NCBI GenBank assembly: GCA_950295325.1
Contig: OX485804.1
Location: 32,982,001-33,046,000, forward strand
Direction of reading: 5' to 3'
Length of the DNA: 64,000 bases
Source: Polytrichum commune
Lineage: Eukaryota > Streptophyta > Polytrichopsida > Polytrichales > Polytrichaceae
Part shown: positions 1 through 64,000 of the stretch, in pieces
Layout: every line of letters begins with the position of its first letter
How positions within the stretch are numbered: position 1 is the stretch's first letter
Translations under genes and position numbers: made by a program
The notes under the pieces: generated by a model
Seen by the model: the letters and a program-made list of their open reading frames with translations, nothing else
Told to the model about the DNA's origin: nothing
The model's database searches: none

Positions 1-391
1 CACCGAAAACTTACCAAACATGGAAGGTCTTGTATGCAAAACAACCATCTCCCAACCAAAAGTCTTGTTGAGTTAGAGGATAATTCTATTTTATAATGTC
101 CTCCATGCTGACTCAGTCAGGTTGAATGTGGAGAAGGAAGCATAGCATGGGGTCCAGTCAGGTTTCATTGCACGGTTGTCACGAGTGTGCGACCACAGGA
201 TATAATAACACATGAGGTGATGAAATAGGGACTGAGTTCTCAAGAGATCGGGAAAATGAGGACCAGAGAAATACTGAGTTGGGTGGCCCAATCACTAAAC
301 CAGCCAAACATGCCACAACCTACCCAACCAAATTATCTAATTTGACTTCTGTAAAAAGCTGTTTAATTGGTGAAATTTGACGTATTTGCAG

Positions 392-2176
392 TGCCCGCAC
401 GATGGTCAATGCCCAATGGACAAGACTGACAAGTGGTGTCATTTCATTCAACGAGTACAGCGAACTCCTTCCCAGCGCATTACCAAGGTTGTTGCTTCCT
501 TCAGTTACTCCCTATCCCATCAAAATGTTTATGTGAAAACATGAGTCATTTAGAGTCTCGATCAAACAAATAGTAACTGTGGTGCCTCAATACAAAGACT
601 ATATACATATTTACTTACTACATATGTGAGGTGGACTACTTTCCAAGCAAGAAGTGCAGGTCTAGTTCTTTGCCTACTTATTCACAAGAAATTTCTTGAC
701 TCTCATTTGATTGTCTAGCCCATGGTGTGGTCTCTTCATATAAGCTGTGTGATCCTTATATGGTCTCTCTTCTTAATCAGACACCTATATTTGAGTGGTA
801 CATGGCAAGACTTCCAGTTAAGAATGGACACTAAATATACATGTGTTACTAAGAGATATGTGCTCAAAATATAGATGCCATTATAGGTTCAACAATGAAC
901 ACAATTGGGAGGGCCTCTGTGACCTCTACTCCAATTTTAAAACTCGAAATGACAGTCTGTGTGATTCATTGCAATTGCTAACCGGTTGAGACAATTTCTG
1001 AGCTGATGCAACAGAGAGTTGTCTGTGGGGTTGAATGTGCCCACAATGGGGCCACATACCTTAGTTCTAAAGCTTCCAAATCTGTGTTGCATGTGTAGAG
1101 GCATAGTAGCCAGGCTCTACGGGCTTTTGAGGATGAGAAATTCTCTTTTGTAGTACTCCGACGCGGCATCCGACCCAGGTACACATCATCCTACCTTTTG
1201 ATGACAACATATTGTCCCCAGCTGTTCTATACATAAGGTAGACGTGCCTAATTTGGTTACTTATCTTAATTGGACACTATATTTGAGTGGTATGTGGTTA
1301 GGTGTGGCTCCAAGAACGGATGCCAACAAGAAATGTGCTTAAACGAGATTGGACTAAGCCTCAATAGTTAACATGATTGGGTGTGTGTGTGTGGGGAGGA
1401 CCTATATGACCATATGATGATAAAGAGAATACTCATTTTGATAATGAATAAAATATTTATATGAGCTTTTAAAATTATGGGGAAAGTGGCTACTGCCTTG
1501 GTTTGGATTTGGATTTGGATTTGGATTTGCTAACCATCCTGCACTAAATGGTGTGGCTCATATTCTAGGAGAAGTGCGCTAGTTGGAAAAAGTAACCATT
1601 TATGACCCATCTACCTTACATCTCTTCACATTCCTAAGTTGGCAAGTACAACATCACCACATTTCTTTGTTACAAAACTGTTGTTTTGGGCTACAGCTTT
1701 AGGGTTTGTCTCTGGTGATCTATCTCTATGTCTCTCACGATGTACCAAAATGTCTCTGCAGTCTACCCTATCCCTTAGAGGGCCTCCAAATTGTGGCACC
1801 ACCTGAAGACTCAGACATTGGCCACGATGACGATTTTGAAGTTATGGAAGAATCTGCAAGTGGTGAGGTTTTGGCTCCTCCAGATGCGGAGGAGCAAGTA
1901 GATGGATCCGAAGAGGAGTATGAGGAGGAGGAAGAAGAAGATGAGGAATTAGGCGAAGATGATGATAGTGTGGCTGATGTAGGAAGTGGGTGGGCACGAA
2001 TTGTGAGGTCACCGGTGCGGCGGGGTCGTAGGACAATACTAGATTTATGCATGGCAACCGAGAAGGATGGCTCGCGGGGCGTAATCACACGTGTTGTTTG
2101 CTCACGAAGAGGGCATGCGGCACCCCTCCATCCACAGGCTCGGAAATCGCGATGGGGCGATCTCTGGCCCTGCTAA
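392..2176 (+). CDS. RSM22/METTL17-like mitochondrial ribosome assembly protein, 3' exons (partial)
   Basis: This is the 3' part of a spliced gene. Three exons are visible: 392-487, 1114-1178 and 1762-2176 (stop at 2174-2176). Each has AG/GT borders and the phases join (0, then 2, completed by T at 1762). Exon one encodes CPHDGQCPMDKTDKWCHF; exon two encodes AFEDEKFSFVVLRRG; the last has an acidic E/D-rich stretch, then GWARIVRSPVRRGRR and a C-terminal ARKSRWGDLWP. This order is that of plant RSM22/METTL17-family proteins, methyltransferase-like factors that act in mitochondrial small-subunit assembly. The spaced cysteines of exon one match the family's metal (Fe-S) cluster ligands. The methyltransferase core should lie upstream; I could not identify its exons in 1-391, so the gene runs off the left edge. 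An inverted-repeat element (1234-1619) occupies the last intron. The family call is by recognition, not by search. Confidence 0.8.
1234..1619. mobile_element. Family B miniature inverted-repeat element (about 386 bp) in RSM22 intron
   Basis: The left end starts TAAGGTAGACGTGCC and the right end reads GACCCATCTACCTTA, so the outer 9-10 bases are inverted. The inside has landmarks shared by many copies here: ATATTTGAGTGGTATGTGG, CAAGAACGGATGCC, AACATGATTGGG, GAGCTTTTAAAATTATG and CCTAGGAGAAGTG. No coding capacity is seen. It lies wholly between the RSM22 exons at 1178 and 1762. A partial relative sits at about 775-950, also intronic. Confidence 0.7.
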
Positions 2177-2585
2177 CTTAATTTGATGGTGTTTTAGTCC
2201 TTCAAAAGAAAATTTTAGACACACATGTCATGTTTGTTATGTCTGGAGATGACTACAGATTGGACACCATATGAATAAAGATTGAATTTACACTGACACT
2301 TGAATAGGCACCCAAGAAAATTACCATGCATTCAACCAAGTAATAATGAGTTGTGCAATGGAGTTTTCCTTGAAAGAAGTTGGAACCCATAGTTTAGTAT
2401 AGGTAAGTACTATGGGCATGAACGAGTTGAACAAGGGAAAAGTTCTCATACTTATTCAAATTGAAAACTGCGTAGCCTCAAGCTATAATGCAGCACAAAT
2501 CGACAACAAAATGATTTGTGCAATTTGAAACCAAAGATTGTGACACTAAAGATGATTTCATCGTCACAATCGAGGTATAAAAACT
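2177..2585. other. Short convergent intergenic gap
   Basis: These 409 bases separate the stop codons of the convergent RSM22 (+) and sugar transporter (-) genes. They must hold both 3' UTRs and polyadenylation signals. I see no gene or repeat of note. Confidence 0.6.
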
Positions 2586-5026
2586 CTAGAGAGCAACATC
2601 AGTTGGGTCATCCTTGGGAACCATGCGTTTCCAGAACCAATGCTTGCGCCAAATAAAGCCAACCTCCTCAATAGGCACATTCTTTGTCTCTGGAAGGAGG
2701 AGGTAGACGAAAGAGGTCATGACGATCTCCCAGCCTGCAAAAAACAAGAACGAACCATACTGGAAATGGCATAAGATGCTGAGAAAGGCTTGTGCTATAA
2801 CAAATGTCATTGCGAGATTCGTGGACACAACAATTGCTTGCCCTGCGGAGCGAATTTCCATGGGAAAAATTTCACTGGGAACCAACCATCCTAGTGGTCC
2901 CCAAGACCATGCAAACGCAGAAACAAACGTCGAGACGAAAAATAGGACGAGGCTTCCCAGTCCCTTGGAAAGGACCTTCGTGCCTCCGAATTTTGTGCCC
3001 AATATGACTGCAATTGCAATCTGCCAATTTCAATCACATTGTAAGTAACCACGAGTGAACCAACGTTGCAAAACCTCCATTATCAGTACTTAAATCTAGG
3101 AATGCATTGTCTGCAATTTTAAGCATTTATCAATCGACAATTGAAGATTTTTGGGGTTCTCATTGTTTAAGTTACATAATATGATCCATTTGTGGTTTGA
3201 GATTAGACTAAGAATTGAAGTTTAAAGCGTTCACAAACCTGAGATAGTATCATTTGAACACCACCTTGTATGAGCAATGCCCTTCGGCCTAGTTTATCGA
3301 CAGCCACAATCGACACTATGGTTGAACCAATGTTCACAGCTCCAATAATCGCGGCTGAATATAAAGTTGTATTGGCCCCAAAGCCAATGGTGCTGAATAA
3401 AACAGGTGCATAAAACATAATAACATTGATCCCCGTTAGTTGTTGTAGAAAAGGGATAGCAAAAGAGAATATGAGTTGTGGTCGATACTTTTTTTCCAGC
3501 AAGTTTCGCCACGGATGTTTAACCTGTAGTATATCCAAAAGCAAATGTTAGTGCCATATTTTCATGTGCAATTTCCTTATCCTTTTCTACGAAGCTGGTT
3601 TGTGAACCCAAAAAACACATCAATCGAATCTGTACCTGGTTTGCAAGTTCACTAGCCTCCACAATATCCTCGAATTCAACATCCACATTTTCCACCCCTC
3701 TAATCTTCTGCAAAATCACTCTGCCTTCTGCTCGGTGTCCTCTTTCGATTAGACTGTTAGGGGTGTCGGGAAGGAAAAACGATCCAAGAATGAGCATAAT
3801 TGCAGGAACCATTGCTATTCCCAATGAATATCGCCATCCATGCACATGTGAGGACGTCAAGTAGTTGATTATATTTGCCACCAAGATTCCCAAGGTGATA
3901 GCAAATTGAAACAGAATGTTCAATGCTCCACGATATTGTGCAGGAGCCATTTCGGAAAGGTACAATGGCACGGCCTGGTACCACAAACACGAGATGAACA
4001 ATCAAAAAAATTGATCTAGTTTCAACATAAACTTGATCACAGAATTCACAATAAAACAATGAAACAATAAATAAAATTTATACGATTTTCCTAGAAGACG
4101 GAGATCAATTTAGTACAGTCTGGTACCTGAGAAGCAAAGCCGACTCCAACACCCAATAAAATTCTCCCAATAACAAGCATCGCCAAATCCTGACTAGCTC
4201 CATTAAGAACCGCACCAACAAAAAAACTGATGCCCCCCATGAACATGGTCCACTTGCGTCCATAAAGGCGTGTGATGTAAGATGCAGGGAAAGCGGCGCA
4301 CAAACCGGCAATATACAAAGACGATGTGAACAATTGCAGCAATTGATTGTCGTACTTACAATAGTCGGTATTAATTGCCATATGCTTCTTTTCGTAGACG
4401 GTAGGAAAGAATTTAAGAAGAAACTCATCCATACTCGTAACACCGCCTATTTCACATATACATAAGATAAGATTAATGAGAGTAGCATAAAATCAAACAA
4501 GTTGGATGAATATATCAACAACATCAATAAGCAATCTATGATTACTACACTAAATATGATATTTAGTGTTACTTACTATTTGGAATTATGCAACGCTATA
4601 ATTGTTTAATGTACATCTCACTTTTTACCAACAAAGGTTGAATTGGGTGTTTGGACATTACAGAACATTAACGTCTTTACTTGATAGAAAATTACATCAA
4701 TAAAAAATAATATATAAGAGTGTGGAACTCCGAATAGTATGTGACACTAGATTTCATTTTCTATGTAGTTTGTAATTAGTTGAAATGATACAAATTTTCA
4801 GTTTTTCTTTTTCTGTTTAAATGCATCTTGGATAGAGCAGAGCAACAATTTTTATAGCATAAACACAACTTTTAGCATTACCTGATATCCCGATGTCATA
4901 TCCGAAAATGAGGCCACCAAATGCCCCCACAATGCATGTTAAGAAGACATATCCTGTAAAATGACCCTCATACTCGGTCCTCTTTGGGTTGAGTGTGTGA
5001 ACATGGTGAACTCCTCCCTTCCCCAT
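2586..5026 (-). CDS. STP-type monosaccharide/H+ symporter (MFS), complete, 5 exons
   Basis: Five exons join without phase conflict: 5026-4882, 4446-4127, 3974-3636, 3523-3239 and 3020-2586 (145+320+339+285+435 nt; 507 aa plus stop), the usual length for the family. It is a plasma-membrane hexose/proton symporter of the sugar porter group. Visible hallmarks are [18 protein letters not shown] in helix 1, [41 protein letters not shown] in helix 7, [26 protein letters not shown], and [11 protein letters not shown] near residue 474. The two cysteines expected to join the extracellular lid to the core are kept: YCKYDNQLL after helix 1 and ILCHFQYG before helix 12. The start ATG at 5026 fits the family N-terminus. 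Introns are 435, 152, 112 and 218 bp; the first contains a miniature element. Substrate among hexoses cannot be told from sequence. Confidence 0.95.
4545..4768. mobile_element. CTACACTAAA-family miniature element in STP intron 1
   Basis: About 224 bp. The left end is CTACACTAAATATGATATTT, itself a palindrome (ACTAAATAT/ATATTTAGT), followed by CTTACTATTTGGAATTATGC. The right part has GGAACTCCGAATAGTATGTG and a worn terminus ending CTATGTAG. The interior shares TTTACCAACAAA and GTTTGGACATTA with copies at 20476, 39709 and 52181. No protein is encoded. The whole element lies within the intron 4447-4881. Confidence 0.8.
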
Positions 5027-8000
5027 CTTCGCAAAAATCTAAACTCACCACAAACAACACAACACGTCAATACATAATCCATTAACATCCTTCACAAATT
5101 CCAATTGTATTCACACATGCACTTGTTCAATTGTTCATTCATCATTGTTCACATCATTACAAGATGGAGTAGTTACTATGTATTAATATGTTGGCGATTT
5201 TTGTGCCTATTATGAACGCTCTTAAGATGACACAACTCTTGCATCCCTTGATTATTTTATGAGCAAATTTAATTGAGACACGTTAGAATCTTGTTGAGAT
5301 TTCTAGAAGGGAAGTATTTGAAGGTGAAATATTGTTCCTATGTCAATGATTTGCCAACTACAAAATGTATCTTCAAGTATTAAATGATGGGTGAGTAATA
5401 GTCCAAATGTGTGTCAAAATTACTTAGATTATACTGTAATTAAGCTCTAATCTGATGTTCAATGAGCATATTCATCTTAAAGGTAACCCAAAGAATAACA
5501 ATTTACAGTAAACCGAGCTTCAAACATGAACTCAAGACATATATAACTTCTCAGTGTTTCACCATCCTTTACTTAGTCACAATATTCGAACTTGAAGCTA
5601 AGAAACATATACAAATGACATGATCTACAGAAGAATTGAAACTATGTCAACTAAATCTCAATTGAGCACACAAACCTGCAGAGAATTGCTCACAAACAAC
5701 AAGAGCAAGAACCACCTTGGGAGGATGTCGTCTATAGAACAAGGCCAAATGACCTTGCGAAAGCTTCGCCTTGAAAGTGCTACCCACATCGGAGAGAACC
5801 AATCGAACCTCCTCATGTGTGTCAAACAGTAGTTAACTACAAAGGAACTCCTCCTTCGGATTATCTCAATAGATTTTCAATTTAGACCTTATATGCATAC
5901 ATAAAATGATGGGCGAGTGGATAAAAATTTATCATGATGTTGCCGGATACATACATGCATTTTCAATACATAAATCACACATAGATTTTGACATTCTCTC
6001 AATTCAATACAAATAAAATGCATCTTATTTAATATATTTATTACTCTTTAAGTGAGATGGCTAGTGTGCCAATATGTAAGTTTCCTAAATTAATTAATTT
6101 AGAGTTATCTAGGATAGCCACGTATGTGTGAATGATACCATAATGTGAATATTAAAAATATATGGATATAAAAAATATAATTACCAAAATACAAATTTAT
6201 TTAAATTAAAAAATTTTTGAATTTTTTTTTATTGCTACAATCCTCTTGGTGAATGCAATTATGACTAAAGATGTTCTTCAAATAATTTGATTATGTGTCA
6301 ATACTTGTTCAACAATATAGAGTCACTCAATTGAGATTATCACAATAGCTTCTTGAATAATTTGGATGGAGTGGGCTCGATGGATGCGTGGACAAGAAGA
6401 AATTCACGAGATCTTTGATAAAATTTGTTATGCATTAAATTGTATTCATAAATTTTTTTATTGAAGTTGATAAACCCTCTACACATATTCATTAAAAAAA
6501 TATTTGGGTCATAAGAAAATTATGGATTTTTTTAATGTTAATCAATTAGAAAAATTATATAAATACATCTCAACTTACTTTCAAGTGTTAAATTAAATTT
6601 CAAATTAAATTTAATGAAATTAAACTTCAATGATATAAAGCAATGGGAAACTTTACACAAACATGCATAAAAGAGCCTTGTGCTCTAGGAATACAAAAAT
6701 AAATTAATCTTGAGAATTATACAATGGAAAATATTGTAATTGCTCACAAATTCATATAAGTGCAGGATTAACATAAATTGTGTGAAAAATTAAAATTCAA
6801 GCTCACTAAGATTGTTAGATTAATTTGAAATTAAATAACCTTCAACCAATTGAAATCATTGAAAATTGAAAATTGAAAATATAAATGTGACCATTGAACA
6901 TAATAAAAATAAAAAATCTACCATTAAAAAAGTGAGAAAAATATATTTTCAATTTAAGTAAATAATATATATATCTATATATATACATGTATATTTAAAT
7001 AACATATCAAATTACAATATTTTTTAAGCATAATAAACTAGCACTATAAAAATAAAGTGAGGGTATTTTTATATTTGATCATATATTAAGGTTATATTTC
7101 ACAAAACCTCTTAAATTTTAGTTTATTATATTCAATGAAGAGCATATAAATTCATAATATTCATATTTCTCTTCTCCAAAACAACCAAAGCGATGAAATG
7201 ATATTTGCCCTCTAATGATATTTCTCTTTTGCCACATAATTCATTTAAGAAATAAAGGTTTCAAATGCTAGTGCCATCTCCTTCAAAATTTTCTAATGAA
7301 TATTGAAAAATGAAAGAGATTTGATATATATATTACGAAAGCTGAAATCTTAATGTACCTCAATTTACATATGAAACCTAAAATGTTATATAGTTTTAAA
7401 AATAATTTGATGCATGAATAAGAATTATAATTTCATAGATTTTCAAATTTCAATGATAGTTAGGGTAACTTATATATACATTATTTATGGGTTTTCTTTT
7501 CAATCTTCAAAGTGTCCCATATAATATTTACAAAACTTGTGGTGAGCAATTGAAATCTTGTTGCATATTTATTGGAATTATTTGTAAGGCAAAGACTATG
7601 CATCAACTTCTTTGTTTCAAAAGCAAATTTCCTAACCACTTTGCATTCACTATTGGACGTTACTTATGCTATTTTTGGTTTAATTGATTTTAATGTGCAT
7701 GTTAACTGTAGTTATACATATCTAGTTTATATATATATATATAGTTAAGTATAGTTGTTCTCTAAAACATACTACATATAAAACATATAAAATATGTTGT
7801 AGCTCTCTACTAGCTTGGGCATAAACTAATTAATTTTTAAAGGTGCCTAAATTAATGGAAAATTAATTTCGTTGAGTGTTAAAAAAAAATAACATTCAAA
7901 TAGTGCCTAAAATCATAATAATGCGAGTGACATTGACTGAAATCCAACAAAGTAGATTTGCTAAGCAAAATCCTAACATACAAGTACAAAACAAATTTTA

Positions 8001-8465
8001 GGGTAAAGAATGTTAGTTAAGAAAAGTGTTTAGGTTAATCATAGCCGCCGTAAATTATAAAAATGAATTGAATGAATGTCTATCTTATTTTAAGTTATTT
8101 TTTGAATCTGGCCAATTTAAAAAATAAAATGTAGAGCTTTTCCTTATTACATGTATCTAGTGTTATTATCACCAAAATCTACTAATATAACCATGAACTC
8201 AAGTGAAACATAAAAGTGACTTTAGATGCATATTCTTTTTTATTGGAGTCAATTTTTTATAATTTATTTTTGTTATAATAAACTTGATCTATTGTTCTGA
8301 TACCAAAATAAATGGTGTAAAAGTTTTATTCTAAATTACTTTTTATATATAAAAATGTTCAATCTTAGTGTATACTTCATGCCCAAAGTTTAACAATCTG
8401 GACAATGTGACTTATAATCTTCTACTGTGCAGTTGATTTGTGCAAATTATAGAAGAATAAATATC
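5027..8465. other. AT-rich divergent intergenic region
   Basis: This is the 3.4-kb space between the divergent sugar transporter (-) and DUF707 (+) genes, so both promoters lie here. The middle (about 6000-8300) is strongly AT-rich with (TA)n runs near 6966 and 7730. The stretch 7585-7800 is related to 56033-56230. I recognise no coding exon; small open frames at 5620 and 7487 look like chance or repeat. Confidence 0.5.
7585..7800. repeat. Dispersed repeat, copy 1 (partner near 56033-56230)
   Basis: The segment starting ACTATGCATCAACTTCTTTG and continuing through AAATTTCCTAACCACTTTGC, GTTAACTGTAGTTATA and a (TA)n run recurs at 56033-56230 in the same order and strand. It sits upstream of the DUF707 gene. 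It may be a piece of a larger transposon; no coding frame is shared between copies. Confidence 0.6.
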
Positions 8466-11400
8466 ATGTTGCTCAAAGTGCGAATAGTGAATCTTTTTCC
8501 ATGGATTCTAGTGTTGTTAATATTTGTTCCACTTTTTCAAAATCCTCTATCAATTGGTATTTGCTATAATTGTGAGGTTGAAGAAAAGATTGAAGAAATA
8601 ACCCCCCTTCCACTACAAATACAAAATACATTTGGATTTGATGGTTGTATTAAGGAAGATGACCTTGTGAGAAAGCTTCCACAAGGATTCATTCACAAGA
8701 CAACAAACTATTATCTTCATAATATCTCCACCTCACTAGAAAAGGTGTCTATTTTTGCTTAGTCTTTTCTCACTTCATGTGCGCATATTGTTACTAAGAG
8801 TTTTTTATATTTATGACATTATTTTGTAAGTTTGATGTAGTTCCTCCCAAATAGTGTTTTGAATCTATAAAAATATGAAAATGTTTATTGTTCATCCCTG
8901 TCTTATATCACACCTAATTCTTGGATCCATGAACACCCTGAGTTTGTTGATTAATGTTATATTCATATAGTGATAGGAGAATATCCTCACATTCACATTA
9001 GTGCAAGAGCAATGTAATTTTATTTTATTTTTCTTTTCTTGTTCATGTAGTGATGCAAGATATTAGTCTTCTTCATATGAAGGTTCGGCTCTTTCATATT
9101 GTCGCAGGATGTCAAAAAAACACCAAAGAGTTTATTAGCGATTGCTGTTGGAGCTCCACAGAATGCAAGTGTTGATGCGATCATTCGGAAGGTAATGCCG
9201 AGTCAAGTTTTATAATTTATTAATCTATTCATATATATACATGCATATATACGCAAACGTGTAAACTCACTCTGTTGAAATTATATGCAATTATATTGCA
9301 ACTACTTTAACGCGTAGAATGATTTTGGGGTTTGGATTGCAGTTTCCCAAGGAGCATTTTCAAATAATTTTGTTTCATTATGACAACCATGTCGATAGTT
9401 GGAGTGATTTCAAATGGAATGATCAAGTTATCCATATTCAGAGTATAGGCCAAACCAAGTGGTAAGAAATGAGATCATCAAAATTTTGGACCTCTAGTTG
9501 ACACTTTGATTGTTCTATTCTCAAAATTCACATTAGATGAGTTAGTAAAGTTTTATATAAAGTAACATATGGGAGGGTTGAAACCATGAGTTTTAGAGGA
9601 ATCTTCTTCAATATTATTTTTTCAAAAATCCTCAAAACAAATTTAAGGATGATGAGCATCAAGTTGACAACCGTCTTGAACATCGCTCAAAGTCTAAAAG
9701 AGGGTCTATGATTTTGGGTTGAACAACTTCATGTAAATTTTATTTATTTATTTCGTCGTCGTCGTTGTTGTTGTTGTTATTTGAATTTTCAAGTTTTTCC
9801 ATTTTCAATGGTTGCTATATGGATGAATAATCAAAGTTATGAGTTTTTGTGACATGCTTTTGGTCCAAGGTGATTTGCATGTGTAAAAAAAACGATCTAT
9901 TCACAAAGACAACTTACTTCCACAAATTAGTGTAGTACTCATGACGTGGAAGGCTTATGTTGCAGGTGGTTCTCCAAAAGATTTCTGCACCCAGATGTTG
10001 TGGAGCCCTATGAGTACATCTTCATATGGGATGAAGACTTGGGTGTTAGCGACTTCGATCCTCTCAAGTGAGTTGCATTCATTCTTTAATTGCTCATCCT
10101 GCATTCATGATTGTTATTATGCAACAAATGGATTATATATTCTTACATAAGATAGAACTAATGAGCCAACTGACATTTAACTAAATAATAACAAAAAAAG
10201 TCTGGAACGATTAATGCATATGTGTAGAGAGTATCAATGGCGCCATCGATAGATTCACATTGCAAAAGAGACCATGCAAGGAAGAAATATGAACCATATG
10301 ATGAAAACTCAAATTTCTATACATGCTTTGAAAAGCAAGGTGATTGAAACACAACTATAGATGCATGTTTTTCAAAATAAACAGTGTAAATGTACTAAAA
10401 TGAGTCTACAACTAGAAAAAATACAGTCCACATCTAAGGCTTGTTTTAAACATTTCTATCATATATGTCGTCAATAAATCTACTTGTCTGCAACTTTCAT
10501 CAAGTCCAAAATCCATGCATAAGTCAAGAATTTTGACTTATGCTAATACCTCATGTTCACCCGATTCTAAACCTAGTAAATTAATAGCATAGAAGCTAGT
10601 TGTACACATGATGGTGCTTCGACAACGATTGATATTGCGGTGAGTGTCGTCACCTTGGGCAGGTTCTTAGAGATCATGAAGAAGAACGAATTGCAAATAG
10701 CACAACCTGCAGTTGACAAAAGTGAGAGCTGGCCCATCACCCAACGCCTGGAGGGGCGAGAAATGCACACGCGGACCTCATGGGGTAGCCTTCCAGACAA
10801 GTGTACAAATACCAGTACTCATCCTCCATGTGCAGGGTAATGTACCCAATTACCAATTCGATTCGATTCGATTCAATTCGATTCAATTCAATTTTAAGAG
10901 AAAATCAAAAGAAATTGCAAGTGAAGGATTGATTCTGTTGCATCTGCTACAAGTCTCGCTGTTTTGTCCAGAGATCTTCGTGCGCAACAGAAAGCACTTG
11001 TATTTCTCGTAGTTTCTTTGTATCCGTCCGTTGTCAAGCATAATATCATCGTTTTGGAGAGGAGGTCATTCTGGGTATTTTGCTAGTGTGGAATGCCTGC
11101 CTGTACAGTTCTTTACTCGTAATGCCCCCTCCATATGGGGAGAAATGCCCACCGCACACGGAAAATTATATTGACATGCTTTCTGCATTGCCATGTAGTG
11201 AAGGGAGAGCATCATGCTATACATATCGTATGGGTGTCAAGGTTTAGGGTTTAGTAATGAAGTAGAGGATGTTCATGAACTAGGTGATGAGAGCAAGTAG
11301 TAGGCAATAGAGATAAGGTAAGTACTGGGTGCCTACTACTGTTCGTGGCAGGTCTGTGGCAGGAGGACACTTGTTCTTTAGCGGACGTTGTGGTCAGGTT

Positions 11401-13261
11401 ATGGTAGGGTCATTGCTTATGAGTGATATTGTGTCTCATATCCAATGAAGAATAGACATGTCAAAAAAATTGCTTGATGTGACCAATAGACTATTTAGCA
11501 TTCATGATGTTGATGTTCAGGTTTGTGGAAATCCAAGCGCCGGTATTTGCGAAGAAGGCTTGGCGGTGTGTTTGGCACCTCATCCAGGTAACACCAAACT
11601 AAACGGCTGGGCTCATTTCTACATGTACATTTTATCTTGATAAACATCGTGCACTTTTGCTGAGGTTCTGCATCAATTTAGTTTAAAATTTACCTAACAG
11701 GAGGAGTCCAATCTTCACCTTAAATTGGTGAAATGAGAGGTTGCATGAGGTCCTCCTATTTCTCAAAATTGCAATCATGGTGGCTTGAGTGACCTTGTTG
11801 CAGAATGACCTGGTGATTGCATGGGGACTTGACTTTCACCTCCGCGAGTGCGTCGATGGTGTTCCTCACGAGCACATGGGCGTTGTGGATGCTCAGTGGA
11901 TACAACACAACAGCGTCGAGTCGCTGGTCAGTTTCCCAGTCTCTCGACGAATTGTAGTCGAAACACCACTCTAGATGTGTTTTTTCCATAAATAACATGG
12001 TACATGTGTATGCAATTAAAACGTGTTTACAACAAGAAATCTAGTCCGCATCCAAGGCTGGATTTTCCCATTGTTATCATAGGGTCCCTTGATGAGAGTG
12101 CATGTATACAATTTCATTGTAAATAAATTTATGCATCGGTCTAGATTTCACGGGGTGGCTAGTATCTGTAGCACTCGTACGGGTCATTGTCTTTAGAACT
12201 TGATTTGGAGTGGCTAAAACATTTCTAAGCATCATTATTTGAGAGCTACTTTCACATTATGAGCATATTTAAGAGTACTAGAGATTATAAAAGAAATTAT
12301 AGATTTTTGTAGGAGTGAAATCAACACCTAAGGGGTCTCGATGGTGACCCAATATTTTAAGAAAGTGGCTTTTAGTTAGTTGTAGACATGACATTTGAAA
12401 GCATAAACGTTTTCTAATTTAGACAAAATTTGTATCAATGAAATATTCTCAATGCCCTCTTTCAAAGCATGTTTCTTTTCTTTGTGAAAGAACAAATCAT
12501 CAATTCATTGAAAGTATTAGAAGTGATTCAGAAACAGCTGCTCTAAAGTGGGGGCAGTTGCCACCCCGGGCTAGATTTATCTCATGATTGGTTTGAATTG
12601 AAATCTTTGTGAATGCTGACGACACATTAGGAATATTCAAAGTAGAAGCAGTCATCTTCTCCTTAAGGAGGGGATGAACCCTAAAACCTCATAACCATTG
12701 TCAAGAGGCTAGATTCTAAGCCAATGTGAGCAGTGTTCAGGAAAGGAAGTGATTCTTCAGAAGTTAAATTGGCGAACACCACTACAGTATGTTTGATTCA
12801 TAATGTGTCTGTTTTCCTACTGTACTTGGATTTTTAGCTGAAATAATTCAATGATATTGCAGGCAACAGCTGGGGGAAAAGAACGGAGCAAGGTATGAAG
12901 AACTCAGGTGCTTGGGAAATTTGCGTTCAAATGAACAATTTGTTGAGGTCTTCGACAGTGCGTTGTCTTGTCACTCATACTGATAACTACAAAATGGTTT
13001 CAAGAGAGAATTGAGGATGTTATAGCCAAAACATCACAGACAATCTTGAGAAATACACTTTTGCAATGGTTGGGGCGCCTTGTGCAAGTCAGGATTGAAA
13101 TTTAAACCCTTGAAGCAAAAAGAAGTAAAAATGTACATGTTAATGCTTGATGTTGTTGTTACAATGTGGAACTTCAGGTGATGGAAAGGAGCCATTTGGA
13201 GTGGGACGAGGACACCAGGAGATGGAATGCAGGCTTGAATCAAATGCAAGATCCAATGTAG
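8466..13261 (+). CDS. DUF707 family protein (glycosyltransferase-like, type II membrane), complete, 9 exons
   Basis: Exons are 8466-8744, 9108-9191, 9343-9461, 9966-10067, 10663-10836, 11521-11587, 11804-11926, 12863-12892 and 13178-13261, giving 353 aa. All borders are GT/AG and all phases agree. Residues about 8-26 (NLFPWILVLLIFVPLF) form a signal anchor; then come KLPQGFIHKTTN, KSLLAIAVGAPQNASVDAII, ILFHYDNHVDSW, QTKWWFSKRFLHPDVVEPYEYI, IWDEDLGVSDFDP, LQIAQPAVDKSESWPIT, HPPCAGFVEIQAPVFAKKAW and NDLVIAWGLDFHLRECV. This is the conserved DUF707 order, described in plants as lysine-ketoglutarate reductase trans-splicing related; the DED motif in a Golgi-type anchor protein suggests a glycosyltransferase-like fold, but activity is unproven. 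The start is the first in-frame ATG of the open frame; no earlier ATG is in frame. Exon 8 is only 30 nt. Confidence 0.9.
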
Positions 13262-14768
13262 TGAGGAGAGTGGCTGGTTATGATTCATCTTTGACTTGCA
13301 AGTGCACCGATCATTCGGGTCCTCACTAGAGAATGCAGGGGTTGAAACTTTGATGATATTGAAATTTTGACGTTACAATAACCAAAAACATTCTGCGTAG
13401 AGAGGATGTTGGGGGTTAGTTTTTTGATGTTACTGAACCTTGAGGAAACAATATTAACAAGTTTTTAAGATCTTATTAGAGATGATGCAGGGGGGTTAAA
13501 CTTTGATGCTATTGAAACTTCGATGAAACAATAACAAAGTTTCGAAGTTGTCAGTACATAGGATGCAGGGGGTCAGGATTTCACTCTTTTTCTTTTGATA
13601 CTAGTCGGGTATGGATATTTTGATGGTTATTTTTGTTTTCCGTTCAGGTTATATACCATGGTACCTAGGTAAAATCTCCCTGGTATCAATATGCTTTAGA
13701 ATGGTATTGACTCGAATAATAACTCACATATACAAAGACTCTCATTTGACGTGCCCACCAAATATCAATATTTGACTGATATTACCATTTTGATATCCAC
13801 GGGTATGTTCTTTGATGCCATATTATTAATGTTGATTATTGATACCATGCATTCACCTATATGTGCTGTTCAAACATTGGTCGAAACTTTGATGAAATAG
13901 TAACTTCAAAGGTTCAAAGTTCTCAAACTCGGAGAGGAACCAGGGCGTTGAGTTTTGGAGATTGGGGATGTACTTGAACAGTGATATCTGAGGGGCATCA
14001 TCAAGACCATATCAGTGTCGATAACATAAGTAATTAGACTTTCACATGAGCACTTATTTGTATACTTTAACATCATATTTTACTTCCACAAGGTCAATAT
14101 TACTAGAATATACATATCATATTTGATTCCTGTCACATACAGTATTCTTGATTTAACAACGCACATTAGTAGGTAATGGTTACACATCCAGATCAGATGT
14201 AGGAGGAAAAAGCTACAACAAGATCTGCACAATTTTTTTATTGATGGTTTGACTTTGTTGGACCGTGGCATACATAGTTTCTCGTAGCTTTGCAAAGTTA
14301 CTGTAAACCATAGCCAATCAATTTAATGCACTGACACAAATATAGACACTCACAGACACAAAAATCGTAACCTAGTGTGTACAACTAGCGCTTCCAACAT
14401 TCGAAGTTACAATATTTGCAGCAGCAGCAGCAACAGATCATACTTACTCTCAAGCCTGAGTCAAGAACAAAATTGAAGAGGGTGTCATTTACACTCTTGA
14501 TGTTTCTCCGTAATCTGGGGCACTAAACCCTGGACAACTACTACCACTACCACTACCACTACCACTACTACTGCTAAACCTCTGATGAACATGATGCATG
14601 AAGAAAGAAAGAGTATGGGATTGTACAGAACCAACTAATCACTTGACTAAAAATTCCTCTCAAGCTAACCAAAATAATTCCTACACCTGGCACGTATGGT
14701 AGAAGAAAAAAATGTGTAAAGAATCGTGACCGGTTTTATCAGCATCATCTGAAATTAAATCTGTCTGT
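13262..14768. other. Convergent intergenic region with degenerate direct repeats
   Basis: It separates the 3' ends of DUF707 (+) and the DREB gene (-). Between 13331 and 13930 a short unit built on GAAACTTTGATGA...GAAAC, often preceded by GATGCAGGGG, recurs about three times (13331, 13483, 13878) in diverged form. A triplet microsatellite of ACT/ACC occurs at about 14530-14577. I see no gene. Confidence 0.5.
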
Positions 14769-16655
14769 CTACCCCCAGGGGGTTTTGGTTGAGTCACCGA
14801 AAATGTTGTCCACCAAGCATTCACTGAGCGACAAGTTGGGCAGGTCAGGAAGATCGAACGGCGGTGGCGATGGAAGTGTGGGTATAGCATCGTCGTCCCA
14901 TCCACATGTATCCATGTCTTGAAGCTCAGGGCAAGGCTCCAACACTTTATCCCACGTCAAGGTCGTGTTGTTGTCAGCTGCATACGCCGAGTGATGGCCA
15001 TGGTGACTATTGTTGTTGTTGTAACTAATGTTGTTGAAATTGTTGAAATTGTTGTTGGTGGTGCAGTTGTCCGGCCAGAAGGAGGTAGGCGACCCTGCGT
15101 CAGTGGTGCTGCCCAGAAGATTCGCAGACGAAGTGCTGGACGACACCGGTGAGAATTCTTCCTTCAACCGAGTCATTGTGGAGGATGGCGGCTTGGTTAT
15201 CATAATACTCTGAAGCTCAGATTCGAAGACGAAGCTGCCTAACTCCGGTTTCACAAGATTGTCCAGCACTGAGGTTTCAATTGAGTCTTCGGAGGTGGTA
15301 GCAGCAGCAGCTCTGGTGTAGCCGCCATGATGGGGGCTCTTGTCCAACGAGTCTAAGTTGGAGCACTCTTGGCAGAAATCCTCCGGGCTGAATGTTTGGT
15401 TGTTGGGATGATGTAGTTGTTGTTGTTGTTGCAAAAACTGATGGTGATTATTTATTGAAGCCCCTCCTCCACCTCGCATGTGGTGATGATTTTGGTGAAT
15501 CTGCTGCTGTTGTGGTGGGTGATGGTTGTTGTTGTACTGATGGTGGTTGAGGGGTTGATGGTGGATGGAGATTTGGTGCATGGATCCACCGCCCTGTCTG
15601 TCTGCGTAAGGGCATTCGGCGCCGAGTTCGCAATCCATCACGGGAGCACGCAATCCTAACCCCCGTGTGGGATGCTGGAACAGCCCGGACGGCGGCATCT
15701 CGACCGGAACTGCGAAATTCGGTGCGAGCATCTCTACTGCAGAGGAGGAAGAATGTGTTGTTGTTGTTGTGGTCGGCGGCTGGAAATGATGATTATTCCC
15801 GAACTGCAAAGTCCGATGATCCGACCCGACGACGTTGCTGCACGACGACGATCGCAGTAGCGACGAGGAGCTAGCCACCGACGGGTTAGGCCGGTTGGAA
15901 AAGTTGGGAATGCGTACCGCATTCGAGGACGACAAGTTGATACAGTTGTTGTTGAAATTCCCGCTCCCACCGTTCATGTTGCAGGAAGACGATCGAAGTA
16001 AAGGCGGCGGCGGGTTAACCTTGACAGAGTGCATGGTCGACCCCAACAACGGATTATCTCGTGAATTCAGGTTCGAGGTCGAATTCGAAGTCGAGATCGC
16101 GGTCGCGCCCATTCCGCCGTAGTGGACCGAAATGTGTTCTGAGTTTGGGTACGCCGACTGCACCGAGCTGTTGGTGTCCGATTTGCGGTAGGCTTCGTTT
16201 GGGAGGTTAAGTCGTGCCCCCGGTCCGTGATAGACGAGAGCCGCCTCGTCGTAAGCTCGCGCGGCCTCCAACGCGGTGCCGAACGTCCCGAGCCACATTC
16301 GAGTGCGCAATCGCGGCTCTCGAATCTCGGCCACCCATCGGCCCCACTGTCGCTGTCTCACCCCGCGGTACTGGTGCATCCCATTCTCCGGGCCGCCTCG
16401 CCGACGACGAACTCGTTGTTGCTCGCCGCCCGACGTTGCACTTAACCCCCCGCCCGAGTCGCGACCCCGCTTCTTCCTCGTCGACTTGGAGTCGTCCGAC
16501 CCGCTCGTCGTGTGGGTGGTCGCCACTTCCGAGCTCGCACCGGAATCCTCCACCTTCGTCGTCGATGACGGCTTCTTGTCGATGATATCTTTCGATCCTG
16601 CTTCGCCCCCGCCGACCCCTACCTCCCGGGTTTTCTCTTCGCTGGTTTCTGTCAT
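14769..16655 (-). CDS. AP2/ERF transcription factor, DREB-type, 628 aa
   Basis: An uninterrupted 628-codon frame starts at ATG 16655. Residues about 96-153 form one AP2 domain ([19 protein letters not shown]...[21 protein letters not shown]...ARLNLPN). Val and Glu in WVAEIREP (the V14/E19 positions) place it in the DREB rather than the ERF subfamily; the preceding GGPEN is seen in DREB A-2/A-3 relatives. Basic clusters STRKKRGR (58-65) and RVRRRR (81-86) are probable nuclear signals. After the domain come long Asn/Ser, His/Gln and Asn-rich tracts, a [15 protein letters not shown] segment, and an acidic C-terminus ([19 protein letters not shown]...[13 protein letters not shown]) likely to activate transcription. 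It would bind DRE/GCC-like elements. It is much longer than most DREBs. The frame stays open upstream of the ATG to a splice acceptor, so a small N-terminal extension is possible. Confidence 0.92.
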
Positions 16656-16709
16656 TTCGGCAGCTGCTACCTTTACACCTGATGATGGTGTTACTGGATG
16701 GGGTGAAGT
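16656..16709 (-). other. 5' leader of the DREB exon with splice acceptor
   Basis: Read on the minus strand, a strong pyrimidine run and TCTCCCCTTAG end at 16710, followed by ACTTCACCCCATCCAGTAAC. The 18 codons from 16709 to the ATG are open in the main frame, but the AG itself makes an in-frame TAG, so the reading frame cannot extend further without splicing. This suggests a leader intron. Whether the 18 codons are translated is unknown. Confidence 0.5.
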
Positions 16710-19700
16710 CTAAGGGGAGAAAAAAATTTAAATAAAAATTCTTCCTCCTGATGTGATAAACTAAACTAAGCTAAACTAAGGGGAAATTCCCAATCATCTA
16801 ATGGTTTCTATGACATAAAATTCTTGCTGATGCTATTACAACAACAATCAGGGGGCACTCAATCTGCTACTTCCGAAGTCTGTCTGTCTGTCTGTCTGTC
16901 CGATCTCCAGGTCCAACATTCAAAGCTAGCAGGAAGACTTCTGTAATAGTCGAGGTTTGGATGATAATATGTTACTCGTAACGAGGGAGGAACTGCTAAA
17001 TGATCATCATGCGCGTAGTCTTGTTGTACTCAATTCATCATCTGAATCTGAATCTGAATCATCACTCTGCTCCCACACCAAGCCCCTATGAATTTTCACA
17101 CACCACACGACTCTATGATACTCCGCTGCCCACCTTGGGATCACATGCGCCATTGATCACTCACTTTGCAACTAGTAGACTTTCAACTCTCATTCCACTC
17201 ACATGATTCATGAACTTCATCATATTTCACAAACATCATAAAAATATGAATCTTTATATATGTATGTATGTATAGGTAGAGTTTCATCTTGATTAGAAAA
17301 TGATGATACATCATGAAACCACTTCCACTTACTTACCTCCTGGGGAATGATGCTTCAACTTTCCTAATTACCCCCAAAGTAACAAATCCTAACCCAAAGA
17401 GAAACATGTGAAATGTGTCAACTGTGTACACTATGTGTGTGTGTGTGTCATCAGCTGACAGAAAGAAGAATCCCACAAGCACGAGTTCGATCGACACGGA
17501 ACTCGCCACATACAACTTCATTCCCTTTCACATATTAGTACATATCTGCTACGTGGAGCCTAAGCTCAAGTTTTAGACATAAATTAATTCACATGTCACC
17601 AAGTTTCCCTTTTCTGCAACCATCAACTTCCCTTCCCTGCCAACCTTCCATATGAATACTTCCTTCCTGGACCAGGATCTTATATTATTTAACAACACAA
17701 CAAGAAGTCGGTATGGTTGCTATAAAACTTCATTCCATGAGCTGGCCACGGCCCACACACGACATTGCTAACTACGTTCTGGCGGTCGGCCGGGAACTTT
17801 TTAGAAATTCTCGCAACAAAAGTGGCAAACCTCCAGAACGCACCCACGTCAGTCAGTAGCATCAACAGGAAACCATTTTCTTCGTTAGTTTATCTTCAAC
17901 CTTTTAACGTCGGAACAGTGGTGATGTGGCCCATTCTAAAACCCCCTGAAACTCAAAAAAGGAAAGTTTCCTCCCCGGAGAAGTGCCACCCAGAAGGTCC
18001 ACATCCCGTGTTACCAATTTCGGAAGAATGTTTTTTCAGAATTCGAAGGGGTACACGCTTGGCAAATTACCCACTCAACTTACAAAATTACCCATATATT
18101 TATTTATTTATTATTATTATTTATTTATTCCGTATAATATTTGAGACAAAGACGATCTTTCTTAAACCAGGAACAAACAGAGAGAAAATTACAACACAAA
18201 TGACAACCCTGAAATGCTAGAATAAAACATAACAATTAATATTACTTACTAATTCATGGTACTTATATACCTATACACTTCAACTGGCTATATATGAAAA
18301 ATGTGAAGGAAGATAAAAGTGTTCATATTAGAGGTGATTGAACTGTACCGTGACCTCTTTTATGCAAGTGTGATCTGCATATATATATATATACATATAT
18401 ATATATATGAAGGGTGTTAACCCATACTTCCCTTTTGAAACCATCATCATCATCACTCAGAACCTTCAAGCTAAATTGATTGAATAGGTATGCAGAGTCA
18501 CATGGCAGGTGGGTCCTTGCAGAAGTACTTGACAGATATTTCCTCTGCGACGCATGACATCCAGATCAGATTAAACACTTGATTCTCGATCGGATATCTT
18601 AAAATATATCTCGACTATATTTCTCTCACAAGAATTTCTTCTGCACATGGCTAGCTAGTTACACTGCATCTCATCTCCTCTTCTACTGCCAGAGGCATGG
18701 TGGATTGAAACATGCTACTTGAAGAATTCATTTTTCCCTTCCGAGTTCTTTCTTTTACTTAGTCCGGTTATTGTTGTTACTTTATGACTCCAGGAAGGCA
18801 CACAAGTTTTGGAAACAAACATTCACCAAAAATATTTGTGGACACAAATTCTATACTACTTCCACACAGGAGTAAAGAAATTCCAAGAAGTAGAGACGAT
18901 GATTGAGTTTCTCTCCCACCAAAGATGCATCCCAAATTTAGAGCACAAGGAGAAGAATTATGCACCTCGCTCGACCAACCAGATACATCATGTCCTGTCA
19001 ATTTGGAGCAAAAAAGTGCGGGAGCCTTCAATACGGCGATCAGATAGCCAGGGATCAGAATTTATACCAACACTGCTAAGTCTCGACACACTTTCTTCTG
19101 GCTAGCTAGCTCTCCCGGAAACTAAAGGTGTGCCAGACTTTAGAATCACGGTGGACATTGAGTTTAATTTAGAGGAATCTGTTATGGCTGGTTATAAAGC
19201 TCGAGCTCATAACCGAGATATACAAAACCGAAAAAAAAAACAAGTGTCTGGTAGCTCCGAGATTTTTTTTAAAAACCGTTTCAGAAACAAAAATGAAATA
19301 ATTACCCAAACCGTGGCGCTGGAATATTTTTTCAGAACCTCTACAGAACCCAAGCAAAGCAAAGGAAGCCATGTGAAGAAAACTCACCGTAAAGCTGGCA
19401 AGTGATTTCCTCACAAGCTAGCCCTCCAAGCGACGACGAACCAACTCGTCCTCAACCTGCATACTCAAGAGTTTGGAAAAAAAACCGACTTGGCTCATAC
19501 TCAGATAAAAACTGTCAACATAATATGCAGGAAAAAAAATGGCAAGCTTCTCAGGGGGTTTCGACTTCAAGCAGGTTTCAGATACTAAACCACGAAGATC
19601 TGCAGAGCGTGACAGACGTGAATGTCTCAGCCTATGACCTACAGATATGTCCACCAAGTCTCCAACTTTTTTTTGCAGCTTTCGGTAGCTCACGAAATGT

Positions 19701-19881
19701 CGTTCTCACAGAGCACGACAACTCAGACAAAGATTTTCCATCGCAGAAGATTGCATTTGAAAAATCGGCTGCTACCCAACCAATTCAACTTCACCCAGAA
19801 ATGATACCCCGACGACGACGACAACAACAACGGCAGCAGCAGAAAGAAAGAAAGAAAGAAAGAAAAGGGGCCTGAACTTAC
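16710..19881 (-). other. Probable long leader intron/upstream region of the DREB gene
   Basis: If the donor at 19881 (CCA then GTAAGTTCAG on the minus strand) joins the acceptor at 16710, this 3.2-kb stretch is an intron. It contains (TCTG)n at 16879-16902, a TG run near 17435, a TTATT/TATTTA-rich stretch near 18100, and a (TA)n palindrome at about 18378-18410. No other exon is recognised. The joining is inferred from consensus sites only. Confidence 0.35.
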
Positions 19882-20400
19882 TGGAGACAACTTGTGAAAG
19901 ATAGCTGAAGCTGATGAACTTCACCACAGACCGAGACTGAGAAGCAGCAGAAGAAGAAGATCCAGTTCCGCTTTTCAGTATCTCCTCTTCCAGCCTCCTC
20001 AGGATATCGAAACTCCACCCCAACTTCCAGGATTCCAAAACCCCTCCCCAAAATCACAAAAACAACAACTCCTCCCCGTCCTTCATACTAATCTAGCTGA
20101 TTCAACCCTCTCCAGACCTCTCAACCTCCGGACTCACAACCCTGACATCCACGTCCTATGTGTCATCCGAGTGATATGCAATCCACATATTAAGTATCCA
20201 ACAACTACAACAACGACAACATCAGCTTCTTTTTCTTCACATGATCCAGGGGGTGGAGTATGAATCCCAAGTTCCAACTTAACCCAACCCAAAAAAAAAT
20301 GGACGCAGGAACACACCAGCAATTTGGGTAGGACGCGTCCGACAAGGCAATTACACTTCAAGTCTAGTCTAGATGAAGATCACAGGAGGCTCCTGGGTCA
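19882..20400 (-). other. Candidate 5' UTR exon of the DREB gene
   Basis: Minus-strand sequence here is rich in CTT/TTC/TGT triplets as plant leaders often are, and ends in a near-perfect donor at 19882/19881. An upstream open frame begins at ATG 20038 (MESWKLGWSFDILRRLEEEI...) but it would run out of frame into the AP2 exon. It is therefore more likely leader or uORF than N-terminal coding sequence. The 5' limit is arbitrary. Confidence 0.3.
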
Positions 20401-20475
20401 CGTCTACACTGAAACTGGCACTAGTCCCCAAACATGAATGAAACTGCTAACTTCTAAGTTACAGATACATGTATA

Positions 20476-20665
20476 CTGCAATAAATATGATATTTAGTGT
20501 CACTTACTATTCGATATAATTTTTACCAACAAACGTCAAATTGGTTGTTTGGACATTATTGAGCATTAACCACTTTACTTGGTAAAAATTTACTCCGGCA
20601 GTAAAAAGATACAGCATTGCGTAATTCCAATCAGTAAGTGCCACAAAATATCATATATAGTGTAG
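20476..20665. mobile_element. CTACACTAAA-family miniature element
   Basis: About 190 bp. The left end CTGCAATAAATATGATATTT leads into AGTGTCACTTACTATTCGA; the right end is GTAAGTGCCACAAAATATCA then TATATAGTGTAG. The inside keeps TTTACCAACAAACGTCAAAT, GGTTGTTTGGACATTA and AGCATTGCGTAATTCC. It is slightly shorter than the 223-bp copy at 52181. Confidence 0.8.
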
Positions 20666-21412
20666 CTTCCACCCCCACACACAGCAGAGGGAGGGAGGGA
20701 GGGATATGAAGGTTAACATCACTTAAGAGGGTGGGGTGGGTTAAGGAATTTTGGTTGCGCCAGTTGTAGTGCTAACTCAAATGGTAGGCAGGAGCAGTGT
20801 TGAGATTTGCACCCCGCACATGTGCATCCTGTTTACATTTGGGTTTGTGATGGGTGCAAATCTCGATCCTCGGCAGGAGTGAGTAGGGGGTTAGGCAGGC
20901 AGGAAGGTGCGAGAGTAAGTGCAAACAATTGCCAGCAGGAGGGGGCAAAAGTGACCACCTTTCTTTCACACGTGAATTGGCTTGCCCTTGCTTGCAATTT
21001 GCCGCAATTTGGGTGGGTTTTACCTTCCCTCCCCAGCCTTAAGCGCCTTGAATTTCTCTCCCATTCGGCCCCCACCCAGGCTACCTGCCTGCCAACGTAC
21101 TTGCCTCTTGCTGCTGTGGCTTGCCGACCTCCTGCTTCATCACCTCCTCACTCATCAATCAATCAACACAGCAGTTGGGATCTGCTCCAGTTAGGGCCAC
21201 CAGTGGAACCACGACGATTCGTTGCATCCATGGATCTCGCAGCGCACTGGGTGTATGCGAAAGGTAGAGTATCTATTGTTTGATTGCGAGGGACTGATGA
21301 TCTCTCACGCGCCTCGCCTTCGCAAGTGGTTCAGTTTCGTGAGGCTTTGAGAAATCAAATCTCCTATCCGGAGAAAAGGAGGTGAGATGGCTCATTTTCA
21401 TAATTGGACCCC
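20666..21412. other. GC-richer non-coding stretch
   Basis: It holds a (GGGA)n run at about 20690-20705 and a short hairpin between GAGATTTGCACCC (about 20799) and GGGTGCAAATCTC (about 20853). Several overlapping open frames on both strands lack any recognisable domain. I see no supportable gene. Confidence 0.4.
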
Positions 21413-21705
21413 TAGATTTGTTTGATTGGTATGTAGTTTGGTGAGGATCAAAGAGCAAACATCTCGAAGACACATGTTTAGAAAGAGATTGGATTGCGTC
21501 TTCAAATATTAATAACTATTCTACACCCAATAGTGAACACAATTGGGAGGACCTATGTATGTAGTTAAGAAGTCATCAAACATGCACTTGTGATAATTCA
21601 TGTGTCTTTTTTATGTTCATTCTTGTAGCCACACCAAACCACATATCACTCAAATATAGGTGTCCGATTAGGAGAAGTAACTAAACTAGGCACATCTATC
21701 TTACA
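21413..21705. mobile_element. Rearranged family B element (forward half plus inverted half)
   Basis: The left half reads in the forward sense (GGTATGTAGTTTGGTG, GACACATGTTTAGAAAGAGA, AACACAATTGGGAGGACC). The right half is reverse complement of the same element (GCCACACCAAACCACATATC, CACTCAAATATAGGTGTCC, AACTAAACTAGGCACATCTA). Together they make a long imperfect inverted repeat from two nested or fused copies. Confidence 0.55.
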
Positions 21706-21912
21706 AGATTGGTGATTTGTTCCCGGGTACGCAACTCCCATATTATACGTAGGGGGCATCATATTAAAAACGGCTTAGAGGACGGCTTTTGTAAAAACAT
21801 TATCAAATTATATCAAATTAAAATGACCAAATTAAATAAAATGAGATGAAAAAAAAGTTGGGTTGCATATTTATTAAAAAAAAACTCCAACGTATATAAA
21901 CAATTGAAACAC

Positions 21913-22107
21913 CTAGTTTTTTAACCTTGTAGAGCGTCTAAGAGGGGTATTCAATGTAGATGTCGGATTAGTATTCACAAATGATAGAGGGTCCTTTCGA
22001 GGTCTCCCTCTTTTGGAAGGAGTTGTGGCAATTACAGGTGTAACATATTCCTTCTCCCTATCTCTACCTCCACTACATGAGCCTCTACGCTTCATCTCAC
22101 AATCCAT
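21913..22107 (-). CDS. Short open frame with an AT-hook (doubtful gene, possible transposon fragment)
   Basis: A 64-codon frame from ATG 22107 contains TPSKRGRPRKDP, a typical AT-hook for minor-groove DNA binding, and ends LRRSTRLKN. No other domain is seen, no spliced partner exons are recognised, and the surroundings are repeats. It could be a remnant of a transposon-encoded or chromatin protein. Upstream codons to 22203 are open but begin with a non-ATG codon. Confidence 0.25.
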   Translation of the reverse strand: MDCEMKRRGSCSGGRDREKEYVTPVIATTPSKRGRPRKDPLSFVNTNPTSTLNTPLRRSTRLKN

Positions 22108-22209
22108 GTGTTTGTTTAAGCCAAGGATGACCCTCCCAAATGAGCACAAGCACACTCCAAAGCAAAGACACAAAGGCTCCAAAACCGAACACAAAAGCTT
22201 CAAAGCGAA

Positions 22210-25200
22210 TATATAGAAACCTCAAACCCTAAGCCCTAACCCTAAACCGGGAACCCATGATATTTTGAAATACCCCATGATACCCTTGAGGAGTCGGGGC
22301 ACCATATGATGTATATGGTCTTAAAAATACATACCTCAACTGTATCCTAACACAAATCATTAGTTTTCTATCCCAACAGTTAGACCAGTAAGTTGCCTAT
22401 ACATAATTTTAAAAAATCCACACGAATATTTGCCTCCAATTAGAATCATAAGCCACGAATAGTTGCCTCCCATTAAAATTATAAGCCACGAATAGTTGCC
22501 TCCCATTACAATTATTTGTCATTCACAATGTTAAAATTTTATTAAAAAGTCCAAAAAGTTGGGTAGTTTGACCTATGGTACATGTATTAAAAAAATCATA
22601 TAATTAGGTTTTTAATGCAATTATATGCTTCAAAATATATTCATTTCCTATATATAATTACATTTTTGGATTCCTTGTTAGAAGGGCTACAAGGGTTTCC
22701 TACATTAAAACAAATTATATCACTCAATATTGGACTAAAACGCATTATAAGTGATTATAATCAGGACCATATAATACGGGAGTTGCGTACCCAGTGATTT
22801 GTTCTTTCACAAAGAGGATCAACATGTTTGGAAAGAGGGCTTTGAGTGAAATTTTAGGACACGTTTAAAATTTCATATTAAAAGAAATTGAAGTAATTAG
22901 AAGCAACTTTGTTTTTCTAAAACAAGAATCACCACTTAGAACCCCCTAAGGTATTGGATTTCACTTCTAGGAAAGTTTATGAAGTTTTTTTAGAATCAAT
23001 AGACTTGAAAATACTTCTAATGCAAAAGAAACTCCAAAAAGAATCTGTGTAGAAATGATAGAGTGGTTCCAAACCAAGTTCTAAAGACGGTGACCCTTGT
23101 GAGTGCTAGAGATTGGCTACCTTGGGGTTGCTACAACGAGGTTATGGACAACTTTGACGCAGTGTACGTGGACATTCTTCACCATTGGTCCAACTCCAAC
23201 ATCTCTTGGAGTGTCAAGTCACCTAGTGTTGGTTAAGCCGATCATGTTCTAGGTGTCATATCCTTCTTGGCGTTGTGTGGTTCTACCACGTGCACCCTAG
23301 CCAGAGACTCGAGAGTTGCCTACCTCTTTTTCCCAGGTCCTAATGGACTTCGTATGTTTTTTACCAATGAAATAGAGCGTTTCATCGCCAAATATTATAT
23401 GAAATAGATTAAACAAGAAGGAGAAAAAAAGACAGTTGGGATTTGTTGTACAAGATTGGGAATCGTCTCATCTAGTTAGTAATTGCGAATTATGCACATT
23501 GACATTTCAAGCTTCAGAATTGGAATTGAGATGCAAAAGTTATAATTATTTTTAAATTATAAAATGGCCCAATCATCATCCAAACCCCCTAGATGTTGAG
23601 TTTCACTTCTAAAATTGATAAAATTTCTTGAAACTTTTAATCTTAAAATGCCTTTATTGCAAAAGTAGCTCCTAAATAATGCTCATTAGAAACGATTTAG
23701 TAGTTCCACATTAATACTATAAACTCTAATATAAAGCCTATCCAAAAAAAATCCAATAATTACTCTAAATGTGTATTTTTTTAAAACAAAACATGCATGC
23801 GACTAAAGCTCGTCTAGAACCGGAGATGCATGCCACACCTTAGACTAGCATCTATCATTTCCGTCATAGATTCCGCCAATAGAAGTGCAAATATATGTCG
23901 ATATCTTTACATCCCAAATCCATGCCTAAGTCTAGGTCTACCTAACGCCTAGTTGCTTCTTTGAAATGACATGCAAATACATAGCTCCAAATTAGGTTCT
24001 AAAACCACTGACTAGGGGGTGGTTCACAAGGCTCTAGTTTAACACCACAAATGTAGCCAACTATCATCGTATAAGTAGGACAACATTATATAGTAGAGGT
24101 GCCTATTCCTGATCAAGACCCCATCGGCAACCTACAGGGTACGATAATTTCGATCAAGCTGAGACTCCATTTCATCAAGTCGGAACCAATAGCGCCATGA
24201 CACATGTCTTGACTTTGAGTGTTAAAACGAGGAGGAATGATCGGTTAAAATGAGTGGTTATGCCATACTCTAGACATTGGTAATATGTTCAAGTTAAGTT
24301 TAGGCTTCAAAAATTCATAATAATTCCAATTTAAGGAATAAAATTTCCGAAAAATTTACAGTCCTCCTGATTTCTATCCTCGTCCACAAGAAAACCTTAC
24401 ACCGCTTTTACACTTCTCCAGATCTAGCAAAGAGACTCTTAAATTGGTCGGTTATAGGTGCCTCTACTCTAGATTTTATTGTTCCAATGGAGGTGAGGTG
24501 TTCCTAGAACTTCTCCTCTCCATGCATCCCACTCCAAGCTTCATCATGTTGTTGTTGTTGTTGACAAGGGTCGGCATAGCCGAATACTTGCCCGGGGTTG
24601 AGGTGGAAAACATGCAAAAATCACTCGTCCCTACTATAGGCCCCGGTCTCTTGCTCATCCATAGCTTATGGTACCCACCTGCATGTGCCCCTCCCTAATC
24701 TCATGCATGCGGCTACCAAAGTGCACGTGATATTGAGGAGGTGTGGATGCGTGATAATAGAGAATTAGTGTATCATGTGACATTATGGAATCACACAACG
24801 TTAACATTGCATTGATGATAATGATAATGACAATGATGACAATGTGATTCGTGTGGTTTGAATTCTTTGGTGGTTTATTTTGATGTCAAAACTTGTGATG
24901 TATGATGGGAAAATGTGACAGCAACGAGGGAGATTTAGACTACAGCACATTTGTTCCCTAGGGTTTCAGGATAGAAGAGAGGGAATGCCGTTACGAAGGG
25001 TGACATTAGAGAGGTTAGGTTGGGTGTATGTATTTATTCATGCTACAATAATTATCTCCAAGTTATGTGTGTTATTATTTGGAATTACACAATGCTATAA
25101 GTATGTCGTGAGAGTGTAATTTTTTACCAAGAAAACGTCATTTGTGTTCAATGATGTTCGAACAGCTTATTGAGCTTTAGTTAGTAAAAAAATCGACCTC

Positions 25201-26270
25201 CTAAGCAAGATGATAGTGCACTACATGTCTCCAAATAATGACATGCACTCAATGGGATAAGTAGCCATGCCATCCTAACCCTTTGCACCTATACATATGA
25301 TACATCACTGCCCCAACCTTCCATAACAATGGGGAGCAACAGGGAACAATGGGACAACGGCCTCACCATCACCACCACCACGTCATCCGTACTAGTTCTT
25401 CTCTCTCCAGCAATTCTCCTAAGATGCCTGGTTTGTCCAATTTTAATATCAAAAAATAGTATTTGGCAGGCTAATTTTATGGTGCTTACATTGATACATG
25501 CTATTAGGTTGCCGTTGCAAAGAGGTCGCCTCTTTGTCCGTGCAAATTACTCTAGATCAACATTAGACCCAAATAACACATAACTTTTGTTTATTAAGTT
25601 TTACGGAAACCACGGTTTATAAAAACCATGTATTTTGTCAATGTGGTAATAAATACTCAAAGTAGTGTGAACCATTGAATTGTACATATATCAGTGCAAA
25701 CTTATAATTTGTCATCCTAAGCATCCAGACATAATTACTAGTATCACTCTACGTACCCTAAAATTCTAGTGGGTCTTGTATAATTGAAAGACGATGCCAA
25801 CATATCAACCTAACATGTAATTTTTTGAACACCGTACATAAATAAACGACACTTTTTAAGTATGTTGACTCAATAAAGTGTGTATCAAACTAATCCTTGA
25901 CTCTCATGTTCAAATCATGGGGAGACGAACCTATTGCATACATGTGTACCTTTCATGCGACCAACCACAAAGCTCTAAAACAACATGCACTCCATAAGTA
26001 ACTGCCATTTCTAGCTATTCGACACCGGAATTCGCTTCAAAAACCTCCACTTAATCGTCTAGTCAAACACATATGAGATAGATCGACCATGAATTTCATA
26101 TGGATGGATGGATGGATGGATGAAATAATTTTGTGTCAACCAAGGAATATGTCTAGGGGTCACTTTTGGGGTAAGGGTCACAATTAGGTGTGTGCGTGCG
26201 TACCATACGTAGGTTGTTATGAAACTCAAAAGCCCATTCTCCAACCTTTGTTTAAACCGTGGAAATATTT
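22210..26270. other. Gene-poor stretch, mostly unassigned
   Basis: I find no confident gene. Notable pieces are three tandem copies of a ~50-base unit near 22428-22508 (GAATAGTTGCCTCCCATTA), a coding-like 49-codon frame at 23090-23236, a worn relative of the CTACACTAAA element near 25070-25240 (GGAATTACACAATGCTATA...), and a (GGAT)n microsatellite at about 26100-26122. Confidence 0.4.
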
Positions 26271-28300
26271 AAATAAATTAAAAATTAAATAAACCCAAAA
26301 AAAAACCTAGCCTAGGCACTTGTTGAACCATCATTGCAAGTAAGGAGTGCATCGTCAACCTCACGACCGGGCTTTGACCTAAGCCTGTATGTGGTGGGTT
26401 TTTTTTTTTTTTTTTTTTTTTAATAAATTTTACCAATGAACACGTGGCAGCTACTTTAAAGAAAGCCTTTTCCAAGAGCACTTGAGAAAGGGAAAGTTCA
26501 AAGCACCAAAATCCAGTTCGATTCAGTGACTGAGAAAGAACTGTGTACTGTGTGTACATCTCGCCCTCCAATTTTTTTTTGGGCAGCTGCCCACCAAACT
26601 TGCAATTCTAGAGTGGATTAGAGTTGCTACTTCATATCTAAGATGTGTTGTAAAATACGAAAATCTATTCAAATCACAAGTACATATTATGACGTAGATA
26701 AGGTGGTTAATTTTATTGTGTTTTGAAAGAACTTTTAAAGAAGAAGGCATTATATGTATAGAGAGAGAGAGGTGAGAAATTTTATCCTTTCGACGTGAAA
26801 CTTTACCCTTTTATTGTTAGATTCCCTTACAAATGAACGGTACTTAGTTTGAAAATTGTTCATTTTCTAACATCAGAATTGGCAGTTGCTACATCAACAA
26901 CAATATGTTGCTTGAATGTTATACATATTCATTGTGGGCAGGAACGTATTAGCTAATAGTCATGTTTAGCTGTCACGTTAGTTGCAAATATTCCATGCTT
27001 TAAGTGAGTGATAATAGATATTCCAAAATCGGTGCATAGTTTGTCTTCCCCTTTCCTTTTAGAAAAGGGTGTAAGGGGTTTAAGCTGAGTGATGTCGATT
27101 TGAATACAAAGAGTAAACTTTTTGTAGAGGATAAACACCCCTAGAGAGAATGGCAAGAAGTGTGAAGGCAATAATCTTGGTATTTTCTTTTTAACATAAA
27201 ATATATGATGCTTGAACACTTTTAAGCCCATATTAACATGTTGATAGTGGATTCTTACAAACTATTTGATTGAGGTGATGGAGTGGAAGTGAGAATTTTA
27301 AATGCACACAAGTGGGGAGGGGGTGGACAACTAAAAAAACAACATGTCCGATACATCTCGAGTGACTTTCTTAAACAAGCACAACCCACTTTGGGTTTAG
27401 TAGTCCTTTAATAAGGGTTAGTGAAATGGTTACTACTCTGTGATTCTCATGGCTCGAGTGATGGGTTGGGTGAACCCATCAAATTTTAAAAGAGGAAAAT
27501 CTTGCATACGAGCATACCTGGCACCCTTCCAACATAAAGACATGACCCCCTATAGGTCTATTGTCGATCCATCTCAAAAGGACCTTGAGTACATGAATTC
27601 GAGGTCTTTAAAGCTAACACCAGTGTCAAATGAACTAAAAAGAAAGTAACCTCCATGTTGCATACTATTTCGGGGCTTTTTGATGTTGGATGAATGTGTG
27701 GTACGCTCGAATATGATACATCCCTCTCTCTCTCTCTCTCTCCCATCGAATGGATTTGGGAATCATGGTTCATTGAATGACTTGACGTGAAAACCATGCA
27801 AACAATCTCCACAATCCGTCCGTCCTGCCTTGAAGTATATAAACTTCTATACGTGTATGACAGTTGGAGTATAAAGTTATATTTTCATCAAGTGCCCGTG
27901 CAAGCAAGAAAGCTGAGTCATTGTGTGGCTCATGATGGCCTCTCATTGGTGGAAAACGACGACATGCCCTCATTCTCACTGGCAAGAGTGTTGGACCGGT
28001 ATCACTTTTCTTTCCATTCCACTCGGCTCATAAGTCAAGTGGGCCTAATTTCTAAAGGCCGAAGCAAAATCTCTCCAAAATTGTGTTCAGTCCAATTTAG
28101 TAGCTTATTGCGGAAAATTTGACTGTACGATGGACCGTGTCTTTGTAAAGTTAGGATTGTTCACACAAATTTTTAGCCATTACCATGTTCGTAATGTTCC
28201 AATGTGAATGTGTATGTTGGTCTGGTTGGTCAGAGGCGGTTGCCTACATGAACACATTAGCTTCAACCTTGAGGGGTTAAATGAACATTCTAAGCATTGC
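26271..28300. other. Non-coding stretch with homopolymer and family D element
   Basis: A T-run of over 20 bases ends at about 26421. A (GA)n run is at 26760-26771. A family D inverted-repeat element lies at 27492-27743. No gene is supported. Confidence 0.4.
27492..27743. mobile_element. Family D inverted-repeat element (diverged copy) flanked by (TC)n
   Basis: The left part has CATACGAGCATACCTGGCAC, CTTCCAACATAAAGACATGA and GATCCATCTCAAAAGGACC. The right part has TGCATACTATTTCGGGGCTT, GATGTTGGATGAATG and a (TC)n run at 27722-27743. It aligns in order with the better-preserved copy at 33556-33797. Confidence 0.65.
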
Positions 28301-29799
28301 ACCCATTTATTGTAGGATGTGAAACGTGCAGTAAGTGATGATTCGCATTTCCGAATTGTGTATGGAACCATTTTCCTCTTGAATTTTGGAGCACAATTTT
28401 ATATATATATATATATAACTCATCGTCAAAACAAGGACTTCCTTTCTTATGAAATGATCATAAAAACCTCCCCTATTTACCTTGACCATTGAGCCTAGCC
28501 TATCATGTTCTTGGATCCACACCAGACCCCACCCCACTCAAGTATAAACTTCGGTATCCACTTAAGATGAGTAACCAAATTAAGCATGCTTACATTATGC
28601 AATGAGGATTTCACAAATTTTTTGCAATACCGTCATGTATAGTTATGGCCTATGAATTCAAGGCATCCATATTATGCGCTCTAGTAAAACCCTTCCCCTA
28701 TAGATTTATGATTTATTCTTGAATCCTCCCCAGTTCATCTCACTAGACTAAATATGACGTCTCTGATGCAAGTTCCGGGATCAGCTCTACAATATTCCTA
28801 ATGTGTTAAAAATATATATATAAATTCTCAAGCCATAAGAGGTTCCCAACCACTTCACTTTCAACTCAACACATGGGCGCTATGAATCATCCTTGGCCAC
28901 ATTTTTGTTTTAATGTACCATTCAGGTATTTGTACCACGCTATGTTATCTGGTTCCTTTTCCATGTTCTCCAACTTCTACCGAGTCGATCTCCACAACAA
29001 AGCTCGTGCTACATTAGCAAATCTACAATGAAACATATGCAAAAATTGCATTAAAATCAGACCTTTCATGCTTTAGTTACGGTTATCAGAAGCGCATCAT
29101 GTTTGTTGATTTCCAAACCGGATACATCGGTTCTCCCAGTCGTGTGCACTAATAAGTGTAGAAAAGTTATCAAAATATTCAAAGACACAACCCAGTCTCT
29201 CTTCAACATGTGTCTTTATGGTGTTTGCTCTTCGATCCTCACGGAACCAACCACGTACCCGTCAACTATAGGGTTCCGATCAAGCGAAGTAGTTAGCACA
29301 TAACACCCACATGATACCTCCCTTATACATCGATATTAATATTGAGCAAGGGACTTTACGGATAGTGTATGATGCAACAACAACTCTAATAGGCTTGGAA
29401 AAAGCTTCGGAATACGAGTCGAGGAGGATTGCCACGGTATCCGAGTCATGGAGCGAGTGGAATCTGATCCACACACTGTAACATCCGATCCAAGGGCTGG
29501 GACGTGCGCACATTGGATTTATTCCCGTTTCACCGCCGTTGGATCGGCACTAGGGAGACTTACGACGAAGAACAACATCCGACGCATCAGAATCGACGGA
29601 ATCTTCAGGTGGCGTTGAAGCTTTTTAAAGTGCAGTGTGTGTGTTTTTAAAGTGCCTATGTTGTAATATGCTTCACCTCTGACTGGCTGAGTGCACAAGA
29701 CTCCACAGCACCCCAACAAGCGAGGGGGAGGCTCTAGCTTTAGCCAAGCTAGCGCGTCTCTCTCACGGTTATCGAATCCGATCCGACAGCCCAAATTTA
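28301..29799. other. Non-coding stretch
   Basis: It includes a (TA)n run at about 28402-28418 and fragments resembling family B in reverse (for example near 28310-28360 and 28520-28600). Minus-strand frames at 29280-29866 show no domain. Confidence 0.35.
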
Positions 29800-30093
29800 T
29801 TAGCCCCGCCCACAATCTTCCACTACAGATGTGGCACAATTGTGTCCAGCGTGTGTGTGTGTGCACGCGTGCATGCAGTTGAGTCTAATGAACTGGGACT
29901 TAGGTGCTCGAGAGCTCGTGAAAAGCGCCGCAATTGTGGGACGGAGATCAGGTGCTTTCGTTCGTGTCGAAAAGTGAGTGAAGAAATGTATGTGTGATGG
30001 TGGTGGTGGTGGTGAAGAAGAAGAAGAAGAAGAAAGAGCAGCTTGTACTCGAGAATGAGGAGGAGGAGGAGGAGGAGGAGTCGTCTTGGCCAT
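29800..30093 (-). CDS. Doubtful open frame with a transit-peptide-like N-terminus
   Basis: A 97-codon frame from ATG 30093 begins MAKTTPPPP, followed by Ser-, Pro- and Arg-rich sequence (FSTRTKAPDLRP, ALFTSSRAPKSQFIRL) that looks like an organelle targeting peptide. Much of it is, however, translated from GGA, GAA and GGT triplet repeats (29998-30082). No mature domain follows, and overlapping frames on the same strand are equally long. It could be a first exon or pure chance. Confidence 0.15.
   Translation of the reverse strand: MAKTTPPPPPPPHSRVQAALSSSSSSSPPPPPSHIHFFTHFSTRTKAPDLRPTIAALFTSSRAPKSQFIRLNCMHACTHTHAGHNCATSVVEDCGRG
29998..30082. repeat. Compound triplet microsatellite
   Basis: Successive (GGT)n, (GAA)n and (GGA)n tracts follow one another on the plus strand, with a short unique spacer near 30040-30055. 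Confidence 0.85.
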
Positions 30094-32080
30094 GATGAGT
30101 TAGCTTGGAACATACACTTCCGTTTTGCATCAATCCACTTGCTTACTGTAAGGTAGACGGGGTAAGATGATGGCTCTTCGATGTGGTGGGTGTTGGCCGG
30201 TTTGATGTCGAATACTCATGAAATGCACCTCCGATTCGCAAACTCCAAAGTGTTGGCTCATCCGCGAATGATGTGGATGGTAAAAGTCGGGTTGGATCGT
30301 GAAGAAACTTGGAGCCTCCTTGGATCGGTATGTGTTTCCAAAAGAAAGGGACGCCACGGAGTCATGCCTCGATTGCATAGCCTCTCCTCCCGATTATGTT
30401 GACTATTGAGTTTAGAATATTGAACAAATCTTGAGCATGGATAGCCCACCCAAACATACTGGTGCAGGCCACTAGTGAACAGGCAAAATAGGAGTAGAGA
30501 TCACGGAGCTACATGTATGCTAAATCATATAATGTAGATCTAGGAGCTATGCACCCTCCTCACACAAGAAGTTCCTAAACCCTAAATTCATACACTTTGT
30601 AAGCAATCATCTAAGCATTTCAAAGGAGGGGAAACGAAAAAGGTACTCATAGCCTAACCATGCCACTTGTGTTATCACAGCCTAAACATGTTGCCATGCC
30701 ACACTCAAAACTCGTATGCCTCTATGAGCTCACACACCCTTGTTGGCCACACAACACATGAGAGAGATGGGTGGAAATGAGCCCCCTTCGGGTTTTAAGG
30801 AGGTCGTTCCTCCTTCCTTAAGGGTTTCCTTCTAAGGATGGAATATTGAATGTTATGAATGAAACTAGTCTCACTATTTGGGCTAACGGGATAAAGATCA
30901 TTCTCATCAGGCAAATAGCATAAGGTCTCCCTAAGGTGTTGAACCTAATATATATTATTTTAATCTCCCACCCTACTGAACCCTATGGTATGTTAGTTTT
31001 ACTCTAACATAATCAATTTGTTAACCCCCCCTAATTTATTGATACCATGGAGTTCAATATATAACTCGGTCTTTGTTAGAAGTACAAATTTTATAATTTA
31101 TAAGTCACAACCTATATTTGTTCTCCCGTAGTATTCTAAAATTCAGGAGTGACCCCCCAAGGCAAAACTACACAAACGGTGGTTGGAAAACATGGAATAC
31201 AAACATTCGAAGTTGTGGTTGTTGTGTTGTTGTTGTTTTCATGTTTTTGTCCCCACAAGTGCACATCCCTTATTAATTCTAGACAAGTGGCTTGTCCAAA
31301 TATACTTAAATGTCAGTTTATACCATGCACCACTCAAATATAAGTGATTTAGTCAAGACATCTATTCGATTCGGGCCCCCTGTCTCAGTTGCAAGAGAAT
31401 ATAACCAGTCTCTCATCCAAGTGGAGAGCCATTTAGCCACTAGTGTGCTTTTCTATCCATGTAGAGAGCCTTTCATCCATAATCTCTTATTTATGTCCAT
31501 GATCGAATCGGTGGGTGCTATATAAACAAATTGAGTAGTTGGACATCTCGATGTTGTTGCCATCCACCCCCATGACCCAAACACTTTACAACATGACAAG
31601 CTGACCAAAAGACGAAGATGTGTAGTAAATAAACGCATATGAGATATGCAAATAAATGGATTGAGCATTGCATAACCCCAAATAGTAGGTGGCACTAAAT
31701 ACACTATTTAGTGTAGTAAGCATGAAATAGAGTGCCTTCCACAACAATAATCTAAGGTTGACGTTGATTAGTATTATGATTCTCATGATGATAACGGTTC
31801 ACTTTATCCTTGAAGGCCCCGCTCATATGGTGACACCATGCGTTGTAAGTTAGTGGTGGTCCAAACCATGCGAGGATCTTCAATGGAGTGCCGTTTCGGT
31901 TTTAATGAGTCAGGTGGCCTTTTCCCAAAACGGTCCCGTAGAGGCCAAGGTGGCCTTTGTGAAGGCCCGAGGCGTGGTCCTAATGTGGGGCCCACACCAA
32001 TTTAACAACTACCCATGTTACCCTTCCCGGTAACATCCGGTAGTAAACCAAATCACCGCAAGCAGGTAGAAATAGGGGTG
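30094..32080. other. Non-coding stretch with element fragments
   Basis: No gene is supported. A right-end fragment of the CTACACTAAA family lies at about 31668-31716 (GCATAACCCCAAATAGTAGG, then ACTATTTAGTGTAG). Around 31895-31975 short repeats of AGGCC/GGTGGCCTTT occur. Confidence 0.4.
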
Positions 32081-32163
32081 GGGTGAACCAACCTGTACAT
32101 TGGTTCTTTTGAAGCAAGGGTTTAGGCATCCAACAAGGAATGAGTGTGTGGGTTGGTTCGCCC
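32081..32163. mobile_element. Tiny hairpin element, copy 1
   Basis: About 83 bp with inverted ends: GGGTGAACCAACCTGTACAT at the left and GGTTGGTTCGCCC at the right. The core AGCAAGGGTTTAGGCATCCA is identical in the copy at 43793-43875. It is too small to code and should fold into one hairpin. Confidence 0.75.
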
Positions 32164-32983
32164 AAATCTAGAAATAGCCTCTTAGTAGTATTAAGAACAC
32201 CAGCCTATTTGTTCCAATGGCACCTACTTTGGGTGCAAAATGGCTCAATATTCTTCCTAAAATGAAACACTTCTAGTATCATTTTAAGGATAAATACAAC
32301 GGCTCATTGGTTGGGATGTTACACAACGATGCACATGTTCATAGCTTGGTCCTTTTCCAAATCAAGCATTAGGGGAGGAATGAACTCAAAAGGTGCCCAT
32401 GAGTTTGGTCCCAAAAAGGATTTTCTCTAATCTTTTGTCTTCAAAACTCAAATGAAAATGAGGTTCGGCTCAAAGGTATTAGAAACTGGAACCACTAAAC
32501 TATTGACACGTTAGGGTGTGGACTTGTCATGGTGTAGTTCTCTAGTACTTGTGATGTTGCCGTGACCTCCACTATGTACTTCCGGAGTCACATCGGCAAG
32601 GTTGAGTACGCTAAGCACGACTCCATTGGCTCGGACCCATGGTCCAAAACCATGTGGCACCTTATGTGCCATGTGAGCTTGTGGGTACGCCCTTGTGCTA
32701 TGGGGCTTGGGATATTAAGATTCTATATTTTTGGTTATTACAAGGGCAGTAACCTTTTGAGTCCATTCCTCCCCTAATGTTGGCCCCATGATTCAAGCAA
32801 GTAGTTTTTTTTAATTTATCGGTGGTAACTGGGTAACGAGCCAACTGAGCGGAAGCATGCAGCATGTAAATCCGTTTAACTTGGCATATGACATCCTAGT
32901 TGTGACTGTGATTGTGACACACAACTTCATTGATATAGTCTTTTTTGTTTTTTGTTTTTTAAATGGCGAGTTGTCGCTGATTA

Positions 32984-33352
32984 CTGCAATAAATATTGTA
33001 TTTAGTGTCATATGGTATTTTATGTCATTGTGGTAACTTTTCTCATGGCACTTCTTATGAATGAGTTTACAAATACTGTCAACCCAACTTACTTTAGTCC
33101 ATCCATTTTTTGTATATTTTGCATCCTAACATTTCTATATGAGTATATTGTCATGTAATATTGACATTTGGATGAGAAATCACTTCATAAGTGACAATAA
33201 TGGCAACATTGTAATTTTGCAATGTCCAAAAATATCAGCAAGGGATGATGATTGATGTTAGGTTCACATTTAGTGTTGGTGACACCACGGGCTGTTTATG
33301 ATTGGTATTGAGAAAGACAATTAGAATTGGTGTTACCTTATATTTAGTGTAG
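32984..33352. mobile_element. CTACACTAAA-family element, 370-bp subfamily
   Basis: The left end is CTGCAATAAATATTGTATTT then AGTGTCATATGGTATTTTAT; the right end is GACAATTAGAATTGGTGTTA then TATTTAGTGTAG. Interior landmarks GGCACTTCTTATGAATGAGT, ACAAATACTGTCA and TTTAGTGTTGGTGACACC are shared with 54929-55311 and, reversed, with sequence ending at 41033. Confidence 0.75.
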
Positions 33353-33555
33353 TTTGCAATGAATAGTGCTCAGGTTGAGTATGCCCCAAATGTGGGGAAA
33401 TCCTAACCCGGGGGATTCTTGGCCCCACAAAACATTAATACACAACAAAGTAACGTTAAGTAGCTAAAAAAACCAAAGCTCAACACCTGCTCAACACTAC
33501 ATGTAGGGAGGCTACACCTTTCACACCTATTAGTGTGGCCCACTATGATTTCGAC

Positions 33556-33797
33556 AGAGAGAGGGAATTATCACATACGAGTGTGCCTCTCATCCATCCA
33601 ACATCATAACTTGACCACCTACAGGTTTGTTGCCGATTCATCTCAAATCACTTGCACTAGACTAGCTCGAGCCATTTAAAGGGCATTCTCAATGTTGAAT
33701 TGACTTAAAATAATAGCATTTGAGATGCATACTATTTCAGGGCTCTTACGTTGGATGAATGAGAGGTACACTTGTATGTGATAATTCTCTCTCTCTC
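33556..33797. mobile_element. Family D inverted-repeat element (best copy)
   Basis: About 242 bp. Left end: GAGAGAGGGAATTATCACAT, ACGAGTGTGCCTCTCATCCA. Right end: GAATGAGAGGTACACTTGTA, TGTGATAATTCTCTCTCTCT. The ends are inverted over about 40 bases with few mismatches. Other copies are at 27492-27743 and 40376-40613, with a left half near 57331-57440. Confidence 0.8.
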
Positions 33798-33799
33798 CA

Positions 33800-35014
33800 A
33801 TTTTGACATACCATGAAACTTTGGTCAATGTAGCTTTTTCCTGACCCACGCCATTTATGAGCCCACGTTATTGTAGGTTCAAAACTAGAACTATGGAATC
33901 AACAAGTATTACATAGAGGAATTATTGTGGATTGGAAAACATAATTTATCATTGTAATATCAATGTTGTACCAAAATTATCAATGCTTTTAAGCATTATA
34001 TCCAAAGTAATAGGTGTGATAAGTGCAGATTATCAATGGAGTGAAAAAATAGACATCTTTTGGATATACGTCATTTTATAAGGCTCCATAACAAAGTTCC
34101 AAGAAGGCATCTCAAGTTCAAAACTGAATTGAAACCAAACCATGTCCTTAAAAACAAGTAAAGACAACATAAATTTGCATTTAATTTATTATAGCTTTTA
34201 CACCATGAGTCTAGTTTCTCAACATTTCATCCTCGAGGCTCCAAGCTTTTGCATGTCTTCATATTTTTGTTTTACAACTAATTGACATTGCTATATGAAT
34301 CACTTTAGGAACACCTATATAAAAAAATAAGAATTTTCCCAAGAAAAATGTCACAAGTTCAGATTTAGTCATCTTATACTCATTTTAAAGACATTGAATT
34401 TGTACAATATTTGCTATTAGACTTGGTTTTCTTCTTGGACATCAAAAGGGGACAAACTATTTGAACGTAAGGCGTTAATAGGCTTGTCTACGTTGGACTT
34501 TACCGCACCTACTTGATTATGCAATTGCATGCACGAGTATCATCTACTTATACATATAGTGGTTTGTAGGGGTGGGGGGGGGGTCAATTGTGCTTAGAAT
34601 GACATTTGTCATGTGCGCCTTCTTAGGCCTATTCGGGTGTTAAATGGTGTGTAAGAGAATAGTTTGCCATATTCAAACAAGCGTGCGGGACTTTGTGTTT
34701 GAAACTTTGCCTATGAGACACTTGTTGGTGGATATGGAAGTGGTCCCAAAGTGGGTTAAGGTAGATGTGGACACCTCCAGCTCGGTGGAATCATCTAGCC
34801 GATGGATTCGAGCATTAGAAGCTTGAGCAAGTTAGCAACTACGAATCATGACCTAAGAATTTGAAATTGATCAAATCAAAGCTGAGGAAGGTGTTGATCT
34901 AGGCTCTAGAACCAAAGATTCTACACTTCCCAATGTGATGTTATGAGGGGGGGAATTGTTTTATTATTCAATGTTGTGTAAGTGGACAACATCATGAGCA
35001 GATTCTACATGGAT
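33800..35014. other. Unassigned non-coding stretch
   Basis: No gene or clear repeat is recognised apart from a short poly-G run near 34573. A 60-codon plus-strand frame at 34644 has no domain. Confidence 0.35.
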
Positions 35015-35666
35015 CATTTGCCAATGAAAACCATGTTTAATGCCAATATTGGTTACGCCATGTCTCTAAAGTGGTCACATGTAAGATAAAATGTTGCCAA
35101 ATTAATTTTCATTATAAAATACCCACAAGACAAGTTAGTCAGCACCTCACAGCCACATGCCACCTCCTAATTTGCCCACCTCGGGCACAAAAATCAAGCA
35201 CGTCAGGGCTCAGTAATAATCACTCCTAGTTATAGAGGATGGTGGTTGTAGTTTGACTTTGTGAAAGTGACTAACCCATGTATTACTCACCCACTGAATT
35301 AAAGCGATTGTACCACCGATTAGGAACCTAGAATAAGTGTCATTTGCCAATGAAAACCATGTTTGATGTCAATATTGGTTACGTCATGTCTCTAAAGTGG
35401 TCACATGTAAGATAAAATGTTGCCAAATTTTTTTTCATTATATAATACCCACAAGACAAGTTGGTCAGCACCTCACAACCACATGCCACCTCCTAATTTG
35501 CCCACCTCGGACACAACAATCAAGCACTTCAGAGCTCAGTGGATACCACCCCTAGTTAAAGAGGATGGTGGCTGTAGTTTGGCTTTGTGAAGGTGACTAA
35601 CCCATGTATTACTCACCCACCAAATTAAAGCGACTGTACCGCCGATTAAAAACCTAAAGTAAGTGC
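35015..35666. repeat. 326-bp tandem direct duplication
   Basis: Copy one is 35015-35340 and copy two 35341-35666, each starting CATTTGCCAATGAAAACCAT. They share GGTCACATGTAAGATAAAAT, CCACATGCCACCTCCTAATT and GTGACTAACCCATGTATTAC in the same positions. By eye most bases match with scattered substitutions, so the duplication is not very recent. No frame is conserved. Confidence 0.9.
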
Positions 35667-36518
35667 CCGATTGAGGAAGCTAACCGAATTAGCCTCGTCT
35701 ACCTTACCATAAAAGACTCCTCTATTTTTCTCTTTGAATTGGAAATGACCCCAAAACAACTCCACTCCTTTTACCGCATACATTAAATTCCATGAACAAG
35801 GTCATACAAGTACGCCTACAATGATATGATCACTTATTGATAATGTACACACACATGATCAATATATGAGTCATATACTGATGTGTTCATCAATTAGATG
35901 CAACCAAAACCCCAAACTAGCTAGCCACATAAGACAATTGGCCACATAAGCCCTACATACCTTAGTGGGTTCCAATAGATAGGTTCAAGGGAGGCCGTGT
36001 CATGGGGGCCGACACCATACCTATTACTAAACTTGGTACCTAGTTTGGCACAAGCCTTGACACGTTAATTTTCCCATGGACGGAGTTGACATTGGGTTAG
36101 AATTGGTGGCTTTTTGAAGGTACGTAATCTTAGTGGAACCCAAAGGCATCTTGGGGACGTTAGGCGCATGTGGGGGGGTCAGCCACAAAGTGCACTCTTA
36201 TCTTGTGGTCCCCGGCCTCCAAGTGTGGAATACCCTACTACCTTACCTATAAGTGAACCCAAAATACTAAGTTAAGGTACTATACAACCCTCGTATTCAA
36301 TTCCGTTACTTTTCTTATTAGGACACCTATGTTTGAGACGAACACATGTGTGGTTTGGTGTTGTTTCGAGAATGGATATGGAGAAGGGCATGCGTTCAAA
36401 AGAGATTGAAATACGTATTCAAACTATGACAACCACTAGCAGTCAACGTTAATTGGAGGGGCATGTATGACCATGTTCATGAGCACAAGATGTCACTTTG
36501 AGTAAAAAAAAAACAGGG
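35667..36518. other. Unassigned non-coding stretch with family B fragment
   Basis: A partial family B copy lies at about 36305-36490 (GGACACCTATGTTTGAGACG, GAGAATGGATATGG, CATGTTCATGAGCAC). It stops just short of the inverted-repeat element at 36519. No gene is seen. Confidence 0.4.
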
Positions 36519-37285
36519 GGGGCCATTCACGGTTGGGGTACTACTTTTGGGACAAAGGACTTAAGGACTTTGTCGCTTTGATCTTGGTTTTTATCATGAT
36601 TTACTATTATTTGATCAATAAATTTTACATAAATAAGTAGATAGTTCATAAGCTTTATCAAGAAAGTTTTTTATTATTATTTAATAATCACCCTAAACCC
36701 TAAACCCTAAACCCTAAACCCTAGGCCACACCAGTGGCATTTTTTTGCTATTTAGGTGTGCATTGGTGGTCAATTATTTCCTGTTATGTATCTTGGTACC
36801 TTGGTAAAAGTGTCATGTGTCCATTCATATAAATTTTTTTGTCCAATTCTAATACTAGACATTCCTTTTACGTGTGGCCGTGAGTATATGTATATTTGGA
36901 CATGTTTGGTGCCACATGTAAAGTTGGGCAATTGCTATTCAATACATATTTGGTTCTATTGGTACACACTTGAACGATAATTGTGAGGAAAAAAATTGGG
37001 ATCATTTCGATTAATTCTTGTTGTCCTTTTCGTTCCTTGATCCTAAGGTCAGGAAGTAAGACAACACTCCTGAATGTCCTGTAAGGAATCAAATGGATAT
37101 CATAGATGACCCTATTACTTCTAAATTAACTTTGTCGTTATACTCAATATGGAGGATGAAATGTAGGTATGATCCAAAATATGCTCCACAATACAAATCC
37201 AATTATACCAAGTATGTGAAGTTATCCAAAAAAGTCCTTAAACCGTTAGACACCCAAAAGTAGTACCCCAACCGTGAATGGCCCC
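36519..37285. mobile_element. 767-bp terminal-inverted-repeat element
   Basis: The left end GGGGCCATTCACGGTTGGGG then TACTACTTTTGGG is the exact reverse complement of the right end, which reads CCCAAAAGTAGTACCCCAAC then CGTGAATGGCCCC. After a short mismatch the inverted repeat continues with TTAAGGACTTT, so it is about 50 bp. The sequence AGGG lies on both sides and may be a target duplication, but G-runs make this unsure. Inside are a telomere-like array and no recognisable transposase, so it is non-autonomous. Confidence 0.75.
36690..36723. repeat. Interstitial plant telomere-type repeat (CCCTAAA)n
   Basis: Four full CCCTAAA units plus a partial CCCTA follow one another, preceded by CAC and ending in GG. 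This is the C-rich strand of the Arabidopsis-type telomere repeat. It lies inside the 767-bp inverted-repeat element. A shorter degenerate run, AAACCCTAAGCCCTAACCCT, is at about 22220-22245. Confidence 0.9.
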
Positions 37286-37299
37286 AGGGGGTTGTATGT

Positions 37300-37715
37300 A
37301 AAGTTCATGAAAGAAGGACAAAACTGTGGGTTTGATCCTCCTTTGAGAAAACTTTCTATTAAGAGCTCAAGAGCTCGTCGTGTATTGGAGTCTATTTTAA
37401 AACTTGGGTGGAACTTTTGGGACTTCCTCTTTCCATTTGGGAAACCTTGAAAGGATTTCAGGATCTAAAATAGGGTATGAGCATGGGATCCGCTGCCCTA
37501 AATTCCGGATCGGCCCATGCAAGGCTAGGTTGGCCCACCCATCTTTAGTAGGACAAGCTAGAAAGTTGGTTTGTAATAGCATGACATCACTCTTTGTGCA
37601 TGGTAATTTAAGCATTAAGATATTAAACTTGGGCATCTTTTGTGTTAATTCTCATGAACTTAGAACTTGGGCCTAAACCCATGGTTTCATTTGCTAAATT
37701 TGACAGATAACCTTA
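37300..37715. repeat. Family C dispersed repeat, copy 1
   Basis: It contains TTTGATCCTCCTTTGAGAAA, AGAGCTCAAGAGCTCGTCGT, AGGATCTAAAATAGGGTATG, CCGGATCGGCCCATGCAAGG, GTAGGACAAGCTAGAAAGTT and GTTAATTCTCATGAACTTAG. The same landmarks occur in order at 48783-49206, 55550-55925 and 55958-56030 with 56432-56800. No end repeats were identified, and no protein is shared. Confidence 0.75.
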
Positions 37716-37821
37716 ATGACTAATATATTCATGTGAGTTCCAAAAAGGTATGAGGGAGTTGGATATGCAAACCCATCTTGAACTAATTGTGTGTTTCCAA
37801 TCCTAGGAGAAGTGGGCTACG

Positions 37822-38034
37822 CTACATTGATTATCCCAATTAGTGTGTGTTCCTATTCGGAATCACACAGTACGATAATGTCTTACTCAAGAGTTCAATA
37901 GGAAGCTCAATAGGTTGTTCGGACATTATAGAACATAAATGACTTTGTGTGGTGAAAATTACATTCTCAACAAGTAGTTATAGCATTGCATAACTCTGAA
38001 TGATAACACACACTAATTGGGATATTCAGTGTAG
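37822..38034. mobile_element. CTACACTAAA-family element, variant with CCCAATTAGTGTG ends
   Basis: About 213 bp. The left end is CTACATTGATTATCCCAATT then AGTGTGTGTTCC; the right end is CACACACTAATTGGGATATT then CAGTGTAG. The middle keeps GGTTGTTCGGACATTATAGA and AGCATTGCATAACTCTGAAT. It sits right after a family B-like right-end fragment (TCCTAGGAGAAGTGGGCTA). Confidence 0.75.
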
Positions 38035-38070
38035 TCAGACTAAGTGACTAAATAAGATTCATATAGCTTA

Positions 38071-38570
38071 CAACCACTTCACACACGAGCCAAGAGCCGT
38101 GACCATGAAATTATGAGAGACCAAAAGAATGTGTCCAAAGGCCGTCCCAAGACACCTCCAAAATCATGTAGTGTGGTCACGGACCCTCAAGTGCAGTGTG
38201 AAGTCCTATGTGATTGGTCCCTCAATCAAATGCTATATCAATGAAGTTTTATCCATACAGGTCCTCACACATGATAAAATAGAATAAACCAACGATTATG
38301 AGCGTTCGGAGTGCCATGGTCTCCCAATGGTTTTGTGTTAGGCCTACCTCCAAGAGGTGGTATTTGAAAACAGTCCAAGTGCCCATGGAACATGATCCAT
38401 TCGATGCCATGTAGGAATCCATGTAGACTTTACATCCATCTCGCATTCACTTATACACTCCGTCGGTCCCTCAAGCGAACTTGGAGCGGCTCCGCCTTCC
38501 TTTTCCACCAATGAGAGTGCTTGAAGTGTAATGGTCACGGGCTCTCAGTCTCATGTGTGGTAAGTGGCCC
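38071..38570. mobile_element. Harbinger/Tourist-like MITE, copy A
   Basis: About 500 bp, matching copy B at 41361-41859 over its whole length with many substitutions. It starts CAACCACTTCACACACGAGC, so the outermost bases are mutated relative to copy B, and ends with GGTCACGGGCTCTCAGTCTC then ATGTGTGGTAAGTGGCCC. A TTA lies just before the left end; the right flank is TTC. Non-coding. Confidence 0.75.
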
Positions 38571-40375
38571 TTCATCATTAATTATCATCTTCATCTGTTG
38601 GTGCAAGTTTAATAGAATTTGGAAAGCTTAAATCAAAGAGTCCAAGTGGCAGGTGGGTAGGGCCACTTTCAGTCATGCTGCCAAGTGTGCGGCCCTAAGG
38701 GTTCAGTGAGATTAAATGGGGATATTAATAGCACATATGGTCAGTTATTGCACATTTGGTTGGGTTTATAAAGGCCTCTAGTCATGGATTCCTTCACGTG
38801 ACCTCTCTCTTTGCCCCACATTTCAAGCTTAGTAGTTTGGAATTAACTTAGAATTGAAATTACCTAGATTTGGCAAGCCATTCCCTAAATACAACCAACA
38901 TCAAATAGACATGCTAATATGGTAGACATGCCTACTTCCAACATAGCAATAATTTGGACACCCATATTTGAGCGGTATGAGGGTTAGTTATGATGAAACC
39001 ATGAATGGACACCAAAAGAGACATGTATGTAAGAGAGGTTGGACTACGTGTTTAGAAGATGATAACTATGTTAGGTTCAATAGTCAACATAATTGGGGGT
39101 GGGTGGGGCGGGGGGGCAATGAATGAGGAGAACCGACAGGTCGTTACAGATAAACCGGTTGAGTGTGAGAAATAACTAGTTGAAGTTCAAGACCTCGGGA
39201 AATTACCCATCATTTTTGAAAAATCTTTGGAATATATCTCAAATTGATGAAGAATAACATGGTGATCATAACATGTAATCGGTTGGACTTGGAAACACTA
39301 GGATCTTGACTCATTATGCCCAAAAATCTTCCTGGACAAGCGCAAGCGTGGGGGGGTGGGGGGGCTATATGACCAATTAATGTGTATGAGGATCTTCACT
39401 TTGATGATGATTAAGATATGATCTCCAAAATTTATGAGGCAAATGGCTACAAACACAATTTTGATTTGCTAATCACTACTGTGTGTTCTGTATTTTATTA
39501 TAAGTGGGTGCAAAGAGGGAAACAAATCAAAATTGGACACATCTATCTTAAAAGGCATGAATAATTACCTTAAAGTTGTGCCATAGTGATATTGTGCTTA
39601 GAGTAAGTTTCATGTAGGACACTTGCCCACCACATTCTAGTGTGAATAAGGACAAACCCGCCCAAATGTAGAGGGAATGTGGTGGGGTAGGGTTCGTATG
39701 TGCCAACAACACTAAATACACTATTAAATGTCACTTACTGTCTAGAATTACGCAATCTTATATCTATTGTGTATTTCATATTTTACCAAAAAATATTAAA
39801 TTGGTTGTTTGGACATTATAGACCAATTTTAGCTAGTAAAAAATACATCAATAGTAAAAAAAATAGCATTGTGTAAATCCAAATAGTAAGTGATCCTAAA
39901 TATCATATCTAGTGTACCTACTCCCATCTTCTCAAATTTGTGCCCACCTACTAACCTCCTCCCAGTTACCAAGGATGGTATACTAGACCATCATTGGTTC
40001 TCTTGAGTTCTCAACTAGTCTTAATCCTCAGGTTAGCGGCACTTGTAGGTTAAAGATTCTTTGGTGGGTGCATGGAAGTCCAATGACATGTGTCCACAAC
40101 CCTCCACATTCTAACATACTGCCATAACATGCTTGGATGGCAGCTTGTGCTTAACTACATGAGAACACCTCCGATTCACTATTATCTAGAATGTAGTGGG
40201 CGGGCAACCCACGTGGGATCTCACCCTTAGTAAATGACAATGATCAATTAGGCCAAGGATTCATGGCATCCATGTAAGTTGAAGGTCATCTGTTTTTGTG
40301 AAAATGTTGGGAATTTCTTATAGTTCATGAGTCTCTATTTTAAACAAAATTTGACATTGGCATTGGAGGTAGGCA
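38571..40375. other. Non-coding stretch with family B copies
   Basis: Family B material occupies about 38928-39115 and 39250-39560, broken by G-rich runs near 39095 and 39350 and by an unrelated segment. No gene is recognised apart from the element at 39709-39916. Confidence 0.45.
39709..39916. mobile_element. CTACACTAAA-family miniature element
   Basis: About 208 bp. Left: ACACTAAATACACTATTAAA then TGTCACTTACTGTCTAGAAT; right: AATAGTAAGTGATCCTAAAT then ATCATATCTAGTGTA. The middle has GGTTGTTTGGACATTATAGA. The ends match the 52181-52403 copy. Confidence 0.8.
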
Positions 40376-40613
40376 GTTAACGCATATGAGCGTACCTCTC
40401 ATTCATCTAACACAAATTTCTTGAAATAGTATGCAACCTATGCTCTATTATATTTGTTGATTTGATACCGGAATTAGTTGAAAGACACCACATTAGTCTA
40501 GTCCTTGAAGTCATTTGAGAAAAATCAATCATGAACCTATATGGGATCAAATTATTATATTGGATGGATGAGAAGTATGCTCATATGCAATAATTTCCTC
40601 TCTCCCACATGAC
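40376..40613. mobile_element. Family D inverted-repeat element, copy 3
   Basis: Left: AACGCATATGAGCGTACCTC then TCATTCATCTAACAC; right: TTGGATGGATGAGAAGTATG then CTCATATGCAATAATTTCCT and CTCTCCC. The ends are inverted as in the 33556 copy; the middle is more diverged. Confidence 0.7.
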
Positions 40614-40839
40614 ATCAACATTGGAGACCCTGATTTAGTATCTTAGAGTTGGGATAATTCAATTACAAACACATGGGGTTAATCGACACCTATTAATAGA
40701 GGGTGCAAATGCAAAAAATGCATACCCTGGGATTGGACTTTTCATACCACGTATGAACTGATGTGAGTGTAAGAAGGGGTCTACTCATGTATACTATGTA
40801 CGCTACATGCGAACACATCCACAAAACAATCGATTTATG

Positions 40840-41033
40840 ACAATATTTCATTATGGACATGTTAGGATGCAGAACATACCAAATCTTATTGTTGCATTAG
40901 TTGGCATTTGGATGAACTAAAAACAAGTTGGGATGACATTTACTTGTAAACTTATTCACAAGAGAGTGTCGCTAGAAAAATCACCACAACGACATAAAAC
41001 ACAATAGGACACTAAATAAAATATTTAGTGCAG
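40840..41033. mobile_element. CTACACTAAA-family element, 370-bp subfamily, reversed and incomplete
   Basis: The right end GGACACTAAATAAAATATTT then AGTGCAG, with GACATAAAACACAATA and AACTTATTCACAAGAGAGTG before it, is the reverse complement of the left part of 32984-33352 and 54929-55311. The other end was not found, so the left limit is approximate. Confidence 0.6.
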
Positions 41034-41244
41034 CCTCCAAAATTTATGGGGTACGCCACAAATCAAAGATATACTATAAAGTCCAATTCAAAGACTAAAC
41101 TTGAAGTTGACATATAAGGAAATAATGGAGGGTCATTTGGGTGGCTTATAGATCACGTCATTATGGTGTAAATTATGGTACGCATTCAATAGTTACACGT
41201 CAATATTGTAAGCATCCTTGTTCCTTAGGGAAACCACATGTGCC

Positions 41245-41343
41245 TTGAGAATATAACCATGGGATGCCCCAACCTAGTGCAAATTTAGACTGCATTTGCG
41301 TCTCCTTGCACTAAGATGGGGCATCCCGCGATTATATTCTCAA
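41245..41343. other. Long perfect-like foldback (microRNA-like hairpin or MITE)
   Basis: Arm one, 41245-41282, starts TTGAGAATATAACCATGGGA; arm two, 41306-41343, ends TTATATTCTCAA. Aligned as a hairpin the 38-base arms mismatch at only five positions, leaving a 23-base loop. A weaker stem continues outward through CACATG(T)G on both sides. The size and pairing suit a plant microRNA precursor, but a miniature transposon relic is equally possible. Transcription is unknown. Confidence 0.7.
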
Positions 41344-41360
41344 GACCCACATGAACTTAA

Positions 41361-41859
41361 GGGCCACTTCACACACGAGCCAAGAGCCGTGACCATGAAA
41401 TTGTGAGAGCCCAAATGAAAGTGTCCAATGGCCATCCCAAGACACCTCCAAAATCATGTAGTGTGGTCATGGATCCTCAAGTGTAGTGTGAAGTCATATG
41501 TAACCGGGCCCTCAACCAAATACTATTTCAATGAAATTCTATTCATGTTGGTCCTCACACATGATGAAATAGAATAAATCAACGGTTGTGAGCGTTTGGA
41601 GTGCCATGATCTCCCGGTTTTGTGTTAGGCCTGCCTCCAAGAGGCGGTGTTTGAAAATAGTCCAAGTGACCATGAAACATGATCCATTTGATGCCATGTA
41701 GGAATCCATGTAGACTTTACGTCCATCTTGCAGTCACATACTCCGTTGGTCCCTTAAGCATAGTGTGAAGGGAACTTGGACCGGCTCCGCCTTTCCCACC
41801 AATGAGAGTGCTTGAAGAGTAATGGTCACGGGCTCTCAGTCTCGTGTGTGAAGTGGCCC
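41361..41859. mobile_element. Harbinger/Tourist-like MITE, copy B (intact ends)
   Basis: A 499-bp element with long inverted ends: GGGCCACTTCACACACGAGC then CAAGAGCCGTGACC at the left, GGTCACGGGCTCTCAGTCTC then GTGTGTGAAGTGGCCC at the right. It is flanked by TAA at 41358-41360 and TAA at 41860-41862. GGG-starting inverted ends with a 3-bp TAA/TTA target duplication are typical of PIF/Harbinger-derived elements. No transposase is encoded. Confidence 0.85.
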
Positions 41860-41862
41860 TAA

Positions 41863-43792
41863 TAATGTTATGCACAATGTTATCAGAGTTCGGGAAGTTT
41901 TTGAAGCCTTAGTGGCTAATTGCCGGTAGTTGCTACGAAGGGTCGGATTTTTTCCAATTTACATTGGCAACAGCCGGTCTTTTGTAAAATCAATCGGCCA
42001 ATTGCCTATATTTTCATATTTTCATTGGCCAATATCCGATTAAATGGAATTCATATCGGCACTAATTGTTTAAAAAATGTATGAAAATCTATTAGAAATC
42101 ATTTCTTAGTACAAATTCTTGAATAAGTGAAAAGAAAGGCATGTTCAAAACTTTAAATTTGAAGAGTTAATATCCTTGGCAGGAATTGAACCTAGCAATG
42201 CCTTCACTGCTTGAAGGCCAAGGGTCCCCCAATTCTTCATAGAAGCAATTGGATTTGGTCATGCAAAGGTTGCATAATTCAAAAAGTTTAAGGTTTAGGG
42301 TACTTCCTCAAGTGCATCATCAGATGCCCCAGACAAATAGCGCTCTAGATACTTTCGGCTGAATTCCAGTAACTCACAAGAAGAATCGGCTACATTTCCG
42401 GGACATTTTATGATCCATCGGCTAATTGCCGGAGGATTGAAATTACAGTCGGATTGCCATCTGATGGTTGGAAATTTGGACCGGCCATGAGGGGAAATCC
42501 ATCGGCTGATAATGAACTAGCCGTCGGTTTTCCCCGAACATAGAATGTTATACCTTATTTCATTTATGTGTTGGCCACGGTGATCCCTGTGTTTTGTAGT
42601 TATATAAGTATGTGTATAGCCAAGATCGATTCTAAAGCTCGGGAAAAAGCGCTCCAAAGTATCTTTCGCGACATTCTGTAAAGTACCCCAAAAGTTCAGT
42701 TCCATTTACTCCTTGAATTTAATCCCACCTTTTTCTCTTCCTTGTAGGTCTTTTGGGTGGGCCTGAGGGGCTTAGAGTTAGAATTATGGGTACGTGTTCA
42801 CAACATCTTAGTTACCATCTGAGAGAGTGAGAATGAAGGGTTTCTATTTAAAGATAAAAATGGGGTTAGAGATTTTAACTACACCGACTCATTCCGATTA
42901 GTGCGTGTGACACTAATTCCTGAGCACGAACTAGTTTCTCAAGTCTCAAAATTAGCGAGGGCTGAAATTTTTACTGAGTGATACGAAATTCCATGAATAC
43001 ATGCTCATTTATCATACATCTCAAGAAATTTAAGTGCGTGCTCTAAGGTGCTTGTAAAGTGATTTGTAGAAAATAAAAATAAAATGCAAGCACATGTTGC
43101 TAGTGAAAACTATAAATGCCAAGATGAACAATGTTGGCACTTTTGGTGAATAGTGTTGCTATGAATAATATGTTCAACGAATAGTGCTTCTTAAATCTTT
43201 TGGTGGCATTGATTTCATAGTGTAAGGAAATTTAGTGTCACCTCCACTAATTTCCCACACGCACTATGAGCTCTCCTTGATGATTGGGATAATTAGTGTA
43301 GGTCCTCTAGTGAGATGAACTTAGTATGAATTACCAAAAAACCTATAGAGGCAAATTTATACTGCACCCCTGTTGGTAGATGTTGGGAAACATAAACCCA
43401 TTATATATGGGAGGTGCGGCCTTCGTTTGGCACAGTGTTTAGCATTTAAGATAGTTAGTATCACTTACTCCACTAACTATGGTTTTGAGCGTGCGTTGCA
43501 CTAAGTACATAGTGGGAGTTCGTGTTGGTGCCATGTATGATCTTGCTAGAATGATTATTTGGATAATCAAGGTTTATGATTTGGAATTATGTAGAGATCC
43601 TAAAGAGATCGTTACTTACCATCAAAGTTTTGGTATGTTCTATAAAGTGCAAACCACCTATTTGTGTTGGACTTGTTGAGAAACTCTATTCCAAGTAATA
43701 GCTTAGAGCAATGTGGAACAAAAATTATAATGCACACTAATTGAAATGACAAATGTAGCAGAGGTGTGAATTAAGTATGTTTTTAAGGGCTG
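41863..43792. other. Non-coding stretch
   Basis: A segment with repeated CGGCTAATTGCCGG-like words occurs near 41920-42530. From about 42885 to 43305, ATTCCGATTAGTGCGTGTG and TGGGATAATTAGTGTAGG are inverted relatives and may bound a further CTACACTAAA-type element. No gene is recognised. Confidence 0.4.
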
Positions 43793-43875
43793 AGGCGAAC
43801 CAACCCGTACACTGGTTTCTTGGAGGCAAGGGTTTAGGCATCCAACAAGGAACAAGTGTATGAATTGGTTCGCCC
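43793..43875. mobile_element. Tiny hairpin element, copy 2
   Basis: About 83 bp. Left: AGGCGAACCAACCCGTACAC; right: GAATTGGTTCGCCC. The core GGCAAGGGTTTAGGCATCCA matches the copy at 32081-32163. Confidence 0.75.
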
Positions 43876-45197
43876 TAATCGTTTTTAAGAGCCTTTGAGT
43901 TACCACTATGTCTTTGATAGCCAATACCAATAGTTAGGCCAATGATTTGTGGCGACCACGTAACTTGAATGTGAAGATGTTAGCAACCCCATATGTAGCT
44001 CTAGGAATATACACGTTTGAATTTTTTTGACACTAGAACACATCAACTAGAAACCTCTAGGGCGTAGGTTTTCATCACACCCAACATGGTTGTCACGAGT
44101 CTTCATCCTTAATGTCCTATGCGACCATTGTCTGGTCGTGAACAATTCGCTCTAACCCCTTTGACACCAGTTCGGATGGTTTTTGGATTGTTTCAACTAC
44201 TCCTCTTGTTCATGTTCAGCTCTGCTATGTCATGCCATGTGGATCATTTTGATTCAACAAAGTAAATTATTGTTGGATGAATTCAAATATGGGAGTGTGC
44301 TCTCAACTGGTTTATAATGGAACTGGTCCACGAATGCCTACTTCACATTTGTCACCTTTGCGGTTTAGGGGCAACCTATCCTAAACTTCTTCTTTTAAAA
44401 TAAAATAAAATGGTCTTTATGTGCAAATGATTCCCAATCAATGTAAAATATGACACTCAAATCCAACATATCTTAAACATCAACCCTTGGGATTATTAGT
44501 TGGACATGTGTCCATGTGGAAAGTGTGTAGTTTTGGCACTGCTGCCTCAAATTGCAAAGCTTCCCATAAATTCATGAAATAATGGTTTCAAGATTTGTGA
44601 GCCGATTTGAATAAGTATATTGCCCCTCTTTGAACGAGGGTAACATTTTTTTTTCATTTGGAGATGATTTGAGTGGAGGGTTGATTTTTTTTTAAACCTC
44701 AATTTAATTTTTAAATTGTTGTCCCTCAAGACCATTATTGATGTTCTTATCATAATGTCCTACATAACATAACTCCAAATTTTTAAAATTTTGACTATGA
44801 GTAGTCACCTCTAACTTGAAAACATCCGTACAGTTGGATTCATCCAAAAAACATCAGATCTTCATTTACGATGCTGAAATTGAGGTCACATATTCTGGAC
44901 AGATTTGAGGGAAATTGGGCATGGGAAGTTAAGGGTTACGTTGTGATTATCTTCATGGTCACTTGGTTTGGTACTTAGTGATTGGTAGGTGTGAAATATG
45001 ATGCCAACCAAACAATAATTTTCATCCATGAAACGTATGAGGGACACCCTTGGACTATTCCACTAATTATGTTAAATAGCAACACCTAATTGGAAGCAAA
45101 TATGTGAGTGAAAGCAACACCCCCTCATGTGCAAGTATGAACATGCAAAGAGGATGGAAAAGAGTGGGGAATTCATGTGACCTTCAACGCTTGGAAG
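43876..45197. other. Unassigned non-coding stretch
   Basis: Only chance-length open frames are present, and no repeat family described here is recognised in it. Confidence 0.35.
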
Positions 45198-45584
45198 TAA
45201 GGTAGATGTGCCTAATGCAAGTGTCTCTTGATCATACACTTATTTTTTCAGTAGTGTGGCTCCAAGAACGGATACTAGGGAGACATGTGTTTGAAAGAGA
45301 TTGGACTACGTGCTCAAAATATGACAATCATTCTAGGCTCAGTAGTCAACAAAATTGCATGGGGGGGGGGGGGGGGAGTTATATGACCATTTAATGAGCA
45401 CGAGAATCTTCACTTTGATAAGGAATTAGATAAGTACTTCTATGAGCTCCAGAAACTATGAGGAAAGTGGCTACAATCTCGATTCGGATTTGCTAACTAT
45501 AGACTCATACTAATTGCGTGTTTCATATCCTAGGAGAAGTGGGCTAATTGGCAAAAGTAACCATTTAAGACCCATATGTCTTAT
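45198..45584. mobile_element. Family B miniature inverted-repeat element
   Basis: About 387 bp. It starts TAAGGTAGATGTGCCTAATG, has CAAGAACGGATACTAGGGAG, GAGATTGGACTACGTGCTCA and GAGGAAAGTGGCTACAATCT inside, and ends CATTTAAGACCCATATGTCT then TAT. A G homopolymer of 16 bases or more starts at 45361 within it. Confidence 0.75.
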
Positions 45585-45666
45585 TCATGGGGGGGGGGGG
45601 CATGCAAGAAACCCATCAAAACATAATATACACTTTGCCCCCCAAAACATCTTCTTTACGAAGCGG

Positions 45667-45880
45667 TACACTAAATATGATATGCGGTGCCAATTACTAT
45701 GTGGAGTAACAAAATGCTATATCTTTTATACTATTGATGTCAGTTTTTACCGAGTTAAAGTTGTTGATGCTCTATAATGTCCAAGGAATCAATTTGAGAT
45801 TTGTTGGTTAACTAAGAGATATGAACTATATTGATACAACATAGAGTAATTCTAAATAATGAGTGACACTAAACACAAAT
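45667..45880. mobile_element. CTACACTAAA-family element, worn right end
   Basis: It starts TACACTAAATATGATATGCG then CCAATTACTATGTGGAGTAA. The right part has AGAGTAATTCTAAATAATGA then GTGACACTAAACAC, after which the terminal palindrome is replaced by an AAATAAAT run. Confidence 0.6.
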
Positions 45881-46772
45881 AAATAAATGAATAAAAAACG
45901 ATGGTCGGGCAATCTGACATGAATTTGATCCCGTTGGCCCTACCTTCACTAAACATGATGTTTGCATAGTGTAGTAAAATTTCTCCCTACAAAACGAGTG
46001 CCAAACAAGTGAGTCGATTATCACATGTTTGTTTTGGCGGGGTAAAGTGTATAACCTCCTTCTCTCATGTAGTATTGTGTGTGTGGAAAGGGGGGAATTC
46101 TATATATGGGTTTGCAAGCCTAGATCATTGCTTGATCATTACCACATAACATATTAGTTTTTTTATGATTTGGGCCGGCTTGGAAAGCTAAATTGGTGGG
46201 GTAATTCAAGCTTTACCTCATGGGGTGGGTCTCTCAAGTGGGTGGGCTTACCTTATCAAAACTCGATCCATTAGCTCACTTTAGTATTCCTCTCCCATGC
46301 CATAAAAAGAGTCGGCAAAAGGGAGATAAACAAAAGACGGGAATCCGCGTCATGGCAAAAGTGAAATATTCTTGGACCACAAAAGCTCAAGTGCAAGCTT
46401 GCGAGTGCACTAGTAGTGTGGTGCAAAGGAGAAGTTCTCTTGAAGAAGGTTGCCCGCATACATGGTGTGCACACAACCTCTTTCCTCATCCGAAGCATCT
46501 AAGTGTTACAGTGACTAGTCTACTTGGAAGCCGCCTTCCATTTCTGAAGCACTTACGAGTTTTTAGTGACTAGCCAACCCACTTGAGGAGAACCATCTTC
46601 AATATTGCTTGGGCAACTATTCACATGTCGGTGTAAGTTGACCGACACGTGGCGCTTCCTCCTTGTGGTTCACATAATTAGATGAACCTCACTGCCCATA
46701 AATACTCGGTTTTTCTTTTCCTCTTCATACTAAACCTTTTTCCTACTTCAAAAATGGAACCCATACATGAAC
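45881..46772. other. Unassigned non-coding stretch
   Basis: A plus-strand frame of 117 codons at 46220-46573 and its minus-strand shadow show no domain, signal or composition bias. I see no supportable gene. Confidence 0.35.
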
Positions 46773-47160
46773 TTAAGATACACGCACCAATTACTTATCG
46801 TAATCACACACCTATATTTGAGTGGTATGGCGTGCCTACAAGTACGGATACCATAAAGACATGTGTTTAAAGAGATTAAACTGCATGCTCAAACTATGAT
46901 AACCATCCTAAACTCAACAATCAACATAATCAAGGAAGGGGGGGGGGTGTGTGGGGACAAGGACTATATGACCATTTCATGAGCTTTAGAGCCGTTATTT
47001 TAACAATGAGTAAGCTATTCATATGAACCCCAAACTTTATGAGGAAAATGGCCCCGGCCTCGATTCGGATTCGCTAAGCATCTTGGACTAACCATGTGTC
47101 TTCATACCATAGGACAAAAGTGGACTAGTCGTAAAAGGAAGACACCATTTAAGACCCATC
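46773..47160. mobile_element. Family B miniature inverted-repeat element
   Basis: About 388 bp, from TTAAGATACACGCACCAATT to CATTTAAGACCCATC. Inside are CACCTATATTTGAGTGGTAT, AAGTACGGATACCATAAAGA, CAACAATCAACATAATCAAG and GCCTCGATTCGGATTCGCTA. A microsatellite (CATC)n follows directly at 47163-47186. Confidence 0.7.
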
Positions 47161-47279
47161 GTCATCCATCCATCCATCCATCCATTTTTTCACACTCGCT
47201 CCATGTGGGTGGTGGCCTTGTTTTTTGTAGCGCGTGAAGCAAAAATCAATCATGACATGATGCTTGGCAAAGGCCGGAT

Positions 47280-47445
47280 CATCTATCTGTCTATCTATCT
47301 ATGTATCTATCGCCACTACCCTGGGGTATGGCCAAGGATGTCCTACGAACAAACACTCTATTCACTCCGGCCCCCCCCTTTTGGGGGTTGGAGTTCTTCT
47401 TCTTCTTCTATCTATGTATCTATGTATGTATGTATCTATCTATAA
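47280..47445. repeat. ATCT/ATGT microsatellite cluster
   Basis: Two interrupted (CTAT/CTGT)n tracts, at about 47280-47311 and 47408-47445, flank a C/T-rich segment that contains (TTC)n. The overlapping open frames here are translations of these simple repeats. Confidence 0.8.
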
Positions 47446-47599
47446 AATGTGGTCCCAAAAGTGGAGAAGATGTATCTCGCAAAGATCGCGAAACAAGCAA
47501 GCCTTTTCCCCTTCACTTGTGTGACATGGAAATGGGTGCCCCCACCACCACCAATCGGGGGTCGGAGGGACTAATAGGTTAGACTTTGAATGCGAGATC

Positions 47600-47642
47600 C
47601 TCCCGGGAACGGGAATGGGAACGGGACCGGGAACGGGAACCC
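47600..47642 (+). repeat. GGGAAC hexanucleotide array, G-quadruplex candidate
   Basis: Six successive G3 runs spaced by three bases (GGGAACGGGAATGGGAACGG and onward) fit the classic four-run G-quadruplex rule. The array is short and lies in non-coding DNA. Confidence 0.75.
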
Positions 47643-48633
47643 TAAGAAAGTGGATAAGTGAGGGGGCACCCAACCAGGCAGATTCGAAAGATATGAACGG
47701 AATTGGGACCACTTTGGACACTTTCTAACTTATTAATAGTGTGGTCCCCAGGCGGCATAGGCTAGGGGCCGACGTGTGCTATGTGGCTAGTAACTTAGGG
47801 CTTGGGGAAGCTCCCATCGTTGACCTAAATTCTAGGCTCCATGCGGGGCCTTGGTCGCGTCAAGTGGAGAATGTGAACCAAGTCACTTCTTACAACAACG
47901 TTCCTAAACGACCTTTTTAGAGGTATATCCGTAAAGGAAAGCGGATGAAACCTAAGTTAGTGCCACACCTTGGGTTTATGAGGGTTAATACAAAGTAATC
48001 CAAGTTTTTCTTGATGATTGAATTATCATCCACATGGAGTGGTGTCGGGCTATGATCAACCGGTATTCTAGGTTATCTTATTAGAATAGGCGGGGCCAAG
48101 CTAGTTTTGTATAAGCTGATTTGGGATTTAGGACCATGGGTCTCATGTGCATACACTTTCTTTAAATCCTTCAAGGTTTGAGAAGTGGAAAAAGAAAGTT
48201 CCAAAATTTGTACCTAGATTTCAAATTAGACTTTGAAACATGATAAGCTAGCAGGCTCTTAATAGGTTTTTTATTTTTTTCTCAAAGAAGGATCAAACCC
48301 ATGATTGTGTCCATCCTTGAGGGACATTAAGGATAACTCTAGTGTCCAAGGAGTTTTTTGTTGGGCACCATCGGTTGAGATCCTTGTGTTTCCAAGTCCA
48401 ATTGGTCACATTGCTGACATTCGGGTTTTTTAATTTTTAATTTTATTCTATTGATTTGAGGTTTCTTTGATAGATTTCTCTAAGATGATCGGTAATTTTC
48501 TTGACATCTTCAACTTCAACCGGTTTTTTCTCTCATACTCAACCGCTTCATCTGTAACTAGCGGTTAGTTCTCCCTATTCATTGTTCAACAATACTAAGG
48601 TAGACAACTCTGAAAATGGTTACTTTTCCCGAT

Positions 48634-49446
48634 TAAGGTGGACATGCTTAATTTGGTTATTTAGCTAAAAAGGACAAGTAAATTCCAAGTGATATGTAGT
48701 TTGGTGTGGCTCCATAGTGGATACCAAAAAGACATATGTTTGATAGAGATTGGATTGTGTGTGTTTAAAATATGGTAATCTTCAGAGTTAATATGTTTAG
48801 TCCCTCAAAGCGGCACATAACCGTGAGTTTGCTCCTTCTTTGAGAAAATTTTCTTTTAAGAGCTCTTTAGCTCGTCATGTATCGAATGCTATTTTGGAAG
48901 TTGGATGAAGCTTTTGGGATCTCCTCTTTCCACCTCTTAAACTTGGAGAGAGTTTTAGGATCTAAAATAGGGTATGCGCATGGGGCCCGGTGTCCTACAT
49001 CTCGGATTGGCCTATACAATGTTAGCTTGGCCCGCCCATCCTAGTAGGACAAGCTAGAATGTCAGTTTTTTTAATAGCATGACACCACACTTTGTGCATG
49101 ATAATTTAAGCATTGAGAAAAGTTAGGCGACTTTGTGTTAATTCTCATGAATTCAAAATTTGGGATTAAATCCATGGTTCCATTTTCTTTAATTTGCAAA
49201 TGACTCTATTCTAAGCTTAGTAGCCCACATAATTGGGGGAACCTATATGACCATGTAATGAGCACAAAATCCTTTACTTTCATAATGAACAAGATATTCA
49301 TATGAACCCTGAAAACTATGAGGAACGCGGCTACAATCTTGTTATAGTTGTGCTAACCATCACGTACTAATTGCGTGTTTCATATCCTAGGAGAAAGTGG
49401 GCTAGTAAGGGGGAAAAAAAAAACCATTTAAGACGCATCTCCCTTA
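48634..49446. mobile_element. Family B element split by a family C insertion
   Basis: The outer parts, 48634-48782 and 49207-49446, join to give a normal family B element (TAAGGTGGACATGCTTAATT ... ACGCATCTCCCTTAG). The break falls inside the block that in other copies reads GATAATCATTCTAGGCTCAG. The inserted 424 bp is a family C copy. Confidence 0.8.
48783..49206. repeat. Family C repeat inserted in a family B element
   Basis: It contains GAGTTTGCTCCTTCTTTGAG, AGGATCTAAAATAGGGTATG, CCTAGTAGGACAAGCTAGAA and GTTAATTCTCATGAATTCAA, as in the copy at 37300-37715. The nesting defines its limits to within a few bases, which helps delimit the whole family. Confidence 0.8.
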
Positions 49447-52180
49447 GCACATTTCTCAGCCATTCAAGGTGAAAAACATTAGTCTACTCATTGCCTGAGG
49501 ATATGAGACAAGATAATTAGCAAATCCAAATTGAGCCGTAGCCCTAGGCCACTTTCCTCATTATTTTTGGAGCTCATATGAATATTTTATTCATGATCAA
49601 AGTGAAGGTTTTTGTGCCCATTAAAGTTCATGTAAGGTAGAGGGTGCAAAAACCAACACCCCACCTAAAAGCAACACCTTTAAACGCCTCCCAATTGCCA
49701 ACACTCTACTACCTTGAACCTTCCACATGGAAAAGAAGTGCATGGGCCCACGGAATGACAGGTTAAGGTGCAAATAGTGGCACCATCTCACACCAGACTC
49801 CGCTACCTTCATAAAGGGTAGGTAATAGGCTCCACTCTATCTTGGCTTGGATCAAGGTGGGTTTAGGGTGGCTTGTTAGTGCCTATTCTAGCCATTCTAT
49901 TCACCACGCAGGAGGGGGGGGGGTAGGGGAGGGGCATTCTATTCTCAAAGCCAAGGACGTAGGCCCACAAAGCACAACAAGAGTTGGTTATGGGCACAAA
50001 TGGGGTTGGTTCTAGGCATAAAGTGGGTTAGTACCCGGGATGCAAGGGGGTCGGTGCCCAGGATGCAAGGTGATGGTTTTCCATTTGCACTGGTGGGATC
50101 ATGGAGGTGGCCATTGCAGACCATTGGGCTTTGATCTAGCTTGGGTCTAGTAACCAACTATGTTATGTCAATTCTAGGCAATGAAGGTGGGGATCCTCAT
50201 CATATGCAAGGTTGTCATACATGGGGCCTAGGGACCGGTTTAAGGAAGCTTGTGGTTTTAACTTTGAATACTCATCAAATATTCAATTGAGGATAGAATT
50301 TTTTTCTTTTTTTCTTTATACCTATGTCTAGCCCAAAGGCTAATATGAATTTTTTAGAAGTATCAACCACATAGTCATGTGTATGTACAATAGCTTAAAG
50401 TGTTCGTTTAAGCACTCTCTAAGTTAGGTCCCTCCAATCATGTTGACTATTGAGTGTTAAATGGTTATCATAATTGGACCAATTCTTTTAAACACAAGCC
50501 CTTTTAGTACCTATTTTGGAGTTACACCAAACTAGATAAGAAAAGCAACCAAATTAGGCACATTCACTTTGACTTGTATCAAATCATTGTAAGGTTAGAG
50601 GAATTATGTCAGTTAATTATCTTAATCAAACACCTATATATGAATGGTGTGTGATTAGGTTTGAATCTTAACAACAAAATCATGCGTTTGGAAAAGATTG
50701 GGGCCCATGCTTAGATTTTGTTGATTGTCCAAGACTAAGTAGTCAACATAATCTTTTGTTTTGGTTTTCTTTTGGAAAAGGGGGGTGGAGTTGGTGGAGT
50801 ATATGCTCATTTAATGAGGATGAAATAATCAGAAGATATTTATGGGAGCTCCAAAATTAATGAGGAAAATTGCTATGGCTTAGATCCAGATTTGTTAATC
50901 AACTCACATTAATCACATGTTAGAAATCCTAGAAAAGTGGGTGCTTAGTTAAATGTAAGTATAAATGACATTACTTCATTTTGCATGAGGATTTCCTTCC
51001 ATATCTTTAGATATTCAAGTCATAAATGCATTATTTGCGGTTTTATCTTATGAATGGATTCTATGTTAAATTATTATTTTTGTGAGTGATTGTGGGCGAA
51101 GATATTAGATTTTGGGCCCCCAGGTTCAACACTCCCCGAAAATTAGAAACTACATGCAGCCAAAGATAATGTCTTTTTTTGTTGATGATATCAAACAATT
51201 TGAAGTGCTCTCAAAATAAAATGAGCCTCACACAGTGTGTGACTTTGAATTCAAAATAATCTAGGCTGTTATAAATTTCACGAAATAAATTATATATTTA
51301 TTCTAAGATACAATGGTATAAATCATATATCATCGGTCTATGGTTCTGCATTTAAAGCAAATTATGTTGTGCTTTGAGTACATATCTATTTTGTATGGTG
51401 GAGTTTTGAAATTGCTTTGAGGTTAAATTGCATTGCAATGAATTATTGGCTCCGCCTTTTTAGATGTTTTTGAAATTCACCGAAGTTTGGCCTTGGTCAA
51501 ACAACCAACTAGAATCGCCATGCATGGAGAACAATCATAGGGCATAGCACTCTTGCAACAACCTGCATGTTGATTTATAATAAACATATGATACATGAAA
51601 ATGACTCACCCCATCTTTTCAAAATAATTGAAAGGTACTTCAAATCTGCACACTTAGAAAAATACTTAATTGAATGGGCCGTTTAATTATTGGTCACCAA
51701 GAGAATACCCCCATAACAATTACACCCTTGCTGCATGTGGTTCCCATAAGTCACACTAAGTGTCAACCTTGGGTTTGGGCCTTCAAGATGAGTTGCCCTT
51801 AATATGAGATTTGCTGACAAGGTGGTCCTTCAAAAATGTAAGGCCAAAGGTTTTTGGCTTTGTTTCAAAGTTGGGATAGAGGCATTGTGGGAACACCACT
51901 TGAATAGGTATAGGGAGTGGAGAATGAAATGTAGGGTGAATGCAAAAGAGTGAAGTAGAATAGAGTATAGTAAAGTAGAATAAAGTAAGAGGCATATTAT
52001 AGACTAGAGGATAGAGGTATTGAATAGAGCAATATCTCTCGTAGTGAAGTTGTTTGTTTACATTAGGCAATTTTGGGCAAAGCTTTTAGGTCATGTCTAC
52101 AAAAAACAATAGTGAGTTGTCCAAAAATGGCAAGTTGTAGTCCCCGGTCTTGATCTATTAGTGGACCCTGCCTGAAAATG
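49447..52180. other. Non-coding stretch with family B fragments
   Basis: A reversed family B part lies at about 49505-49640, another at about 50440-50590, and a forward copy at about 50590-50960 (GTTAATTATCTTAATCAAAC ... AATCCTAGAAAAGTGGGTGC). A poly-G run is at 49913-49922. No gene is supported. Confidence 0.45.
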
Positions 52181-52403
52181 CTACACTAAATATGATACTT
52201 AGTGTCACTTACTATTTGAAATTACACAATGCTATATCTATCAAATGTATATCTCATAATTTACCAACAAATGTCAAATTGGTTGTTTGGATATTATAGC
52301 ACATCAACAACTTTACTTGGTAGAAACTTACATCAACAATAGAAAGATATAGCACCGTGTAACTCCAAATAGTAAGTGACACTAAATATCATATTTAGCG
52401 TAG
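52181..52403. mobile_element. CTACACTAAA-family miniature element (reference-quality copy)
   Basis: A 223-bp element. Left end CTACACTAAATATGATACTT then AGTGTCACTTACTATTTGAA and ATTACACAATGCTATA; right end TATAGCACCGTGTAACTCCA then AATAGTAAGTGACACTAAAT and ATCATATTTAGCGTAG. The inverted repeat covers about 55 bases each side. Each terminus is itself a small palindrome. The flanks (ATG and TAC) show no clear target duplication. Confidence 0.85.
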
Positions 52404-54928
52404 TACATAGGGGGTTGATGTAGGCCATTTGTATGGCAATAACCATGATAACATTGTTGCCTTGTTGGGACACTTTAACCTAAGGTGTATGAGCCTCTTT
52501 AGGATAATTTACCTCCACATACCAATTTGTCTATTGGATTGACAAGGTGAGGAATCCATTATGCTACTATTTCCAAATGAGGAAAAGGGGTTCGGATAAT
52601 TTTGTGATTAGAGTTCATAAGGAGATAAATACAATACCATGTTATTTATGATTGGTTGTGTAAGGGGATTGATCCATTTCAAGATTCACATGTATTTAGA
52701 ATGGCAATTACCATGTGTGCCTATTGGGGTGTCAAACGGTGTGCAAAAGATAAGCTTGCACATTCAAACAAGCAAGTCTTTTGGTTGAAACTTTCCCTAG
52801 GAGGCACATGTTGGACGTAAGTACATGAAAAGTGGTCCCAAAATGGGTCCAAAACAAGACTTTGCTCCTTCTTCGTTGGAAGTGGTCCCAATGTAGTTTC
52901 AATTCTTCTTAAACTGTTGGCACCAAGTTCCATGAATGAAAGTGGCAAGTTCCTTGGGGTGGACTCTTATTAGAAATCTAAATGACATGTGTGGGTCGCT
53001 ATGAAACTAATGACATGTGTGGGTCCCCTTTATACAAGAAATTTATAGAGACAAACAAATATATATTGTAGGCTAGAAAACGGACTCGTGTATTTATACC
53101 AATGTTTTCAATTTAGTGTGATGAATGCCCCCACCATGTATACAAAACATGAAGCTTGAAATAAATAGCCCTATTTTACATATACAATCCACCTCTACCT
53201 GCCAATGAGAAAGTCATTGCATGCTTTTTCACTTGTAGGATATAACTTAACAACTGCAATAGACAAACAAAGACAAGAGCACAATAACTTAGCCACATTC
53301 CAAAGAAGAGCAATTCAAGGGAGCCAATGACCGCTCCAAGAACCTCTAGTTTGTGAAAACCTAGAACCCGCATGCAAACCTCTAGAAGAATGGATAACGT
53401 AGATATTTGGGAATATTATCATCATGAAAATAATGGATGACGACATAAATTGGATGAAACTAACATATGTGTTGTCCGTTTTTTCTCTACACCTTAGCTC
53501 CCCCCCCCCCTCCCTTTTTGTACATCTACCTTTACTTCAAAAAAATTATAGCCTTTTTAGATTTACACACTAAAGAAAACGATACCTCTCCCTTATATAC
53601 ACTATGCACACTAATGCCTCAAAAAATACCCCTTTCTACACTCATGTTAGTTTGTACATGTTTTCAAGGGTCCAACCCCCCCGAAGTGGCTTAGTGGGTA
53701 TCCACTATCAGGTTGTGATCACAATATTGGCATACCCACTCAGGTTGGTGCACAGAAGGGGTATAAATTAAGCATAGGGGATACAACATACACATAACTA
53801 TAGGGTATTCATTTTCTTCATTTTGTAGTTACACCATGCTCTTTCTAATGCAATAAGAGTTGGAAGCCTATAGTAAAGATTATAGGCATCATGTTTTTGG
53901 GTTATATGTATGTTAGGCAATTCATTATTTACCAATTATCCAACTTGTGTAAATACTTAAGTCTATGTCTTAACTATAAGTTCATACATACATCCTTCAT
54001 TTGGTTTAAAGTATTGTATATAGGGGGTACTAATATATATAGGGGTGACACACATACACACACACACCATTATTTTATTTCCATTGTGTGTGCACCCCGT
54101 GGGGGTTAAAAAATATGTGTAGAAACTAGAATGGCCTGATTACTTATGATATACACATGATCATAATATAGTAAATTTTATCTTTCACTTGAAGTTTGTT
54201 AATAACCCCAAACTAACTAGCCACATGAGACAATTGACCGCATAAGGCACACATACTTATACCCATGCATGCGGTGTTGCTACAAGAAGAAGGGAAGACA
54301 TTAGTGTTGTATGTAAAGAATATGGATAATCTTTGGGCGAGTTGGTTAAAAGGTGAGTTTGAGAGCTAATCCATTAAATTATTCTAGTTTCCTTAAGGCT
54401 TATATCAACATGCCAAAATTTTAGGTTCATGTTACAAAACACAACTTCTAGGTTGCCATATTAGGAGCAATGGACCCAACTAACCTTGCATAGGCCAATT
54501 TGGGGGATTTATGGGCAGGTCCCATAGAAAACCCTAAATTAAAACCTAAAATTCTCTCAATTCTTTTGAAATTGAAAGAGGAGGTCCAAAGAGTTTCGCC
54601 CAACTTTCAAAATTAGGCTTTGACCCAAGACAAGCTAATGAGCCCCTAATAGGAAATTCTCTTAAAGAGGACCTCTTTGAGGTAATTTGCGGAGAACCCT
54701 AACTTTGGTCCAATCACATCCAAACAAACCAATGTCTCGGGAGGTATATGGACATAAGAAGTTAACATTTCTAGTGTTTCCAAGTCCTACCAGTTACATG
54801 TTGACATCTTTCACATTTTCTTTACTAATTTGAGGTATATTATCTAAATTCCTCTAAAAGACCTGTAATTTTCTTTGAGTCTTGAACTTCAACTAGTTAT
54901 TTCTCAAACTCAACTAGTTCATTTGTAA
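52404..54928. other. Unassigned non-coding stretch
   Basis: No gene is recognised. Sequence at 54480-54680 looks like a reversed family C relative. A (CA)n run is at about 54049-54067. Confidence 0.35.
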
Positions 54929-55311
54929 CTACATTAAAGATGATATTTAGTGTCATATGGTATTTTATGTCACTACCCTAACTTTTTGGGTGACACTTCT
55001 TAAGAATAAGTTAACAAATACTGTCATGAATGGTGGATGAGTTCATCCATTGGCCAAAACCCTACCTTCTCTTATCAGCAACTTATGACGAAATATTGTC
55101 ATGGATGATTGAAATTTGGATGAAAAATCACTCGGTAAGTGACAGTATTTGCAAGAACTGTAAATCTATAATCCCCCCAAAAAATTTACAAGGAACAACA
55201 AATAATGTTGGGTTAACATTTAGTGTTGGTGACACTATACTGCGGTTTACAATTAGTAGTATTGAGCAAGACAATTAGAATTGGTGACACTAAATATCAT
55301 AGTTAGTGTAG
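54929..55311. mobile_element. CTACACTAAA-family element, 370-bp subfamily
   Basis: About 383 bp. Left CTACATTAAAGATGATATTT then AGTGTCATATGGTATTTTAT; right GACAATTAGAATTGGTGACA then CTAAATATCATAGTTAGTGT and AG. It shares ACACTTCTTAAGAATAAGTT and TTTAGTGTTGGTGACACTAT with 32984-33352. Confidence 0.8.
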
Positions 55312-55549
55312 TGGTCGGTTTTCTCCGTACATTGGAACAAACAGGATCCAACATCCTAATAAAATCCACTGAGGATAAGGAGAGGAAAATTTAAGCCTAG
55401 CAGAAATGGGTTAGGAGAACAACCACAACTGAGAGTGCAAGAGAAAGTTACAGTGTCCCACCGTAACCATTCATAGTATAAGTTAAACCCTGAAGGTGGG
55501 AAACAAGGGATTTACACAGTGATAGCTTCACATTAGAGTTATGCATAAA

Positions 55550-55925
55550 CTCCCTCAAAGAGTGACGAAATTGTGGGTGTGATCCTTGTTTGAGAGAAAT
55601 GACTACAAAGAGCTCATTACCTCGTCGTCTCTTGGAGCCTATTTGGTAAATTGGGTGAAACTCCTTGGATCTCCTCTTGCCATCCCCCAAAATTAAGTAA
55701 GAAAATTTTAGGATGTAAAATTGGGGTTTCATATGGGACCCACCATCTTGAATTTTGTATCAGCTTATCCAAGGCTAGCTTGGTGAGAGAAGCTAGAATT
55801 TTGGTTGATAATAACCCAACACCGCGCGCTGAGCATGTTCATTTAAACCTTAAGAAAACTTGGGTGTCTTTTTGGATACGTTCTCAAGTTCACATTATAA
55901 CGCGCACAACATGAGTTGATCCCAA
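55550..55925. repeat. Family C dispersed repeat, copy 3
   Basis: Landmarks in order: CTCCCTCAAAGAGTGACGAA, GAGCTCATTACCTCGTCGTC, CCTTGGATCTCCTCTTGCCA, GGCTAGCTTGGTGAG, GTTCATTTAAACCTTAAGAA. It lies head to tail with the next copy at 55958. Confidence 0.7.
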
Positions 55926-55957
55926 GACCTTGTGCATTACTTTATTTATGCGTATGG

Positions 55958-56800
55958 TCTCTCAAAAGAGGGACGAAACCATGGATTTGATCGTTCTTTG
56001 AGAGGTTTTATTTTGTTGGCTCTGTCTGTAGGACAGAGGCTATGCATCAACTTCTTCGTTTCAAGAGCAAATTTCCTAACCACTTTGCGTTCACACTTGA
56101 ACGCTACTTGTTCTTGTTATTTTTGGTCCACTTTATGTAATGTGGATGTTAACTATAATTATATATATGTGTGTGTGTGTGTAGAACTATAATTGCTCCC
56201 TAAAATGCATTGAAAGAAATCTAGTTAAGTATAGTTATTTTGGCAATTCTTGATTATTTATTCTAAAAACTTCGGGTGATATCAAAATCCTTGACCCGCA
56301 TTTGAGAAGAAGGTGCACAAAATCCAAGAAAGGTTTGGTATAGTAAATAGCCATGGATTGGCATGAGCAAAGTGGACAACTATAATTGTAGTCTTTCATA
56401 GTAAAGGACAGAGCCTCACGGTTCTACCGTTTTCTTGTTTTATTCTTATTAAGAGATTGTTAGCTCGTTATGTGTTGGAGCGTTTTGAAAGTTGGGTGAA
56501 ATTCCTTGGATCTCCTCTTGTTGTCCCCAAAACTTTGGAAAGAGATTTAAGATCTAAACTTGGGTCTGAACATGGGACCCGCCATCACAAAATACTTGGA
56601 TGACCTCTGCAAGGCTAACATGACCCGCCCGTTCTAGTATGACAAGCTAGAAAACCGATTTTTAATAACCCGACACCACTCGTTGAACATGTTACATGAA
56701 GGCTTAAAAAGACTTGGACGACTTTATTATGCATAAGCTCTCAAGCTCGTGTTGTAACGAAGTTGACTCACAGGAGTTTAATCTCATGACTTCACAAATA
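55958..56800. repeat. Family C repeat interrupted by another repeat
   Basis: The outer parts (55958-56030 and 56432-56800) continue one family C copy (CTCAAAAGAGGGACGAAACC ... TTGTTAGCTCGTTATGTGTT ... GGATCTCCTCTTGTTGTCC). The middle, about 56033-56430, begins CTGTAGGACAGAGGCTATGC and includes the block shared with 7585-7800, so it is a later insertion. Confidence 0.65.
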
Positions 56801-57600
56801 ACTCTAATAGATCGATCTATCACTGAAGCGAATGATTAGTCTATCCGCTACATTGATATTATCATCACAACCTCCTAGAAATGCATGTGCTAACCATACA
56901 GTTTGACTTCACCACTTGTGTATTTGACTTCAACTGTGAAGTGGCAGATAGTTTAACCCTTAAAGGACATATGCTTTCCCGATACCACACCCAAAATATC
57001 TTTTAAAATTCATTTTAAGCATGATTAACTAATTAATTTACATAGGCTCTATTCTAAAGAAGTATAGATCTTGCTAAGGTGCTCGATTTGGCATTCTAAA
57101 AACCCCATTTGGTGCAATGGAGTAGAAGTTTTGAACAAGATTCTCCCAAAATAATACCAAGCCCGTGGGGCAGCATTGTCCTTTAAGGGTTAATTACCGA
57201 CAAGCCAATGATGAAACAGATGATAGTGAGAAACAGTGATCCTGTGTGAAGGTAGCAAAACAAAGGTGCAAAGCTATTTCAATTGTTTGGAGTTAATGCA
57301 TACATAGTAGGATTGTACTCACTATAGCATGAATTATCATGTACGAACATACCTCTCATCCATCCAACATATACTATATTAGATCCTTTATAACTTTGTG
57401 TCCAATTCATCTCTCAAATAACTTGGACTATATTATTTCGAAGACTTTAAAGTTAATTCCAATGTCAAACCATGTCCCAAACCCAAAACCCTAGGACTTG
57501 CATCTATAAATAACATTTAGTTGGGTGGCAATGTAGAAGGTTAGCTTTCGTTACACTATATGACATGAAAGGATCCATGTTCCACCCAAGGTTGTAGTGT
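56801..57600. other. Non-coding stretch with half of a family D element
   Basis: A family D left half is at about 57331-57440 (GTACGAACATACCTCTCATC, CATCCAACATATACTATATT). No gene is seen. Confidence 0.4.
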
Positions 57601-57639
57601 ACTTCTCGCCGTGGCTTTTTATCTCATCCTGCTAAGTAA

Positions 57640-59825
57640 GGTACATGGGTCTTGCAGGAATAATCTACAAATTCTATATCGGTAGACACAAACAACACTC
57701 CAATCAAGAGGGTTGTTGTCACCGATGCAATACTGCGAGACAATTCCAAATGATCATCGTTGCACTTGAAGGTCCTCGGTTCACAAACCAAGGCAAATTT
57801 ATTACTCACATAGACTTTAAAAAAGTGTTTGGCTCAATCGACCACGCGCTCTTATTAGCAATTACGGAAGATCTTGGCTATCCCAAAGATGCAGTATACT
57901 TAGTGGGTAATGTCTACAAAAAATCCACTGCAATATTCCACAGCTCCCACTTTGGGCAAACCCACCCATTTCACATCAACAAAGGGACACTTCAGGGAGT
58001 ACATTAAGCCCTTATCTCTTTATATTGTCCTAGATGCCCTCCTAAGATGGATGGAAAGAGAAGAATTCAATTACCATTTCACATCATCCATTGCCACTTG
58101 CAGCACCACAACTTACGCAAACAACCTAGCCATCCTCATCGACAACAATCACCACATACAACCCCAAATCAACAAATTCTAAAAAATTGTAGAATGCGCT
58201 CATATGGACTTGAGCCTCAACAAATGCGCACTAACTGGCTATCCTCACAAATCCAAACTCAACACCACAACATTCAAAGCCTACCTTTAATCTAATCACA
58301 TCACCTACAAGCAACACCCATTCCCTACTTTCTTGCAAGACGAACTATACATATTTGGGCATACCATTGAACTCCTCCCTCAAATAGAAATTGCAACAAT
58401 ACTACAACACCGGGACAACAACCAAAAAGGAAAAGAACAAAGTAAACTACTATTACTATCGGCCACTGCCTTCGAACTAAAAATTTAATTCATAGACATT
58501 CAGGTCCTTGGGCCACACTAAAACACTTAAATGGGTAAGGATAGGCTACAAACCACCAAACAAACCTTGAAGCAATCCACTAGCTCAAACTCACAGCCCA
58601 AACCTAGCCCAATAACCTAACATTTCTAATCATAAATCACAATGATCGGACCTCATTCAAAATTTCACTAACATCCTGGATATACGTATCATCCTTATAC
58701 TACCATCTCATTTTAAAGATTACAAACACCCCCCGAAACTCCCACAATACTATACATACACATAACTGTCCCTCACATCAATCAATTGCATCCACACTAA
58801 CCCCCACGCCCTAGTATAATCCTTATACTAACATCACTCCGATAAATAATCAGTAGAGCACACAATATAATATGCACCCACAAACTACTCCAACCTATCC
58901 CACCTAACATAAAAATCAAGAGGATCAAAACATAGAAAGACGCCATAGATCACCCAAGCTCACCACTTCCCCCACCCGTTCCCCTCTACCACCCAAATTA
59001 ACTAACATTAACCAAATAGAATTCTCACCATCACGTATTTTTTACATGGATGGCTCCTTTACGCCCACCCCCCCCCCCCCCCCCTTTCCCTCCAAATCTC
59101 ATGGCACAAGCAAAATAATGAATTCTAGGGTATCCAACACTTGCAACTCAACCGCAATAGTTGATCACCTACCAAGTGACCAAACATACTCATAACTGAA
59201 TTAGATGCAATCTTACTATACTTGATACACGCCAAAATCAACACCCAAAATGTACACACCTTTACAAATAGCCATAATAACTATACCTAATACGTAACCA
59301 CATCAAACAACCACTATCATAGTATACTTAGATATTCAAATATGCCCAATACCTAGGCAACCTATGTAATTGTACATTCTAGACCCACTACACAACCATC
59401 AACTTCACTCTATGAACACAAAATTGCAAAAAAACTTGGCCCCACCTCCTAGTACATTGTACACACTGCTTCATAAAAGGTCTCAAAATCAATTTACACA
59501 ACAAAGCAATCCACGCATGCACAAGATAGTCCCCACATGGCTACTACCATGCACATGCAAAACCTGTAGATGCACACGTCTAGCCTGCCTAAGACCAAAC
59601 ATCATTAGCCTCATCAACATATTCATGATTTTGTCCCAGTATCACCAATACCAACAATCACGATCCAATATATCAAATCCACTTACTGCCATGATAGATT
59701 CACATAACCAACCATACAAGAAAAATATGGCAAATACAACCCACTTCTTGATTCCCTCGTACTTTAGAGGATGGAAATGTCACCCCCCTAGTAGTAGTAA
59801 CCGCCGGTGTAAAAGGATCTATTAA
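57640..59825 (+). mobile_element. Decayed LINE (non-LTR retrotransposon) with reverse transcriptase and RNase H remnants
   Basis: Conceptual translation gives, in order, HIDFKKVFGSIDHALLLAI (about 57810; the DFKKAFDS-type RT motif), NKGTLQG then TLSPYLFIL after a frameshift near 58000, LDALLRWMEREEFNY, and TYANNLAIL at about 58113, the place of the catalytic YADD. Further on, FYMDGSF (about 59040) and ELDAILLYLIHAKI...VHTFTNSHN (59198-59283) match RNase H motifs. Stops and frameshifts break the frame and both catalytic Asp of YADD read Asn, so it is a dead copy. From about 58080 the plus strand is poor in G and rich in C and A. A poly-C run lies at 59068-59085. Limits are approximate. Confidence 0.75.
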
Positions 59826-60344
59826 TGGCTCTCAAATTTGCATGTACTTAATCATTATGTAACTGCCAATTGACGTTTACATGATCATGTGTTGATATTT
59901 GTTGATATGTATTTACCAACAAACACTTGCTTAATTGATGTTGTCGACTTATGTCACCATAATTCATTTTAGGCAATCACCAGTTGATAATTTTTAACAA
60001 AGCTAGGTATTCTATTGTATAGAAAGAAGCCTTAATTTTTTAGAATTTCATTATCCATTTCACTTTAAAGTGATTGGTTTTTTACGTAGTTCTTTACATG
60101 GTTTACATGGAAATGGCATATCAAGCCTTGACCTAATTCCTGTGCAGGTATTTAAGTTGGGGTAGATATCAAATGTGGACCTCACCCTATATTGTCATCC
60201 AATTTGAAGGTTTTGAGGTCAAGGTTGAAAGTGGGGTGGCCTTAATAATATACTTGAGGAGAGCCGAAGGGAAGATGGCATGATTCATGTTGGATTTCAA
60301 TCACACGGAAACATAATAAAGTAAAATGACCTCAAACATGCATC
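59826..60344. other. Unassigned non-coding stretch
   Basis: No gene or recognisable repeat. Base composition returns to normal just after 59825, marking the LINE's end. Confidence 0.4.
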
Positions 60345-60665
60345 TTTAAATAAACACCACTTCTTGTAAGATGTGAAACATGCAATTAGTGTAAGATGAT
60401 CAGCAAAACCAAATTGGGTCCATAGCAATTTTCTTCATGAATTTTGAAGCTCATATGCATGCCTTATTCATTGTCAAAGTAAGGATTGCATTTCTTGTTT
60501 TTCCTTTCCCCCCAACACAATTATGATGACTATTGGGCATGCAATAGTTCAGGAAATTTGAGCATGTAGTCCGACCTCTTTAAAACCACATATCTTTATG
60601 GTGTATGTTCTTAGATCCACTCAACCACGTCCGTTGAAGATGAGTCACCACATTACGCCCGCTTA
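60345..60665. mobile_element. Family B element in reverse orientation
   Basis: Reverse-strand landmarks: ACACAATTATGATGACTATT, GCATGTAGTCCGACCTCTTT, GTGTATGTTCTTAGATCCAC; forward-read remnants GAATTTTGAAGCTCATATGC and CATTGTCAAAGTAAGGA. The ends are too worn to place exactly. It lies just 3' of the Lhca5 gene. Confidence 0.55.
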
Positions 60666-60814
60666 CCTTGTACCAACCAAGACCAGCATGATCAAGTAAA
60701 GTGCTCATGAGTACTCCAGAATAAGTGTGGCCAAGTAACAAGAGTGAAGATGATGCAAAAATAGAATGGCTCAAAAACAGAATGATCTAAAAAATGGCTG
60801 ACAAAAATGCATCG

Positions 60815-63571
60815 TTATTTGGCTAATGTCTGAATGATGGTTGTATGCAGAGGGTCAGAGAGATGGGTCATCAGATTTTCTATAGGACCAGTTTTGGTGA
60901 CGTAAGCCTGCACTATGAATCCCACCATTGCAACCATGGCGAGCCGGCCTGCACAATTATCAATGTCAAACATTAGAAACAAGGATCTAGCCAATGTCAT
61001 TTGCGAACTTGACCTTATTCCAAAACAAACGAAAATGAAGATAAGGACGCATTTAGGAGAGGTAAATTTTCATCCCTTGCACATGGATGGCAAAAGCAAG
61101 CCTACCTCGGTTACTTATTATAATTGGACACCTGTATTTGAGTGGTGTCTGGTTAAGTGTGGATCTAAGAACGGACACCAAAAGATGTGCTTATATACGA
61201 TTGGATTACGTGCCCAAAATTTGTTAACTAGCCTACATTTAAAAGTCTAGATATTTGGGGGAACCTGTGTGATCATTTAAGAAGAGAGTCTTCACTTTGA
61301 TAAGTGAATACAAGCTCCTGAAATTACGAGCCAAATGGCTATGGCCTCAATTTTCATTTGCTAATCATCTTGTAGTAATCATATGTTTATTATCCTAGGA
61401 GAAGTGGGCAAAAGCAACCATTTAAGACCCATCTACCTCAAAAACCACGACAATGGTTAGAAGTAAAAGTGATTGTGTTTAAATTTTCTTTTTTAAATTT
61501 CTAGCAGTACCTTGAACTCTTCCAGAAATGTAGCTCTTACCATTCTTGATCTCCCTCCACTTCATGGGTTGAGGTTTGGTTGGATTATTAGCAAAACCCA
61601 TTGGGTTAAATAAGGGACCACCAGGGTACCTGATCCACAAGGAAACGTGTTACTAACATCAAATGCCCATACATACTTGCTCACATATATTTTGATACTT
61701 CAAGAAATGCTCATCTAACACAAACCTAGGAGAAAAACAAAAATTTGCATCAGTGATTTCGGAAGTTGGAGGAAGTGTGCGGAGCATTGTACCCATTCTC
61801 CAAGCCTTCAAATGCCGCTTCGTAACCAAAAAAAGAGTCTTCTGCTGCTTGAGAACCAGGCGTGATAAAGTCCATCCACCTCTTTGTCTCCACAAATCTG
61901 CAATGCATCCATAGAACTGTAAAAATGAGCCCAAAGCTGACTTTGCTGTACACAATTTCATGGCTACAAATGACTCCCAAAAACTCATCTGTATCCTGCA
62001 GAACTGCAGTTTGAGCAGATAGGGCAACAAGCAGCTCCTATGTCATCCACAGCACCCCATTCGAGACAATTCAAGCATCAAATGAAAATGGCAGACTACA
62101 CTAAACATCTGATTTGATGTGGCCCATACTATTCATCATCAACCTACATTGGTTGCCTTGCAATCACCGGATGGCAACTAAAGAGGGTGTCACATGACAC
62201 TTTGGTGCTACATGACAAGTCATGAAGACCACTCTAATTGAGATGGCACACCAATTTAAATGTCAAACTAAATTGGATGTTTAGTGTAGTTATTACCGAG
62301 TCCAGAATTCCTTACCCCATTAAGATGAGCTGCACAAGGAAAAGACTTCTGGTGTCTGCAAAGTCGAAGTGATAGGCACCCGCTTCATACCACAGGGGAA
62401 TGTCTGTCCTCCCAGTGGCCCTCAACAGCTGCACAAAAACAAAAGTTCGTAAGTCAATAGGAGAAAGAGCACCTCACCTCAAGCTTGTGTCGACACCTTT
62501 TCATAGCAACACGAGAACTTTTGCTCTACTTGTTGGCATAACACAGCTTGCACTGTCTGCTTGCAACATTTTCCAACCACTGGCATACTTAAATACAATC
62601 TAATACTACATAATTCGTGCCGATACTTCAATTCAGACAACAGAGCTTCTTGAAAACTCATGGATTGTTGTAACTCAAAAAGAAGAGCTTCACTTTGCGC
62701 ATCAGAAGTGGTATTCAAAGTTTCACCCAAGGTTTTTTGACTAAATATGATAAAACCTCCAAAACTTAAAGCTAAAATAAATTCTTCATTAGCATATATA
62801 AAGATATAGTTTGAACTTAAAACACTACTTATTGTTGTCATGGGTGGTAAGTCCAATGAGGCAACTTGCTTGAAGTCTATTTGGGTGCTGATACTAAGAT
62901 TGGCCACAGAATCTGCTGAGAGTTTGGTTAACCGCAGTACAAGATTATCCAACAAAAAACCAAAATTGAATCCAATTCTAAATTGTTTTTGTCTACGACA
63001 ATGGTGCTTAACAGGAAATCATACATCTGTATAGAGGATGCCAGCAACACCCGCCATGGCAAAGCGAGCATGCACAAGCTCGGCCTGCACGTACCATCGG
63101 AGACTCTCAGGCTCTCGTCCAAGCTCCAAGGGATCGAATCCAAAATCACCTGGGAGCCTGCAAATCAGATGTGCATACCATTATTACGAGGACCTTAGCA
63201 GGTGTCAATTCCTCAATCCATGACCATAATGCTCTTGATGTACTAACATTGCTCGACTGCGGAATGATCCCTATCACATACTAGCCTCCAAAAAGAGGGA
63301 ATTATGCGGCTTCAGGTGCATTATCATCAAATTTGTCTCAAAGAATCAAATACAATGTGAACCTTCTTGCAAGACAGATGACAGAACCAACCCTATATGG
63401 AAGGAATTTAAATAAACTCATCAAGAAAATAATAATGCAGGTTGAAGATTCCAAACATCTCATACTATTCACTATTTCGAATTGTTAATCCTTTTAGAGT
63501 ACCATCCCCGCAATAAAGCTTTACATGAACCTGGTGAAATTTGGAGGGGTCAGAAACGTCCAAATCCATGC
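60815..63571 (-). CDS. Lhca5: Lhca5-type photosystem I chlorophyll a/b-binding protein (5' end unresolved)
   Basis: Five confident exons, last to first: 60815-60948, 61541-61629, 61793-61897, 62316-62428 and 63025-63157, all with GT/AG borders and matching phases. They encode [20 protein letters not shown]...[39 protein letters not shown]...[65 protein letters not shown]...WREIKN and [26 protein letters not shown]...[14 protein letters not shown]. The three LHC helices and their chlorophyll ligands (E..H.R, Q/E in helix 2, E..NGR) are intact. His rather than Asn at the helix-1 ligand, and the YVQAELVH...AGILYTD and ETKR signatures, point to Lhca5, a minor antenna that in angiosperms helps link PSI to the NDH complex. 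A further 41-nt exon at 63531-63571 ([13 protein letters not shown]) fits in phase but is doubtful; the transit-peptide exon was not found. Confidence 0.88.
61095..61440. mobile_element. Family B element in the last Lhca5 intron
   Basis: It lies between the exons ending 60948 and starting 61541. Landmarks: ACCTCGGTTACTTATTATAA, TTGGACACCTGTATTTGAGT, CTAAGAACGGACACC, TGGGGGAACCTGTGTGATCA, TTATCCTAGGAGAAGTGGGC and AACCATTTAAGACCCATCTA then CCTC. Confidence 0.7.
62096..62289. mobile_element. CTACACTAAA-family element in an Lhca5 intron
   Basis: A 194-bp element with a perfect 14-base inverted end, CTACACTAAACATC and GATGTTTAGTGTAG, inside the intron 61898-62315. The inner sequence differs from the 223-bp group (for example GGCAACTAAAGAGGGTGTCA), so it is a separate subfamily. 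An extra A/T pair outside makes 15 bases. Confidence 0.8.
62479..62841 (-). pseudogene. atp4: Mitochondrial atp4 (ATP synthase subunit 4)-derived insert, open frame, in Lhca5 intron
   Basis: A minus-strand frame from ATG 62841 to a stop at 62479 (120 aa) reads [53 protein letters not shown] then KYRHEL and [16 protein letters not shown]. This is the order of plant mitochondrial atp4 (formerly orf25), the membrane-anchored stalk subunit of the F0 ATP synthase. A block between KYRHEL and CKQTVQ appears shortened and the usual C-terminus is missing, against a family length near 190 aa. There is no internal stop; the frame stays open a further 38 codons upstream to 62955. It lies in the intron 62429-63024 and on the same strand as Lhca5. 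It is most likely a nuclear copy of mitochondrial DNA. Confidence 0.72.
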
Positions 63572-64000
63572 CTATCAGCGAAGAAAAGCAGTTTGATCCA
63601 AGACAAAGGGAACTTCTGCTCCTACTTAGATTGCACGAACGGAATATTGCTTGTCAAAAGAATCTCCTCTAGAATTTCCAACAATGATTTCCTCCGCATG
63701 CAATATCTTTGAACAATCTTGCCCTCCGAAGAGCCTATTCCCGGAGACTCTGCATTTTATATTTCTGACCTGAGAAGGCTTGATCACACTCACAAACACC
63801 CTCCACAACCTCTCATCCTTACAAGATTCCCATGCGCCCCAACCCAATCCAGAAACACTTTCGGGTCATTTTCACAAAGGAATCCTCCACCCAATGAGCG
63901 CAGGCTGCGGTAGAGCCTCAATTGCCGAATTGGCAAGCTTCCACTACCCACACATTGTTGCAAAGATTCCTCAGGACACCGTTCCAGAAGGTCAGTCTCC
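63158..64000 (-). other. 5' region of the Lhca5 gene, unresolved
   Basis: The missing N-terminal exon(s) should lie here or beyond the window edge. A candidate 41-nt exon at 63531-63571 is preceded by a pyrimidine tract (CTGCTTTTCTTCGCTGATAG) and followed by a GT. Frames between 63626 and 63990 (for example GDSFDKQYSVRAI) show no clear transit peptide. Confidence 0.35.

Follow-up and report, generated by a model that had tools for sequence, protein, structure and literature searches.

Does a stop-free reading frame derived from mitochondrial atp4, lodged in an intron of the nuclear photosystem gene Lhca5, mean that the mitochondrial DNA arrived recently or is retained for use, or can an old and non-coding insert come to look like this by chance? 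The first answer had been given in an earlier note on this locus, which reasoned that a dead insert of any age should collect stops. We favor the second, and consider it about 94% probable that the locus holds an ordinary old NUMT, the 5' part of atp4 in an Lhca5 intron, which is non-coding and whose frame was reopened by chance. The window is the whole stretch of DNA that was analysed, 64,000 nucleotides at C2:32982001-33046000 in an assembly totalling 408 Mb, and all coordinates are those of the window unless a contig is given. The features on which the argument turns are the following.

63025-63157, minus strand: Lhca5 exon that precedes the intron (LPGDFGFD...GILYTD), placed by protein matches
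62316-62428, minus strand: Lhca5 exon that follows the intron (LLRATGR...LILMG), placed by protein matches
62429-63024, minus strand: Lhca5 intron, 596 nt, GT-AG, phase 0 (GT at 63024/63023, AG at 62430/62429), borders placed by reading and by the matches of the flanking exons
62479-63018, minus strand: stop-free frame of 179 codons, NUMT included, from the open reading frame list
62827-63024, minus strand: 5' third of the intron, open in the insert's frame from 63018, absent (deleted) from the C6 fragment
62516-62826, minus strand: NUMT of about 103 codons from mitochondrial atp4, which relative to other copies has gained 3 nt and lost 36, identified by PF05405 and DNA matches
62429-62515, minus strand: 3' part of the intron, native acceptor included, common to the C6 fragment by comparison with it
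62270-63399, minus strand: region partly duplicated, in decayed form, at C6:15366133-15366865, where about 62759-63147 is missing

The host gene and its intron

A light-harvesting gene lies on the minus strand at the end of the window, with its start outside it. The joined exons matched PF00504 in Pfam (E = 4.7e-43), and among the best 60 of 173 PDB matches the top one was 6l35 chain 5 (6l35_5; E = 2e-109), from what we take to be a moss photosystem I structure, followed by 7ew6 chain 5 (7ew6_5), named Lhca5 (E = 3.7e-85). A search of the assembly with the Lhca5 protein gave 35 matches, among them the gene's own five exons. The non-self matches were at most 52% identical, save for an exon fragment on C6 that reached 70%, and the window gene is thus the sole Lhca5 found in the assembly. 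The host gene and the sense orientation proposed in the earlier note are confirmed by the minus-strand frame and by the match of the joined exons to Lhca5 chains, and its intron borders, 62429 and 63024, proved exact, being of the GT-AG type with Lhca5 exons adjoining both ends. Fourteen of the 35 protein matches, all of them without stops and at 38% identity, fall in C5:1751703-1846217 and form a light-harvesting gene cluster. The upstream Lhca5 intron contains repeats at 63661-63751 and at the positions equal to 64040-64130 and 64428-64518, which are spaced by 379 to 388 bp and are 68 to 84% alike.

The 62479-63018 frame, 179 codons long, is wholly intronic and sense to Lhca5. It shares its phase with the upstream exon, although the two are separated by a TGA, the second codon of the intron. 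Among the 11 stop-to-stop frames of at least 140 codons in the window it ranks third, and the two longer ones (646 and 187 codons) overlap one another at 14769-16770. Judged by the neutral simulations and shuffles described below, the openness of the frame is unusual only mildly. No match to the 179-codon frame was obtained in the PDB at E <= 1 or among phages, the open 5' stretch at 62827-63018 matched no Pfam family, and 62830-63024 had no second genomic match in the assembly.

Mitochondrial origin and extent of the insert

Residues 66 to 135 of the frame matched PF05405 (Mt_ATP-synt_B) with 42.2 bits and E = 8.7e-11 (cut-off, 21.7), which clearly exceeds chance. This significant protein match, together with DNA matches to other atp4 copies, establishes the suspected atp4 origin. 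The PF05405 match stops at profile position 72-73 of 163, so the atp4 coding sequence is incomplete and its C-terminal part is lost, as the earlier note had read from the letters. The internal shortening that it described is also real, corresponding to a 36-nt loss of a stretch that is present in the copy at C2:13209598-13212855. Its remark that mitochondrial DNA gives the intron its bulk needs correction: the recognisable atp4 segment (62516-62826), which ends at 62516 and lacks the internal 36 nt, accounts for about half the intron's length.

The insert thus shows similarity to a mitochondrial gene (PF05405) within nuclear flanks, C2 being a 70-Mb contig and an Lhca5 exon lying on either side. 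A further property of NUMTs, evolution without coding constraint, is indicated by the substitutions and by a frame that was apparently broken and reopened, with the caveat that the related C6 copy has four frame-breaking indels more than the window copy, all of which is described below. The complete atp4 coding sequence that a functional transfer would have brought is absent.

Other atp4 copies and the reference for comparison

Fragments of atp4 are numerous in this assembly. With the copy at C2:13209598-13212855 as query, at least 15 matching places were found, including the window, the query itself and the C6 relic. Two more were added by searches with the window intron (C6:10758612) and with the junction (C1:9162036), giving at least 17 places, i.e., at least 16 besides the window, spread over C1-C7, all these counts being lower bounds. 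The C2:13209598-13212855 copy begins, by reading, at an ATG and contains one TGA, and its translation gave weak PDB matches to mitochondrial subunit b chains (best E = 0.01). Because the stretch upstream of it matched FAF1 (E = 1.2e-17), this copy apparently also lies in an intron, that of a FAF1-domain gene; the two stretches downstream of it matched no Pfam family.

No plant mitochondrial DNA was recognised in the assembly, where COX1 matches were confined to C9 and to C2, C3, C4, C6 and C7. C9 (67,364 bp) was considered as plant mitochondrial DNA and rejected, as it has a fungal look, with long frames mostly on one strand and many LAGLIDADG- and GIY-YIG-like intron frames. It is probably the mitochondrial genome of an associated or contaminating fungus. 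By reading, it contains cox1, cox2, atp6, nad5, nad6, nad1 and rRNAs, with profile support in the form of COX1 and ATP-synt_A matches. Since C9 is of fungal appearance and plant mitochondrial DNA was not recognised, the ancestor of the insert was represented by the consensus of the nuclear fragments.

A shared relic on C6 and the age of the insert

The fragment at C6:15366133-15366865 comprises 733 bases and includes the insert's 3' part together with the same acceptor and the exon that follows, which implies that the insertion predates the copying to C6. Between the window and C6, 35 of 243 sites (14.4%) differ in the insert, compared with 29 of 238 (12.2%) in the upstream intron, 10 of 81 (12.3%) in the 3' part of the insert-bearing intron, 2 of 45 (4.4%) at the start of the next, downstream intron and 9 of 113 (8.0%) in the exon. 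The NUMT is therefore diverging no slower than the flanking introns. Plant nuclear substitution rates are near 7-9e-9 per site and year, and as a rough guide only this would place the copying to C6 roughly 7-10 million years ago, with an older insertion. The insert is old, since it is common to the decayed C6 fragment and has moved 12.6% away from the consensus of the other copies.

Indels and an apparently broken frame

At one and the same place in the insert, 32 nt of atp4 are missing from the C6 copy and 36 nt from the window copy. The whole stretch is retained in the C2:13209598-13212855 copy, and the fragment at C1:9162036-9162086 crosses its right-hand end. The four bases that C6 kept and the window lost are present also in C6:10758612 and C1:9162036, and their presence in two further fragments indicates that they are original and were lost from the window copy. 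When the four bases are restored, the window frame hits a TAA at once, at the junction. Most simply, these alignments suggest one common 32-nt loss that, its length not being divisible by three, would have broken the frame, followed by a 4-nt loss in the window that would have reopened it. An alternative history with two separate losses is possible, if less simple. Under either of them, the frame is not guarded throughout. The C6 insert carries four further frame-breaking indels (+1, -2, +1 and +1), and the window insert none besides the 4-nt loss; relative to the other copies, the net indels of the window are +3 and -36, and the frame is kept.

Substitutions and neutral expectation

Compared with the consensus of other atp4 copies, the window insert has 39 substitutions in 309 sites (12.6%), with 11, 11 and 17 at the first, second and third codon positions, and a dN/dS of 0.70; this consensus was built from decayed copies, and one of its stop codons was forced to the window state, which favors openness. 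The 25 amino-acid changes observed are to be compared with 26.4 +/- 2.5 in 50,000 neutral simulations, 14.7% of which stayed open across the atp4 part with substitutions only and no indels. Two alternative consensus rules, the products of which carried stops or masked changes common to C6, gave dN/dS values of 0.75 and 0.56; under them the frame stayed open with probabilities of 0.011 and 0.050, which are low because the consensus itself contains stops. The earliest consensus, which gave 50 differences and changed codons of which 9 were silent and 33 were not, was discarded because the C2:13209598-13212855 copy had been aligned beyond its end.

The changes since copying to C6 could also be polarised, over 243 sites, into 13 in the window and 18 in C6, leaving 4 unpolarised. 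The window has somewhat fewer, which is far from a clear difference. The consensus comparison gave 18 window-only changes, and the polarised count of 13 is lower because it omits tied sites and those at which the window state is favored by the other copies. Within these small numbers, the substitutions show no constraint. The step from an open frame to a young or retained insert, taken in the earlier note, does not hold here: the insert is old (shared with C6 and 12.6% from the consensus), its substitutions look neutral, and its frame was apparently broken and then reopened.

Origin of the open frame and alternative explanations

The history of this old NUMT may be sketched as follows. A piece of mitochondrial DNA with the 5' part of atp4 would have been joined into the Lhca5 intron, most likely during double-strand break repair. 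The insert would then have lost about 32 nt internally, bringing a stop into frame, and acquired several base changes, all before the copying of part of the locus to C6, an order suggested by the features common to both copies. The C6 copy would have decayed further, and the window copy would have lost four more bases, which in the simplest reading rejoined the frame by chance. The insert would now be transcribed with Lhca5, spliced out as part of the intron and code for nothing.

The insert could instead be retained as an alternative Lhca5 exon, bringing an atp4-derived stretch into a minor isoform or acting as a poison exon. This would fit the 179 open codons, which are in phase with the upstream exon past the first two intron codons, and the absence of the four frame-breaking indels of C6 from the window copy. 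It would also fit the unrelated 64 codons of the 5' intron part, which are open in the same frame and stay open in only 0.014 of single-base shuffles; this proportion and the indel contrast with C6 were both noted post hoc, in a case picked for being open. One phase-0 acceptor/donor pair lies above loose consensus thresholds (62673/62496, 177 nt), but it is weak, with a GAG acceptor and a donor that has 6 of 9 consensus bases, and the donor with the highest score (62477, 7 of 9) does not lie in phase. Such an exon would also have to be reconciled with an insert that diverges at least as much as the flanking introns and has as many amino-acid changes as neutral sequence, and with a frame that was apparently broken by the 32-nt loss when the window and C6 copies separated. 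Its product would probably disturb the Lhca fold into which it was inserted. We consider retention very unlikely on these grounds. That an alternative or regulatory Lhca5 exon is in the making, the chance 4-nt loss having created a 179-codon frame that a minor transcript uses, is similarly doubtful in the extreme.

The remaining explanations are less probable still. An insertion too recent for decay would account for the open frame, but hardly for the 12.6% distance from the consensus of the other copies, themselves decayed, nor for its presence in the C6 relic, from which the insert is 14.4% apart, and it is scarcely credible. An assembly chimera of mitochondrial and nuclear contigs, raised in the earlier note as a way in which the finding might fail, is extremely improbable, because the sequence of the piece departs from that of the other copies and because the insert, its acceptor and its flanks are common to the C6 fragment; moreover, both intron borders run into Lhca5 exons. 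As for a leftover of a functional atp4 transfer to the nucleus, the additional open 5' stretch is a candidate mimic of a presequence, but the C-terminal part is absent, an internal piece is lost, and many other fragments are equally partial, which leaves this origin with a negligible likelihood. The old, non-coding NUMT remains our preferred explanation.

Comparison with known insertions

In Arabidopsis and rice, about 25% of NUMTs and NUPTs lie within genes, mostly in introns or untranslated regions, and some have supplied exons, according to a review (PMC7037861). The window insert resembles these within-gene NUMTs in being a short, diverged fragment of mitochondrial DNA in a gene and one of many, and differs in that no stop interrupts its frame across the entire atp4 part and further on, apparently by chance. 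Given the predominance of introns and untranslated regions reported there, it represents a fresh example of a known phenomenon. With organelle-derived exons (Noutsos et al. 2007, as cited in PMC7037861) it shares organelle DNA, a nuclear gene and an open frame, but here the substitutions look neutral and only one, weak phase-0 splice pair is predicted. As in functional mitochondrion-to-nucleus transfer, the source is a mitochondrial respiratory gene, but only part of atp4 is present, with an internal loss and no gene structure of its own seen.

Our literature search found no paper combining Lhca5, intron and NUMT. If the frame were used, a photosystem I antenna gene would have received part of its sequence from the mitochondrion. 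More generally, the locus illustrates how weakly an open frame in an insert of organelle origin speaks for youth or use, and the window and C6 copies form a small natural clock of NUMT decay in a moss-like genome. The Lhca5 match and the presence of seven large contigs, C1-C7, would be in keeping with a moss.

Other organellar sequences in the assembly

As a control, other mitochondrial genes were considered, and 3 of 9 cox1 matches outside C9 (with 4 more on C9) and 6 of 10 cox3 matches were without a stop, in lists restricted to fragments still findable by protein profile and hence biased towards open ones. Two stop-free cox3 stretches at C7:17066862-17068482 jointly cover COX3 profile positions 1-257 of 258, and this pair is perhaps a younger, larger mitochondrial insertion. 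An open ATP-synt_A frame of 255 aa is found at C8:57388-57987, and no COX1 or COX3 match was listed on that contig; it is possible that C8 represents the plastid genome and that its ATP-synt_A frame is atpI.
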